Positions 1-55,359 of a DNA stretch of 55,359 nt are shown piece by piece. The notes under the pieces are model-generated. The model made no database searches. It was not told the DNA's origin and saw only the letters and a program-made list of their open reading frames with translations. How positions within the stretch are numbered: the first letter of the stretch is position 1; the number at the start of each line of letters is the position of its first letter. The DNA is from an uncultured SAR86 cluster bacterium (GTDB lineage: Bacteria > Pseudomonadota > Gammaproteobacteria > Magnimaribacterales > D2472): the NCBI GenBank assembly GCA_902596165.1, contig CACJSU010000010.1, positions 1 through 55,359 of the forward strand. The letters are read 5' to 3'. Both the position numbers and the translations under genes were made by a program.

Positions 1-65
1 TCAATGTATGGAACCACATTAATATCTGCGTTTAACTTTTTCCTTTTGCCAATTCTGTATATCAA
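1..65 (-). CDS. tolR: TolR, N-terminal fragment (runs off the window)
   Basis: Reading the minus strand from 65 gives a TTG codon followed by IYRIGKRKKLNADINVVPYI. The NADINVVPYID-type stretch is the conserved start of the ExbD/TolR family, just before and into its single membrane segment. TolR forms the proton-driven TolQR motor that energises TolA in the cell envelope. The proposed TTG overlaps the tolQ stop codon (62-64), the translational coupling expected for tolQ-tolR. Only about 21 codons are present, so family identity rests on this short match plus position. No ATG is available in frame, so the TTG start is an inference. Confidence 0.85.
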   Translation of the reverse strand, partial: MIYRIGKRKKLNADINVVPYI

Positions 66-742
66 AGCTTTGCTTTAACCGTTTGTCTATACAGAATACT
101 GGCCAACTCTTCGCCAAATACGGAGGATTGCTGCAATTGGGTATCAGAATCTGATGCAAACCTATTGTATGCAACTACGGCTGGTATTGCAGCAAAAAGA
201 CCTAGAGCTGTTGCAACTAGAGCTTCTGAGATTCCAGGGGCAACAGCATTAATGGTTGCTTGAGTGGCATCAGAAAGACCTTGAAATGAATTGATAATTC
301 CCCAAACTGTTCCAAACAATCCAACATATGGGCTTACCGAGCCTACGTTAGCTAAAAAAGGGAGGTGATTCATTAATGATTCTTCCTCTCTTGCCAATGA
401 TACTCTTATAGCCCTGTTAACGCTTTCCAAGTCTTCGATTGTGATTTGCTGACCCTCACTAAGCCTTAAAAATTCTCCAAATCCATGTTTAAAAACTCGT
501 AAAGATCCCACCAATTCATAATTAGGAGTTTCGTCGATACCCTCATAAAGCTCACTTAAATCCTTGCCTGACCAAAATTCTTTTTCAAATTCTTGGTTGG
601 CTTGTTTGATTCTATTCAAATTAAAATATCTTTCAAAAATAACTATCCATGAAATGATTGAAACCATTAACAATAAAATCATTACTAATTGAACAATCAG
701 GCTCGCTTGGAGAAATAAATCTATAACCGAAAAGTCATCCAT
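62..742 (-). CDS. tolQ: TolQ, Tol-Pal motor proton channel subunit
   Basis: The product is 226 residues, the usual TolQ length. It has one membrane segment near the N terminus (about residues 15-35) and two more in the C-terminal half, within the MotA/TolQ/ExbB domain. The conserved region around residues 130-180 (VGSVSPYVGLFGTVWGI, then a PGISEALVATALGLFAAIPA-type segment) is diagnostic. With TolR it forms the inner-membrane motor that drives TolA and Pal during outer-membrane constriction. It follows ybgC by 1 base and overlaps the presumed tolR start, the standard ybgC-tolQ-tolR order. ExbB is the alternative, but the ybgC neighbour favours TolQ. Confidence 0.96.
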   Translation of the reverse strand: MDDFSVIDLFLQASLIVQLVMILLLMVSIISWIVIFERYFNLNRIKQANQEFEKEFWSGKDLSELYEGIDETPNYELVGSLRVFKHGFGEFLRLSEGQQITIEDLESVNRAIRVSLAREEESLMNHLPFLANVGSVSPYVGLFGTVWGIINSFQGLSDATQATINAVAPGISEALVATALGLFAAIPAVVAYNRFASDSDTQLQQSSVFGEELASILYRQTVKAKL

Positions 743-743
743 A

Positions 744-1160
744 TTAATTCTTAAATAAATTTAATAAACCTAAAGGAAAAGCTTTTGGTTTTCCTGAGTT
801 ATTGTCAATAAAACAAACTTCCACTTCGCCCTTGCAAATGAGTGTATCATTTTTTGAATTCAAAATAGATTGAAAAAATATAGTTCTTGCTTTGCTAACC
901 AGCTCTATTTCAGTTTTTACTGTCAACTCATCTTCTAATATTGCGGGATGGTAATAGGAAAGATTAATTGTTTTTATAACGTAAGACTCATTCCTTTTTG
1001 CAATTGCATCCGTTTGAGATAAGTTATTCTCAATCAAAAACTGAGATCGAGCTCTTTCAAAGTATTTAAGATAATTTGCATGATAAACGACGCCCTGAAA
1101 ATCTGTATCTTCCACATAAACCCTGAGGTGAAAATCTTTAGACTTGAAATGAGGATTCAT
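744..1160 (-). CDS. ybgC: YbgC, Tol-Pal-associated acyl-CoA thioesterase
   Basis: A 138-residue single hot-dog domain of the 4-hydroxybenzoyl-CoA thioesterase type. The signature VEDTDFQGVVYHANYLKYFERAR (given here only by its parts EDTDFQGVVYHANY and FERAR) lies near residues 16-38. The second Asp of EDTD (about D20) is the expected catalytic residue. The family hydrolyses short or medium acyl-CoA and associates with the Tol-Pal system. An upstream in-frame TTG at 1169 is possible, but ATG at 1160 gives an N terminus like other YbgC proteins. It overlaps the preceding nuclease gene by 23 bases. Direct linkage of ybgC to tolQ is normal; the absence of ruvA and ruvB before it is not. Confidence 0.93.
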   Translation of the reverse strand: MNPHFKSKDFHLRVYVEDTDFQGVVYHANYLKYFERARSQFLIENNLSQTDAIAKRNESYVIKTINLSYYHPAILEDELTVKTEIELVSKARTIFFQSILNSKNDTLICKGEVEVCFIDNNSGKPKAFPLGLLNLFKN

Positions 1161-1560
1161 GTTGCTCAATATCTACTTGAAAGAGGTACCTAAGAATTTC
1201 TACAAAATCTTCCCACATTAAATCAATCGTCATGGGTGAAAAATCTAGCTCTGGAATTAAAGTTCCAGCAAGTATCCTCACTTTGATTGGTCGACGATTA
1301 AACTTATAGATTAAAGCTGGAAATTCTCCCTCTCCAGTAGCTGCTAAAACTTGATCCCACCAATCTTGAGATGGTTCAGAACCATCACCGTATCTTTTGC
1401 ATTCCAAGCACCATCTACCTAATTTTAAATCAGGCAATTCTTTTGTTCGTGTTTGCTCAAGAATTCTTTTAACTGGCTGATTTAACCCTAACTGCTCAAC
1501 AAGAAGATTGCCAATTTCTCTCTCAAAATTAGCGCCTTTAGTTCTAGAGTTGATTGCCAC
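1138..1560 (-). CDS. Small PDDEXK nuclease, Hjc/phage-resolvase-like, in the ruvCAB position
   Basis: 140 residues with no similarity I can see to RuvC (RNase H fold). The visible pattern is a PDDEXK nuclease: SRTKGANFEREIG (E13, E15), LPDL (D44) and LECKRYG (E53, K55). These are followed by a helix and a strand resembling the VLAVKF strand of archaeal Hjc (here QVLAAT then PALIYKF). Phage resolvase-like nucleases often begin with NSR-K-G-FER. The start is GTG at 1560, with a GAGGAG ribosome site overlapping the end of yebC, so it is tightly coupled. It lies between yebC and ybgC, where gammaproteobacteria normally carry ruvC, ruvA and ruvB. I infer a Holliday-junction or other structure-specific nuclease, possibly of phage or archaeal-type origin. 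The catalytic residues are seen; the substrate is not known. Confidence 0.7.
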   Translation of the reverse strand: MAINSRTKGANFEREIGNLLVEQLGLNQPVKRILEQTRTKELPDLKLGRWCLECKRYGDGSEPSQDWWDQVLAATGEGEFPALIYKFNRRPIKVRILAGTLIPELDFSPMTIDLMWEDFVEILRYLFQVDIEQHESSFQV

Positions 1561-1562
1561 AA

Positions 1563-2300
1563 TTACTCCTCTTCAGTAAAGTCCTCGGGAAATTCAGCAT
1601 TCGTGTGAACTTCTTGCACATCATCAAGATCATCCATAAAGTTCATGATTTTCAGAACTTTCTCAGATGCTTCTTGATCTAGACTAACCAACGTGTCTGC
1701 TCTCATAGTATTTTCAGCTAACAATGTTTCAATATTTTTTTTCTTGAAAGCCTCTGTAATAGAAGATAAATTTGTTGGAGTGGAAATGATTTCGAAATAG
1801 TCTTCAGTCACAGTAAAATCGTCTGCTCCAGCATCTAATGCAATCTCCATAATTTGATCTTCATCGTGAGATAAATCCACATGTACAACTCCTAGCTTAT
1901 TAAAAAGATAGGCAACAGAACCATCTGTGCCCATATTACCTCCGAATTTTGAAAAAGCATGGCGAACATCAGCAACAGTTCTATTTCTATTATCCGTCAT
2001 TGTCTCCACAAGAATAGCAACGCCATTAGGGCCATAGCCTTCAAAAGTAAGCTCTTCTATTGCGCCCATTTCACCTGTCCCAGAGCCCTTTTGAATTGCT
2101 CGTTTGATTGTATCTTTAGGCATATTTGCAGCATTCGCTTTGTCCAAAGCCAGTCTGAGTCTTGGATTATCGCTTGGATCAGGGCCACCTTTTGCAGCAA
2201 CTGTTATTTCCCTTATAACCTTAGTCCAGATTTTTCCTCTAGAGGCATCCTGCCTTGCTTTTCGATGCTTAATATTTGCCCATTTTGAATGTCCGGCCAT
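1563..2300 (-). CDS. yebC: YebC/TACO1 family protein
   Basis: 245 residues, full length for the family. It opens with MAGHSKWANIKHRKARQDA, the highly conserved start, followed by GGPDPSDNPRLRLAL and IEELTFEGYGPNGVAILVE. Family members have been described both as DNA-binding regulators (PmpR in Pseudomonas) and as translation factors that relieve ribosome stalling, related to mitochondrial TACO1. Which role holds here cannot be read from the sequence. The ATG directly abuts the aspS stop codon, and the gene is coupled downstream to the small nuclease. The aspS-yebC pair is conserved in gammaproteobacteria. Confidence 0.97.
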   Translation of the reverse strand: MAGHSKWANIKHRKARQDASRGKIWTKVIREITVAAKGGPDPSDNPRLRLALDKANAANMPKDTIKRAIQKGSGTGEMGAIEELTFEGYGPNGVAILVETMTDNRNRTVADVRHAFSKFGGNMGTDGSVAYLFNKLGVVHVDLSHDEDQIMEIALDAGADDFTVTEDYFEIISTPTNLSSITEAFKKKNIETLLAENTMRADTLVSLDQEASEKVLKIMNFMDDLDDVQEVHTNAEFPEDFTEEE

Positions 2301-4067
2301 CTATTGCTCCCGTTCAAAGGTTGATTTGATGTTTAACTCGTCAAGTTGATCATCAGAAACTATGCCGGGAGCATCTGTAAGTAAACAAGATGCACTTTGC
2401 GTTTTGGGAAAGGCAATAACATCACGGATGTTAGTAGTGTCAGATAGCAACATCACAATTCTATCTAGACCAAATGCAATGCCTCCATGAGGGGGACATC
2501 CAGATGATAATGCTGACAAAAGGAATCCAAATTTTTCCTTGGCTTCATTCGAAGAAATTCCGAGTATAGAAAATATCTCTTTTTGCATTGAGGGCTCATA
2601 GACTCTTAAAGATCCACCACCAAGCTCATATCCATTCAGAACAAAGTCATATGCGCATGCTAATGCATTATCTGGATCATTTTTTAATTCATCAATTGTT
2701 ACAGCCGGCAAGGTAAATGGATGATGCAAAGATGTAAGATTGTTTTCTTTATTTCTTTCAAACATTGGAAAATCTACTATCCAGCATGGCGCCCATGAAT
2801 AATTCATTAAACCTAAGTCTTCACCAAGTTTTTTTATCAGTGAGCTCATTGAGAGATTAACAATGCCTGCCTTTCCAGCTCCGAAAAATATAATGTCATT
2901 ATTTTGCGCATTGATAGAGGAAAGAATTGAATCAATAGTTTCCTGTTGAAAAAATTTAAGAATTGGTGACTGAAGTCCATTTTCCTGATCAAGGTCTACG
3001 ACTTTTATATATGCGAGACCTTTAGCACCCAACTTGCCAACATAATCTGTATACTCATCAATTTTTTTTCTTGTCAAAGATGCAGCGCCTGGAACCTTTA
3101 AGGCTACAACCCGAGATGCAGGATCATTTGCAGGACCGGAAAATACTTTAAATTCTTCATGTTTCACAAACTTAGAGATGTCATTAAGCTCAAGCGGGAT
3201 TCTTAAATCTGGCTTATCACATCCATACTTTTCAATAGATTCTTTGTATGTAATTCTTGGTACTTCTGTTTTTTGATAGTCAGTAAATTCAGAAAGCAAT
3301 GATGTAACCAGATCCTCTCCAAGGTCTAGGATTTCTTCAGCAGAAACAAATGAAGCTTCAATATCAACCTGAGTAAATTCGGGCTGTCTATCAGCTCGCA
3401 AATCTTCATCTCTGAAGCATTTAGCGATCTGATAGTATTTATCCATCCCACCAATCATTAACAACTGTTTAAATAGTTGAGGAGATTGAGGCAATGCAAA
3501 AAACTCACCAGGATGCACTCTACTTGGAACAAGATAATCTCTTGCTCCTTCAGGTGTAGCTTTTGTCAATATTGGAGTCTCAATTTCATGAAAATTATTA
3601 TTTTCTAAAACAGATCTTATCTTTGAAGTGATCTGCGATCTTTTAACCAACCTTTGATTAACATCAGGACGTCTTAAATCTAAAAATCTATGTTTGAGCC
3701 TTACATCCTCATTAACATCTTGATAGTCATCAAGAGGAAATTGAGGAGTCACAGCTGAACTAAAAATCTCTAAATTGCTTGCTTCAATTTCTATCTCTCC
3801 GGTAGCCATTTTTGGATTTATGGCGCCTTCAACTCTCTTTCTTACTAACCCTTCGATATGAACAACATACTCGCTTCTGCAGGAATCAGCAGTATTAAAC
3901 ACTTCTTTCAAATCGGGATTAAAAACAACTTGGACTATTCCATGCAAATCACGAATATCTAAAAAAATTACGCCGCCGTGATCTCTTCGTTTATGAACCC
4001 ATCCTGAAATCTCAATATTGCTACCAATGTCTGAACTATTTATATCTCCGCAATAATGTGAACGCAT
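2301..4067 (-). CDS. aspS: Aspartyl-tRNA synthetase, probably non-discriminating
   Basis: 588 residues, the bacterial type with an N-terminal OB-fold anticodon domain, a class II catalytic core and an inserted GAD domain. Class II motif 2 is visible as [16 protein letters not shown], and motif 3 as [13 protein letters not shown] near the C terminus. The anticodon domain reads [14 protein letters not shown] with His at position 30, and a Gly at about position 81 (VEGAIN). In Pseudomonas aeruginosa the equivalent His31 and Gly83 are features of an enzyme that charges both tRNA-Asp and tRNA-Asn. Discriminating enzymes such as that of E. coli have Leu at the first site. I therefore infer a non-discriminating enzyme that would need GatCAB. 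It lies between fmdB and yebC, as in Pseudomonas. Confidence 0.97.
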
Positions 4068-4082
4068 TTTTATCTCTCTTCT

Positions 4083-4373
4083 TTAAGTTTTTTTATCTGA
4101 GCTTTTGTTTTTAGGTTTATCAGCAGTTTTAGTCTGTTCTTTGGGCTGTTTTGCTTTTTCATCCTTAGTATCTACTATATTCTTTTTAGAGCCAGTTTTA
4201 AAATCAGTTTCATACCAGCCTCCCCCCTTCAATCTGAATGATGGAGCAGAAACTAATTTTTGTATTGATTTTTGATTACATTCAGGACAATTTTCAACAG
4301 GATTATCTGAAAAACTCTGAATAACTTCAAATTGATGCTCACATTTCAAACATTTATATTCATAAATCGGCAT
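4083..4373 (-). CDS. FmdB family zinc-ribbon protein
   Basis: 96 residues. The N-terminal part MPIYEYKCLKCEHQFE followed by ENCPECNQ shows two CxxC pairs forming a zinc ribbon. SAPSFRLKGGGWYETDFK is the conserved second half of the FmdB regulatory-protein domain. The last 35 residues are a low-complexity Lys/Asp/Thr-rich tail. Its molecular function is not established. It is the first gene of the fmdB-aspS-yebC unit, 15 bases ahead of aspS and divergent from proS with 54 bases between start codons, so its promoter must lie in or near that spacer. Confidence 0.9.
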   Translation of the reverse strand: MPIYEYKCLKCEHQFEVIQSFSDNPVENCPECNQKSIQKLVSAPSFRLKGGGWYETDFKTGSKKNIVDTKDEKAKQPKEQTKTADKPKNKSSDKKT

Positions 4374-4427
4374 AAGTCTCTAAAAAAATATAGAATTATA
4401 AACTAAATGAAAATTCAAATATAAAAA
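4374..4427. promoter_or_regulatory. Divergent spacer between fmdB and proS
   Basis: Only 54 bases separate the two start codons, and nearly all of them are A or T. This spacer must hold at least part of the promoters for the leftward fmdB-aspS-yebC-ybgC-tol unit and the rightward proS gene. TATAGAAT- and TATAAA-like hexamers occur in it, but the composition makes them uninformative. Neither gene has a clear Shine-Dalgarno sequence, so short-leader or leaderless transcripts are possible. Confidence 0.4.
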
Positions 4428-5708
4428 ATGTTTTGGTCCAAGATTTTTTTGCCCACTTTAAAGGATACTCCTCAAGATGCGGAGGTTATCAGCCATCAAC
4501 TAATGCTTAGATCCGGGATGATAAGAAAAGTTGCATCGGGGATCTATACATGGCTTCCCATTGGATTAAAAGTATTAAGAAAGGTAGAAAATATTGTCCG
4601 AGAAGAGATGGATGCGTCTGGAGCACAAGAAGTTCTGATGCCAATGGTTCAACCAAAAGACCTATGGGAAGAAACTCAAAGATGGGAAAAGATGGGTCCA
4701 GAGCTATTACGAATTCAAGATAGACATGAAAGAGATTTTTGCCTTGGCCCAACACACGAAGAAGTAATAACAGACTTAATCAGAAATAATTTTAAAAGCT
4801 ATAAAGAATTACCTCTAAACCTTTATCAAATCCAAACTAAGTTCAGAGATGAAGTGAGGCCAAGATATGGCGTAATGAGAGGAAGGGAGTTTTTAATGAA
4901 AGACTCCTATAGCTTTAATCTAAATGAAGAATCATTAAACGAATCATATCTCGCAATGAAAGAAGCCTACAAAAAAATTCTAGATAGGTTGGGCTTAAAA
5001 TTTAAAATTGTAAAAGCAGATTCAGGGGCAATTGGTGGCGATACATCAGAAGAATTTCATGTTTTAGCAGATAATGGTGAAGATACCATTGCGGTCAGTG
5101 ACTCCTCTGATTTTGCTATTAATACCGAACTATTACTCGAAGATGGAGATGATCTAGAATCTCTTCAAGGAAAACCATCACCTGATGGAAAAGGTGTTAT
5201 TGAAATTAAAAAGGGAATTGAGGTTGGTCATATTTTTCAACTTGGCAAAGTTTATACAGATGCTATGAAAGCAAATGTTCTTGATAATGAAGGAAAAGCA
5301 ACGAGCCTCTTTATGGGTTGCTATGGGATAGGAGTATCAAGACTTGTAGCCGCAGCAATAGAGCAAAACAATGATGAAAAAGGGATCATATGGCCGGAGG
5401 CTATGACTCCGTTCGAAGTAAATATCGTCGCTATAGGTTTTGACAAAGATAAAAAAATTGCAAAAGCTGCGACAGATTTATATAACCAATTATTATCCAT
5501 GGGATACGAGGTAATACTTGATGACCGAAAAGATGGGTATGGAGTAAAAATGAAAGATGCTGAATTAATTGGTATTCCAATAAATATTATTATTGGTAAA
5601 CAATATCTGCAAAATAACGAAATAGAGCTTAAACACAGAAATGGTCAAAGCTCTATTGGAAAAATTGAGGATATTACAACTATTTTTGAGCACTACAAAA
5701 GTAGCTAA
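4428..5708 (+). CDS. proS: Prolyl-tRNA synthetase lacking the INS editing domain
   Basis: 426 residues against about 570 for the usual gammaproteobacterial enzyme. Class II motif 2 ([21 protein letters not shown], residues 139-159) and motif 3 (GCYGIGVSR, residues 297-305) are intact, as is the C-terminal anticodon-binding domain ([20 protein letters not shown]). Between them, the text familiar from E. coli ProRS ([22 protein letters not shown] ... PSPDGKG, given in part) is joined through only about 12 residues (about 235-246). The roughly 180-residue INS domain, which deacylates Ala-tRNA-Pro, is therefore absent. Aminoacylation should be normal, but proofreading would need a separate enzyme such as ProXp-ala. 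The gene is monocistronic, and its stop abuts the convergent thiolase stop. Confidence 0.96.
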
Positions 5709-6887
5709 TTAAATCCTCTGAATAATTGTTGCATTAGCAGTTCCACCGCCCTCGCAGATTGCTTGCAAACCATATTTCCCGTTTGTTCTTTCAAGCTCGT
5801 GTAATAAAGTTGTCATTAGCTTTGCTCCAGTAGCGCCCAAAGGATGACCCAATGCCATCGCACCGCCATTAACATTTAATTTCTCCATATCAGCTTTTAA
5901 TTCAATTGCCCAGGACAAAGGAACAGGAGCAAAAGCTTCATTGACCTCATATAGATCAATATCATTTATATTAAGATTGGTAGCTTTTAAGACTTTGTGT
6001 GAGGCAGGTATTGGCCCACCGAGCATCATTATCGGATCGTCTCCAACAACACTAATTCCAACGATCCGAGCTCTTGGATCTGCTTTTACTTTTTTAAGCC
6101 CTTCATCATTACAAATCATAAGTGCAGCAGCGCCATCTGTAATTTGACTTGCATTACCCGCAGTTATGACGCCGCCTTCAGTAACTGGATTCAAACCTGA
6201 TAGAGCCTCAAGGCTTGCATCATATCTAATGCCCTCGTCATTTAGAACCATATCAGTTTTTCCTTCAGCATTTTTCGCTTGAACTGGAAGAATCTCTCTA
6301 TCAAAATACTTGCCCTCAACAGCTGCAGCTGCTTTTTGATGACTACTTAAAGCAAACTTATCAAGATCCTCTCTAGACAAATTCCATTTTTCTGCCATCA
6401 GTTCTGCACCAGTAAATTGAGAAAAGAAAATACCAGGATATCTTTCCTTCATACCATCTGAGTCAAATGGTAAGCCATGGCCAGCTTCATACCCATCTTT
6501 AATACTTGCACCTATAGGCACCATAGACATAACTTCTACTCCACCACCAATTACAACATCTTGAGTTCCAGACATTACAGCCTGAATTGCAAAGTGAATA
6601 GCTTGTTGAGATGAGCCGCATTGCCGATCAACTGAAGTTCCAGGCACAGACTCTGGCAGGCTTGAAGCAAGAATTGCATTTCTAGCAACGTTGCCTGATT
6701 GTGCGCCGACTTGATCAACACAACCAAATACAACATCGTCAATTAATTCAGGATTAATACCTGATTGATGAACCAATTCATCAAGAACTTTTGCACCAAG
6801 ATCTGCTGGATGCCACTGACTTAAACTTCCATTTTTCTTTCCGCCAGCTGTACGAACAGCTGATACTATATATGCATTATTTGACAT
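5709..6887 (-). CDS. Thiolase family acetyl-CoA acyltransferase
   Basis: 392 residues, full length. Catalytic signatures are present: the acylated Cys in VDRQCGSSQQA (C90), the His in GHPLGATGAK, and the second Cys in CEGGGTANA near the C terminus. The family interconverts acetoacetyl- or 3-ketoacyl-CoA and acetyl-CoA. Without fadB, a reductase or hbd genes next to it, I cannot separate a beta-oxidation role from a biosynthetic one. The start is ATG with GGAGA upstream. That ribosome site lies in a small inverted repeat (CTCTC 6892-6896 and GAGAG 6904-6908). It converges on proS with no spacer at all. Confidence 0.93.
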   Translation of the reverse strand: MSNNAYIVSAVRTAGGKKNGSLSQWHPADLGAKVLDELVHQSGINPELIDDVVFGCVDQVGAQSGNVARNAILASSLPESVPGTSVDRQCGSSQQAIHFAIQAVMSGTQDVVIGGGVEVMSMVPIGASIKDGYEAGHGLPFDSDGMKERYPGIFFSQFTGAELMAEKWNLSREDLDKFALSSHQKAAAAVEGKYFDREILPVQAKNAEGKTDMVLNDEGIRYDASLEALSGLNPVTEGGVITAGNASQITDGAAALMICNDEGLKKVKADPRARIVGISVVGDDPIMMLGGPIPASHKVLKATNLNINDIDLYEVNEAFAPVPLSWAIELKADMEKLNVNGGAMALGHPLGATGAKLMTTLLHELERTNGKYGLQAICEGGGTANATIIQRI

Positions 6888-6951
6888 AACTCTCTCCTAT
6901 ATTGAGAGTATCTTAATCAATTTTCAGCTCGCATAACAAGTTTAAAAATAA

Positions 6952-7959
6952 TTATTTCTTAGCAGCTTTCTTAGCAGAAGGTATATATGCCTTTCTAATC
7001 TCTTTAACCAAGCTGTCTCTGATTTTAGTATTTTCTCTTAGAAACTTACTTGCATTGACCTTTCCTTGACCAATCTTTTCTCCATTATGGCTATACCATG
7101 ATCCAGATTTTTCAACCAACTCAAGCTTTTGACCAAGCTCTAAAATTTCCCCCTCGGTATTAATTCCCTCGCCATACATTATCTGAAATTCAGCTTGCTT
7201 AAATGGAGGGGAAACTTTGTTTTTTACAACTTTAACTCTTGTCTCATTTCCCACAACTTCCTCGCCTTCTTTAACCGCACCTATGCGTCTAATATCCAGG
7301 CGAACTGAGGAGTAAAATTTTAGGGCATTTCCACCAGTAGTGGTTTCTGGATTACCAAACATTACACCGATCTTCATTCTGATTTGATTGATAAAAATAA
7401 CCATAGCATTAGATCTTTGGATATTGCCTGTGATTTTTCTAAGCGCTTGCGACATCAATCGTGCCTGTAATCCAACATGATGATCACCCATATCACCTTC
7501 AATTTCAGCACGAGGTGTCAGCGCTGCAACAGAATCTACAACAATCAAATCTACGCTACCTGATTTAACAAGCATGTCAGTTACTTCTAGTGCCTGCTCT
7601 CCAGTATCTGGCTGAGATAATAAAAGCTCATCTACATTCACACCTAATTTTTCAGCATAATTTGGATCCAACGCATGCTCAGCATCTATAAATGCTGCCG
7701 TACCACCGGCTTTTTGACATTCAGCAATGGCTTGAAGCGTTAATGTTGTTTTTCCAGACGATTCAGGACCAAAAATTTCAACTACCCTTCCCTTTGGAAG
7801 ACCTCCAATTCCTAGAGCAATATCTAAACCAAGAGAACCGGTTGAAACAGATGGGATGTCTACTATCTCCCTATCTCCCATTTTCATAACGGTTCCTTTA
7901 CCGAATTGTTTTTCTATTTGTGATAAAGCTTCACTTAGGTTTTTATCTTTGTCTGACAT
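6952..7959 (-). CDS. recA: RecA recombinase
   Basis: 335 residues. Walker A GPESSGKT is at residues 64-71, followed by the conserved core ([39 protein letters not shown], quoted as short motifs) and a short basic tail ending KKAAKK. It catalyses strand exchange and stimulates LexA self-cleavage. The strong AGGAG ribosome site sits 6 bases before ATG. The promoter overlaps a near-consensus LexA operator (see the separate entry), so SOS control is expected. No recX follows. Downstream is a 64-base gap to the thiolase start with no clear terminator. Confidence 0.99.
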
Positions 7960-7971
7960 AATGAACTCCTT

Positions 7972-7991
7972 TACTGTATATTTATACAGTA
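7972..7991 (-). promoter_or_regulatory. LexA (SOS) box at the recA promoter
   Basis: The 20 bases on the plus strand read TACTGTATATTTATACAGTA. They fit the gammaproteobacterial CTG-N10-CAG consensus, including the TA flanks, with one difference from the ideal E. coli box. The site lies 13 bases upstream of the recA ATG. A plausible promoter (TTTACT, 16 bases, TATACT) runs into it, so bound LexA would block the -10 and start region. This predicts a LexA repressor elsewhere in the genome. Confidence 0.93.
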
Positions 7992-7998
7992 TATTACA

Positions 7999-8032
7999 AA
8001 TTTGATAAAAGTAAAATAAATATTATCAAATT
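7999..8032. repeat. 10-base inverted repeat between recA and fdxA
   Basis: The arms AATTTGATAA (7999-8008) and TTATCAAATT (8023-8032) are perfect complements separated by 14 bases. The right part covers the probable -35 region of recA (TTTACT on the minus strand, 8010-8015). It could be an operator for recA or the divergent fdxA, or a chance dyad in AT-rich DNA. It is unrelated to the LexA box in sequence. Confidence 0.45.
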
Positions 8033-8095
8033 CATGCTGACTTGTTCATTACTCATTGTTAAAATCTTTTTTAATCTAATTTTTCACCATAAACA

Positions 8096-8419
8096 ATGGC
8101 ATTCATAGTTACAGAATCATGTATCAAGTGCAAGCACACAGATTGTGTTGAAGTCTGTCCTGTTGATTGTTTTTACGAGGGTCCAAACTTTCTAGTTATC
8201 CACCCAGAAGAATGTATTGATTGTGCATTGTGTGAACCAGAATGCCCGGTAGATGCTATTTTCTCTGAAGATGAACTTCCCTCTGATCAGATAGAATTTA
8301 TTGAAATTAATGCTGAATTAAGTGAAATTTGGCCAAATATTACAGAAGAAAAAGATGAGTTGCCCGAAGCCAAGAAGTTTGCAGAAATTAAAGAAAAGAA
8401 ACATCTTCTTGAGCGCTAA
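8096..8419 (+). CDS. fdxA: 7Fe ferredoxin (FdxA, [3Fe-4S][4Fe-4S])
   Basis: 107 residues, the Azotobacter ferredoxin I type. The cysteines fall at 9, 12, 17, 21 and 25, then 40, 43, 46 and 50. This gives the CxxxxxxxCxxxC...C and CxxCxxCxxxC arrangement with the extra Cys at 12 typical of the family. The C-terminal half is the usual charged extension. It is a small electron carrier; the partner is not evident. It is divergent from recA, and in related bacteria fdxA lies close to mutS and recA. It ends 11 bases before the convergent nlpD stop. No obvious ribosome site precedes its ATG. Confidence 0.95.
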
Positions 8420-8430
8420 ATTATATTTGA

Positions 8431-9081
8431 TTAATTAAAAAGTGAGTTTAAAACTTCTGCTCTGAGGGGTTGGCCATTTTTTCTCAGCTGAAATCGCAAC
8501 ATAGGGTAAGCTGCCTCTGAATTGCCAAGTTGAGCTATCCTGGCTCCCTTTGTTACCTCATCCCCTTGCTCAACAAATATTTTATCGCAATGAGCATACA
8601 GGCTTAGGTAACCATCAGGATGAGAAATCATTACCAAATTTCCATAACCCGGGATATCAGGACCAGAGACCACTACCTTTCCAAGGTTTATTGAGTGAAT
8701 GGGCACACCTATAGACTCTTTAAAAATTAGCCAAGCATCCTCTTTTATAGCTAAGTTTGATTTACTTCCCAAAGGATGATGCCATTCAATAGATTGAGAT
8801 TTTTCCTGGAACTTATTTTGGCCCTGTACTTTAGAGATGAATAACTCTTGATTGGGATAAATAATATATGGCTTTTTTAAATTATTATTTTTAATCAGCT
8901 GCTCAGAATCTAAATTATATTTTATTGCAATAGACCAAATAGAATCCCCTGGCTGAACAATATATGATTTATCAGAAGAAGATAAGAGATTTGTATAAGA
9001 CTGCCTGAAAGAATCTATGCTGGAGCAGCTTGAAGCTATCAAAATTAAAGTGATTAATATTTTTTTGTTAAATAAACTCAT
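8431..9081 (-). CDS. nlpD: NlpD-like lipoprotein with LysM and degenerate LytM domains
   Basis: 216 residues. A lipoprotein signal runs to Cys19 (IASSC, with Ser at +2 so outer-membrane sorting is expected). A LysM peptidoglycan-binding domain (YIVQPGDSIWSIA..., about residues 40-82) and a C-terminal LytM/M23 domain follow. Zinc ligands of active M23 peptidases are missing: YAHCD stands where HxH-type sequences occur, and LRFQLRKNG replaces LHFE. As in E. coli NlpD it should therefore be an amidase activator (AmiC) for daughter-cell separation and not a hydrolase. It overlaps popT by 4 bases (ATGA). The usual downstream rpoS is absent. It is much shorter than E. coli NlpD (379 residues). Confidence 0.88.
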   Translation of the reverse strand: MSLFNKKILITLILIASSCSSIDSFRQSYTNLLSSSDKSYIVQPGDSIWSIAIKYNLDSEQLIKNNNLKKPYIIYPNQELFISKVQGQNKFQEKSQSIEWHHPLGSKSNLAIKEDAWLIFKESIGVPIHSINLGKVVVSGPDIPGYGNLVMISHPDGYLSLYAHCDKIFVEQGDEVTKGARIAQLGNSEAAYPMLRFQLRKNGQPLRAEVLNSLFN

Positions 9082-9800
9082 AATAAAAATATGCCTGAAG
9101 AAATTATTAAGCCTGAAAAAATATGCATTAAGTTATGCTCATGAGAAGAGTAGATTGATAATATTGCTTTAGGTAATAGCAAAAGCGAGATCAAGCAGCC
9201 CACAGCAAACGGGATCAACAAACCAAAATCAAGCATTGCAACAGCCTGTATAACTGGGCCATAAACTCCTAAAACAACTAAAATAGCACTACCAGAAATT
9301 CCTGGTATTAAAAAAAATGAAAAAGCCAATATTCCACTCATAAATATATAAAACATGGAAGTATTCCCTGAGCTAATATTTAATTCTTGAAGAAAAAGCC
9401 CAATAAGCACTCCTAAAAATAAAAAAATGGCTAATCTCTTATCTTCAAATACATCTTTAAAATAATTAATAATATGAATGGCTAAAAGAATCATTAAAAA
9501 CCCCAAAGAAGATAGAAACAATTCTTCATGATTAATTAAAAGGTAGTTAATGCCCTTGGAGCAAATTATGACAGCAATCAGCATAGAAAATATCAAAGGC
9601 AAGGACACATTAAATTGAAATTTTTTTGAAAGCGATCGAAGGTTTAAAGTTAAATTTTTAAATCTTAAGTGACTTAAAATTGTCATTAGGTTTGGATAGA
9701 TCTTAAAAATAACAGCAACAGTGGCCCCTGAAATACCTGGAATGAGCTCTGCAACTCCCATGCAAAATCCAGCTAAAGAATATTTAATTTGATTGTTCAT
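9078..9800 (-). CDS. popT: DUF368 polyprenyl-phosphate translocase (PopT-like)
   Basis: A 240-residue multi-span membrane protein with about seven hydrophobic segments. Two copies of the family hallmark are visible, AELIPGISGATVAVI near residue 17 and FFLIPGISGSAILVV near residue 160, reflecting an internal inverted duplication. DUF368 proteins have been shown to recycle undecaprenyl phosphate across the inner membrane. That function fits a position inside a run of cell-wall genes between pcm and nlpD, where other gammaproteobacteria usually have nothing or truD-type genes. The functional assignment is by family only. Confidence 0.85.
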   Translation of the reverse strand: MNNQIKYSLAGFCMGVAELIPGISGATVAVIFKIYPNLMTILSHLRFKNLTLNLRSLSKKFQFNVSLPLIFSMLIAVIICSKGINYLLINHEELFLSSLGFLMILLAIHIINYFKDVFEDKRLAIFLFLGVLIGLFLQELNISSGNTSMFYIFMSGILAFSFFLIPGISGSAILVVLGVYGPVIQAVAMLDFGLLIPFAVGCLISLLLLPKAILSIYSSHEHNLMHIFSGLIISSGIFLL

Positions 9801-9802
9801 GC

Positions 9803-10480
9803 TTAAATTTCTCCATTAGAAACACCTGGCAGCATTGGTACAAATGCAACTTCTTCATGAATTATTTCTTCATTTTCAGTTTCGCTTTTTTTGGTTATAA
9901 CATAAAGTTTTTGCTGCCCTTCTAGGCCAACAGGTATAACAAGCTTTCCTTCAACCACCAATAGATCAAGTAACTCATCTGGATATTGTCTTGGGGCTGC
10001 TGCACAAATAATTCCATCAAATTTTAAGTCTTCGTGCCAACCGTTAAACCCATCTGCATGCTTAACAATTACGTTTCTAATTTTTAGCTCGCTTAATTTT
10101 TCACGTGATTTTGCAACCAAAGGCTTAATCCTCTCAACTGCAAAGACATCTTTCGCAAAATGTGACAATACTGCAGATTGATAACCACAGCCTGAACCTA
10201 TTTCGAGAACTTGATTAAGAACTTTTCCTCTTTTTGATGTATTAGAGAGTAAAAGCTCTGTCATTCGAGCAACTATGTAGGGCTGAGAAATTGTTTGTTT
10301 ATAACCAATAGTTAATGCCCTGTTTTCATAAGCTCTACTCCATAAAGCTTGATCTAAGAAAATATGCCTTGGAACTTGACTTAAAGCATCGAGTACACGA
10401 AAGTCTTTAATTCCCATATCAAGCAGTTGTTGAATCATCTGATCCCTAACTCTTGTGAATGTAAAACCAGAACTATTCAC
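9803..10480 (-). CDS. pcm: Protein-L-isoaspartate O-methyltransferase
   Basis: About 225 residues, class I SAM methyltransferase. Motif I reads VLEIGSGCGYQSAVL, and the Pcm-specific text VPRHIFL, TISQPYIVARM and AAAPRQYPDELL is present. It repairs isomerised Asp/Asn residues in aged proteins. I place the start at GTG 10480, because an AGAGG ribosome site lies 9 bases upstream; an in-frame TTG at 10486 is too close to that site. It overlaps surE by 8 bases, in the conserved surE-pcm-nlpD order. Confidence 0.95.
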   Translation of the reverse strand: MNSSGFTFTRVRDQMIQQLLDMGIKDFRVLDALSQVPRHIFLDQALWSRAYENRALTIGYKQTISQPYIVARMTELLLSNTSKRGKVLNQVLEIGSGCGYQSAVLSHFAKDVFAVERIKPLVAKSREKLSELKIRNVIVKHADGFNGWHEDLKFDGIICAAAPRQYPDELLDLLVVEGKLVIPVGLEGQQKLYVITKKSETENEEIIHEEVAFVPMLPGVSNGEI

Positions 10481-11222
10481 AACCAAAAACCTCTCTATAA
10501 AGATCCCAATTTACAAAATCAGCACTTAAGTTGTAATCAAGAATTGAAATAGAAATATAATTTTGTTCAATTGCTTGAATATCTGTTCCTGCTTGGTCTG
10601 GCAAAAGTGAGCCTGAAGGTCCAAAACTGTAAAATTTAGAAGAATCTTTTTCCCTGATGAGGTCTGGAGTATCTGGAATACCTCTTTTACCTAGTGAAGT
10701 GATACATGTGCCCTTAATTTCTGAGGATGGTAAGTCTGGAAAATTTACATTCACAAGTAAATTTTGATCTGATGGAAGTTTAGAGACCTGGTTGGTAATC
10801 AATAATGATTGCTCTGAAATAAATCCTAAGTTTTTTGGATTGTACGCTGCCACAGAAAAAGCTACAGGAACATAGTCCAACCTTCTTCCTGCAATAGCAG
10901 CTCCAACAGTTCCAGAATAGAAAATATCCTCTCCAAGATTTGCTCCTAAATTAATTCCTGAAACAATCATTTCAATTGGCTCAGGAATCACTGATAACAA
11001 TCCAAGATATGAGCAATCTGCAGGAGTTCCAGAAACTGAAAAAATGTTTTGATTAATTTCTTTGACTTCAATTTCTTTTCGCAAGCTTATTGCTGCGCTC
11101 ATTCCACTACAATTTTCTTTTGGTGCAACTATAAAAACTTTATGCTGAGAACTTAAAGAGTTAAATAATTCAGTTATTCCAGATGCTTCATAACCATCAT
11201 CATTAGTTAACAAAATATTCAT
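10473..11222 (-). CDS. surE: SurE, 5'/3'-nucleotidase
   Basis: 249 residues. The start MNILLTNDDGYEASGI contains the metal-binding DD pair, and VSGINLGANLGEDIFYSGTVGAA is the second family signature (given in part). It is a survival-associated phosphatase acting on nucleoside monophosphates. The ATG overlaps the ispDF stop (ATGA, 11219-11222), and its end overlaps pcm. Confidence 0.97.
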   Translation of the reverse strand: MNILLTNDDGYEASGITELFNSLSSQHKVFIVAPKENCSGMSAAISLRKEIEVKEINQNIFSVSGTPADCSYLGLLSVIPEPIEMIVSGINLGANLGEDIFYSGTVGAAIAGRRLDYVPVAFSVAAYNPKNLGFISEQSLLITNQVSKLPSDQNLLVNVNFPDLPSSEIKGTCITSLGKRGIPDTPDLIREKDSSKFYSFGPSGSLLPDQAGTDIQAIEQNYISISILDYNLSADFVNWDLYREVFGCE

Positions 11223-12373
11223 GAAAATTTTTTTAAAGATGCAATTGCATATACAGCAATGCCATTTCCATTACCAATAACTCCCATTTTCTCTGTAGTA
11301 GTAGCTTTAACCCCAATAAAACTTTCTTCAATACTCAAAATTTCTCCCAGAGATTTTTTTATTTGATCTACATAAGGTCCAATTTTTGGTTGCTCACACA
11401 CAATTACAAAATCAATATTTTTTGGCTGCAGACCTTTTTCTTTTAATAAATCTAATGACTTTTCAATGATTTTTAAACTACTAAGATTTTTATTTTCTTT
11501 ATCAGTATCAGGAAAATAGTAACCAATATCCCTCAATCCCGCTGCACCAAGCAGAGCATCAGAGATGGCATGCAGAACAATGTCTCCATCTGAATGAGCC
11601 ATAATGGAGAGCTTGCAGTCTATAAAGACATCACCTAGAGTTAAACCATCGCCTTGCTGAAATCTGTGAAAGTCCACACCTCTTCCAATCCTCTGGTCAT
11701 TTCCAAGATGGCTAGCTAAATCTTCGATATAAGTTATTTTGATGTTTGATCTTTCTCCAGGCGCTGTTAAAACTTTAAATCCTGCATGCTCCATTGCTTG
11801 AGACTCATCACTCAAATGGAGATTTTCTTTTTTAAGCTTATCAAGTGCTATCTGAAGAGATTGACGGTAAAAAATTTGAGGAGTTTGAACGTGCAAAAAA
11901 TTTTCTCTATCAACTGGGATTATCTTATCGCCTTCTTTCATTCGCAGCGAATCTGTTACTGGAATTACTGGAAACACTCCTTGAGCAGATTCATCATTGC
12001 TAAGTTGAGCCAATAAATCTTCAAAATGATTCTTTTTAACCCAAGGTCTCGCAGCATCATGAACTGCTACAATCTCTACAGTTTCATCAACTGCTTCTAA
12101 GGCATTAAATACTGATTCACTCCTTGAAGAACCTCCTGAAACAACTTTAGCTCTTGGGTTCTCATAAAAAGATTGTGATTTAATTAAATCTTCATCTGCG
12201 TTAATAGCAACAATCACCTCTTTGATGCTGGACATTTCTAAAAATAAATTAACAGACTTCTCTAAGACAGTCTCATCTCCAATGTTTAAAAATTGCTTAG
12301 GTGTTGAGCCACCAAAACGACTGCCACTTCCTGCAGCAGGAATAATAACTGCAATGTTATCCTTGGGGTTCAT
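11219..12373 (-). CDS. ispDF: IspD-IspF bifunctional fusion (MEP pathway)
   Basis: 384 residues from ATG 12373. Residues 1 to about 225 are IspD, with the CTP-binding PAAGSGSRFGGSTPKQF and the AVHDAARPWV segment. From about 227 the IspF domain begins (IGRGVDFHRF, metal ligands D and H; AHSDGDIVLHAI; ATTTEKMGVIGNG). The two domains catalyse the cytidylyl transfer to MEP and the cyclisation to MEcPP in isoprenoid synthesis. Most gammaproteobacteria keep ispD and ispF as two adjacent genes; fused forms are best known in alpha- and epsilonproteobacteria. It sits after ftsB, overlapping it by 17 bases, the normal ispD place. A longer reading from 12415 is possible but would run further into ftsB. 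Confidence 0.96.
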   Translation of the reverse strand: MNPKDNIAVIIPAAGSGSRFGGSTPKQFLNIGDETVLEKSVNLFLEMSSIKEVIVAINADEDLIKSQSFYENPRAKVVSGGSSRSESVFNALEAVDETVEIVAVHDAARPWVKKNHFEDLLAQLSNDESAQGVFPVIPVTDSLRMKEGDKIIPVDRENFLHVQTPQIFYRQSLQIALDKLKKENLHLSDESQAMEHAGFKVLTAPGERSNIKITYIEDLASHLGNDQRIGRGVDFHRFQQGDGLTLGDVFIDCKLSIMAHSDGDIVLHAISDALLGAAGLRDIGYYFPDTDKENKNLSSLKIIEKSLDLLKEKGLQPKNIDFVIVCEQPKIGPYVDQIKKSLGEILSIEESFIGVKATTTEKMGVIGNGNGIAVYAIASLKKFS

Positions 12374-12659
12374 TAGAATTAGTCTCCTTAAATCTGAGAA
12401 AATCTTCATCTTCAAAGATTAAATTTAATTCTTCTCTAGCAAACTTTTCCGCATAAGCATCATTCTTTTGTTTGCTCTGGATCTCAAGCTCTAATTGATT
12501 ATTTTCCTCACCAATAATTTTATTTTCCATAAGAAGTTCTTGATTTTCATGCTGCAGAGCAGAGAACTTTCTTTTGCTGTCAATACCAAAAAAAATATCA
12601 TATATAGCAATAAAAATTAATAAGAGAAGTATTAAATTTAAAAGTTTAACTAATGACAT
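12357..12659 (-). CDS. ftsB: FtsB, divisome coiled-coil protein
   Basis: 100 residues from ATG 12659 (MSLVKLL). One N-terminal membrane segment (about residues 5-22) is followed by a coiled coil of repeated Leu/Asn/Glu/Lys residues and the FAREELNLI motif, equivalent to the conserved ARE-LG region of FtsB. It forms the FtsQLB complex with FtsL and FtsQ, both encoded in this window. The longer open frame back to 12746 would lie inside enolase and is rejected. The eno-ftsB-ispD order is typical of gammaproteobacteria. Confidence 0.9.
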   Translation of the reverse strand: MSLVKLLNLILLLLIFIAIYDIFFGIDSKRKFSALQHENQELLMENKIIGEENNQLELEIQSKQKNDAYAEKFAREELNLIFEDEDFLRFKETNSNEPQG

Positions 12660-13934
12660 TTTTGGCAAAAGGTAGATCAAATTGCTCCGCTTCAATCCAG
12701 AGCAATCTATTGTATTTTGCCACCCTGTCAGATCTGCAAGGAGCACCAGTTTTAATTTGCCCAGTCCCTAAACCAACACAAAGATCTGCAATTGTGCTAT
12801 CTTCTGTTTCTCCTGATCTATGAGAAATAATTGATTTAAATCCATTCATATTGCCTAGATGAATAGTTTTCATAGTTTCAGTGATAGTTCCAATTTGATT
12901 AAATTTTATCAAAATTGAATTTGCCAAAGAATCATCAATCCCTCTTTGAAGTTCTATTGAATTTGTTACGAATAGATCGTCTCCCACTAGTTGGCATTTA
13001 TCTCCCAAGGCCTTAGTAAGGTTTTTCCACCCTTCAAAATCATTTTCATCCATCCCATCTTCTATTGAAAAGATAGGATACTTCTGGGTAAGCTCTTCAA
13101 GATAATTAGTGAATTCATTGGAGTTTAACTGGTTCGATTCGCTTGCTAGGTTGTAAGTACCCTCATTATAAAATTCTGAAGCAGCGCAATCCAAAGCAAT
13201 TCCAATATCCTTGCCCTCTGTGAGACCATTATTTTGAATAGCTTGGATGATAAGCTCTATAGCTTCTTGATTTGACTTTAGGTTGGGAGCGAAACCACCC
13301 TCATCGCCAACACTGGTGCTTAAACCTTTTAAGTTTAAAATATTCTTCAGATCAGAGTATATCTCTGCTGCCCATTGCATGGCTTGAGAGAAATTATCAG
13401 CCCCAATTGGCATGATCATAAATTCCTGAATATCAATATTATTATTAGCATGTTCTCCACCGTTAATAATATTTAACATTGGGGTTGGCATTTGCATCTT
13501 TGGCTTATCACCATTTATATTAAAAAAAACCTGATTTATATATTTATATAGGGGTAGCTTCAGTGCTTTTGAACCTGCAATCAAGACAGCTAAAGACACG
13601 CCCAAAATAGCATTTGCACCAAGCTTAGATTTAGATGATGTGCCATCTAAAGCAAGCATTTTCTCATCAATGTCTTGCTGACTTGTAACATCCATGCCGA
13701 TTAATGCTGGAGCAATGACTTCTTTGATATTGGCTACAGCTATACTTACGCCCTTACCCATAAAAGCTGAATTACCATCTCTAAGCTCTAAGGCTTCCCT
13801 AGATCCTGTAGATGCTCCGCTTGGCACCATTGAGGTTGCATGAATACCATTATCTAAAATAACCCTACAGGAGACAGTTGGAGTTCCTCGAGAATCTATG
13901 ATCTGAATTGCTTGGATAGAGTTAATGATTGACA

Positions 13935-13935
<1 letters not shown>
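12646..13935 (-). CDS. eno: Enolase
   Basis: 429 residues, full length. MSIINSIQAIQIIDSRGTPTV at the start, VPSGASTGSREALELRDG, and near the C terminus IISHRSGETEDSTIADL (quoted in part) with the catalytic Lys region ILIKFNQIGT. It interconverts 2-phosphoglycerate and PEP in glycolysis and is often an RNA-degradosome partner. PEP also feeds KdsA (upstream gene) and MurA (in this window). Its ATG overlaps the kdsA stop (TAATG), and its end overlaps ftsB by 14 bases. Confidence 0.98.
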
Positions 13936-16402
<2,467 letters not shown>

Positions 16403-16459
16403 TTATTAAGTTATGATGGGAATACAGAATATCAGATTCTAGTCCTAATAAAAACTAAG

Positions 16460-17539
16460 TTAAGCAGATTCTTCAAACAATGGTCTTGATAAATCAGCCC
16501 AATCTATATCAGCATCACTTTTGGCTTCTGCAAACTCTAAGATACCCAAATCTTCAAACTTACTTTTTACAGAATCTCTTAATAGACCAATTCTTCTTAA
16601 ATTTGGCATAACTCTTTGGAAGAGTAGTTTTTGAAAATGCTTAGTAATATCAGAACTTAATTGAAATTGTCTAGCTTCCTCGGCATCCCAGCCAAAATGT
16701 TCAAAAACATCCATTGAAACAAGCCTTTCTCTACTTAACCAACATGCTTCATAGGCAAATTGTGCACGGTCTTCTTTCTCATCCTCTGATAAGGTTTCAA
16801 CGAATTCCTCTAAATAGTTTATCCCAAAGGTAACATGCCTAGCTTCATCTCGTATGATTAAACCTAGCATGTCTCTCAAGACTGGATCCTTAGTAAGCTC
16901 TCTAGAGGTTTGAAACGCAGCCAGCGCCAATCCCTCGATAATAATCTGCATACCAATGAATTTCAGATCCCATCTTGGATCAGTAAGAATTTTATCTAAA
17001 ATTGATTTCAATGCATTGCCTATAGGATACATAAGCTTTGTTCTTGTTTGAATATACTTATTAAAAGCCTCCACATGCCTAGCTTCATCAAATGTCTGGG
17101 ATGCAGCATATAGTTTTGCATTATAAGTTGGGGCGCATGAAGTCAGTTGGGATGCAACCAAAAGAGCTCCTTGTTCCCCATGAAGAAATTGACTTTGGCT
17201 CCAAGCAATTCGATGATTTAAAAATTCTATTTTTTTATCGTCAGAAAATTTTTGATAAGGAGCATAATCATCCCAAAATATTGGAGCTGGTTCAATCATT
17301 GGTTCAAATGGTCTGGACCAATCAATATCAAGTTCAACATTCCAATTTAGCTCTTTGCCGAGCTCATAAAGTTTTTTAATTCTATTATCTTGAACGGTGT
17401 AATCCCAGTTGTATGCTCCAGATAAAGGAGTATTAAAGATTTCTGCAATGTCATTAGCAACACCTTCAGTCATGTATGGAGGAAGATCTTCCTCCAATTG
17501 AATTTCTCTAGGGTTGTTTTTTAAATAATCAATTTTCAT
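16460..17539 (-). CDS. Ferritin-like diiron-carboxylate protein of unknown substrate
   Basis: 359 residues, mostly helical. All ligands of a ferritin-like diiron site can be read: E122 (HGEQGA), E152 and H155 (DEARHVEAF), E202 (IEGLALAAF), and E232 and H235 (DEARHVTFG). This pattern is shared by ribonucleotide reductase R2 and by diiron N- and C-oxygenases. The protein lacks obvious R2 features, such as a C-terminal R1-binding tail that I can recognise, and no nrdA is near. An oxygenase or oxidase is the best inference. It is coupled to alr by a 4-base overlap and precedes pyrG. Confidence 0.75.
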   Translation of the reverse strand: MKIDYLKNNPREIQLEEDLPPYMTEGVANDIAEIFNTPLSGAYNWDYTVQDNRIKKLYELGKELNWNVELDIDWSRPFEPMIEPAPIFWDDYAPYQKFSDDKKIEFLNHRIAWSQSQFLHGEQGALLVASQLTSCAPTYNAKLYAASQTFDEARHVEAFNKYIQTRTKLMYPIGNALKSILDKILTDPRWDLKFIGMQIIIEGLALAAFQTSRELTKDPVLRDMLGLIIRDEARHVTFGINYLEEFVETLSEDEKEDRAQFAYEACWLSRERLVSMDVFEHFGWDAEEARQFQLSSDITKHFQKLLFQRVMPNLRRIGLLRDSVKSKFEDLGILEFAEAKSDADIDWADLSRPLFEESA

Positions 17540-18585
17540 ACATTTAAATAGTATCGTTTTATTCTTTGACTCATTTTGGTCATAAGTTCGTAAGAAAGCA
17601 AACCATTCTTTTCCGTATTCTCTAAGATAGATAATTCAGGAGACCATAATTCACACCAATCTCCTATTTTACAATCAGGGATTTCAGTAACATCAATTGA
17701 AATTAGATCCATGCTGACTCTTCCAAGAATCTGAGATCGATGACCGTTCACTAATACAGGTGTTCCATCTATTGCGGTTTGTGGAAAACCATCAGCATAA
17801 CCACAATAAACAATGGCAATCTTAGAAGATTTGTTTGTCTTTGCCCTTCCGCCATATCCAATTCTTTCATTTTTATCTAAAGATTGAATAGAGATAATTT
17901 GGCTTCTAAAAGTCATAGCAGTTATCAAACCAGAAAAATCAATTCCTCCATACATGGCAATACCTGGTCTAACCCAGTCATATGCTCTACTCGGAAAATT
18001 AAATACTCCAGCAGAATTTAATACGCTTCTTTGCATTTCTATTCCAATCTGATTCCAGGCATGATCAAAATTCTTAAATTGAACATCATTTAACTCATCT
18101 TCTGGTTTATCTGCGCAAGCTAAATGTGTCATCAAAACATTTGAATTCTTTAGAAGTAATTCAAATTGATTAAGCTCATCAAGCCCAATGCCTAGCCTAT
18201 TCATGCCAGTATTTACTTTTATCCAAAACTGCAAATCATCTCGGTATTGCTTTGCTAGTGGCAATTGAGATATTGAATGAATGACAGACCATATATTATT
18301 TTGTTTTAATGCATCATATGCATCAGATGAATATACGCCTTGCATAACCAAGATTGGCTTTGAGGATATTTCTCTTATCTTAAGAGCCTCTTCGATTCTA
18401 ACCACACCATATCCATCAACTTCATCATCTAATGCCTTAGCAGCTCTCTCAAGATCATGCCCATATGCATTACTTTTAATAACACCCATGATTTTGCAAT
18501 TTGCAGACAAGTTATTTTTAATCAATTGGATATTATTTCTTACAAGCTCATAGTCAATTACAAGCTCTGAATTTGGTTCAATCAT
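17536..18585 (-). CDS. alr: Alanine racemase
   Basis: 349 residues. The PLP-binding Lys is K37 in MGVIKSNAYGHD, and the opposite catalytic Tyr is in the ERIGYGGRAK segment. MYGGIDF and ILGRVSMDLISID are further family marks. It supplies D-alanine to Ddl, encoded in the dcw cluster upstream. It is tied to dnaB (stop and start overlap by 4 bases), the standard dnaB-alr pair. Confidence 0.97.
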   Translation of the reverse strand: MIEPNSELVIDYELVRNNIQLIKNNLSANCKIMGVIKSNAYGHDLERAAKALDDEVDGYGVVRIEEALKIREISSKPILVMQGVYSSDAYDALKQNNIWSVIHSISQLPLAKQYRDDLQFWIKVNTGMNRLGIGLDELNQFELLLKNSNVLMTHLACADKPEDELNDVQFKNFDHAWNQIGIEMQRSVLNSAGVFNFPSRAYDWVRPGIAMYGGIDFSGLITAMTFRSQIISIQSLDKNERIGYGGRAKTNKSSKIAIVYCGYADGFPQTAIDGTPVLVNGHRSQILGRVSMDLISIDVTEIPDCKIGDWCELWSPELSILENTEKNGLLSYELMTKMSQRIKRYYLNV

Positions 18586-19952
18586 TGAATTGAGTCGTAA
18601 TAGCTATCAACAGCAAAGTCTTCAAACCTTGTAAACTCTTTAAGGAAAGTAAGATTCACTTTCCCGATTGGCCCGTTTCTTTGTTTACCGATAATAATTT
18701 CGGCCTTGTTTCCTTCCTCAGAATCTTCGTTATAAACCTCATCTCTGTAAATAAACAAGATTACATCTGCATCTTGCTCAATTGCACCTGAATCTCTTAA
18801 ATCTGCCATAATAGGTCGCTTGTTGGGTCTTTGCTCAACAGCTCGATTTAACTGAGACAATGCGATTACGGGAACATTAAGTTCTTTTGCAAGCATTTTT
18901 AAAGATCTAGAAATTTCAGAAATTTGATTTACTCTATTTTCTTGTGACGCAGGTAATTGCATCAATTGAAGATAATCGACAACTATCAAGGACAATCCAT
19001 TGGGTTCTTGTCTAGCAATTCGGCGAGCTCTTGCTCGCAACTCCATGGGTGAAAGCATTGAACTATCATCAATATAAAGAGGTAAATCTTTTAATTTAGA
19101 AGATGACTCCATAAACTTTTTGAGGTCAGCTTGATTCATTGAAGCAGATCTAACTTTTTGTTGATCAATTTTAGCGTTGCTTGCTAATAATCTAGTTGTT
19201 AATGACTCAGCTGGCATTTCAAGGCTGAATACTAAAACACCGCCAGAAATATCCTTATTAAGAACAAAGTTCTCAACAATATTCATACTTAATGCTGTTT
19301 TACCCATGCTTGGTCTAGCAGCAACAATTATCAAGTCTCCCTTTTGAAGCCCCTGTAACTTGCTATCAAGATCCTTATAACCTGTAGAAGCACCAAGAAG
19401 AGATGATCCATTTTTTGCAATTTCATTCATTCTCTCAATTGATTTAGGGATTAACTCATCCAATTTCTGAATATTGGTCGATGTTCTGCTAGCTTCATCA
19501 TTTAAAGAAAAAATTTTTGTTTCAGCTTCGTCAAGCAATTCAGCTGCATCTTTGCCTTGAGGATTGATAATAAGCTCAGAAATCTCTGAGTTAATTTTCA
19601 TTAGCCTTCTTGAGATAGATTTTTGCCTAATTATTCCAGCGTATGCTTCTAAATTTGCTGCGGAGGGACTGGTAGAGGCTAGATCAATTAAATAATTCTT
19701 ACCGCCTGTTCTTGTCAGGAGATTTTTACTGTCCAGCCTATCTGAAACAGTAAGGGGATCTAGGGGTTTGTTAGAATTAACGAGCTCTCCCATTGACTGA
19801 AAAATATTTTGATGATCTTGACCCTCAAAATCACTGAATTCAATGATCTCACTAACAGCATCATATCTTTCTGTTTCAAGCATTAGCCCACCTAAGATAG
19901 CTCTTTCGAGCTCTCTCACTTGCTCTGTATTTTCTATGGATTTGCTAGACAT
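18582..19952 (-). CDS. dnaB: Replicative DNA helicase DnaB
   Basis: 456 residues. The N-terminal primase-interacting helical domain (about 1-110) is joined by a linker to the RecA-like helicase domain. Walker A is RPSMGKTA at 213-220, Walker B is IVVDYLQLM, and the C-terminal motif includes KQRNGPIGKVNL. No intein is present. It follows rplI after 36 bases, as in other gammaproteobacteria. Confidence 0.98.
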   Translation of the reverse strand: MSSKSIENTEQVRELERAILGGLMLETERYDAVSEIIEFSDFEGQDHQNIFQSMGELVNSNKPLDPLTVSDRLDSKNLLTRTGGKNYLIDLASTSPSAANLEAYAGIIRQKSISRRLMKINSEISELIINPQGKDAAELLDEAETKIFSLNDEASRTSTNIQKLDELIPKSIERMNEIAKNGSSLLGASTGYKDLDSKLQGLQKGDLIIVAARPSMGKTALSMNIVENFVLNKDISGGVLVFSLEMPAESLTTRLLASNAKIDQQKVRSASMNQADLKKFMESSSKLKDLPLYIDDSSMLSPMELRARARRIARQEPNGLSLIVVDYLQLMQLPASQENRVNQISEISRSLKMLAKELNVPVIALSQLNRAVEQRPNKRPIMADLRDSGAIEQDADVILFIYRDEVYNEDSEEGNKAEIIIGKQRNGPIGKVNLTFLKEFTRFEDFAVDSYYDSIQ

Positions 19953-19988
19953 AAATATGATTTTTACATCATATTATTAAGATAACAA

Positions 19989-20435
19989 CTACTCAGGCTG
20001 AACAGAGACCTCAACAACGCACGAAACTTCAGGATGGAATAGCAAAGTTATTGAATACTCTCCAAGCTCTTTTAGAGGCCCATCAGGTAATTGAATCACA
20101 CTTTTATCAACAGCATGATTAATTTCACTAAATGCATCAGAAATTTCTCTAGTTCCAACTGAGCCATACAATGCGCCCTCCTCAGTTACTTGGACTTTAA
20201 TTTCAACCTTAGCTCCAGACACTACATCGGCTTTCCCTTGAGCTTTTGCTACCTCATCAGCCGAGGCCGCTGCCAGTTCTGCTTTTTTGCTCTCAACATA
20301 CTTAAGGTTTTCATCTGAGGCAAACATTGCTTTCTTTTTTGGTATGAGGAAATTTCTTGCATACCCTGAACTAACCTCAACAACCTCTCCAATTTCGCCT
20401 AATTTTTGGATTTTATCTAAAAGTATTATTTTCAT
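19989..20435 (-). CDS. rplI: 50S ribosomal protein L9
   Basis: 148 residues. MKIILLDKIQKLGEIGEVVEV and GYARNFLIPKKKA are the conserved N-terminal domain, followed by the long connecting helix and the C-terminal domain. It is 3 bases downstream of rpsR in the rpsF-rpsR-rplI operon. Confidence 0.98.
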   Translation of the reverse strand: MKIILLDKIQKLGEIGEVVEVSSGYARNFLIPKKKAMFASDENLKYVESKKAELAAASADEVAKAQGKADVVSGAKVEIKVQVTEEGALYGSVGTREISDAFSEINHAVDKSVIQLPDGPLKELGEYSITLLFHPEVSCVVEVSVQPE

Positions 20436-20438
20436 AAT

Positions 20439-20630
20439 TTATCTATGTGAATCTGTGTATGGTAATAAAGCTAAAAATCTAGCGATCTTAATTGCTTTTG
20501 TTAATTTTCTTTGCTCTGACGCGCTAATATTAGAAACTCTTGCAGGTATAATTTTTCCTGTCTCAGTAATATACCTTTTTAGGAGATCAACATTCTTGTA
20601 ATTAAAATTTTTGGTATTAGATTCGGTCAT
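20439..20630 (-). CDS. rpsR: 30S ribosomal protein S18
   Basis: 63 residues, slightly shorter than E. coli S18 (75). The core [21 protein letters not shown], quoted here as [12 protein letters not shown], and the C-terminal [15 protein letters not shown] are typical. The ATG overlaps the rpsF stop (TAATG). The primosomal gene priB, which lies between rpsF and rpsR in E. coli, is absent, as in many non-enteric gammaproteobacteria. Confidence 0.97.
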
Positions 20631-21070
20631 TATTCACCATCCTTTGCTTCTTCTTTATCAGCTGACTCATCAGCATCATTGTTTTCTACTGGTGTAACTT
20701 TTGGCTTCTCTTGAAGCTGATCTTCTTCTATGGGGACTTTTTTTGCCTCCCTTGATTCTACAAGCAACAATGAATCCTCTAATGATGGAGAGTCAACTTT
20801 TAATAAAAGGTGGCGTATCACAGAAGTATCATATTTTAACTTAGATTCTAGCTCTAAAGCAGACTCTGATGGACCTTCAATCTGCAAAATAACATAATGA
20901 CCTTTGTTATGATTGAGAATACTGTAGGCTAACTGCCTACGACCAATATTCTCAAGCTTATTAATTTTAAAATTAATATCAGTCAAAGTTTTTTCAAACT
21001 TTTTTTGAAATTCATCAAACTTAGTAGATAAGTCAGGGTTGAGTATCAGAGTTAATTCGTAATTATTCAT
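20630..21070 (-). CDS. rpsF: 30S ribosomal protein S6
   Basis: 146 residues. [14 protein letters not shown] and the [22 protein letters not shown] segment (quoted in part) identify S6. The last 50 residues are a low-complexity acidic tail (EEDQLQEK...[15 protein letters not shown]), longer than usual. It lies after a clear sigma-70-type promoter at 21126-21154, with AAGGA just before the ATG, so it begins a new transcription unit downstream of ftsA. Confidence 0.97.
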
Positions 21071-21125
21071 GTTTTTCCTTATGAGTTAAAAGATTTTTTG
21101 AACATCAAAAAACCAAGGAGCGTGA

Positions 21126-21154
21126 ATTCTATGCCAAATACATTCAGCAATCAA
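21126..21154 (-). promoter_or_regulatory. Sigma-70-type promoter of rpsF-rpsR-rplI-dnaB-alr
   Basis: On the minus strand TTGATT (21154-21149) is followed by exactly 17 bases and TAGAAT (21131-21126). This matches the TTGACA/TATAAT consensus at 4 of 6 and 5 of 6 positions. The -35 element overlaps the ftsA stop codon. Transcription would begin near 21119, about 50 bases before the rpsF ATG, leaving a short leader. Confidence 0.75.
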
Positions 21155-22380
21155 TAATTATTTTTCAAGAAACCAAAAGCTTTATCAAAAAAGCTTTTGT
21201 TATTTTCTAAGGTATAGCCTTGCTTAATTTGGTCAAAACCAAAGCCAACCAAACCCAATGCTGTAGCGTATATTGGATTTTTTAATACAGCCTCCATTCC
21301 GTTAAATTTTTCTGGAATCCCAAGTCTTACACTGGTTTGAAAAATAGACTCAGCTAAAGCAACAGCCCCTTCCATTTTTGAAGTGCCGCCCGTCAGAACA
21401 ATCCCTGCAGGAATTTTATTTTCGAAACCATTTCGTTTAATTTCAGCTTTTACTAGATCAAAAAGCTCAACATATCTTGGTTCAATGATTTCGGCCAGTG
21501 ATCGTCTTGATAAATCCTCTGGCGGCCTTCCTCCAACTCTCATTACTTCAAGCGTTTCGCCATCTTGAGTAAGTTCTGCTGCTGCACAACCATGCTTTTG
21601 CTTAATGTCCTCTGCTTGAGCAGTAGGAGTTCTTAATGCAACAGCTATATCGCTGGTTACTTGATCACCTGCTATTGGAATCACTCCGGTAAATGCTATT
21701 GAGCCAGAGTTAAATACTGCAATATCTGTGGTGCCTCCACCTATATCCACTAAACACACCCCAAGCTCTTTTTCATCCTCTGATAATACAGAATATGAGC
21801 TCGCCAACTGCTCCAAAACAAAACCATCTACACCAATTCCACATCGTTTAACGCATTTTTCTATGTTTTGAATAGCATTATTAGCACAGGTCACTAGATG
21901 TACGTGAGACTCTAACCTGACACCAGACATACCAAGCGGCTCTCTAATAGAGTCTTGATTATCAATGACATATTCTTGAGGCAGGACATGCAGCACTCTT
22001 TGATCTGATGGAATTGCGACTGCCTGTGCTGCTTCAATAACTCTATCTATATCGCTTGCTTCAACTTCTTTATCTTTTATGCCTACTATTCCATGTGAAT
22101 TTAAACTACGAATATGATTGCCTGCAATCCCAACATATACATTCTTAATTTTTCCTTCAAATGATGCCTGCGCTTGATCAATAGATTTTTGAATTGCGTC
22201 TGTGGTTGCATCAATATTTACTACAACCCCTTTTTTAAGCCCACTCGATGGATAAGACCCCATCGAGACTACTTCTAATGAATGTTGATCAACATACTTG
22301 CCAATAATACATACAACCTTTGAGGTCCCAATGTCTAATCCCACAACATAGTCAGAATCTTTCGTTCCGTTATTTACCAT
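21151..22380 (-). CDS. ftsA: FtsA, actin-like membrane tether of the Z ring
   Basis: 409 residues. The actin-fold phosphate loops are GLDIGTSKVVCIIG near the N terminus and LVDIGGGTTDIAVF mid-protein, with GIVLTGGTSKMEG in the C-terminal ATPase half. The C-terminal stretch ending FFDKAFGFLKNNY is the amphipathic membrane-targeting helix. It links FtsZ to the membrane. It overlaps ftsQ by 11 bases. In nearly all gammaproteobacteria ftsZ follows immediately; here the next gene is rpsF, and ftsZ lies 13 genes upstream. Confidence 0.98.
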   Translation of the reverse strand: MVNNGTKDSDYVVGLDIGTSKVVCIIGKYVDQHSLEVVSMGSYPSSGLKKGVVVNIDATTDAIQKSIDQAQASFEGKIKNVYVGIAGNHIRSLNSHGIVGIKDKEVEASDIDRVIEAAQAVAIPSDQRVLHVLPQEYVIDNQDSIREPLGMSGVRLESHVHLVTCANNAIQNIEKCVKRCGIGVDGFVLEQLASSYSVLSEDEKELGVCLVDIGGGTTDIAVFNSGSIAFTGVIPIAGDQVTSDIAVALRTPTAQAEDIKQKHGCAAAELTQDGETLEVMRVGGRPPEDLSRRSLAEIIEPRYVELFDLVKAEIKRNGFENKIPAGIVLTGGTSKMEGAVALAESIFQTSVRLGIPEKFNGMEAVLKNPIYATALGLVGFGFDQIKQGYTLENNKSFFDKAFGFLKNNY

Positions 22381-23017
22381 AATTTAAAGCTGCTCCATCC
22401 TTGTATCTTAAATCAATAATACTCGGAGTTAAGTTTTTTTCGAAAATATATTTTAAAGTTAATGAAAGTTTTTTAAATATCTTATAGGAGAGATCAGAAC
22501 CCATATTAATTCGTAAATTATTTCTTGTTTTAAAATACCAACCCTCCGCTTCAGTGTAAGTAACAGAAGAAATTTTTAAATTAAAGGCTTGAGTTACTTC
22601 ATAAAACTGCTTTTCAACTTTTAACCACTCAGCAACCAGTTCAATTGGTGTGTTTAGATGCAATAAATCTGGGTGCTCTTCAAAATATAAAAATTTACTT
22701 AAACTTTCATCTAAATAAAACTTTTCTTGCCAAATGTATTTGGGCTCTTTTGACTCAATGAATATTTTTAAAGGCTTGAAAAAACTTTTCTTAATCAAGA
22801 AAGAATTGATCCAATTTTGATTGTGTAAAAATTTAGAAAGGTCTTTATATGAATTTATATCCTCCAAGGTAATTAGCAGGTCCTCCTCCTGCTTCAAAAA
22901 TTGTGGATTTTCAAAAAATACGATGGTCTTTTGGCTTGAGATGTCTGAGCATCCAAATGAAATATTGGCTATTAGGAAAAGTAAAAAAAATCTAGCTTTT
23001 AGCATTGATAATTTCAT
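22370..23017 (-). CDS. ftsQ: FtsQ, divisome protein (short form)
   Basis: 215 residues (E. coli 276). The N-terminal hydrophobic segment (about residues 9-22, FFLLFLIANISFG) is followed by a POTRA-like domain (KDLSKFLHNQNWINSF ... KIFIESKEPKYIW, in part) and a beta domain ending IDLRYKDGAALNYG, the usual FtsQ C-terminal motif. It recruits FtsB and FtsL. Identification relies on position between ddl and ftsA plus these motifs; overall conservation is low. The cytoplasmic N-tail is very short (about 8 residues). ATG 23017 or ATG 23005 could be the start. Confidence 0.85.
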   Translation of the reverse strand: MKLSMLKARFFLLFLIANISFGCSDISSQKTIVFFENPQFLKQEEDLLITLEDINSYKDLSKFLHNQNWINSFLIKKSFFKPLKIFIESKEPKYIWQEKFYLDESLSKFLYFEEHPDLLHLNTPIELVAEWLKVEKQFYEVTQAFNLKISSVTYTEAEGWYFKTRNNLRINMGSDLSYKIFKKLSLTLKYIFEKNLTPSIIDLRYKDGAALNYGK

Positions 23018-23909
23018 TTACAAGCTCATCGTATGATAGGCCAATTGATTCTGCTGATTTAGGAAATAAACTGTGAGATGTCATCCCAGGAACTGTATTG
23101 ACTTCAAGAACATAAAAATTTTGATTGCTGTCTTGCATAAGGTCAACTCTCAACCAGCCCCTGGCTTTGACGATATCTAGTGTTTTTAAGCAAATCTGCT
23201 CAAGTTCAATTTTCTTTTTATCAGATATTATAAATTCATTAAGCTCAGTGTCGTCATTGACATATTTGGCATTAAAATTATAGAAAGATTCTTTGGTTAT
23301 TATCTCTACTGGCGGTAAACATTTTCCGTTAAGAATAGGAACGGTGAGTTCTTTAAAATCTATACTTTCTTCAAATATAAATTGTCTTTTGGAGTCCAAG
23401 CTATCGCTAATGGCTTTTTGGAGATCATTATTAGTTGATAATTTAAAAACATCTATACTTGATCCATCTTCCGTCGGCTTTAAAAAAATTTCATTGAATG
23501 GCCTGAATTGATTAAAAATTGAATCATCTAAATTGCTCTTAAATTCATGTAAAGAGGGAACAGAAATCCAATTTGGCGTCGAAATGTTATTTGTTCTTAA
23601 GATTTTTTTAAAGGTATCTTTATTCCAAGTATTTTTACAAGCTTCATAACCACTTCCGGAGTATTGAAGGTTATTTTGTTGTAAAAACTTTTGCAGTTCG
23701 CCTGACTCTCCATCCTTTCCGTGGAGTGCAATAAAAATAAAATCTTCTTTTGATAATTTTTCAGGTGAAAACTCAGTTGGATAATCAATTAATTCAGCTT
23801 CATAGCCCAAATTTTTAACTGATTGAAAGACATATTTACCACTTTCCAAAGATACACTTCGTTCGGATGACTCTCCACCATACAAAACTGTAACTTTTTT
23901 TATTGCCAC
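22992..23909 (-). CDS. ddl: D-alanine--D-alanine ligase
   Basis: 305 residues, ATP-grasp fold. VTVLYGGESSERSVSLESG at the start, FIALHGKDGESGELQ, and the metal-binding end EVNTVPGMTSHSLFPKSA are typical of DdlB. The start is GTG. It joins two D-Ala (from Alr in this window) for MurF. It overlaps murC by 10 bases and ftsQ by 26 bases. murB, present here in some genera, is absent. Confidence 0.97.
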   Translation of the reverse strand: MAIKKVTVLYGGESSERSVSLESGKYVFQSVKNLGYEAELIDYPTEFSPEKLSKEDFIFIALHGKDGESGELQKFLQQNNLQYSGSGYEACKNTWNKDTFKKILRTNNISTPNWISVPSLHEFKSNLDDSIFNQFRPFNEIFLKPTEDGSSIDVFKLSTNNDLQKAISDSLDSKRQFIFEESIDFKELTVPILNGKCLPPVEIITKESFYNFNAKYVNDDTELNEFIISDKKKIELEQICLKTLDIVKARGWLRVDLMQDSNQNFYVLEVNTVPGMTSHSLFPKSAESIGLSYDELVNEIINAKS

Positions 23910-25291
23910 TTATCTTTAATCTTTTTATTCAATTTTGATATAGTTCCAGCACCCTGTGTAATTAAAATTGAGAAATTTTTATAATTTGATTCCAGCCACA
24001 CTAAAGGGTCAGACTTTCCAATATATTCGGAATTTCCATGCTTTTTAGCTATCTCAGAAATTAATTTTTTTGAAGAGATTCCTTTAATTGGTTTTTCGCT
24101 GGCAGGATATATATCCAAAAGCAATAAACTATCTACTTGAGAGAGCACTTGAACAAAATCATTGAAAAGTTGTTGAGTCCTGGTATATCTATGTGGCTCA
24201 AAAATCATGCATATTTTCTTACGAGGAAATTTTTGTCGTATTGCCTGAATCGTTGCTGAAATTTCGACAGGATGATGACCATAATCATCTATTAAGATTC
24301 GAGACTGATCAAATAAATTAAGCGTTGAAATTTCGAACCTTCTGCCTACACCTTGAAAATCATTTAATCCCTTAGAAATATTCTTTGTTGAGATATTTTC
24401 TTCGATGGCCACACAAATAGCTGCAGTAACATTGTATAGATTATGTTTGCCACTTAAATTAGTAGAAAATTTGTAGCTTTTTTTATTGCTATGGTCTGTT
24501 ATTTGAAATTTTTGAACGCCGTTTTTTAATTTTATATCAGTTATTTGAAATCTATTTTTTGCACTAAAGCCAAATGTTATTTGCCTTCTATGAATATCTT
24601 TAGAAATTTTACGAATGTTCGGGTCATCTAAATTAAGCAAGATATAACCATAAAAAGGTAAATTTTCTGCAAAACTTACAAAAGACTGATTTAATTTTTC
24701 TTGATTTAATTCATAAAAATCTAAATGATCATTATCTATATTTGTAACCACAGCAATATCAGGCTGAAGATGAAGAAATGATCCATCACTTTCATCAGCC
24801 TCCACTATAATATAGTTACCCTCCCCTAGGTTAGAACTTCTACCTACGCTTAATACTTGACCACCAATAACATAAGTAGGACTTAAATTTGCTGCATTAA
24901 AGATACTTGCAACTATGCTTGTTGTAGAAGTCTTGCCGTGACTTCCAGCAATCGCAATACTTCGATATGGTTTCATTAGAGTTCCAAGCATCTCAGCCCT
25001 TGGGATAATTGTTAATCCAGATTTCTTTGCATAAGAGAGCTCAGGATTTCTCTTAGATATTGCGGATGAAGCAACAACCAAATCAGCATTTTTAATAAGC
25101 TTTGGTTCGTGGCCAATTTGAACTTTAGCACCAAGTTTTTTTAGCTCCTTTAACTCATCTGTTATAACAAGATCTGAACCTGTAACTTTAAAACCTCGTT
25201 TTTGTAAAATCGTAGCAACCCCAATCATTCCAGAGCCACCGATCCCGATCATATGAATTTTTTTAAATTTTTGAAATCCTAAAGCTGTCAT
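23900..25291 (-). CDS. murC: UDP-N-acetylmuramate--L-alanine ligase
   Basis: 463 residues. The N-terminal Rossmann-type GIGGSGMIGVA, the ATP loop AGSHGKTSTTS and DDYGHHPVEI in the C-terminal domain are all present. It adds L-Ala to UDP-MurNAc in the cytoplasm. It starts 6 bases after the murG stop. Confidence 0.98.
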   Translation of the reverse strand: MTALGFQKFKKIHMIGIGGSGMIGVATILQKRGFKVTGSDLVITDELKELKKLGAKVQIGHEPKLIKNADLVVASSAISKRNPELSYAKKSGLTIIPRAEMLGTLMKPYRSIAIAGSHGKTSTTSIVASIFNAANLSPTYVIGGQVLSVGRSSNLGEGNYIIVEADESDGSFLHLQPDIAVVTNIDNDHLDFYELNQEKLNQSFVSFAENLPFYGYILLNLDDPNIRKISKDIHRRQITFGFSAKNRFQITDIKLKNGVQKFQITDHSNKKSYKFSTNLSGKHNLYNVTAAICVAIEENISTKNISKGLNDFQGVGRRFEISTLNLFDQSRILIDDYGHHPVEISATIQAIRQKFPRKKICMIFEPHRYTRTQQLFNDFVQVLSQVDSLLLLDIYPASEKPIKGISSKKLISEIAKKHGNSEYIGKSDPLVWLESNYKNFSILITQGAGTISKLNKKIKDKWQ

Positions 25292-25297
25292 AAATTT

Positions 25298-26329
25298 TTA
25301 AAATTTTAAGATTGAACTTAGCATTGTTCCTGCGGCTTGAAAATGGTTTAGATTAGTCTCTGTCTCCGACCACTTCAAATAAATCTTTTGCTCAATGATA
25401 TGTTTAAGTTTTTTAGAGAGGGATTCATTAGATTCAAACTCATTATGCATCAATCCCATACCTAAATCTGAGATATACATAGCATTTAAAAGCTGATGAT
25501 TGTCAATTGAAGATGGCAATGGAATCATTAAAGACCCTCTTCTTAAACTGATAGCCTCTGACAGAGAAAGCGCGCCCGCTCTAGAAACAACAAAGTCTGA
25601 CCATAAAATTGCTTCATGAGGCGAATCATAAAACTCTTCCACCTCGGCAGAAATATTGGTCGAGTATAATTCTTTTATCCCAAAAGATTTTCCATTTCCA
25701 GATTGATGTTTTACTTCTAATGGTATTTCTAGTTCACTTAAAGCAATAGGTATATTTTTATTTATAAATTCAGAACCTTGACTCCCGCCTGTTACGTAGA
25801 TCCTTACCGGGTCATTATTGCGATTTATGGAAAAGGATGATTCTAACTCTTTTATAGGATTTCCTACGAGGACCATTTTTTTTGTTACTGTCTTATTAAT
25901 TGCAAATCCTAAAAAAATTATTTTTGAAAGTTTTGCCAGCATCTTGTTTGAGGTACCCATAATTGCATTTTGCTCATGTAAGAAAAGAGGTTTTCTGCAA
26001 ATCCATGCTGATAAACCGACTGGCAATGAAATATATCCTCCAAAGCAAACGACATAATCAATATTATTTTTTTGAATATAAAAAATACTTTTAAAAATTG
26101 AGGCTACCAAGCCTATCAAAGAGGCAACTTTAAAAATTAAATTTTTTCCTCTAAAACCTTTCATAGGAATAGTGAAAAGTTTTATATTCTGAGGCAACAC
26201 TCTATTTTCTATACCAGCTTTCGTTCCAATCCAAAGAACCTCATGATCGTTTTTGATGCATTCTCTTCCAAACTCTAGTGCTGGAAAAACATGCCCTCCG
26301 GTTCCTGCAGCAGAAATTAAAAATTTCAT
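25298..26329 (-). CDS. murG: MurG, lipid II-forming GlcNAc transferase
   Basis: 343 residues, GT28. AAGTGGHVFPALEF is the N-terminal G loop, VCFGGYISLPVGLSAW and VTGGSQGSEFIN mark the sugar-nucleotide fold, and SRAGALSLSEAI the donor site. It converts lipid I (from MraY) to lipid II at the inner face of the membrane. Its ATG overlaps the ftsW stop (TAATG). Confidence 0.98.
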   Translation of the reverse strand: MKFLISAAGTGGHVFPALEFGRECIKNDHEVLWIGTKAGIENRVLPQNIKLFTIPMKGFRGKNLIFKVASLIGLVASIFKSIFYIQKNNIDYVVCFGGYISLPVGLSAWICRKPLFLHEQNAIMGTSNKMLAKLSKIIFLGFAINKTVTKKMVLVGNPIKELESSFSINRNNDPVRIYVTGGSQGSEFINKNIPIALSELEIPLEVKHQSGNGKSFGIKELYSTNISAEVEEFYDSPHEAILWSDFVVSRAGALSLSEAISLRRGSLMIPLPSSIDNHQLLNAMYISDLGMGLMHNEFESNESLSKKLKHIIEQKIYLKWSETETNLNHFQAAGTMLSSILKF

Positions 26330-27432
26330 TACTTTATCGTCTTATTTTCAAAATTAATTCTTAAAACTAGGCCCATTAAAAACATAAATAAAATTAAGCT
26401 TGTGCCCCCGTAACTTATAAAAGGTAGAGTTAACCCTTTTGTTGGCAAGATTCCAAGATTAACTCCTATATTGAATACTACTTGAATTGCTATCAAAATG
26501 CCTGCTCCAAAAGCAAGCAGGCCTTGAAATAGTTTACCTAACTCTAATGCCTTGATGGATGTTTTAAAAATCCCTAAAACTAACAAAGCAAATAAAAAAA
26601 TCACCATTAACCCTCCAACCAATCCAAACTCTTCAACAATTACAGCAAAAATAAAATCAGTATGTGGCTCAGGCAAATATAAATTTTTTTGCAAGCCATT
26701 TCCTAAACCTATACCGAACCACTCCCCCCTCCCAATGCCTATTAGTGCATTTGATAATTGCCATCCAGAGCCGCGAAAATCTTCAAAGGGTTCAGTGAAG
26801 GATATAAATCTTAAGTATCTATATGGCTCAAAATAAATGGCAACAACTGTCAAAATACTCATTAATGAAAGTAATAATATAAATTGAGAAAATGAAATTC
26901 CGGCAAAAAATAATATTGCAATTACTAAAGCTCCAATTACCAAGGTAGATCCAAGATCAGGTTGAGACAAAATCAATAATCCAAAAATAGCTAAAACTAA
27001 TAAAGGTCGAAAAAAACCCAATGTAGTATTAATCTCGCCTAGTCTCCTTACACAATAACCTGAAACATAGATAATTAAAGCCAGCTTGCTTACTTCAGAT
27101 GGTTGGATATTTATCGGGCCAATCCTAATCCATCTAAGACTTCCATTGACTTCAGTGCCCACACCAGGAAAAAAAAGCGCAACAAGCAAAATAAAAGAGC
27201 CTATTAGAATTACCCAATCTAATGTAAGAAATAAATTTGACGGGATACTTAGAGCAATAATTGTTGCAAAGACACCAATGACAAAAAAAATTATGTGCCT
27301 TGACGCAAAATGAAAAGGAGTCCCATAAATATCCTCAGAAACATAAATGCTTGAGGATGCAACCATTACCAGTCCAATAAACAGCAAAGAAAAGTATGGA
27401 AGAATAATAATTATGTTGTCTCGATCAAACAT
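26329..27432 (-). CDS. ftsW: FtsW, septal SEDS glycosyltransferase
   Basis: 367 residues with about ten membrane spans. SEDS marks: RWIRIGPINIQPSEVSKLALI (in part), LSQPDLGSTLVI with the catalytic Asp loop region, GLGNGLQKNLYLPEPHTDFIF (in part) and PFISYGGTSLI. It polymerises septal glycan with FtsI, also in this cluster. It overlaps murD by 8 bases. Confidence 0.98.
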   Translation of the reverse strand: MFDRDNIIIILPYFSLLFIGLVMVASSSIYVSEDIYGTPFHFASRHIIFFVIGVFATIIALSIPSNLFLTLDWVILIGSFILLVALFFPGVGTEVNGSLRWIRIGPINIQPSEVSKLALIIYVSGYCVRRLGEINTTLGFFRPLLVLAIFGLLILSQPDLGSTLVIGALVIAILFFAGISFSQFILLLSLMSILTVVAIYFEPYRYLRFISFTEPFEDFRGSGWQLSNALIGIGRGEWFGIGLGNGLQKNLYLPEPHTDFIFAVIVEEFGLVGGLMVIFLFALLVLGIFKTSIKALELGKLFQGLLAFGAGILIAIQVVFNIGVNLGILPTKGLTLPFISYGGTSLILFMFLMGLVLRINFENKTIK

Positions 27433-28486
27433 TTAAACTCATTACTAGTTTTATAAAATGATCTCCACGCTCTTCAAAGTTTTTATAATCTTGACCGCTC
27501 GGATGGCCTGGTGAAAAAAGTATCTGGGTTGGAGAATCATATGTTTCTTTCAATATGGCTCTCATAACCAATGAAAGACCTTTATTGTTGAAGACTATTT
27601 TTTCTGGATGAAATATTTTTCTTGATATCTCTTCTGCGTGATTGCCAAAAATGTAAACCTTTGTTGGGCCAATAATTTTGTAGCTTTCATATTGCTCTTT
27701 ATCCGGGTCTCCACAAAGGATTAATAAATAAGGGGTAGACATTTTTTTTAATGCAAATTTTAGTGCGGTCAAATTAGTAGCCTTAGAATCATTGATAAAT
27801 ACCATTTGATTATGTGTTGTTATATGCTGATACCTGTGGGGCAAATCTTTTAGCTCAATATCTTGCACAGCTCTTTGAGGCTTTCCAGTAATCATGGACC
27901 ACAACTTAATTGGATCAGATTCTTTTGTTACTTTTTTTGATTCTTTAATTCTATTTTTTGCTCTCTTATACTCTGCAAAATTTCCATGATGATCAATATG
28001 ATCAGGAGAAATATTTAACAGAACTCCCAAATCTAACTGAATCTCTTTCATCTTCTCAAGTTGAAAGCTAGAAAGCTCAATTATTGAGTATCGACAAGAA
28101 TTGATATTATCCAGTACTGGGGCGCCAATGTTTCCAACTAATTGAGATTCTTCTAAAAGTTGATGTAAATGATAGCAACATGTACTTTTTCCATTAGTGC
28201 CGGTAATTCCAATCTTGAATGACTTATCTTCTTGAAAAAAAATATCTATGTCAGTTAAATATGAAATGTTATTAAATTCTCCATTTGGATAAATTTTCTT
28301 TATGTTGATTCCAGGGCTCAAATAAACCATCTCGTAGGAATTTAATTTTTTTTGATTTGGCAACGCGTTAAAAATATTAGGCCCTTTAACATTTTCGTCA
28401 TAGATTTCAAAAGCCTTGCTTTTTTTTTCTAAATACCTTCCTATGGATTGGCCTGTAACTCCATAACCAAAAATAAGGGATTTCAT
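27425..28486 (-). CDS. murD: MurD, D-glutamate ligase, with a shortened central domain
   Basis: 353 residues against about 440 in the family. Present: N-terminal GYGVTGQSIGRYL, the ATP loop GITGTNGKST (93-102), PDHIDHHGNFAEYKRAKNRI (161-180, in part) with the carbamylated-Lys region, and NDSKATN (232-238). Missing: about 60 residues that normally follow the central-domain Lys, including the NADD segment and the conserved G-HN--N--AA helix. Residue 190 runs almost directly into the PHR region (216-218). The C-terminal motif normally reading SPACAS is SPGHPS. The frame is continuous, so I read this as a real divergent enzyme. It adds D-Glu to UDP-MurNAc-L-Ala. Confidence 0.9.
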   Translation of the reverse strand: MKSLIFGYGVTGQSIGRYLEKKSKAFEIYDENVKGPNIFNALPNQKKLNSYEMVYLSPGINIKKIYPNGEFNNISYLTDIDIFFQEDKSFKIGITGTNGKSTCCYHLHQLLEESQLVGNIGAPVLDNINSCRYSIIELSSFQLEKMKEIQLDLGVLLNISPDHIDHHGNFAEYKRAKNRIKESKKVTKESDPIKLWSMITGKPQRAVQDIELKDLPHRYQHITTHNQMVFINDSKATNLTALKFALKKMSTPYLLILCGDPDKEQYESYKIIGPTKVYIFGNHAEEISRKIFHPEKIVFNNKGLSLVMRAILKETYDSPTQILFSPGHPSGQDYKNFEERGDHFIKLVMSLNV

Positions 28487-28492
28487 TGAGGA

Positions 28493-29578
28493 TTATCTTA
28501 ACTTTAAGGTTGCAAGTGCAAATAAAACAAGTACAAAAGTTATAATCCAAAATCGAACAATAACTTTTGGTTCGGCCCAGCCTTTTAATTCAAAATGGTG
28601 ATGAATTGGCGCCATCAAAAAGACTCTTTTACCTCTTAACTTATATGAGCCCACTTGAATAATTACGCTCAAAGTTTCCATCACAAAAACTCCTGCCATA
28701 ATTGCAAATACTATCTCATGTCTTATTAAAACTGCCAGGGTGCCTAAAATTCCCCCGAGTGTTAAAGATCCTAAATCTCCCATAAATATCTGAGCAGGGT
28801 ATGTGTTGTACCATAGAAAGCCTATGCCAGCTCCGATCAAGGCTCCACAAAACACAATTAACTCTCCACTAAGCGGGTTAAATGGGATGAATAAATAATC
28901 AGAGATGATTAAGTTTCCAGATGCATAAGCAATTAGACCAAGACCACCAGCTATCAAGACTGATGGCAAAATTGCAAGTCCATCTAGACCGTCGGTGAGA
29001 TTAACTGCATTAGATGAACCAATGATTACAAAAATGCTAATTAACAGAAAAATCAAAGGTGAAATTACAAATATATATTCTTTATTAAAAGGTAAAATAA
29101 AAATCTGCTCATTTCCATTGGGGGAAACCTGCAACATAAATAACATTGAGAGCAAAGCAAAAAGAAATTGCAAGGTGAGCTTATATTTTCCTTTTAAACC
29201 TTTTGAGTTTTTTTCCTTTATTTTCAACCAGTCATCTAAAAATCCTATAGAGCTAAAAGAGACGGTAATAAATATAAGAATCCATATGTATGGATTGTTA
29301 AAATCTGACCAGAGCAATGTTGAAATAATTAATGAGAAGATAATAATTAAACCTCCCATGGTGGGTGTTCCAGTCTTTGCAAGATGTGACTCAGGCCCAT
29401 CTCCCCTTATAGATTGTGAGAACTGAATATTTGTTAAAAATCTAATTAAGGTTGGGCCAAGAAAAATTGATAGCAATAGCGCTGTAAGGGTCCCCCCAAT
29501 AGTTCTTACAGTCAAATAACGCAGGACATCGAAGCCAGAATCATATGTCATTAACCAAGTACCAAATAATTCGATCAT
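28493..29578 (-). CDS. mraY: MraY, phospho-MurNAc-pentapeptide translocase
   Basis: 361 residues, about ten membrane spans. Conserved cytoplasmic loops: KTGTPTMGGL, FLDDWLK (metal-binding Asp pair), SNAVNLTDGLDGLAI, FMGDLGSLTLGG and MAPIHHHFELKG. It makes lipid I from UDP-MurNAc-pentapeptide and undecaprenyl phosphate, the carrier that PopT may recycle. It lies 1 base after the murF stop. Confidence 0.99.
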   Translation of the reverse strand: MIELFGTWLMTYDSGFDVLRYLTVRTIGGTLTALLLSIFLGPTLIRFLTNIQFSQSIRGDGPESHLAKTGTPTMGGLIIIFSLIISTLLWSDFNNPYIWILIFITVSFSSIGFLDDWLKIKEKNSKGLKGKYKLTLQFLFALLSMLFMLQVSPNGNEQIFILPFNKEYIFVISPLIFLLISIFVIIGSSNAVNLTDGLDGLAILPSVLIAGGLGLIAYASGNLIISDYLFIPFNPLSGELIVFCGALIGAGIGFLWYNTYPAQIFMGDLGSLTLGGILGTLAVLIRHEIVFAIMAGVFVMETLSVIIQVGSYKLRGKRVFLMAPIHHHFELKGWAEPKVIVRFWIITFVLVLFALATLKLR

Positions 29579-29579
29579 A

Positions 29580-30926
29580 TTATTTCCATAGGTTTAGAAT
29601 TTCTTCCATTCGCATTGATCTTGAGCCTTTTAATAGTATTTTCTCTTTTCCTTGAAGATTTTTTTTTAAGAAATTTATTAACTCCAGCTTATGTCTAAAG
29701 AAAAAACCATTTTTGCCAAATGCAAATACTGTATGACGGATTAAATCTCCATATCCAATCAAACAATCTACCCCGTTTATTTTGGCATAGTCTCCCAAGT
29801 CAATGTGTAGTTTTTTTCTAAATCTCCCCAACTCTTTCATATCTCCAAGGATTGCAACCTTTCTTCCTTGGAATTGGCACAAAACATCTAATGCAGCCCT
29901 CATAGAATCAGGGTTAGCATTATATGAATCATCGATAACCGTTGATTGCTTTGCCCATAATTTTAAATCTAAGCGCTGAGGTGAATTATTGAGTCCTCTC
30001 AGGCCATCTGTAAAGTCCTTTGTGTTTAACCGAGCAGCATAAATTGCTGCAAAAGAAGCAAGTATATTTAATACATTATGCATTCCTATAAGTTTTGTTT
30101 TAATTTTGATTTTTTTCTTTAAGTAACTCGACTCAATAAAAAAAGATAGGCCTTCTTTTGTCATCTTAATTTGAGTTGGGAAAAAGGATGCTGAAGGCTC
30201 TTGGCCAAATGTATAAAAGGCAATGTCATTCCTCATTTTTTTCCAATAATCGACATATCGACCATTTGGAACTATGGCTGAGCCATTTGTTTTAATATTT
30301 TTTATAAGCTCAGACTTTACCCGAAGGACTCCCTTAACTGAATTTAATCCCTCTAAATGAGAATGGCCTATGTGGGTAATAATGCCAATATTTGGCTTAA
30401 TTACTTTTGATAGCAGATCTATATCACCTGGTTTTGCTGCGCCCATCTCAAAAATTGCCGTGCTATTTTGTGAGTCAAGTTCCAAAGCGCACAACGGTAA
30501 ACCAATTTCATTATTGTAGTTTTGGTAAGTGCCATAACTATTTTTTATGCAAGTATTTAAAATGGTTTTGGTTGTTGTTTTTCCATTGCTGCCAGTAACC
30601 CCAATGACTACGCCTTTGTATCTTTCAATTGCCATCTTGGCAGAACTAATCAAACATTCTTCGGGGCTTTTAACTGAAATAATTTTTGGCGAATAGGCCA
30701 TAGAATTTGAAATTTTGCTACTTCTTATAATTGCTAAAGATGCTCCTTTGTTGATTGCATCTTCCGCATAAAAGCTACCATCCTCATTTGAGCCAGTCAG
30801 ACCAAAAAAAACTGAATTCTTTTTTACTTTCCTTGAATCTATCTGGAAATTACTAATTGGTAAATTTAATTTACCGTCAAGGTGAAGGAGAGTTAATAAA
30901 TCTTTTGTATTGTTAATTAATTTCAT
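29580..30926 (-). CDS. murF: MurF, D-Ala-D-Ala adding ligase
   Basis: 448 residues. The uridine-binding N domain (FQIDSRKVKKNSVFFGL, in part), the ATP loop GVTGSNGKTTTK, HIGHSHLEGL, and DDSYNANPDSM in the C-terminal domain are all present. It completes the cytoplasmic pentapeptide precursor using the Ddl product. It overlaps murE by 14 bases. Confidence 0.98.
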   Translation of the reverse strand: MKLINNTKDLLTLLHLDGKLNLPISNFQIDSRKVKKNSVFFGLTGSNEDGSFYAEDAINKGASLAIIRSSKISNSMAYSPKIISVKSPEECLISSAKMAIERYKGVVIGVTGSNGKTTTKTILNTCIKNSYGTYQNYNNEIGLPLCALELDSQNSTAIFEMGAAKPGDIDLLSKVIKPNIGIITHIGHSHLEGLNSVKGVLRVKSELIKNIKTNGSAIVPNGRYVDYWKKMRNDIAFYTFGQEPSASFFPTQIKMTKEGLSFFIESSYLKKKIKIKTKLIGMHNVLNILASFAAIYAARLNTKDFTDGLRGLNNSPQRLDLKLWAKQSTVIDDSYNANPDSMRAALDVLCQFQGRKVAILGDMKELGRFRKKLHIDLGDYAKINGVDCLIGYGDLIRHTVFAFGKNGFFFRHKLELINFLKKNLQGKEKILLKGSRSMRMEEILNLWK

Positions 30927-32373
30927 TGCCTAAAATTTCTAGAACACAATCTTTATCATTAAACGGTACTTTTTTTCCAGATACATCCATATAGGTCTCA
31001 TGACCTTTACCCAATATTACCAATATATTTTCTTTATTTAAGCATTGAAGTGCTAAACTAATAGCTTCCTGTCTATCCTCTAAAATTTTAATACTTGTAG
31101 AAGAATTTCCAACCATTGCATCCTTAGCAATTGAAGCAAAAGATTCATTGCGATTGTTATCAGATGTGAAGAATACTTTACTAGCAAAATCTTGAGCCAC
31201 CTTCATCATCTTAGATCTTTTAGACCTATCTCGATCCCCTCCACATCCAAAAACTAAAATTATTTCATCATAATAATTAGCTAATTCAGAAAGAATATTT
31301 TGAATGGATTGGTGGTCATGAGCAAAATCAATCAATACATTTCCCTCTCTTAATCTTAAAATCTCGCCTCTTCCTTGCGGGAGCTTGATCGTATTACTTC
31401 TAATACTCTCAAATTCATCCAAAGAGATTTGGTCTGAAATTAGGGCAATAGCTGAAATATAATTCTCGACATTAAATTTAAGAAATAATGAAATCTGTGC
31501 ATCTAAGCGTAAATTAGGAAAACTCAATTTTATATTTGAACTTCCGTTTGGGTTGTATTCAAGAGAATACTTTAATGCTGCAGAGGTATCAGTTGAACTT
31601 AAGAATTGCGATTTTGAAAGTTGTTTTTTTTGATCATCAGAAAAATTTTTAAGTAAATCTTGAATTTTGTCTATCAAAATAATTGAAGGATTTTTATTAT
31701 TAAGTTCTGTAATGGATAATTTTGCATTAATGTAATTTGATTCTGTTTTATGATAATCCAAATGGTCAGATTGAATATTGAGAAGCAATGTTCTTGAAAA
31801 AGGTAGTTTCCCTAACCTTTTTTGCGCTAATGCATGAGAAGAAATCTCAATGAAGATATATGTTTCTTGCTGAAATTTACAAGTCTGCAAAATTTGAAAT
31901 ATCTCAAATATCCCAGGCGTCGTGTTACCTTTTGTCTCCAAAAGATCATCATTGATTATAGCCCCTAAAGTACCAATATAAACTGAGGGCTTTTTAAGAG
32001 CTCTGATAATATTATGAGCCATGAATGCTGTTGTTGTTTTTCCATTAGTTCCTGTTACACCATGAAAGATAAAATCATCTTCAGATAAACCATAAAAGCT
32101 AAAAAGGATTTCCAAAATCTTATCTTCCAAATTTTCTAAGCAATGAATTGGTATATCCACCTCTTCATCTAATTTCTGGTCAGTAATTATGCAAGACGCT
32201 CCCTTTTGAATAGCGTCCCTAATAAACTCATTTCCGTGTGAATCCACCCCCTGCCTTGCAATAAATATAGAATTCTCTTGAATATCTCTAGAATCATCAG
32301 CAATCGATGAAATAAAAAGACCATCAAATACATTTGTATTAATGAAGGGCTTTATAATTGATAATTTATTCAT
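30913..32373 (-). CDS. murE: MurE, UDP-MurNAc-tripeptide ligase
   Basis: 486 residues. DSRDIQENSIFIARQG, the ATP loop GVTGTNGKTTTAF, TTPGIFE, SSHALAQKRL and VFGCGGDRDRSKR are family motifs. The diaminopimelate-recognition motif, DNPR in most proteobacteria, reads DNNR here (FFTSDNNRNESF). The Arg that contacts diaminopimelate is kept, so meso-DAP is still the expected substrate. It overlaps ftsI by 8 bases. Confidence 0.97.
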   Translation of the reverse strand: MNKLSIIKPFINTNVFDGLFISSIADDSRDIQENSIFIARQGVDSHGNEFIRDAIQKGASCIITDQKLDEEVDIPIHCLENLEDKILEILFSFYGLSEDDFIFHGVTGTNGKTTTAFMAHNIIRALKKPSVYIGTLGAIINDDLLETKGNTTPGIFEIFQILQTCKFQQETYIFIEISSHALAQKRLGKLPFSRTLLLNIQSDHLDYHKTESNYINAKLSITELNNKNPSIILIDKIQDLLKNFSDDQKKQLSKSQFLSSTDTSAALKYSLEYNPNGSSNIKLSFPNLRLDAQISLFLKFNVENYISAIALISDQISLDEFESIRSNTIKLPQGRGEILRLREGNVLIDFAHDHQSIQNILSELANYYDEIILVFGCGGDRDRSKRSKMMKVAQDFASKVFFTSDNNRNESFASIAKDAMVGNSSTSIKILEDRQEAISLALQCLNKENILVILGKGHETYMDVSGKKVPFNDKDCVLEILGNEIN

Positions 32374-33970
32374 CTAGATAACTTAGGGCATCACTGGCAA
32401 TAGCTGCAAATAATGGAGCAGCTAAAGCACCACCTGAATAATTATTTAGCCCTGGCTCATCAATGCTGACAAAAATTGTAAGCCTTTTTGATGTTAATGG
32501 CGCAATGCCTGCAAAAGATGAAATATATTTACTTTTGTCATATCCGCCCTTTGGGCTAGCTTTATGAGATGTACCTGTTTTTCCTGCAACATCATAATTT
32601 GATATTCTTGCTAAGCCTCCAGTGCCATCTGATACAACTAATTTTAAAGACTCTAATACATCAGCAACAGCTTCTTCGCCAATTACTCGCTGCTTATAAA
32701 CTTCAACATCATCCAAGAAAATTTTAAAATCTTTAAGATAGCCTTCATTGGCAAAAACTGAATATGCTTGAGCTAGCTGCAATGGTGAAGCGGTCATGCT
32801 GTACCCAAATCCAATAGTTGCAATTTCATGATCAGAGATATCTTCCCTAGAATTAATTACGCCATAAGCAATGCTTGGAAAAAAGATATTGGGCGGCTTT
32901 GAAAGACCGAATCCTTTGTAACCTGAAATCAGTCCATCTATTCCAACTTGCAAAGCTATCTTTGAAGCTCCAACTTGGCTTGATTTAGCAATAATTTCAC
33001 TCACGGTAAGAGTATTATAATTTTTTATATCAGAAACTATTCTGCCGCTTAAATTAATAAATCCTGGACCAGTGTCTATTACCTCATTTATAGAAAGTAT
33101 TCCCATGTCAATACCCTTAGCTAAAGCTAATGGTTTTATAATTGAGCCAGGTTCAAATGCATCAACCAAGGCTCTGTTTCTCTTTATCTTTCTATTAGGG
33201 TTATTAGGGTTATATGAAGGATAACTAGCTATTGCTAGAATTTCTCCAGATATATTATCCAATACTATCGCACTACCCCCTGTTGCATTATTAGCCTCAA
33301 CAAAGCTTGAAAGATGTTTATAAGCAAAGAACTGAATCCTGCTATCAATAGTTAAAGTAATATCAAGACCTTGAATAACTTCTTCAGTGACCTGAGGTCT
33401 TCTACTTGCATTTCTATAAATGATTTCTCGACCTGACACTCCGGATAATTCAGCATCCAAAATATTTTCAAGTCCCTCTAAACCAAATCCATCTCTTCCA
33501 GCAAATCCAACTAATGTTGATACCTGCTCACCTAGTGGATAATACCTTTTTTGAAATGCTTCAATCTCAATACCAGAAAGTTTTAGACTTTTCACATTCT
33601 CATATTGAGAGAAATTTAAATTAGAAAAAATTAGAGTTTTTTCATTAAGTTTTTTAATACTTGAAAAATCTTTATTTAAAAAAAGAAAGTTACTTAATTT
33701 TTTAAAATCTTCCTCTGAAAATTGTTTTAAAGCATATAAATCATACTGATTGATTGATACTGCAAGAGGAAAATTATTTCTATCTAAAATGCTTCCGCGA
33801 ATTGCGGGGATTGACCTAGAAGTCTCAAGCATGCTCTTACCTTTGGATGTTAGGAAATCTCCTTCAACATATTTAAGGCTTATTATTCTAAAAACTAAAA
33901 TAAGTAGGCTGATCGCTAAAAATATATATATTAAGTATGCCCGCCAGCTATAACCAAAATTACTTTTCAT
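32366..33970 (-). CDS. ftsI: FtsI (PBP3), septal transpeptidase, with an SSQ motif
   Basis: 534 residues. A single N-terminal membrane anchor (about 12-30) is followed by a pedestal domain and the transpeptidase domain. The nucleophile motif is S276-I-I-K279 (FEPGSIIKP), and KTG is 464-466 (VAGKTGTSH). The middle motif, SxN in almost all PBPs, reads S330-S331-Q332 (IAKSSQVGAS). The codon is CAA, so the change is in the sequence and not a misreading. It crosslinks septal peptidoglycan together with FtsW. It overlaps ftsL by 11 bases. Confidence 0.97.
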   Translation of the reverse strand: MKSNFGYSWRAYLIYIFLAISLLILVFRIISLKYVEGDFLTSKGKSMLETSRSIPAIRGSILDRNNFPLAVSINQYDLYALKQFSEEDFKKLSNFLFLNKDFSSIKKLNEKTLIFSNLNFSQYENVKSLKLSGIEIEAFQKRYYPLGEQVSTLVGFAGRDGFGLEGLENILDAELSGVSGREIIYRNASRRPQVTEEVIQGLDITLTIDSRIQFFAYKHLSSFVEANNATGGSAIVLDNISGEILAIASYPSYNPNNPNRKIKRNRALVDAFEPGSIIKPLALAKGIDMGILSINEVIDTGPGFINLSGRIVSDIKNYNTLTVSEIIAKSSQVGASKIALQVGIDGLISGYKGFGLSKPPNIFFPSIAYGVINSREDISDHEIATIGFGYSMTASPLQLAQAYSVFANEGYLKDFKIFLDDVEVYKQRVIGEEAVADVLESLKLVVSDGTGGLARISNYDVAGKTGTSHKASPKGGYDKSKYISSFAGIAPLTSKRLTIFVSIDEPGLNNYSGGALAAPLFAAIASDALSYLDE

Positions 33971-34235
33971 AATTTACGACGATTACTTCGGTAATCTCTA
34001 CCATATTTAAAATTTCTTTGGCATGACGTTCAACTTTAGCCGGAGAACTTATATGATAGTATTCAGTCTTCAAATTAAAATTTATTTCAGTCAATTTATT
34101 ATTTGCTACCTGAAGATAAGCATTATTTTCATACTCTTGACTAAATTGCCATCTAATTTTGACAATCTCCAAGCATAGACAAAGTAAAAGAAAAATATTG
34201 ATCAATAAAAAATATACAAATATATTTTGTTTCAT
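33960..34235 (-). CDS. ftsL: FtsL, divisome coiled-coil protein
   Basis: 91 residues. One membrane segment (about 7-25) is followed by a short coiled-coil region and the end motif SSPAKVERHAKEILNM, similar to the ERIAREKLGM element of FtsL. It pairs with FtsB to activate FtsWI. Sequence conservation is low; position between rsmH and ftsI makes the call firm. The ATG overlaps the rsmH stop by 4 bases. Confidence 0.93.
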   Translation of the reverse strand: MKQNIFVYFLLINIFLLLCLCLEIVKIRWQFSQEYENNAYLQVANNKLTEINFNLKTEYYHISSPAKVERHAKEILNMVEITEVIVVNYEK

Positions 34236-35125
34236 AGCTTTGAAAAGACTCTCATGATTGCGCTCCTAGAGCGAGGATTGATTTTTATTTCATTTGCGGA
34301 TGGTTTAATTTTCTTCTTGATGCACCTATACGTTTCTTTTACGGAGATATTAATTGGTATATCTTTGGGCAGTTTTTTAATTTGAGGTCTAAAAAAATTT
34401 TTTACAATTCTATCTTCTAATGAGTGGAATGAAATAATTACTATAACTCCGCCAGCTTTAAGAACATCATTTAACTTAGATAGCGCTACTTTTAAATGAT
34501 GCAACTCATTGTTTACATGGATTCTTATTGCTTGAAATGACTTTGTTGCCGGATGGATTTTGCCAGTTCTTTTAAGAACCGTTTCAATTGTTTTTGTTAG
34601 TTCAATTGTAGTTTCCATTAATCTTGTAGATCTATACTCAACTATGGCCTTTGCAATTTTTCTTGATGCTTTTTCATCTCCGTACTCATATAAAATATCA
34701 CTTATCTCTTTTTCAGTCGCACTATTTAACCACTCACCAGCACTAAAACCTGAAGATGTATCCATTCTCATATCTAAAGGCCCATCACTTTGGAAGCTAA
34801 AACCTCTCATTGGATCATCTAAATGAGTTGAACAAGTACCAAGGTCTAACAAAATTCCATCAAATTGCTGCTGTGGAAATAGTGAATCAATTTCAGAATA
34901 ATTTGAGTGGTAAATACTAAAACGTGAATCTTTTATCTTATCTTTCCCATATAAGACTGCCTCTTGATCCCTGTCAACAGCATGCAATGAACCTTGAGGG
35001 GAGATTCTATTTAAGATTTCCTGAGAGTGGCTGCCTCTTCCAAAAGTTAAATCAAGATAAGCTCCAGATAAATCATGGAGCAAGAAATCTAATGATTCTT
35101 CCAGCAGAACTGGAACATGAAGCAT
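34232..35125 (-). CDS. rsmH: RsmH, 16S rRNA m4C1402 methyltransferase
   Basis: 297 residues. MLHVPVLLEESL, LDLTFGRGSHSQEIL (SAM motif), GILLDLGTCSTHLDDP and SFHSLEDRIVKNF are the family signatures. It methylates N4 of C1402; RsmI, encoded at 37175, adds the 2'-O-methyl to the same nucleotide. Here it is preceded by ftsZ (4-base gap) where mraZ would normally be the direct neighbour. Confidence 0.98.
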   Translation of the reverse strand: MLHVPVLLEESLDFLLHDLSGAYLDLTFGRGSHSQEILNRISPQGSLHAVDRDQEAVLYGKDKIKDSRFSIYHSNYSEIDSLFPQQQFDGILLDLGTCSTHLDDPMRGFSFQSDGPLDMRMDTSSGFSAGEWLNSATEKEISDILYEYGDEKASRKIAKAIVEYRSTRLMETTIELTKTIETVLKRTGKIHPATKSFQAIRIHVNNELHHLKVALSKLNDVLKAGGVIVIISFHSLEDRIVKNFFRPQIKKLPKDIPINISVKETYRCIKKKIKPSANEIKINPRSRSAIMRVFSKL

Positions 35126-35129
35126 TGAC

Positions 35130-36257
35130 TTAATCTACTTGCTTTCTCATGAAGGTCGGCACATCAAGGAAATCTATATCCTCTGCAGACGATGTGCCAC
35201 CTGACTCGACTGATTTATCTAGTTTTGGTGCATCTAGACCCACAGGATTTAGTTGCACTGTTGCTTTTTTTGAATTATCAACTGCCAAGGTTGCTGTTTT
35301 TTGATTTACGCCAGTTGCAACAACCGTAACAAGTAATTCATCTTCGTCCATTGAGTCTTCCATGACGGTTCCATAAATAATAGTTGCGTCATCAGCTGTG
35401 AATTCTCTAATCACTGAATCAACCTCATCAAAATCAGCCATTGTTGGAGATTTTGCAGTTATGTTTACTAGTATGCCCCTTGCGTCTTTTAGCTCAATGT
35501 CTTCGAGCAGCTCTGAGCTGACAGCTTGGCTAGCAGCATCAATTCCTCTCTCATCAGCGCTTGATTGACCTGTGCCCATCATAGCTATACCTTTTTCTGA
35601 CATAACTGTTTTTACGTCAGCAAAGTCAACGTTTATGTAGCCAGGTTTCATGATGATGTCAGATATGCCTTGAACCGCCCCCTTTAAAATATCATCTGCT
35701 TTTGCGAAAGCCTCTTCCATGGAAGTTTTTCTTCCTAGAATATCCATTAATTTTTGATTCGGTATTGTAATTAGGCTATCAACCTCTTCAACCAGTTCGG
35801 CTATACCTTGTTCAGCTGCAGCTTTTCTTTTATGGCCTTCAAAGTTAAATGGCTTGGTAACTACAGCCACCGTTAAAGCTCCAAGCTCCTTAGCAATTTC
35901 TGCAATAATTGGAGCGGCACCTGTTCCAGTTCCTCCCCCCATTCCTGCAGTGATAAATATCATATCTGCTCCAGATAATAATTCTTCAATTGCAGCTCTA
36001 TCTCTTTCAGCTGCAGCCCTTCCTACTTTTGGATCTGCTCCAGCTCCCAAACCCCTAGTAACATTATCACCAAGCTTTAAAATAGTAGATCCTTTTGCTC
36101 TGTCTAATGCCTGAGAATCAGTGTTTGCACAGATAAAGTCTGCTCCCTGAATCTCATGATTTATCATATGAATAACTGCATTACCTCCAGCGCCACCCAC
36201 ACCGATAACTTTGATCTTGGCTAGTCCAGCATTTTCTTCAATTATTTCCCAATTCAT
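35130..36257 (-). CDS. ftsZ: FtsZ, tubulin-like division protein, relocated within the dcw cluster
   Basis: 375 residues, full length. The GTP-binding loop GGGTGTG is at 107-113, with VGGAGGNAV near residue 20. The T7-loop region (NVDFADVKTVM) supplies the catalytic Asp. A variable linker (about 315-358) leads to the C-terminal peptide DFLDVPTFMRKQVD, which binds FtsA and ZipA. The gene lies between mraZ (11-base gap) and rsmH (4-base gap), so it is fully part of the operon. In other gammaproteobacteria it is the last cell-division gene, after ftsA. It is the only copy in the window. An AAGGGG ribosome site precedes the ATG. Confidence 0.98.
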   Translation of the reverse strand: MNWEIIEENAGLAKIKVIGVGGAGGNAVIHMINHEIQGADFICANTDSQALDRAKGSTILKLGDNVTRGLGAGADPKVGRAAAERDRAAIEELLSGADMIFITAGMGGGTGTGAAPIIAEIAKELGALTVAVVTKPFNFEGHKRKAAAEQGIAELVEEVDSLITIPNQKLMDILGRKTSMEEAFAKADDILKGAVQGISDIIMKPGYINVDFADVKTVMSEKGIAMMGTGQSSADERGIDAASQAVSSELLEDIELKDARGILVNITAKSPTMADFDEVDSVIREFTADDATIIYGTVMEDSMDEDELLVTVVATGVNQKTATLAVDNSKKATVQLNPVGLDAPKLDKSVESGGTSSAEDIDFLDVPTFMRKQVD

Positions 36258-36268
36258 TATCTGCCCCT

Positions 36269-36736
36269 TTAAAAAGAAATTGTTTTTAAACTTTCTGGTA
36301 ATACAACTTCAAGAATTTCAGTTGATAAAGCGCCGCCTGTTTGCCTCATTTCCCAATTTTTGTCATTCCAGACTTCAAATTTATTACCCATACCAATGAA
36401 AGATACTTTTTGTTCCTTTTGAATTTCTGCATACTCTCTAAGATCTGAGGGCAAAAGTATTAACATTCTACCTTTAGGGTCAAATGAACTCTCGCTAGCG
36501 TTTCCTAAAATTGTCCATTGTAAGTTTCTTACAATTGGGTCAAGGCCTTGTAATGATTGAAGTTCGGTGGATATGCTTTTCCAAATTGAGCCTGGATATA
36601 TTTTTAATGCTGGATACTGAGGGTCTCTTGTAACAACAATGCTTTCTTCATTTTGAGCATTAAGTTGATTTCGATATTTAGCTGGGACAGCTAATCTGCC
36701 CTTTGCATCTATCGAAATTGTTGTAAAACCAAACAT
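36269..36736 (-). CDS. mraZ: MraZ, dcw operon regulator
   Basis: 155 residues made of two AbrB-like domains. Each carries the family motif: ISIDAKGRLAVPAKYR near the N terminus and SSFDPKGRMLILLPSDLR in the second half. MraZ binds repeated sites upstream of its own gene and represses the dcw operon. Four such repeats are visible upstream (separate entry). It is the first gene of the cluster, immediately followed by ftsZ, so autoregulation would directly set FtsZ level. Confidence 0.97.
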   Translation of the reverse strand: MFGFTTISIDAKGRLAVPAKYRNQLNAQNEESIVVTRDPQYPALKIYPGSIWKSISTELQSLQGLDPIVRNLQWTILGNASESSFDPKGRMLILLPSDLREYAEIQKEQKVSFIGMGNKFEVWNDKNWEMRQTGGALSTEILEVVLPESLKTISF

Positions 36737-36762
36737 AAAGTATAGTAAAAATTAATATCTAC

Positions 36763-36800
36763 ACACTTTATACTACATTTAGCACACTTTTACACACTTT
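36763..36800 (-). promoter_or_regulatory. MraZ-box-like repeats upstream of mraZ
   Basis: On the minus strand AAAGTGT occurs at 36800-36794, 36790-36784 and 36769-36763. A degenerate copy AAATGTA lies at 36780-36774. The steps are 10, 10 and 11 bases, about one helical turn each. MraZ sites in other bacteria are direct repeats with the same 10-base period: TGGGN-N5 in E. coli and AAAGTGK-N3 in mollicutes. A TATAAA hexamer (36772-36767) between the third and fourth copies is a possible -10 element. Binding here would then cover the promoter. Confidence 0.75.
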
Positions 36801-36819
36801 TTTTTAAAAAAATTGAGTT

Positions 36820-37149
36820 GAGTTGATCTATAAGCCGGATTCTGTAATAAATGGCTATCTATCTAGGCAATATGTCACCATATTGCTCAAGCAACCTACC
36901 CGAATCCTAGACGAGTAGCCTAACAGGATTCCTATTTGGTTTTGCTTCAAAGTGGGGTTTACACTGCCGTATTTGTTACCAAATACGCGGTAGGCTCTTA
37001 CCCTACCATTTCACCCTTACCAATTTCTTGGCGGTATAATTTCTGTTGCACTTGCCGTGAGCTCACGCTCCCCAGGAATTACCTGGCACTCTACTCTGTG
37101 AAGTCCGGACTTTCCTCTAACAAAGTGTTAGCAGCCATCCGATCAACTC
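36820..37149 (-). ncRNA. rnpB: RNase P RNA (M1 RNA)
   Basis: Bacterial type A RNase P RNA, about 330 nt. The 5' strand GAGTTGATC (37149-37141) pairs with the 3' strand GATCAACTC (36828-36820) to form P1. Universally conserved blocks are readable on the minus strand: GAGGAAAGTCCGGACTTC (37117-37100), GGTAAGGGTGAAATGG (37021-37006), a TTTGGTAACAAAT element with the GGU that binds tRNA CCA, and CAGAATCCGGCTTA (36844-36831). It lies between rsmI and mraZ as in Pseudomonas. A run of seven T follows P1 and may aid termination. Transcription could read into mraZ, 83 bases downstream. Confidence 0.97.
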
Positions 37150-37155
37150 GTATGC

Positions 37156-37184
37156 ATTTTAATACCATTTGCTCTTATTTAGAA
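37156..37184 (-). promoter_or_regulatory. Probable rnpB promoter within the end of rsmI
   Basis: TAAAAT (37161-37156, minus strand) sits exactly at -12 to -7 relative to the first base of the P1 helix. A weak -35 TTCTAA (37184-37179) lies 17 bases further upstream, inside the last codons of rsmI. The -10 fit to the RNA 5' end is the main support. Confidence 0.6.
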
Positions 37185-37996
37185 ATCTCTAGCAAAAATT
37201 TATAAACTTCTTGCTTAGAGAAAGAGGTAATTTTTGCTATAAGCTTTGATGCATCTGTTGGAGATAAATAATTAAGAAAAGGACGGCAAAAATTTTCATC
37301 TAGATTAAATGATGTGCTCAGATAAGAGCCTGGATAGACAAGAATTACAAACTCTCCCAACAATTTAATTTGATTATTTTTAACAAGAGCAAAAATCTCA
37401 TCGATTGTTCCTCTGTAAACGGACTCGAATTCCTTAGTCATCTCACGACAAATTGCTACCTGAGTATCTGGTTTGAGGACCTCAAAAAAAATTGAAATAG
37501 TTTTACTAATCCTCTTCGCAGATTCAAAATAAATATTTGTTAGATCAGAGTTTTGTAACTTTAGAGCAATTTTCCTTTTTGCCTCAGTTTGTTTAGGTAA
37601 AAATCCATTAAATAAGAATTTATCTGACGGCAAACCTGAGAGAATTACAGCATTAATCACTGCCGATGGTCCTGGAAGGACGGTGAAATAAATATCCTCC
37701 TTGATGCACCTTTGAATTAATGGGTAGCCTGGATCAGATATGATCGGCGCGCCTGCATCAGATAAAAGCGCCACTGTTCCTCCGCTTTTAATTAGTTTAA
37801 TTATTTCATCACTAGCTTTAACCTCGTTATGCTCATGAAATGGTTTGGTTTTCTTTTGAATGTCAAAATATTGTAAGAGTTTTGAAGCAACCCTGGTATC
37901 TTCTGCAAAAATTATGTCTACTTCATTCAAAGTATTAATTGACCTCAATGAGAAATCATTTAAATTACCAATGGGAGTGCAAATTATATAAAGCAT
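37175..37996 (-). CDS. rsmI: RsmI, 16S rRNA 2'-O-ribose C1402 methyltransferase
   Basis: 273 residues, SAM-dependent tetrapyrrole methylase fold. MLYIICTPIGNLNDFSLR, FAEDTRVASKLL, LLSDAGAPIISDPGYPL and LPGPSAVINAVILSGLPSD (in part) are the family marks. It completes the m4Cm1402 modification with RsmH. Its start codon lies only 12 bases from that of the divergent lpoA gene, the conserved rsmI/lpoA pair. Confidence 0.97.
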   Translation of the reverse strand: MLYIICTPIGNLNDFSLRSINTLNEVDIIFAEDTRVASKLLQYFDIQKKTKPFHEHNEVKASDEIIKLIKSGGTVALLSDAGAPIISDPGYPLIQRCIKEDIYFTVLPGPSAVINAVILSGLPSDKFLFNGFLPKQTEAKRKIALKLQNSDLTNIYFESAKRISKTISIFFEVLKPDTQVAICREMTKEFESVYRGTIDEIFALVKNNQIKLLGEFVILVYPGSYLSTSFNLDENFCRPFLNYLSPTDASKLIAKITSFSKQEVYKFLLEISK

Positions 37997-38008
37997 GAAA
38001 TTACCTAA

Positions 38009-39109
38009 ATGATTTTAAAGAAAAATACATATTTAATGCATTTTATAGCATTAATAATCTTAGCATCATGCTCTTCAACATCGAAAAATATTCAAGTTAA
38101 TTCAATTGAATCTGATGCAACTGGCTCGAAAGATTTTCAAGAGTTTTTTAACTATCAAAGCTTCTCTCTAGATGACCTTAAAGAAATTCAGAGAATCATT
38201 GATAGCGATGATTTGAATCAAGAGCAATTAAGAGATGCAAAATTATTAAAAAATAATTATCAAAAAATACTATCTAGGAAACAGTACTCTCTAGAATTAG
38301 AATCTTATCAACAATATTCCAAAGAGATAATAGAGTTAATTTATCAATTGAATTTACCAGTACATATTACATGGGATACAAAAAACAGTAGCTCGCCCGC
38401 CAAAAGCTTAATTGCCGATAAAGTTAATGGTTTCTGTACAAGCCTTTACGATGATGCCATTTCTTCAATTAACAAAACATCAACTCAAACCTCTGATTCA
38501 ATATTAGTTATCTACTCTGAGGAATATGCTTCTTTTATCAAAGATTTAAAATCAAAAGATGCAAGCTTCATAGCAGTAAAATACAATTCAATTAATTTCC
38601 AAGAATTTTCTGCAGATGTTTTGGGTATTAATTTTAGCGAAGAAAGATTTAAAAAAATTTCTGCTCTTAACCCAAATCAAAACATAAATTTTACTCCTCG
38701 ACCTAGATCTGATTTAAATAAAGTAATAATTATTTTAGGTCCTGAAGAATACAAATCTATGATTCCTGCTCTTAGGTATCATGGAGGCAGTCATTTTAAA
38801 TACATAAACTTTATCTCTTCATTAGAGAAGGTTTCTAATCCTTTGCAATTATTGGACTATGAAGATTCCTGGGTTCCTATTTCAAAATATATAACAACAA
38901 AAATTCAAAAAGACGAATTAGCATCTCTAGAGAAATTCCTAGAGTTAGGTACCTTGCATGAATGGTTATTGATACAAATTTTAGAACAGGCTGGAGTTCA
39001 ATCTGCAAATATAAGTGGCGTTACAGGGAATATTTTTTTTAAATCTAATTCTTGCACTAACAGAATGATTCCTTTGCAGAAAATTAGTACAGATTTATTT
39101 TCTTCTTAG
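38009..39109 (+). CDS. lpoA: LpoA-like lipoprotein (PBP1a activator), short form
   Basis: 366 residues against roughly 600-680 in E. coli and Pseudomonas. A lipoprotein signal with a perfect lipobox LASC ends at Cys21, and Ser at +2 predicts the outer membrane. The C-terminal part looks like the LpoA periplasmic-binding-like domain (RPRSDLNKVIIILGPEEY ... PALRYHGGSHFKYI, in part). The N-terminal TPR domain is largely replaced by a short helical stretch (about 45-110). Position divergent from rsmI is the classical lpoA place. I infer that it stimulates a class A PBP through the outer membrane. ATG 38036 is a less likely start, because the KK of the signal would be lost. Confidence 0.8.
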   Translation: MILKKNTYLMHFIALIILASCSSTSKNIQVNSIESDATGSKDFQEFFNYQSFSLDDLKEIQRIIDSDDLNQEQLRDAKLLKNNYQKILSRKQYSLELESYQQYSKEIIELIYQLNLPVHITWDTKNSSSPAKSLIADKVNGFCTSLYDDAISSINKTSTQTSDSILVIYSEEYASFIKDLKSKDASFIAVKYNSINFQEFSADVLGINFSEERFKKISALNPNQNINFTPRPRSDLNKVIIILGPEEYKSMIPALRYHGGSHFKYINFISSLEKVSNPLQLLDYEDSWVPISKYITTKIQKDELASLEKFLELGTLHEWLLIQILEQAGVQSANISGVTGNIFFKSNSCTNRMIPLQKISTDLFSS

Positions 39110-39714
39110 TCCCGAAGATCTCTTTCTATTAGAGAAAGACTATCCTGGAAACTAGGTCTAGCAAAGATTTTAGCCTGATAATCCAATAGAGGTTTGAGGT
39201 GCCTGTTCAAAGGGAGATTAATTCCAAGTGAAGGAAGTCTCCATAAAATCGGAGCTAAATAGCAATCAATTAACGAAAAATCTTCGCTCATAAAAAAATC
39301 AAATTCTTTAAAAGTTGGAGCAACAGTGCTAATTTCATTTAGCAGCTCTTCTCTAACAATTAACAGCTCCTTATCAGATAGCTCCTTAGCAATTAAAGTA
39401 TCTACAAGTGGGCACCATTCTTTATCTATCCTCAACATAAGCGTTCTGCTGTTAGCCCTTGAAACTGGATATACCGGAAGAAGGGGAGGATGAGGAAAAC
39501 GCTCATCAAGATATTCAAGCATTACCCCTGCATCATATAAACCAAGATCTCTGTCAGCCAAAATGGGTAAAGTATGGTATGGATTTAATGCGAGCACTTC
39601 CTCGGGCGCCTCTTCATTGGAGGTTTCTCGAATTTCACATGCAATATCTTTCTCAGCAAGAACAATTCTTACTCTGTGGCTATAGTGGTCGTCTTTGTCA
39701 GAATATAAAATCAT
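39106..39714 (-). CDS. sspA: Stringent starvation protein A (GST-fold)
   Basis: 202 residues, glutathione S-transferase fold: thioredoxin-like N domain (MILYSDKDDHYSHRVRIVLAEKDI, in part) and PILADRDLGLYDAGVMLEYLDERFPHPPL in the middle (in part), then an all-helical domain. SspA associates with RNA polymerase. It follows petC as in Pseudomonas and Neisseria, but the usual sspB (ClpX adaptor) is missing. Its stop overlaps the convergent lpoA stop by 4 bases. Confidence 0.92.
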   Translation of the reverse strand: MILYSDKDDHYSHRVRIVLAEKDIACEIRETSNEEAPEEVLALNPYHTLPILADRDLGLYDAGVMLEYLDERFPHPPLLPVYPVSRANSRTLMLRIDKEWCPLVDTLIAKELSDKELLIVREELLNEISTVAPTFKEFDFFMSEDFSLIDCYLAPILWRLPSLGINLPLNRHLKPLLDYQAKIFARPSFQDSLSLIERDLRD

Positions 39715-39740
39715 GTTTCCTCTGTATTAATAGTTAAATT

Positions 39741-40538
39741 CTAATGATAATCTTTTTGATATTCTCTAAAAAGAAGATAAGCAAGCGCTGTGAATACTAC
39801 AAAAAATAATATCACGTACCAACCCATTCTCTCTCTATCTGATCTGCTTGGCTCTCCAACGTATGTCATAAAATTAACTAAGTTGAATATAACCTCATCA
39901 AATTCTTGAACAGATAAAGCACCAGACCCCTCTATAGTCTTAAGATAGCCACATTTTTCTTCAGTTATGTCGTTACCCATTTCATCCCTTCTAACTCCAC
40001 CATTACTAGCGATTACTGGTACATCTTTACAAGAAAGTATTTGTTGACCTTGCATAGAGGCTAAAACATTGGGCATTGCTGCACCAGGATATACCATATT
40101 ATTTACTCCATATGGTTTTGAAGAATCTTCATAAAAAGTTCTTAAATATGTATATACCCAATCGGAACCATGCAATCTTGTAACAAGTGTTAAATCTGGG
40201 GGAGCTATACCGAACCAAGTTTCAGAAACAGCAGGCCTCATCGATCCAGTCATCCTATCTCCAAGTTTTACATTTTGGCCAAAAACTAAATTTTCGTTGA
40301 AAATACTCTCAGGAATATCAAGGTCTTTTGCAACTCTTCCCCATCGAGAAAATTTTAGAGAATGGCAACCATAACAATGATTAATATAAGTCAGTGCACC
40401 TAATTGCAATGACTCCATATTGTTGAGTTCAGGTTTAAATGAATCGCATTCACCGTAATCACCACATGGGGCACCACCTGCTGAAAAAACTTCTTGAGAA
40501 CCAAAAAATAATAAAGCTACTAGCAGGAGTTTCTTCAT
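39741..40538 (-). CDS. petC: Cytochrome c1 of the bc1 complex
   Basis: 265 residues. A cleavable signal peptide (about 1-20), the covalent haem motif CYGCHS, a probable axial Met in the NMVYPGAAMPNVL segment, and a C-terminal membrane anchor (about 241-257) ending in FREYQKDYH. It accepts electrons from the Rieske protein at the periplasmic side. It overlaps petB by 4 bases. Confidence 0.97.
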   Translation of the reverse strand: MKKLLLVALLFFGSQEVFSAGGAPCGDYGECDSFKPELNNMESLQLGALTYINHCYGCHSLKFSRWGRVAKDLDIPESIFNENLVFGQNVKLGDRMTGSMRPAVSETWFGIAPPDLTLVTRLHGSDWVYTYLRTFYEDSSKPYGVNNMVYPGAAMPNVLASMQGQQILSCKDVPVIASNGGVRRDEMGNDITEEKCGYLKTIEGSGALSVQEFDEVIFNLVNFMTYVGEPSRSDRERMGWYVILFFVVFTALAYLLFREYQKDYH

Positions 40539-41752
40539 AATCTTTCTGGAACTGGTTTAGTTTTTTCAATTGATGTGTAAATTGGCATTAACAAGAAAAA
40601 TGCAAAATAAATAACCGTGCCAATGATGCTTAACGTTGTTCTTAGGGCTGTAACTGGAACTGTGCCAAGCCATGCCAGCATAAGCCAACTAATAATAAAT
40701 ATAGTCATTGCGATCTTACTTAATATTCCCTTATACCGAATTGAGGCTGCCTTACTTCTATCTAACCATGGCACTACGAATAATATGGCTATTGCTGCCC
40801 CCATAACCACTAAACCACCAAGCTTATCAGGCACCGCTCTAAGCATTGCGTAATATGGAGAATAATACCAAACAGGAGCGATATGCTCAGGAGTGCTCAA
40901 TGGGTTTGCTTCTTCAAAATTAGCTAATTCCAGCATATAGCCACCACCCTCTGGAAAAAAGAACATAATAATTGAGAAAACAATACCAAATATTCCAATA
41001 GCTACCAATGCATTCAAAACTTTATATGGGAAAAATGGGACGCTATCTAATGGGACACCATCCTCATCTAGATGCTTTTCAATATCTACACCCTCTGGAT
41101 TACCAGCCCCAACTTCATGCAAAGCAACTAGATGCATAAATACCAACGCTATCAATATTAGGGGTAAAGCTACTACGTGCAATGCAAAGAATCTTGAGAT
41201 AGTTGCACCAGAAATATAGTAATCACCCCTAACCCAAATTTCTAATGACTCACCAATATAAGGAATAGCCCCAAAAAGAGAAATAATAACTTGAGCACCC
41301 CAGTAAGACATTTGACCATAAGGCAAAACATATCCTAAGAAACCCTCAGCCATCATTACAAGGTAAATTGTCATACCAAAAACCCAGACCAATTCTCTTG
41401 GTTTATGGTAAGAGCCATATAACAACCCTCGAAACATGTGAAGATATACGACAGCAAAGAACATTGAGGCGCCAGTGGTATGCATATATCGGATGATCCA
41501 GCCGTATTCGATATCTCGCATAATATATTCAATAGAAGCAAAAGCGCCCTCTTCAGTATTCTCATATCCAAACATCAACCATATTCCTGAGACAATTTGA
41601 ATAATTAAAACGATTGATGCTAAAGCGCCAAACATGTACCAGAAATTTACCTTCTTGGGGACAGGGTGTTTTGATAAATGACGTTCATATGTATTTACAA
41701 TAGGTAAACGAGCGTTAATCCAATTAAAAAATCCTGATGATTTTTGGGTCAT
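40535..41752 (-). CDS. petB: Cytochrome b of the bc1 complex
   Basis: 405 residues, eight or more membrane spans. Haem-ligand His pairs lie in helix 2 (RYMHTTGASMFF) and helix 4 (RFFALHVVALPLI). The quinol-oxidation motif is PEHIAPVWYYSPYYAMLRA (in part; PEW-type site, here P-E-H-I then W-Y). GYVLPYGQMSYWGAQV is also typical. It catalyses quinol oxidation and quinone reduction. The ATG overlaps the petA stop. Confidence 0.98.
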   Translation of the reverse strand: MTQKSSGFFNWINARLPIVNTYERHLSKHPVPKKVNFWYMFGALASIVLIIQIVSGIWLMFGYENTEEGAFASIEYIMRDIEYGWIIRYMHTTGASMFFAVVYLHMFRGLLYGSYHKPRELVWVFGMTIYLVMMAEGFLGYVLPYGQMSYWGAQVIISLFGAIPYIGESLEIWVRGDYYISGATISRFFALHVVALPLILIALVFMHLVALHEVGAGNPEGVDIEKHLDEDGVPLDSVPFFPYKVLNALVAIGIFGIVFSIIMFFFPEGGGYMLELANFEEANPLSTPEHIAPVWYYSPYYAMLRAVPDKLGGLVVMGAAIAILFVVPWLDRSKAASIRYKGILSKIAMTIFIISWLMLAWLGTVPVTALRTTLSIIGTVIYFAFFLLMPIYTSIEKTKPVPERL

Positions 41753-42336
41753 TATGCAGTGCCTCTTTCTTCCCCTATTGTTAATATACTTCCGTCAAAA
41801 TAATGTGGCGGAACCTTTAAATTAGTTGGAGCAGGAACTCCTTTAAATACTCTTCCAACAATATCAAACATTGATCCGTGGCAAGGGCAGAAAAATCCAC
41901 CAACCCAAGACTCATCCCAAGGCTGAGACTCCATTTCAGGGTAATACTTTGGAGCACATCCCAAATGGGTGCAAACTCCTGCAATTACGGTATATTCGTT
42001 TGAAGTTGATCTTGTTGGATTGATATCTCTATATGGTTCCTCAATCTTTAGTGAGCTTGGATCATCTAGCTTGGATTCAACTTTTGAAAGACTTTCCAAA
42101 GCTTCTTTGCTATGCCGGATAACAAAAACTGGCTGTTTTCTCCAAGAAACTTGAATTTTTTGTCCAACCTGCATTTTTGAGACATCAACTTTTACAGGAC
42201 CGCCAACTGCCTTAGCTTTTGCACTTGGATTCCAAGAAGCAACAAAGGGAACAACTGCGAATGATGCACCAACCGCACCGACGGCTGAGGTCATACCTAT
42301 AAGTACTTTTCTTCGCGTGGTAATTTTTTCTTCCAT
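41752..42336 (-). CDS. petA: Rieske iron-sulfur subunit of the bc1 complex
   Basis: 194 residues. The N-terminal twin-arginine-type signal/anchor TTRRKVLIG is followed by a hydrophobic span (about 11-33). The [2Fe-2S] boxes are C122-T-H-L-G-C127 and C150-P-C-H153. It transfers electrons from quinol at cytochrome b to cytochrome c1. First gene of petABC, 44 bases after rpsI. Confidence 0.98.
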   Translation of the reverse strand: MEEKITTRRKVLIGMTSAVGAVGASFAVVPFVASWNPSAKAKAVGGPVKVDVSKMQVGQKIQVSWRKQPVFVIRHSKEALESLSKVESKLDDPSSLKIEEPYRDINPTRSTSNEYTVIAGVCTHLGCAPKYYPEMESQPWDESWVGGFFCPCHGSMFDIVGRVFKGVPAPTNLKVPPHYFDGSILTIGEERGTA

Positions 42337-42380
42337 TAATACCTATATTGGGATGAACGGTAATATTTAAATCTAAGAAA

Positions 42381-42773
42381 TTAACGTTTGGAAAATTGAG
42401 AGCTTTTTCTTGCTTTCTTTAATCCTGGCTTCTTTCTTTCTACTTTTCTATCATCTCTCGTCAAAAACCCTGCAGATTTTAGCTGCGGTCTTAGACCTTC
42501 ATCAAATTCAAGTAAAGCTCTTGAGATGCCATGCCTAATTGCTCCGGCTTGACCAAAGCTTCCTCCGCCTTTAACCATAGCCTTTATGTCTACCTTTTCA
42601 TCTAACTCTGTTAATTTTAAAGGTTGCATTACTAACATTTGAGCAACTTGCCTACCGAAATAATGAGATAGCTCTTTATTGTTAACTAGTACTTTTCCTT
42701 TTCCTTTTGAAAGATAAACTCTAGCTGATGAAGTTTTTCTTCTGCCAGTTGCGTAATGGATATCTGCGCTCAT
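42381..42773 (-). CDS. rpsI: 30S ribosomal protein S9
   Basis: 130 residues from ATG 42773 ([21 protein letters not shown]), which gives the standard length and a 4-base ATGA overlap with the rplM stop. A longer reading to 42788 would lie in rplM. The basic C terminus ends [12 protein letters not shown], the tail that reaches the P-site tRNA. Confidence 0.98.
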
Positions 42774-43204
42774 AGTTTTGGCTCCCAAATTTGGGGTGCT
42801 TGTGATTCGTGGGGATGATTATCTCCCTTATATACTTTAAGTTTCTTGAACATTTGCTTTCCAAGTTTATTTTTTGGAAGCATGCCTTTTACTGCCTCCT
42901 CTATAATATATTCAGGCTTATCTTCAATAATATCTTTGAACACTTTAGTCTTAAGACCGCCGGGGTAAAGTGAGTGGGTATAATATTTTTTATCATCAAA
43001 TTTATTTCCGGTGACCCGAATTTTTTCTGCATTGATGACCACTACATAGTCTCCACCATCAGTATGTTGAGTGAAGGTAGGTTTGTCTTTACCTCTAATA
43101 CGATCAGCTATTTTTGTGGCTAGACGTCCTAGAATTTTGTCTGAAGCATCTACAACATACCAATCATGTTGTGCGTCTTCTTTTCTGAGTGAAAGAGTTT
43201 TCAT
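42770..43204 (-). CDS. rplM: 50S ribosomal protein L13
   Basis: 144 residues. [19 protein letters not shown] and [20 protein letters not shown] (both in part) identify L13. It starts the rplM-rpsI-petABC-sspA unit. An 82-base spacer to zapE upstream should contain its promoter; I do not see a convincing one in this AT-rich stretch. Confidence 0.98.
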
Positions 43205-43286
43205 TACTTTTTATGTTTAAAGAAAAAAATTAGATGCGAATGTTAATGTTTACGCGCTATTTAATCAATATTTTAATTCATTTAGT

Positions 43287-44336
43287 TTAGTTTTTCTTTA
43301 AATTTTGAAGATATTTTGTTGTGGCCATTTGATGGAGCCTGCTTTCAGTTCTAGCCCATAAATGCTGTAACTGGTCTCCAGAATATAGATTAATCATTAA
43401 ATTTGGATCATAGAAACATTTTAGTTTTTGTTTTTCTTGATAAGCAATATCAATAAAACTAATAAACCTTCTCACTTTATCAAGATGATCATCATCACAA
43501 ACATGGAAATTATTAATAAATATCCATTCAAATGCTTCAACAATTTCAATGAAATCTTTGCTTGCACATGGCGACGAGAAAAAATCCGCAAAAGATAGCC
43601 ATAGAGCTTTTTCAGAGCAGCCTAAACAATCAAATTTTCTATTATTTACCATGAACTCAGAAGTATCTGTTAAGTCTTTACTGAAAGTCCTGTGCAAAAA
43701 ATCTTTAACTCCCTTATCACTATTTCCATCTTTGGCAGAACTATCAAACTTAGCAATTTCTTTGAGTCTATAGTCTTCACTGCCAAGTAAATTGTGTATC
43801 AAGAAGTTTTTATTAATAAAATTAACTGTTTTTAAAAATTTGGCTCGCTGAAGGCCATCCTTGTAGAGGTCATTGGGATGTGAATTAGATGAAATTATTA
43901 ATCTTGTTCCGTGCATAGATAATCCTTCAATTACAGTACCTATGATCATTGCATCAGCAATATCTTCAATTTGAAACTCATCTATAAAAATTATTTTCCA
44001 ATTATTTGAAAGGCTCTTTACAACTTTTATTAATGGATCGCTATTTCCTGAAAATTCGGACAATTTTTTATGTACAAACTGCATAAATTCAATAAAGTGA
44101 AATTGCCTTGCATTGGAGAAATATGAATCATGCAGAGCTTGAAGTAGCATTGTTTTGCCTCGACCAACAGGACCCCAAAGATATAAATTACCAATTGAAT
44201 TATTTTTAGAAAAAAATTTAGGCTCTTTGTAAGCTGCGTCCTGCTCTATAAAATCTTTAAGAAATAAAGTTTGCGCGCTATCAAGAGCTATGCCTTGATT
44301 GGATAAGTTTTCAAGTACAACTTTTATATCCTTCAT
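43287..44336 (-). CDS. zapE: ZapE, AFG1-like division ATPase
   Basis: 349 residues, AAA+ family AFG1. Walker A is GPVGRGKT (55-62), Walker B IIFIDEFQI, followed by RLIISSNSHPNDLY (sensor 1) and RFISFIDIAY. E. coli ZapE binds FtsZ and affects Z-ring behaviour during constriction. It lies upstream of rplM as in E. coli. Its start is 20 bases from the divergent degS start. Confidence 0.94.
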   Translation of the reverse strand: MKDIKVVLENLSNQGIALDSAQTLFLKDFIEQDAAYKEPKFFSKNNSIGNLYLWGPVGRGKTMLLQALHDSYFSNARQFHFIEFMQFVHKKLSEFSGNSDPLIKVVKSLSNNWKIIFIDEFQIEDIADAMIIGTVIEGLSMHGTRLIISSNSHPNDLYKDGLQRAKFLKTVNFINKNFLIHNLLGSEDYRLKEIAKFDSSAKDGNSDKGVKDFLHRTFSKDLTDTSEFMVNNRKFDCLGCSEKALWLSFADFFSSPCASKDFIEIVEAFEWIFINNFHVCDDDHLDKVRRFISFIDIAYQEKQKLKCFYDPNLMINLYSGDQLQHLWARTESRLHQMATTKYLQNLKKN

Positions 44337-44356
44337 ATTATTGATTTAATGATCAT

Positions 44357-45361
44357 ATGAGATTTTTTAATAATAAACTTTCAAGGATAAATTTTTTAAT
44401 CTTGGTTGGTATTCTGACATATCTTTATTCAAATATGTCGAATAGCGATGGTTATGTTTCAGCAATTTCAAAGGCATCACCCTCAGTGATTAATATCAGC
44501 TCAAAGAAAAATATTGATACTAAATTATTTGATGGGAGGTCTGCAAATGGTCTTATTGGTTCTGGAATCATTATTTCAAATGATGGGTACATTATTACTA
44601 ACCTTCATGTGATTGAGAATGCAAGAGTTATTGATGTTGAACTAGATGATGGTCAAGTTTATCCAGCAACCTTGATCGGTTTTGATGAGCGATCTGATCT
44701 AGCAGTGATTAAAATTACCCCAATGAACGATTTATCACCTATTGCATTATCAAATAGTTCATCCGTTCAAATAGGCGATCAAGTGATTGCAATTGGAAAT
44801 GCGTTTGGCTTAGGAAAGACTTTTACAAGTGGCATTATTAGTGCAACTGGTAGAGATTATGGAAATCCATATCTCGAGCTGATTCAGACTGATGCTGCTA
44901 TAAATCCAGGAAATTCTGGTGGAGCTTTAATTAATCATAAAGGCAACTTGATTGGAATGAATACAAAAATTTTTTCAAAAACAGGGTCCTATGCAGGAAT
45001 TGGATTTGCTCTGCCGGCCAATAAAATGATTGAAGTCGCCTCAGAGATTATTCAGTACGGCTCAGTTAAAAGATCATGGATTGGAGATTTTAGAGTAAAG
45101 GCCAAAAGGTTCTTATTAAATAATAAGCCTACCTATGGTCTTGAGATATTAGAGCTAAGAAATATTGGGCCACTTTTTAATAATGGAAAAATAAAACCAG
45201 GGGCAATAATCTTGTCAATTAATAATGAATCGCCTTCATGGGAGAATTTAACTAGCGCTTTAAAAAATTCCTTTCCAGGGGATGAGATTAACTTCAAAAT
45301 ATTACAAGACTCAAATATAGAAGATTACAAGGTTGTAACAGAAGCTATTCCCAATCAATAG
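44357..45361 (+). CDS. degS: DegS-like periplasmic serine protease
   Basis: 334 residues. The N-terminal membrane anchor (about 12-25) is uncleaved in type. The trypsin-like domain carries the triad H84 (TNLHV), D114 (RSDLAV) and S187 (GNSGGA). One PDZ domain follows (about 240-330). Length and single PDZ favour DegS, the first protease in RseA cleavage, over DegP/DegQ with two PDZ domains. It is divergent from zapE, in the same neighbourhood as in E. coli. Confidence 0.88.
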   Translation: MRFFNNKLSRINFLILVGILTYLYSNMSNSDGYVSAISKASPSVINISSKKNIDTKLFDGRSANGLIGSGIIISNDGYIITNLHVIENARVIDVELDDGQVYPATLIGFDERSDLAVIKITPMNDLSPIALSNSSSVQIGDQVIAIGNAFGLGKTFTSGIISATGRDYGNPYLELIQTDAAINPGNSGGALINHKGNLIGMNTKIFSKTGSYAGIGFALPANKMIEVASEIIQYGSVKRSWIGDFRVKAKRFLLNNKPTYGLEILELRNIGPLFNNGKIKPGAIILSINNESPSWENLTSALKNSFPGDEINFKILQDSNIEDYKVVTEAIPNQ

Positions 45362-45414
45362 CTGCTCAAAACACCACCTCGGAAACACAGCTATATTATT
45401 TTTTTCATAATAAC

Positions 45415-46221
45415 TTAATCATCCTCCCAAACTGGGCCACGCTTCTCTAAAAATGAGGCAATGCCCTCCTTTGCATCATCTGTAAGAGAGTTTTCAGTCA
45501 TAACCTTTGAAGTGAAATCATAAGCATCAGCAAGACTCATCTCATGTTGCTTATAAAAAGCTTCCTTGCCAATTCTTAGCGTGGAAATAGACTTACTAGC
45601 AATTTTCTTAGCAATAGACATGACAGCATTATGGAGATTTTTAGAAGAGACATGATCATTGATTAGAGAGATTCTCTTAGCCTCAGCAGCATCAATCATA
45701 TCGCCTGTAAGAAGCATTTTCAGTGCATCTTTCTTGCTTACATTTCTTGAGAGCGCGACCATGGGAGTTGAACAAAATAGACCTATATTTACTCCTGGTG
45801 TTGCAAATTTTGATGATTCAGATGCTATAGCCAAGTCACAACTGGCTACTAATTGGCAACCAGCAGCAGTTGCCACTCCATCAATTTCTGCGATGACCGG
45901 CTTCGAGCAAGAAGTTATTATCTGCATCAATGAAGAACACAAATTGAAAAGATTTAAAAAATACTCTTTACCATCATCCTCATTATTTCTTGCTTCGGTT
46001 ATATCTTTTAAGTTATGCCCTGAACAAAAAATATCACCCACCGCTGCAATGATAATAACTTTAACTGAAGCATTTGATGAAGCCTCAAATATATGCTTTT
46101 TAAGTTGCTTCATCATCTTTTCTGAAAGAGCATTTTTGCTCTTTGGATCATTTAAAATCAAACGAAGAATGCCGGGCTGAACTTGATCAAGCTGCAATAT
46201 ATCTTTGGTATTTTTAGTCAT
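45415..46221 (-). CDS. Crotonase-fold (ECHDC3-like) protein, without the hydratase glutamates
   Basis: 268 residues, enoyl-CoA hydratase/isomerase fold. The oxyanion-hole segments are FCSGHNLKDI and DGVATAAGCQLVASCDLA. The two catalytic glutamates of classical crotonase are not in place: the first position reads AAGCQL (Gln), and the second lies in ATPGVNIGLFCST (Gly). The text matches the ECHDC3 branch, whose reaction is poorly known. Classical hydratase activity is therefore doubtful. It is followed by no other acyl-CoA genes and is separated from degS by a 53-base convergent gap. Confidence 0.85.
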   Translation of the reverse strand: MTKNTKDILQLDQVQPGILRLILNDPKSKNALSEKMMKQLKKHIFEASSNASVKVIIIAAVGDIFCSGHNLKDITEARNNEDDGKEYFLNLFNLCSSLMQIITSCSKPVIAEIDGVATAAGCQLVASCDLAIASESSKFATPGVNIGLFCSTPMVALSRNVSKKDALKMLLTGDMIDAAEAKRISLINDHVSSKNLHNAVMSIAKKIASKSISTLRIGKEAFYKQHEMSLADAYDFTSKVMTENSLTDDAKEGIASFLEKRGPVWEDD

Positions 46222-46232
46222 AATTTAAATAT

Positions 46233-46631
46233 TTAATTTTCAAGAATTTTTTTTGGGCATTCATTCATCACTACTTTCAAGCCAGCTTTTTTTGCTATTG
46301 CTTCCGCCTCTTCACTATACAGGCCTTCTTGAGCCCACAAGATTTTTGCTCTAATTTTAATTGCCTCATGTGCAATGCTAGGAATAAATTTGATATCTCT
46401 GAATACATCCACCATATCTATGTCTTGCTCTATTACCTCAAGATTTGGGTAACATTCTTGACCTAAAATTTTAGTATTAACCAAATTTGGATTAACTGGA
46501 AATATCTCAAAACCATAATCTTGAAGAAATTTCATGACTTTAAAGCTATCTCTATCAGGATTAGCACTAGCTCCAACTATCGCAATTGATTTAACCTCAT
46601 TGAATATTGATCTTAAATGCTCTTTATTCAA
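46233..46631 (-). CDS. CoA-binding domain protein (YccU-like)
   Basis: 132 residues, a single Rossmann-type CoA-binding domain: IAIVGASANPDRDSFKVMKFLQ (in part), EIFPVNPN, and DMVDVFR. Homologous to YccU of E. coli and to the N-terminal part of acyl-CoA synthetases (ADP-forming). Function unknown. The only start consistent with family alignment is TTG at 46631, 6 bases after the metF-like stop. Confidence 0.88.
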   Translation of the reverse strand: MNKEHLRSIFNEVKSIAIVGASANPDRDSFKVMKFLQDYGFEIFPVNPNLVNTKILGQECYPNLEVIEQDIDMVDVFRDIKFIPSIAHEAIKIRAKILWAQEGLYSEEAEAIAKKAGLKVVMNECPKKILEN

Positions 46632-46637
46632 ATTTTT

Positions 46638-47498
46638 CTATTTAAAATGTGAGATTATTCTTGCAGAACTCTTCTCACAGCTTGGACCCATCAAGTGGAC
46701 TCCATCAATGCATGGAAGGTCCATAATTTTTTCTATTAATTCTTGGCAGATCTCTTCACCTGTTTCTACTGGTGAGTTACTCTCCTCTAGACGTTTAAGA
46801 ATTTCATCAGAGATATTGACACCCCATAAATTCTTTCGCATCCAGTCACCCTGTTTGGCTGATTTTAAAGGCCCCATGCCTATTATTACTTTACAGTCAT
46901 TAAAAGAACCTTGATCATTTAATTTTTCTGAGTATTGCTTAATAACATCATAATCAAAACAATATTGAGTTTGAACAAAATTAGCGCCCAGCTCTATTTT
47001 TGTAACTAATTTACTCAGCGCATCTGGTTTTGAAATTTGAGTATACAAATCATCAGCAGCGCCTGAGTAAATGGGCAATGATTTTTTTATTGCCGTTCCA
47101 TCAGATAAAGTTCCTTCTGAAATGACCTTACATAATTCAATTAATCCATTTCCGTTAAATTCATTCACAACCGCAGGTCCGTTTTCATCTGGCTGATCTC
47201 CACTCAAGCATAGGACTTTATTGATTCCAACTGACAGTGCTCCAAGCAAAACTGACTCCAAGGCAATCTGATTTCTGTCTCTGCCAGTCAGTTGTAAAAT
47301 CACATCCAATCCGCTTCTTTTAATCTCTGATGCCACCAGTAAACTATTTAAACGACTCTTGCAATTTGGTGAATCTGTTACATTTATTGCATCAGCAAGA
47401 CCAATAAGATCCTCAACATGACTTACACATTCGCCAAGGTCGGTTGTGACATCAGGGGTGGTCTCTGAGGTAAATATAAAACTATTGGTATTTAACAT
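46638..47498 (-). CDS. Methylenetetrahydrofolate reductase-like flavoprotein
   Basis: 286 residues, MTHFR TIM barrel. Residues expected from MetF are visible: Glu in TSETTPD (like Glu28), Asp in CLSGDQPDENG (like Asp120) and the FAD/folate segment VQTQYCFDYD. The protein is diverged from classical E. coli MetF, so a paralogue acting on other methylene-folate chemistry is possible. An in-frame GTG lies at 47510, but the sequence GGGAG just after it is the ribosome site for ATG 47498, which decides the start. It lies 97 bases after murA. Confidence 0.85.
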   Translation of the reverse strand: MLNTNSFIFTSETTPDVTTDLGECVSHVEDLIGLADAINVTDSPNCKSRLNSLLVASEIKRSGLDVILQLTGRDRNQIALESVLLGALSVGINKVLCLSGDQPDENGPAVVNEFNGNGLIELCKVISEGTLSDGTAIKKSLPIYSGAADDLYTQISKPDALSKLVTKIELGANFVQTQYCFDYDVIKQYSEKLNDQGSFNDCKVIIGMGPLKSAKQGDWMRKNLWGVNISDEILKRLEESNSPVETGEEICQELIEKIMDLPCIDGVHLMGPSCEKSSARIISHFK

Positions 47499-47595
47499 TT
47501 TTTCTCCCACAAAAAGAGTGATTACAGCATGCCTTCATAAAATCTGAAAACGATAATCTAACTAAACATAATAATTGTTTCTGAAAAAACCGCTA

Positions 47596-48855
47596 CTAAT
47601 TTGGTAATCTTGTTATGTCAGCACCAAGATATGATAGCTTTTCTTCAATTCTTTCATATCCCCTATCAATGTGATAGATACGATCTACAATGGTCTCACC
47701 TTTTGCACATAGCCCTGCTAGAATTAAGCTTGCGGATGCACGAAGGTCCGTTGCCATAACCGGCGCTCCATTGATTGAGTCAACTCCCTTCACAAATGCA
47801 TTGCTTCCCTTGACTGTTATATCGCAACCCATCCTGTTGAGCTCTTGAACATGCATAAATCTATTCTCAAAAACATTTTCTGTAACAACTGATGAACCCT
47901 TAGACAAAGCATTTAGTACAGTAAACTGTGCTTGCATATCTGTTGGAAAACCTGGAAATGGAGCTGTAGAAATGTCTACCGGCAAAATAGAATTATTTTT
48001 CATAACCAATTGAATTTTATCATCCCCTACATTTATCAAAGCTCCACTTAATTTCAATTTGTCTAAAATATTGTTCATGCGGGGGGCTTGAACATTTGAA
48101 ATAGTTACGTCACCACCCGTTATAGCTGCTGCAATCAAATAAGTGCCTGCCTCTATCCTATCCGCCGGAATAGAAAACTTTGTTCCAGTTAAATCTTCAA
48201 CGCCATCAATAATAATTTCATCTGTTCCAACCCCGCTAATTTTCGCTCCCATGGAAATAAGGAAATTAGCCAAATCTTCAACTTCAGGCTCTTTAGCAAC
48301 ATTTCTTAAAATAGTCTGGCCTTTAGCAAGGACCGCTGCCATCATAATATTCTCTGTTCCAGTTACAGATACTCCAGGAAAGTTAATTTCACAACCAACT
48401 AATTTTTTTGAGGTTGCTTCAATATAACCATTTTTTAACTCAATCTTGGCTCCAAGTTTTTCCAATGCATACAAATGAAAATTAACAGGTCTGGTTCCAA
48501 TCGCGCAACCTCCTGGAAGAGCAATTCTTGCAAAACCATAACGAGCTACAAGAGAGCCAAGCACTAAAATTGAAGCACGCATGGTCTTAACTAATTCATA
48601 TCTAGCCTCAAAGTCATGCAGTTTAGAGGTTGAAATTATGAAATCCATGCTTTCATTTAAAGTAATATCGGCGCCCATTGAGCCTAAGATTTCAAACATA
48701 GTTGTAATGTCTTGCAGATAAGGTAAATTTTTAAAAGTAATAGGTTGGTCGCTTAATATTGTTGCCGCTAACATTGGTAATGCAGCATTTTTTGCACCAG
48801 AGCATGAAATAGATCCAGAGAGTTTATTGCCACCAATAATCTTTAATTTTTCCAT
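47596..48855 (-). CDS. murA: MurA, UDP-GlcNAc enolpyruvyl transferase
   Basis: 419 residues, the EPSP-synthase-like fold. SGAKNAALPMLAA near the start, and the active-site Cys117 in LPGGCAIGTRPVNFHL, which is the fosfomycin target position and is retained. It catalyses the first committed step of peptidoglycan synthesis with PEP. It follows ibaG by 2 bases, the conserved mla-ibaG-murA order. Confidence 0.99.
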   Translation of the reverse strand: MEKLKIIGGNKLSGSISCSGAKNAALPMLAATILSDQPITFKNLPYLQDITTMFEILGSMGADITLNESMDFIISTSKLHDFEARYELVKTMRASILVLGSLVARYGFARIALPGGCAIGTRPVNFHLYALEKLGAKIELKNGYIEATSKKLVGCEINFPGVSVTGTENIMMAAVLAKGQTILRNVAKEPEVEDLANFLISMGAKISGVGTDEIIIDGVEDLTGTKFSIPADRIEAGTYLIAAAITGGDVTISNVQAPRMNNILDKLKLSGALINVGDDKIQLVMKNNSILPVDISTAPFPGFPTDMQAQFTVLNALSKGSSVVTENVFENRFMHVQELNRMGCDITVKGSNAFVKGVDSINGAPVMATDLRASASLILAGLCAKGETIVDRIYHIDRGYERIEEKLSYLGADITRLPN

Positions 48856-48857
48856 AT

Positions 48858-49079
48858 TTAAGCCATCTCTGAGGGAGTTTTTGTATCTAAGCTCAGGGCA
48901 TGTAACTCGCCAGTCTGAAATTGTTCTTTCAAAACGCTTAAAACTAACTTATGTCGCTGAAGAGTATTTAAACCCTCAAACTCATTGCTCACAATCAAAA
49001 CTTTAGAATTGCAATCTTCACCATCAAAAGATATTTCAGCTTCTGGGAATTTTGACTTCAGAAATTGAGTTAAATCCAT
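48858..49079 (-). CDS. ibaG: IbaG/BolA family protein
   Basis: 73 residues, the BolA fold: LKSKFPEAEISFDGEDCNSKVLIVS (in part) and FEGLNTLQRHKLVLSVLKE. The H in the LQRHKLV segment is the conserved BolA/IbaG metal-cluster ligand position. IbaG works with monothiol glutaredoxins in iron-sulfur handling and is always near murA in gammaproteobacteria. It lies between mlaC and murA. Confidence 0.92.
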   Translation of the reverse strand: MDLTQFLKSKFPEAEISFDGEDCNSKVLIVSNEFEGLNTLQRHKLVLSVLKEQFQTGELHALSLDTKTPSEMA

Positions 49080-49100
49080 AATATTTTTATCCCAGGACGA

Positions 49101-49715
49101 TTAATCAAGATTAGCATCTGAAGTCCAATGCTTGATTACCTCATCAATATTTTCATTGTGTTCGCTGGCAAGAGCTTGGAATTGATTCCTAAAAGTTAGG
49201 CCTAAATTTACCCCATTTACAATAATATTTATAATCAACCAATTCCCATTTTTATCTTTTCTTACCTTATAAGTGATTGGATAGATGTTGCTGGAAGTAA
49301 TTAAATTTTGCTGAACATCTTCAGTTTTTTGAAACTCAGATAACTCTGGAAAAATAGTAACAATTTTTTGATCGCCCCATTGGGCTAAAGTGGAAGAGTA
49401 TGTATCAAGCAAAGAAGCTTTAAAAGTTTCGATAAATTCAAGCCTTTGCGCCTTTGAAGCAGCAAGATAATACTTTTTACCCATTACGCTTGCACCCACT
49501 CTTCGAAAATCAACCATGGGCTCAAAAATAATATTAATTTTATCCTTAAATAATTCAGGGTCCTCAGCAAAAAGCTCTTGATTATTTATTATTACATTCA
49601 CCATTTCTTGAGCTTGAGTATCAATAAATTTGTGAGGGTTAGATGCAATAATTGCATTGCTGTGGAAAGATACAATTCCAAGAAAAAAAGCAAGAGATTT
49701 TAAAGTAATATTCAT
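49101..49715 (-). CDS. mlaC: MlaC, periplasmic phospholipid carrier
   Basis: 204 residues. Signal peptide (about 1-24), then a family-typical TQAQEMVNVIINN, FDRI-type region (here IIFEPMVDFRRVGASVMGKKY, in part), and VNGVNLGLTFRNQF near the end. It shuttles phospholipid between the outer-membrane MlaA complex and the inner-membrane MlaFEDB. In relatives the order is mlaFEDCB-ibaG-murA. Here mlaF, E, D and B are not adjacent: the upstream neighbour is the divergent kdsD, 39 bases away. Confidence 0.9.
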   Translation of the reverse strand: MNITLKSLAFFLGIVSFHSNAIIASNPHKFIDTQAQEMVNVIINNQELFAEDPELFKDKINIIFEPMVDFRRVGASVMGKKYYLAASKAQRLEFIETFKASLLDTYSSTLAQWGDQKIVTIFPELSEFQKTEDVQQNLITSSNIYPITYKVRKDKNGNWLIINIIVNGVNLGLTFRNQFQALASEHNENIDEVIKHWTSDANLD

Positions 49716-49754
49716 AGGGGTATTATAACATTAGTAAAAAACTATAAATTAAAT

Positions 49755-50729
49755 ATGAAAGATAGAGATTTTATCAGTTCAGCCTTAAATGTGATTGCAA
49801 TAGAGTCAAAGGCTGTGATGAATTTAAGTAATCAAATACAGCCTGATTTTGAAAATCTATGTATGAATATTCTAAATACAAAGGGAAAACTTATCTTGAT
49901 GGGAATTGGTAAATCTGGTCATATTGCTCAAAAAATTTCAGCAACACTATCAAGCACTGGCACTTCATCATTTTTTATACATCCAACTGAAGCTGCGCAT
50001 GGTGATTTAGGAATGATCAGTAAGAAAGACGCTATTTTGATTTTATCAAATTCAGGAGAAACGAAAGAAATAATTGAAATTTTACCTGCATTAAAACGTT
50101 CAACCTCAAATATTTTTACCCTTACCAATAATGATCAATCAACTATTGCAAAAGCTGGCAAAATTAATTTAACAATAAATGCTGGTGAAGAAGCTTGCCC
50201 ATTAGATCTGGCACCAACATCCTCAACTACAATTGCATTAGTTTTTGGAGATGCCCTAGCAATAGCTCTACTGGAGGCTCGAGGCTTCGGTAAAGATGAT
50301 TTTGCAAAATCTCATCCGGCTGGACAGCTTGGAAAAAAACTCACGACACTAGTTCAAGATTTAGCACTCATGAATGATAAAGCGCCAATAGTAGATCAAG
50401 CCACTTTGTTAAAGGATGCATTAATAGAAGTAACTGAAAAAAAACTTGGGGTAACATTAGTTTCAGATGATAAAAAAGTGATTGGAATTTTTACAGACGG
50501 TGATCTGAGAAGATGCCTAAATGATGACGTAGATTTAAAAAAGACGCCTATAAAAGATGTAATGACTGCTAACTTTAAAAGCATTAAATGCAATGCTCTA
50601 GCTATTGATGCTGCTGAAATTATGGAAAGAAATAAAATTTTTAGCTTAGTTGTTAATTCCTCAAAAAATAAAGCAGATAACATAGGCATTATTACCATGC
50701 ATCAACTTCTCGAAGCAAGAATCATATAA
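49755..50729 (+). CDS. kdsD: Arabinose-5-phosphate isomerase
   Basis: 324 residues. An SIS domain (MGIGKSGHIAQKIS, THAAHGDLGM-type text here PTEAAHGDLGMI, SNSGETKEI) and two CBS domains (about 205-320; FTDGDLRRCL, DVMTANFKSI). It converts ribulose-5-phosphate to arabinose-5-phosphate, the substrate of KdsA in this window. In most relatives kdsC and lptC separate it from lptA; both are missing here. Confidence 0.96.
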   Translation: MKDRDFISSALNVIAIESKAVMNLSNQIQPDFENLCMNILNTKGKLILMGIGKSGHIAQKISATLSSTGTSSFFIHPTEAAHGDLGMISKKDAILILSNSGETKEIIEILPALKRSTSNIFTLTNNDQSTIAKAGKINLTINAGEEACPLDLAPTSSTTIALVFGDALAIALLEARGFGKDDFAKSHPAGQLGKKLTTLVQDLALMNDKAPIVDQATLLKDALIEVTEKKLGVTLVSDDKKVIGIFTDGDLRRCLNDDVDLKKTPIKDVMTANFKSIKCNALAIDAAEIMERNKIFSLVVNSSKNKADNIGIITMHQLLEARII

Positions 50730-50735
50730 AAAGCA

Positions 50736-51137
50736 ATGTTGAAAAGACCTAAATTTTTATTAATCATACTTGGATTTTTTTATCTCTCTATTTCGGCCTC
50801 AGAAGAAAGTTCAACCTTTCAAAATATTTCAATCCAATCAGATCAAGTTACTGTTGATCAAGAAACCAGGCAATTAGCTTTCAAAAATAATATTAGAATA
50901 AAAATTGATAACTACGTTATCAAAGGTACTAATGCCCTTCTCAGCCAAAAAGATAAAAAATTAGAAATATTTGGAAAACCGGCAACAATTAAATCTAATG
51001 CAATCGATGGTGAAGCAGAAATATTTGTAATCTATCCAAATAAATCTATGAATTTAATTGGAAACGCAAAACTCTTAAACCAAGGAAATTCAATCATGTC
51101 CAATCTCATTACTTATCAAATTAGTCCAAGTGAATAG
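50736..51137 (+). CDS. lptA: LptA, periplasmic LPS transport protein (short)
   Basis: 133 residues (E. coli 185). A signal peptide (about 1-21, ending SISAS) precedes an OstA/LptA beta-jellyroll: IQSDQVTVDQETRQLAFKNNIRI (in part), then repeated short strands. It carries LPS from the inner-membrane LptBFG complex to LptDE. An LptC protein would have a membrane anchor and DUF1239 text instead, but with such a short sequence it could be playing both parts. It lies 6 bases after kdsD and overlaps lptB by 8 bases. Confidence 0.85.
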   Translation: MLKRPKFLLIILGFFYLSISASEESSTFQNISIQSDQVTVDQETRQLAFKNNIRIKIDNYVIKGTNALLSQKDKKLEIFGKPATIKSNAIDGEAEIFVIYPNKSMNLIGNAKLLNQGNSIMSNLITYQISPSE

Positions 51138-51855
51138 CAATCCTCTAAGTTTATTCAATATTGAGAAGATCCTTGGCTCCAAAAAGATCCTTTCGGATAT
51201 AAGTTTCTCAATTGGTGCGAACGAAATTGTTGGTTTACTTGGCCCAAATGGTGCGGGAAAAACAACAGCCTTTTACATAGCTGCAGGTATACTTTTTCCT
51301 AACCAAGGCAGAGTATTAATCAATAACAAAGATGTCACAAATGCTCCAATGCATACTCGAGCTAATTTAGGATTAGGCTACCTACCTCAAGAAGCATCAA
51401 TATTCCCTGATCTGAGCGTTGAAAATAATCTTTTAGGGATAGCACAATTAAATAAGGAAAATAAAGATCAAACAACTCAAAGAGTCGCAAAAATTGTCGA
51501 TGAGTTTGATTTAAAAAAAATACTTAACATAAAGGGAAGAATGTTGTCTGGCGGGCAAAGAAGAAAAGTTGAAATAGCACGCACTTTGATTTGCGAACCC
51601 AGCATTATGCTTTTAGACGAGCCTTTTGCTGGCATTGATCCCATTGCTATTGAAGAAATTAAAGAGTTACTTCAAGAAATTTGTAATAAAAACATTTCGA
51701 TTTTAATTACAGATCACAATGTTAGAGAAACATTAAGCTTGTGTAACAAAGCTATTATTCTCAGTGAGGGTAGTATTATTGCGGAAGGCAGTGAGAAGAA
51801 ATTAAAAGAAAATGCTCATGTTCAAGACAAATATTTTGGCAAAATGTTTGCTTAA
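51130..51855 (+). CDS. lptB: LptB, ATPase of the LPS exporter
   Basis: 241 residues, an ABC ATPase. Walker A GPNGAGKTT, signature LSGGQRRKVEIART, Walker B IMLLDEPFAGIDP, and the H-loop ITDHNVRETL, which is the LptB-type H-loop. The start is GTG at 51130, inside the lptA end. Partner LptFG genes are not in the window. Confidence 0.98.
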   Translation: MNSNPLSLFNIEKILGSKKILSDISFSIGANEIVGLLGPNGAGKTTAFYIAAGILFPNQGRVLINNKDVTNAPMHTRANLGLGYLPQEASIFPDLSVENNLLGIAQLNKENKDQTTQRVAKIVDEFDLKKILNIKGRMLSGGQRRKVEIARTLICEPSIMLLDEPFAGIDPIAIEEIKELLQEICNKNISILITDHNVRETLSLCNKAIILSEGSIIAEGSEKKLKENAHVQDKYFGKMFA

Positions 51856-51858
51856 AAG

Positions 51859-53124
51859 ATGACGATTAAGCTTGTAAGAGAATTTAAACAAAATCAGCAG
51901 TTATCAATTACTCCACAATTAAAAAAATCAATTGATCTACTGCAGCTTTCAAGACTGGAAATTATTAATAAAATTAATAATGAAATTGAAGAGAATCCTT
52001 TTCTGAAGAAAGACTTTGATCATGCATCAACTACAGGATTTGATGACATGGATCTTTTGGAGAATTTACCCAATGAATTAACTTTACAGCGCCATCTTAA
52101 AAATCAATTACAGGAGATGAAACTTAGCAATGCTGAAACAAAAATTGCAATAGTAATTATCCAATCTTTAGAAGAAAATGGTTTGCTTCAGATAGATCTT
52201 GATGAAATAGAAGAGCTGATGGAGTATGCCTACTCTATAAAAGAAATAAAAAATGTTTTATGTAATGTCATTCATGAGCTTGACCCATCTGGGGTTGGTG
52301 CAAGAAATTTTAAAGAAACAATTTATATACAATTAAAGAAACAAGCGCTTCCAATCGATGAATTAGAAATTGCAAATAAATTTTTATTTGATCCGCAATT
52401 CTCTTGTTTTGAGGATGCAAGAGCTAATTTAACAACTCATTACTCTGAACATTCTGTACATTCTGCACTTAAGAAAATTAAACAATGCGATTTATCTCCG
52501 GGTTTAAAATTTGAATCTACTCATCTCATCCAACCTGATTTAGAGGTGATTCCAGACAATAATCAAAACCTTAGCGTAAAGTTTAAGCAAGAAAATTTTC
52601 CCTTAATCAGCTTAGATGAAGATTTAGAAAAATTAGTTAAAAATAAACAAAATAAAGCAAGCAAAGAATTAAAAGAAAAAATGGGAGAAGCAAAGTGGTT
52701 GATTAGGGCAATCAATAAAAGAAATGAAACTGTTCAAAAAGTAGGTGCATTGATTTGCAAAATACAAGCTGATTTTCTTTCAAATAACTCTGCTGAATTG
52801 AAGCCTCTTTCAAATATTGAGCTTGCAAAAGAGCTAAAAATCAGCGCATCAACTGTCTCAAGAATTTTAAGATCAAAATATATTCAAACGCCTAAAGGTG
52901 CCATCTCAATGAAATCACTCTTGGTTAGTTCTGTTTCTAAGACTAGAAAAGTTACTCCAATGCAATTAATGGAAGAAATCCAAAAGATAGTTGAAGAAGA
53001 AAGAAAAAAATTAAGCGATCAAAAAATTTCAGATCTACTTAATAAACGGGGATTTAATCTTGCTCGAAGAACAATCTCCAAATATCGAAAAAAAATAAAT
53101 CTACCAAGTTCAAGGAATAGATAA
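51859..53124 (+). CDS. rpoN: RNA polymerase sigma-54 factor, short acidic region II
   Basis: 421 residues (E. coli 477). Region I is recognisable as QQLSITPQLKKSIDLLQLSRLEI with its Gln/Leu pattern (given in part). The usual long acidic region II is reduced to about 25 residues (about 50-78). The core-binding and helix-turn-helix domains follow (IELAKELKISASTVSRILRSKYI, in part), and the RpoN box is ARRTISKYRKK near the C terminus. Activator-dependent transcription needs enhancer-binding proteins, not seen here. The usual downstream genes hpf, ptsN and rapZ are missing; mgtE follows. Confidence 0.95.
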   Translation: MTIKLVREFKQNQQLSITPQLKKSIDLLQLSRLEIINKINNEIEENPFLKKDFDHASTTGFDDMDLLENLPNELTLQRHLKNQLQEMKLSNAETKIAIVIIQSLEENGLLQIDLDEIEELMEYAYSIKEIKNVLCNVIHELDPSGVGARNFKETIYIQLKKQALPIDELEIANKFLFDPQFSCFEDARANLTTHYSEHSVHSALKKIKQCDLSPGLKFESTHLIQPDLEVIPDNNQNLSVKFKQENFPLISLDEDLEKLVKNKQNKASKELKEKMGEAKWLIRAINKRNETVQKVGALICKIQADFLSNNSAELKPLSNIELAKELKISASTVSRILRSKYIQTPKGAISMKSLLVSSVSKTRKVTPMQLMEEIQKIVEEERKKLSDQKISDLLNKRGFNLARRTISKYRKKINLPSSRNR

Positions 53125-53154
53125 TTCATAATCTAGTGAGTTAGAATTGAGAGT

Positions 53155-54510
53155 ATGAATGAGATAACCCCTCACAAGTACTCGTCTGAAGATCTTCTCA
53201 AAAGAATTCAGGGGCAAGAGGTTGAGCTCTCAATTAATCAAATTAAGAGAATTCTATCTGGAATGAATCCTTCTGAAGTAGCTCACAGCATAGAGTCTTT
53301 GCCACCTAAAGAAAGAAAATTTTTATGGTCACTGATTGATATAAAAAATGAAGGTGAGATTATTGCAGAATTACATGATGAAATTCAGCAAGAGCTTATT
53401 TCAGAGATTTCATCGGAAGAACTGCTAACTATAATTCGTGATTTAGAGCTAGATGAAATTGTAGATATTCTTCAAATTCTCCCTGATCAAAAAACAGAAA
53501 ATATTTTGTCTGCTATGTCGCAAAGGGATAGGCAAAGAATTCGAGAAGCCCTAGTGTATCCTGAAGATTCAGCTGGTGGACTCATGAATACTGATGTTAT
53601 CAGTGTCAGGCCAAAGCATAACTTAGAAGTAGTAATGAGATATCTTCGTGCTCAAAGAAAGCTACCTAAAAATACCGATCAAATCTTTGTTGTCTCAAGA
53701 GAAAATAAATATCTAGGTTCTATACCCATTTCCTTAATTGTTGTCTCAGATCCGACTCTCAACGTAAGAGAGCTAATGGAAACAGAAACTAAACCTTTAG
53801 AAGCAAATTTAAATGATAAAGATGTATCAAGATTATTTGAACAAAATGATTGGGTATCAGCGCCAGTGGTAGATGAGGAATCAAGGCTGATTGGAAGAGT
53901 AACAATTGATGATGTTGTTGATGTGATCATGGAAGATGCAGATCAAAATTTTCTTGGGATGGCTGGAGTTGCTGAAGATACATTTGCTGCTCCAGCTCGA
54001 GCTGCAAGGAGTAGAATTTTATGGCTATCAATTAATCTCCTGACAGCATTTATAGCATCTATGACAATAAGTCTTTTTCAAGCAACGATTGATCAAATAG
54101 TATATTTAGCTATCTTGATGCCTATTGTTGCAAGCATGGGTGGAGTTGCTGGCACTCAAACTTTAACAATTATGATTCGAGGATTAACGCTACAACAAAT
54201 TAATCACTCGAATCTAAAATGGCTATATAAACGAGAAGTAGCGGTTTCAATTATTAATGGAATCTTGCTAGCCGTCCTGGTCGGTGGAATAACCTATCTT
54301 TGGTTTGATGACATGATTATTGCATCTCTGATTTGTGCGGCTATGATTACAAACTTAATATCCTCAGCAATTGCAGGTATTTTTATACCTATAATTTTAC
54401 GAAAATTTAATCAAGATCCAGCGATTGCTGGAAGCGTTGTTGTAACAACTGTGACCGATGTAATAGGTTTCTTTTCTTTTCTAGGTCTTGCTACTTTATT
54501 TCTTGTTTAA
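53155..54510 (+). CDS. mgtE: MgtE magnesium transporter
   Basis: 451 residues. MgtE N domain (about 30-135, helical repeats with EIVDILQILPDQ), a pair of CBS domains (about 140-260; YPEDSAGGLMNTDVI, APVVDEESRLIGRVTIDDVVD in part), and five membrane helices from about 285. PIVASMGGVAGTQTLT is the conserved pore segment. Magnesium binding to the N and CBS domains gates the channel. It is separated from rpoN by 30 bases and overlaps the convergent yhdP stop by 20 bases. Confidence 0.96.
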   Translation: MNEITPHKYSSEDLLKRIQGQEVELSINQIKRILSGMNPSEVAHSIESLPPKERKFLWSLIDIKNEGEIIAELHDEIQQELISEISSEELLTIIRDLELDEIVDILQILPDQKTENILSAMSQRDRQRIREALVYPEDSAGGLMNTDVISVRPKHNLEVVMRYLRAQRKLPKNTDQIFVVSRENKYLGSIPISLIVVSDPTLNVRELMETETKPLEANLNDKDVSRLFEQNDWVSAPVVDEESRLIGRVTIDDVVDVIMEDADQNFLGMAGVAEDTFAAPARAARSRILWLSINLLTAFIASMTISLFQATIDQIVYLAILMPIVASMGGVAGTQTLTIMIRGLTLQQINHSNLKWLYKREVAVSIINGILLAVLVGGITYLWFDDMIIASLICAAMITNLISSAIAGIFIPIILRKFNQDPAIAGSVVVTTVTDVIGFFSFLGLATLFLV

Positions 54511-55359
54511 CTCTTTCTAATTTCGGATTTGAAATAGTTCCAAGAACTTCATATTGATAATTAGTAAGATTATTTATATCTTCTTCAAAAATTTCATTTA
54601 TTACAGCTGAACCAGCCACAGCTGGAAGCCCTCCAAGTATTGCAGCATACCAGGGAAGATTTTCTCCAACTCTAATTCTCAAATCTAAATTAAGATCCAG
54701 ATCATTTAGCTCGCTTTTAGAATTCTTATCAATTTGACCAACCCATTTCATTTTAGCTGCATTTGTTTCAATAAATAATGGAGATGCAAGTCGCAGCTTT
54801 GATTTATTGAACAATAAGTTTCCTTCAACTCTACCTAATTGCACAGAAGTAAACTCATCAATTGAAAGATCTAGGTTCGCTAGCTTTCCTAAAATATTTC
54901 TTAAATTTAGAACGCCAAGCAAATTAAAGGCCATTGAATCAGAAATAGAGTCTTTGATTACTAGATCTTTTAAAATAAAATTACTGTCTCCTTCTATATG
55001 ACTTAAAGTAGAAAGTTCTTTCCATTGTAAATTTATTGATCCATTAAAATAGGAAAAATCTGCAAGCTCCCTTAGGTAAGGAATTTTATTCGAATCTTTA
55101 ATTAGAAAATCTCCTCTAATTTTGTAGAGAGGCTTTATCTTGTCTATTGAAAAATATGCAATAGAAGAATTTTTCATGGGTTTAATAGAAATTAAATTTG
55201 AGGTTAATTTAAGATTATTTGCTGAAAAGTTCTTTTTATTATTTACAAGATACACATCGAGATCTTTTATTTTTATTTTGCTGAAAGAAGAGTTTTTAAC
55301 GATTAATCTTGAATTGATTGTTTTTTCAGAGTTTGATTGTGATGCATTGATAAAATCTA
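54491..55359 (-). CDS. yhdP: YhdP/AsmA-like envelope protein, C-terminal part
   Basis: The frame is open from the right edge of the window to the stop at 54491, about 289 codons, so only the C-terminal part of a large protein is seen. The alternation of short beta strands and the ending (LPWYAAILGGLPAVAGSAVINEIFEE, in part, then YEVLGTISNPKLERV) match the C terminus of YhdP/TIGR02099-type proteins. These form long hydrophobic bridges that move phospholipid between membranes. An internal GTG at 55255 is not the start. AsmA or TamB are alternatives; the end motif favours YhdP. Confidence 0.75.
   Translation of the reverse strand, partial: DFINASQSNSEKTINSRLIVKNSSFSKIKIKDLDVYLVNNKKNFSANNLKLTSNLISIKPMKNSSIAYFSIDKIKPLYKIRGDFLIKDSNKIPYLRELADFSYFNGSINLQWKELSTLSHIEGDSNFILKDLVIKDSISDSMAFNLLGVLNLRNILGKLANLDLSIDEFTSVQLGRVEGNLLFNKSKLRLASPLFIETNAAKMKWVGQIDKNSKSELNDLDLNLDLRIRVGENLPWYAAILGGLPAVAGSAVINEIFEEDINNLTNYQYEVLGTISNPKLERVKQEIK

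Follow-up and report, generated by a model that had tools for sequence, protein, structure and literature searches.

A phage-type, Hjc-like nuclease at the ruv position of SAR86 bacteria, a candidate replacement for RuvABC

The nuclease gene and its genomic position

The window (the whole stretch of DNA analysed, 55,359 nucleotides of a SAR86 contig) carries, in this order on its minus strand, aspS, yebC, a 140-codon nuclease ORF, ybgC and tolQ (Table 1). The initial annotation described a 140-residue gene with a GTG start coupled to yebC, and this was confirmed: the GTG follows the yebC stop after 2 nt. At its 3' end the ORF shares 32 nt with ybgC, counted from the TTG listed as the start of the latter. 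The GC content of the gene is 0.374, compared to 0.348 for the window. The genome carrying the window comprises 1.45 Mb in 26 contigs and is 86.6% complete.

Table 1. Coordinates of the nuclease gene, its putative catalytic codons and other features of the window
Feature	Coordinates	Strand	Remarks
Hjc-like PDDEXK nuclease gene (PF24608), candidate Holliday-junction resolvase	1138..1560	-	140 aa, GTG start
yebC, upstream neighbour	1563..2300	-	Pfam TACO1/YebC match
aspS	2301..4067	-	NCBIfam equivalog, above cut-off
ybgC-type thioesterase, downstream neighbour	744..1169	-	above YbgC/FadM subfamily cut-off, below stricter ybgC cut-offs (NCBIfam)
tolQ	62..742	-	NCBIfam equivalog TIGR02796, above cut-off
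recA	6952..7959	-	TIGR02012, 554 bits
Codon of E13 (helix 1; aligned with helix-1 Glu of Hjc)	1522..1524	-	
Codon of D44 (PD motif; metal ligand by analogy)	1429..1431	-	
Codons of E53-C54-K55 (ExK of PDDEXK core; predicted strand 50-57)	1396..1404	-	
RNase P RNA, class A	36815-37150	-	

As the gene of the strand-exchange protein, recA, is present in the window, Holliday junctions are expected to form in this organism. The genes mutS and rpoS are usual in the gammaproteobacterial recA neighbourhood; between recA and a 398-aa ORF resembling an ispD-ispF fusion (6952-12415), no mutS- or rpoS-like ORF was seen by eye.

We examined 49 nuclease loci of the order, drawn from four families. The nuclease gene adjoins yebC on the same strand in all of them, and its other neighbours are aspS (49/49), tolQ (48/49) and ybgC (45/49). 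No ybgC match was found beside the nuclease in the four loci examined from family f4 (L056-L059). For comparison, 20 RuvC-positive stretches from other Gammaproteobacteria were picked by hand, a non-random set in which long contigs were preferred. Here yebC was upstream of ruvC in 17 stretches, tolQ was downstream in 13 and both were present in 10, while the nuclease was found in none of the 20. The gap between ruvC and ybgC was 1.7-2.4 kb in the 12 stretches having a ybgC match, and, judged from distance alone, this leaves space for ruvA and ruvB. Because yebC, tolQ and ybgC flank ruvC in other Gammaproteobacteria and the nuclease in the order, we concluded that the nuclease occupies a genuine ruv position, though this position is not universal.

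The nuclease gene is under strong purifying selection. Nei-Gojobori dN/dS values of the window gene against 13 of the 21 same-genus copies ranged from 0 to 0.10 and were below 0.05 in 11 of the 13, with many of the dS values near saturation. They were lower than those of ybgC in all 13 comparisons and lower than those of both tolQ and yebC in six.

Family, conserved residues and predicted fold

Two alignments were used, A1 containing the copies from the order and A2 being broader (47 rows from the order, phage contigs and other genomes). The window protein scored 30.2 bits against PF24608 (PDDEXK_15), a phage family with a cut-off of 27, and also matched PHROG 244, which is labelled Holliday junction resolvase, 'RusA-like'. 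All 47 rows of A2 matched PF24608 (E<=1) and PHROG 244; six of them also matched PHROG 2002 'Holliday junction resolvase', and one matched Mrr_cat (0.0022). The Pfam Hjc model (PF01870) gave weak matches in two of the 47 rows at E<=1 (best E 0.03), and none with the window protein at E<=10. The latter matched neither RuvC (PF02075) nor RusA (PF05866) of Pfam, nor RecU of Pfam and NCBIfam at E<=10. The 'RusA-like' label of PHROG 244 is not borne out, as PF05866 remained unmatched.

Ten residues are invariant in the 47 rows of A2: K8, G9, E13, R32, Q36, E53, K55, W68, Q70 and P81. The conserved residues of the nuclease also include a W67-W68-x-Q70 motif. The catalytic set of PDDEXK enzymes is E...(P)D...ExK, and this set is conserved here, with E13, E53 and K55 present in 47/47 rows and D44 aligned in 43/47; in the remaining four (L065-L068) the aligner shifted it, with GGxD standing one position earlier. 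Among the residues singled out by the initial annotation, E13, D44, E53 and K55 thus held good, and E15 did not, being found in 33/47 rows and replaced by K in family f4.

We compared A2 with four solved archaeal resolvase sequences using hhalign and obtained a probability of 94.8 and a score of 47.3, and none of 200 column shuffles of this comparison exceeded 22.7. The alignment pairs E13, D44, E53 and K55 with the conserved E, D, E and K of Hjc, which we take to be its catalytic residues, and places E13 on the ERE stretch of Hjc. With A1 the score against the archaeal resolvases was 26.3 (best shuffle 20.7), and the comparison of A2 with just the 1gef fragment gave a probability of 69. Two phage nuclease-like templates served as specificity controls, one a single protein that is PDDEXK-like by eye and the other a three-row exonuclease alignment; these scored 16 and 19, with probabilities of at most 1. 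Viral contigs yielded no further sequences with which to deepen the Hjc alignment. A single-sequence search of the PDB with the window protein gave no match, and a HMMER profile search of the PDB at E<=10 gave two non-significant ones, 9dcs (a DUF4176 protein, 0.79) and, second, Hjc (0.96).

The predicted single-chain model was compared with known structures by VIA-align. The nine best rows of the structural alignment were all archaeal resolvases, at 16-22% identity, and in the model E53-K55 lie in strand 50-57. Both the profile comparison and the predicted fold therefore indicate that archaeal resolvases are the nearest solved relatives. This agrees with the early description of the protein as resembling Hjc and phage resolvases and not RuvC, the profile matches proper being to the phage families PF24608 and PHROG 244 and not to the Pfam Hjc model.

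Occurrence of ruv genes and of the nuclease

Counts of ruv and other recombination genes across the order include the genome carrying the window. No RuvC match was found in any of the 100 order genomes, this genome and 40 genomes that are at least 90% complete among them, and the same search was positive in 8 of 14 control genomes. RuvA_N was above its cut-off in none of 60 order genomes; a single sub-cut-off candidate in G074 (19.8 bits) was set aside. The situation for RuvB is less clear-cut. Among the matches listed, RuvB_N (PF05496) matched in 99/100 order genomes and exceeded the 27-bit family cut-off in 92/100, the best single match being 31.0 bits, or at most 34.8 bits with the pieces of one frame summed. 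The top match in four other genomes was 245-280 bits. Four of the matched proteins, from ten loci, were classified and all are other AAA+ proteins (ClpX at L031 and L036, DnaX at L034 and L037). The remaining matches, including those in the window's own genome, have similar scores and frame lengths and are therefore presumed to be AAA+ cross-matches. The order is thus without RuvC and without a convincing RuvA or RuvB.

RusA was found in none of ten order genomes, the own genome included. YqgF was present in all ten order genomes tested. RecG was found in the genome carrying the window and was above its cut-off in five of ten order genomes and just below it in another three; G026 and G029 (95-96% complete) gave no RecG-level match, just a Mfd-sized or weaker one. 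A search of the genome for ruv genes, recG and rusA, as the initial annotation had proposed, therefore returned RecG, no RuvC or RusA, no RuvA_N above cut-off and weak RuvB_N matches: no intact ruvABC was found elsewhere, and the nuclease itself matches the profile of a family labelled as resolvase.

The nuclease was detected in 92/100 genomes and all 20 genera of the order, and the eight genomes lacking a match also lack RuvC. In 370 genomes drawn evenly from the class, A1 gave eight matches, five in members of the order and three in other genomes, all three of which have kept RuvC. RuvC was found in 346 of these 370 genomes; the 24 without it are five members of the order and 19 others, and the nuclease is absent from all 19. 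G134 and G364 (family f39, 1.1 Mb, 97-98% complete), together with G120 and G218, are Gammaproteobacteria without RuvC and with weak RuvB_N that also lack the nuclease. With A2, 397 genomes of the phylum gave seven matches (the own genome and six others), and a search of 50,697 phage records with the window protein gave six matches. The class and phylum samples together supplied ten loci from outside the order. At five of them the neighbours were scanned, giving a terminase large subunit, a single-strand binding protein (two loci), an HNH endonuclease and, at one locus, no named function; neighbours at the other five were judged by eye. Within the sampled class, phylum and phage sets, the nuclease seems to be a chromosomal fixture in SAR86 only.

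Phage relatives, origin and role of the nuclease

Homologues in the Roseobacter phages CRP-811 and CRP-821 are grouped in a single stretch with genes for a PD-(D/E)XK nuclease, for an ssDNA-binding protein and for a helicase or primase. The order member G037 has a second nuclease copy, flanked by a RecE-like exonuclease and a primase-helicase, in a phage-type module (L060:3504-8100). With queries taken from CRP-811 and G037, such neighbours were found at 18 of the viral loci examined, which are the best 80 of 427; the other 62, many of them short contigs, lacked them. The genes aspS, yebC, ybgC and tolQ were found at none of these 80 loci. Virion genes also occur beside the homologues: L149 carries a tail-fibre gene, L152 carries virion and endolysin genes, and all ten contigs L150-L159 match that virion protein.

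We inferred a tree of 58 rows, rooted by choice on four matches from other Gammaproteobacteria, with phage rows drawn from the best 80 of 427, selected by similarity to SAR86. One clade (100/99) unites the 29 cellular copies with two sets of phage copies, and the neighbours of this clade are phage rows, with moderate support (85/83, 82/78). Families f1 and f4 are single groups, and f2 is weakly so. As the cellular clade has phage rows as its neighbours in the rooted tree, the phylogeny speaks for a single transfer from phage to SAR86, with vertical inheritance thereafter. Contigs L150-L159 encode five distinct proteins, three of which are in the tree (L150, L152 and L158) and fall inside family f3 (95/91); L149 stands next to f1 and is weakly placed there (87/24). 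These rows come from contigs with phage genes, and their positions suggest a later capture of the host nuclease gene by SAR86 phages. A tree uniting all 29 cellular rows was not rejected (AU p=0.058).

Considering the ruv slot, the lack of RuvC in 100 genomes and the resolvase-like profile and predicted fold, the initial suggestion that this could be a non-orthologous replacement of the resolvase gains support. We regard it as likely that a phage-derived PF24608 nuclease with an Hjc-like fold assumed, in a SAR86 ancestor, both the function of the resolvase and the place of the lost ruvC-ruvA-ruvB in the operon. Very probably the nuclease replaces ruvABC in this genome, and, from its profile matches and predicted fold, it is probably a Holliday-junction resolvase. 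Our confidence is tempered by the RuvB_N matches that are formally above cut-off in most genomes, and by the moderate support for the nesting among phage rows. The fuller history, in which a phage nuclease displaced the whole RuvABC in the common ancestor of SAR86, an abundant order of free-living marine bacteria, was inherited vertically as a stand-alone archaeal-type resolvase and was later recaptured by SAR86 phages, we consider about evenly poised between true and false.

For the mechanism and ALTERNATIVES, the simplest reading would be a stand-alone Hjc-type resolvase succeeding RuvABC. A SAR86 ancestor would have gained the nuclease from a phage, with ruvC, ruvA and ruvB being lost. The four-way junctions produced by RecA would be bound by the nuclease as a homodimer, by analogy with Hjc, and each subunit would nick one of two opposite strands through E13, D44, E53 and K55 and bound Mg2+, giving ligatable duplexes. 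With RuvAB gone, branch migration, if needed, may be carried out by RecG or be spontaneous. A survey of jumbo phages describes phage proteins with an REase fold that recall archaeal resolvases, and a phage RuvC without a RuvB-like ATPase (PMC7824862), and the latter makes a helicase-free resolvase plausible.

Among other explanations, it is possible, though unlikely, that the nuclease does a different job (for example cleavage of flaps, nicks or mismatches, or DNA degradation) in a lineage that lost its ruv genes, junctions being handled by YqgF, RecG or topoisomerase routes. PDDEXK folds catalyse many reactions, YqgF occurs in 10/10 genomes tested and RecG is above or just below cut-off in 8/10; YqgF, the strongest competitor for the role of resolvase, is named in PMC1193525 as a resolvase candidate where a genome has neither RuvC nor RecU. 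However, the best fold and profile matches of the nuclease are resolvases, and the gene occupies the ruv slot itself. The same paper has YqgF occurring together with RuvC or RecU in most genomes, and, according to PMC9601230, Deinococcus YqgF is an RNase inactive on the structured DNAs tried, while Mycobacterium YqgF differs.

It is less probable still that the protein resolves junctions but has a broader, phage-like specificity, its main task being the clearance of Y-forks or other branched DNA. The archaeal Hjc family, its nearest predicted fold, is junction-selective, and order-wide conservation speaks for a tuned cellular role. On the other hand, its relatives occur in recombination modules of phages or next to virion genes, and viral resolvases typically discriminate less between branched DNA substrates (PMC3864405). 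A prophage remnant or defence nuclease present by chance is strongly disfavoured and highly improbable: the family is a phage one and G037 has its second copy in a phage-type module, but the same slot is occupied in 49/49 loci of four families, purifying selection is strong, the GC content is near that of the window and PADLOC found no match to defence systems.

If replacement of RuvABC by the nuclease is true, the resolvasome can be replaced as a unit, all three ruv genes giving way to one phage-type Hjc-like nuclease in abundant ocean bacteria. It would also suggest a function for a widespread small gene, and SAR86 would become a concrete system for asking whether a bacterial resolvase needs RuvAB. 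In the open-licence literature, we found no paper joining SAR86 with the Holliday junction or RuvC, and no title or abstract on such a RuvABC replacement.

The SAR86 protein resembles the archaeal Hjc/Hje enzymes (PF01870; 1gef, 1ob8, 2wcw) in its predicted Hjc-like fold. It differs from them in being only 16-22% identical, in its bacterial or phage source, in its W67-W68-x-Q70 motif and in that the Hjc Pfam model matches just two of the 47 A2 rows. By score it is a member of the PF24608/PHROG 244 phage endonucleases; unlike the phage members examined, which lie in recombination modules or beside virion genes, the SAR86 gene is chromosomal and sits in the ruv slot. With RuvC (PF02075) it shares the genome position and the presumed job, whereas the fold differs, that of RuvC belonging to the retroviral integrase superfamily (PMC3834835). 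As reported in PMC1193525, RuvAB and RuvC/RecU belong to the bacterial recombination genes that are almost universal and seldom transferred horizontally, and RecU in Firmicutes is a precedent for the replacement of RuvC alone. In Firmicutes and Mollicutes, according to the same paper, RuvAB is kept and RecU lies beside ruvAB in two genomes only, whereas in SAR86 RuvAB has seemingly been lost.
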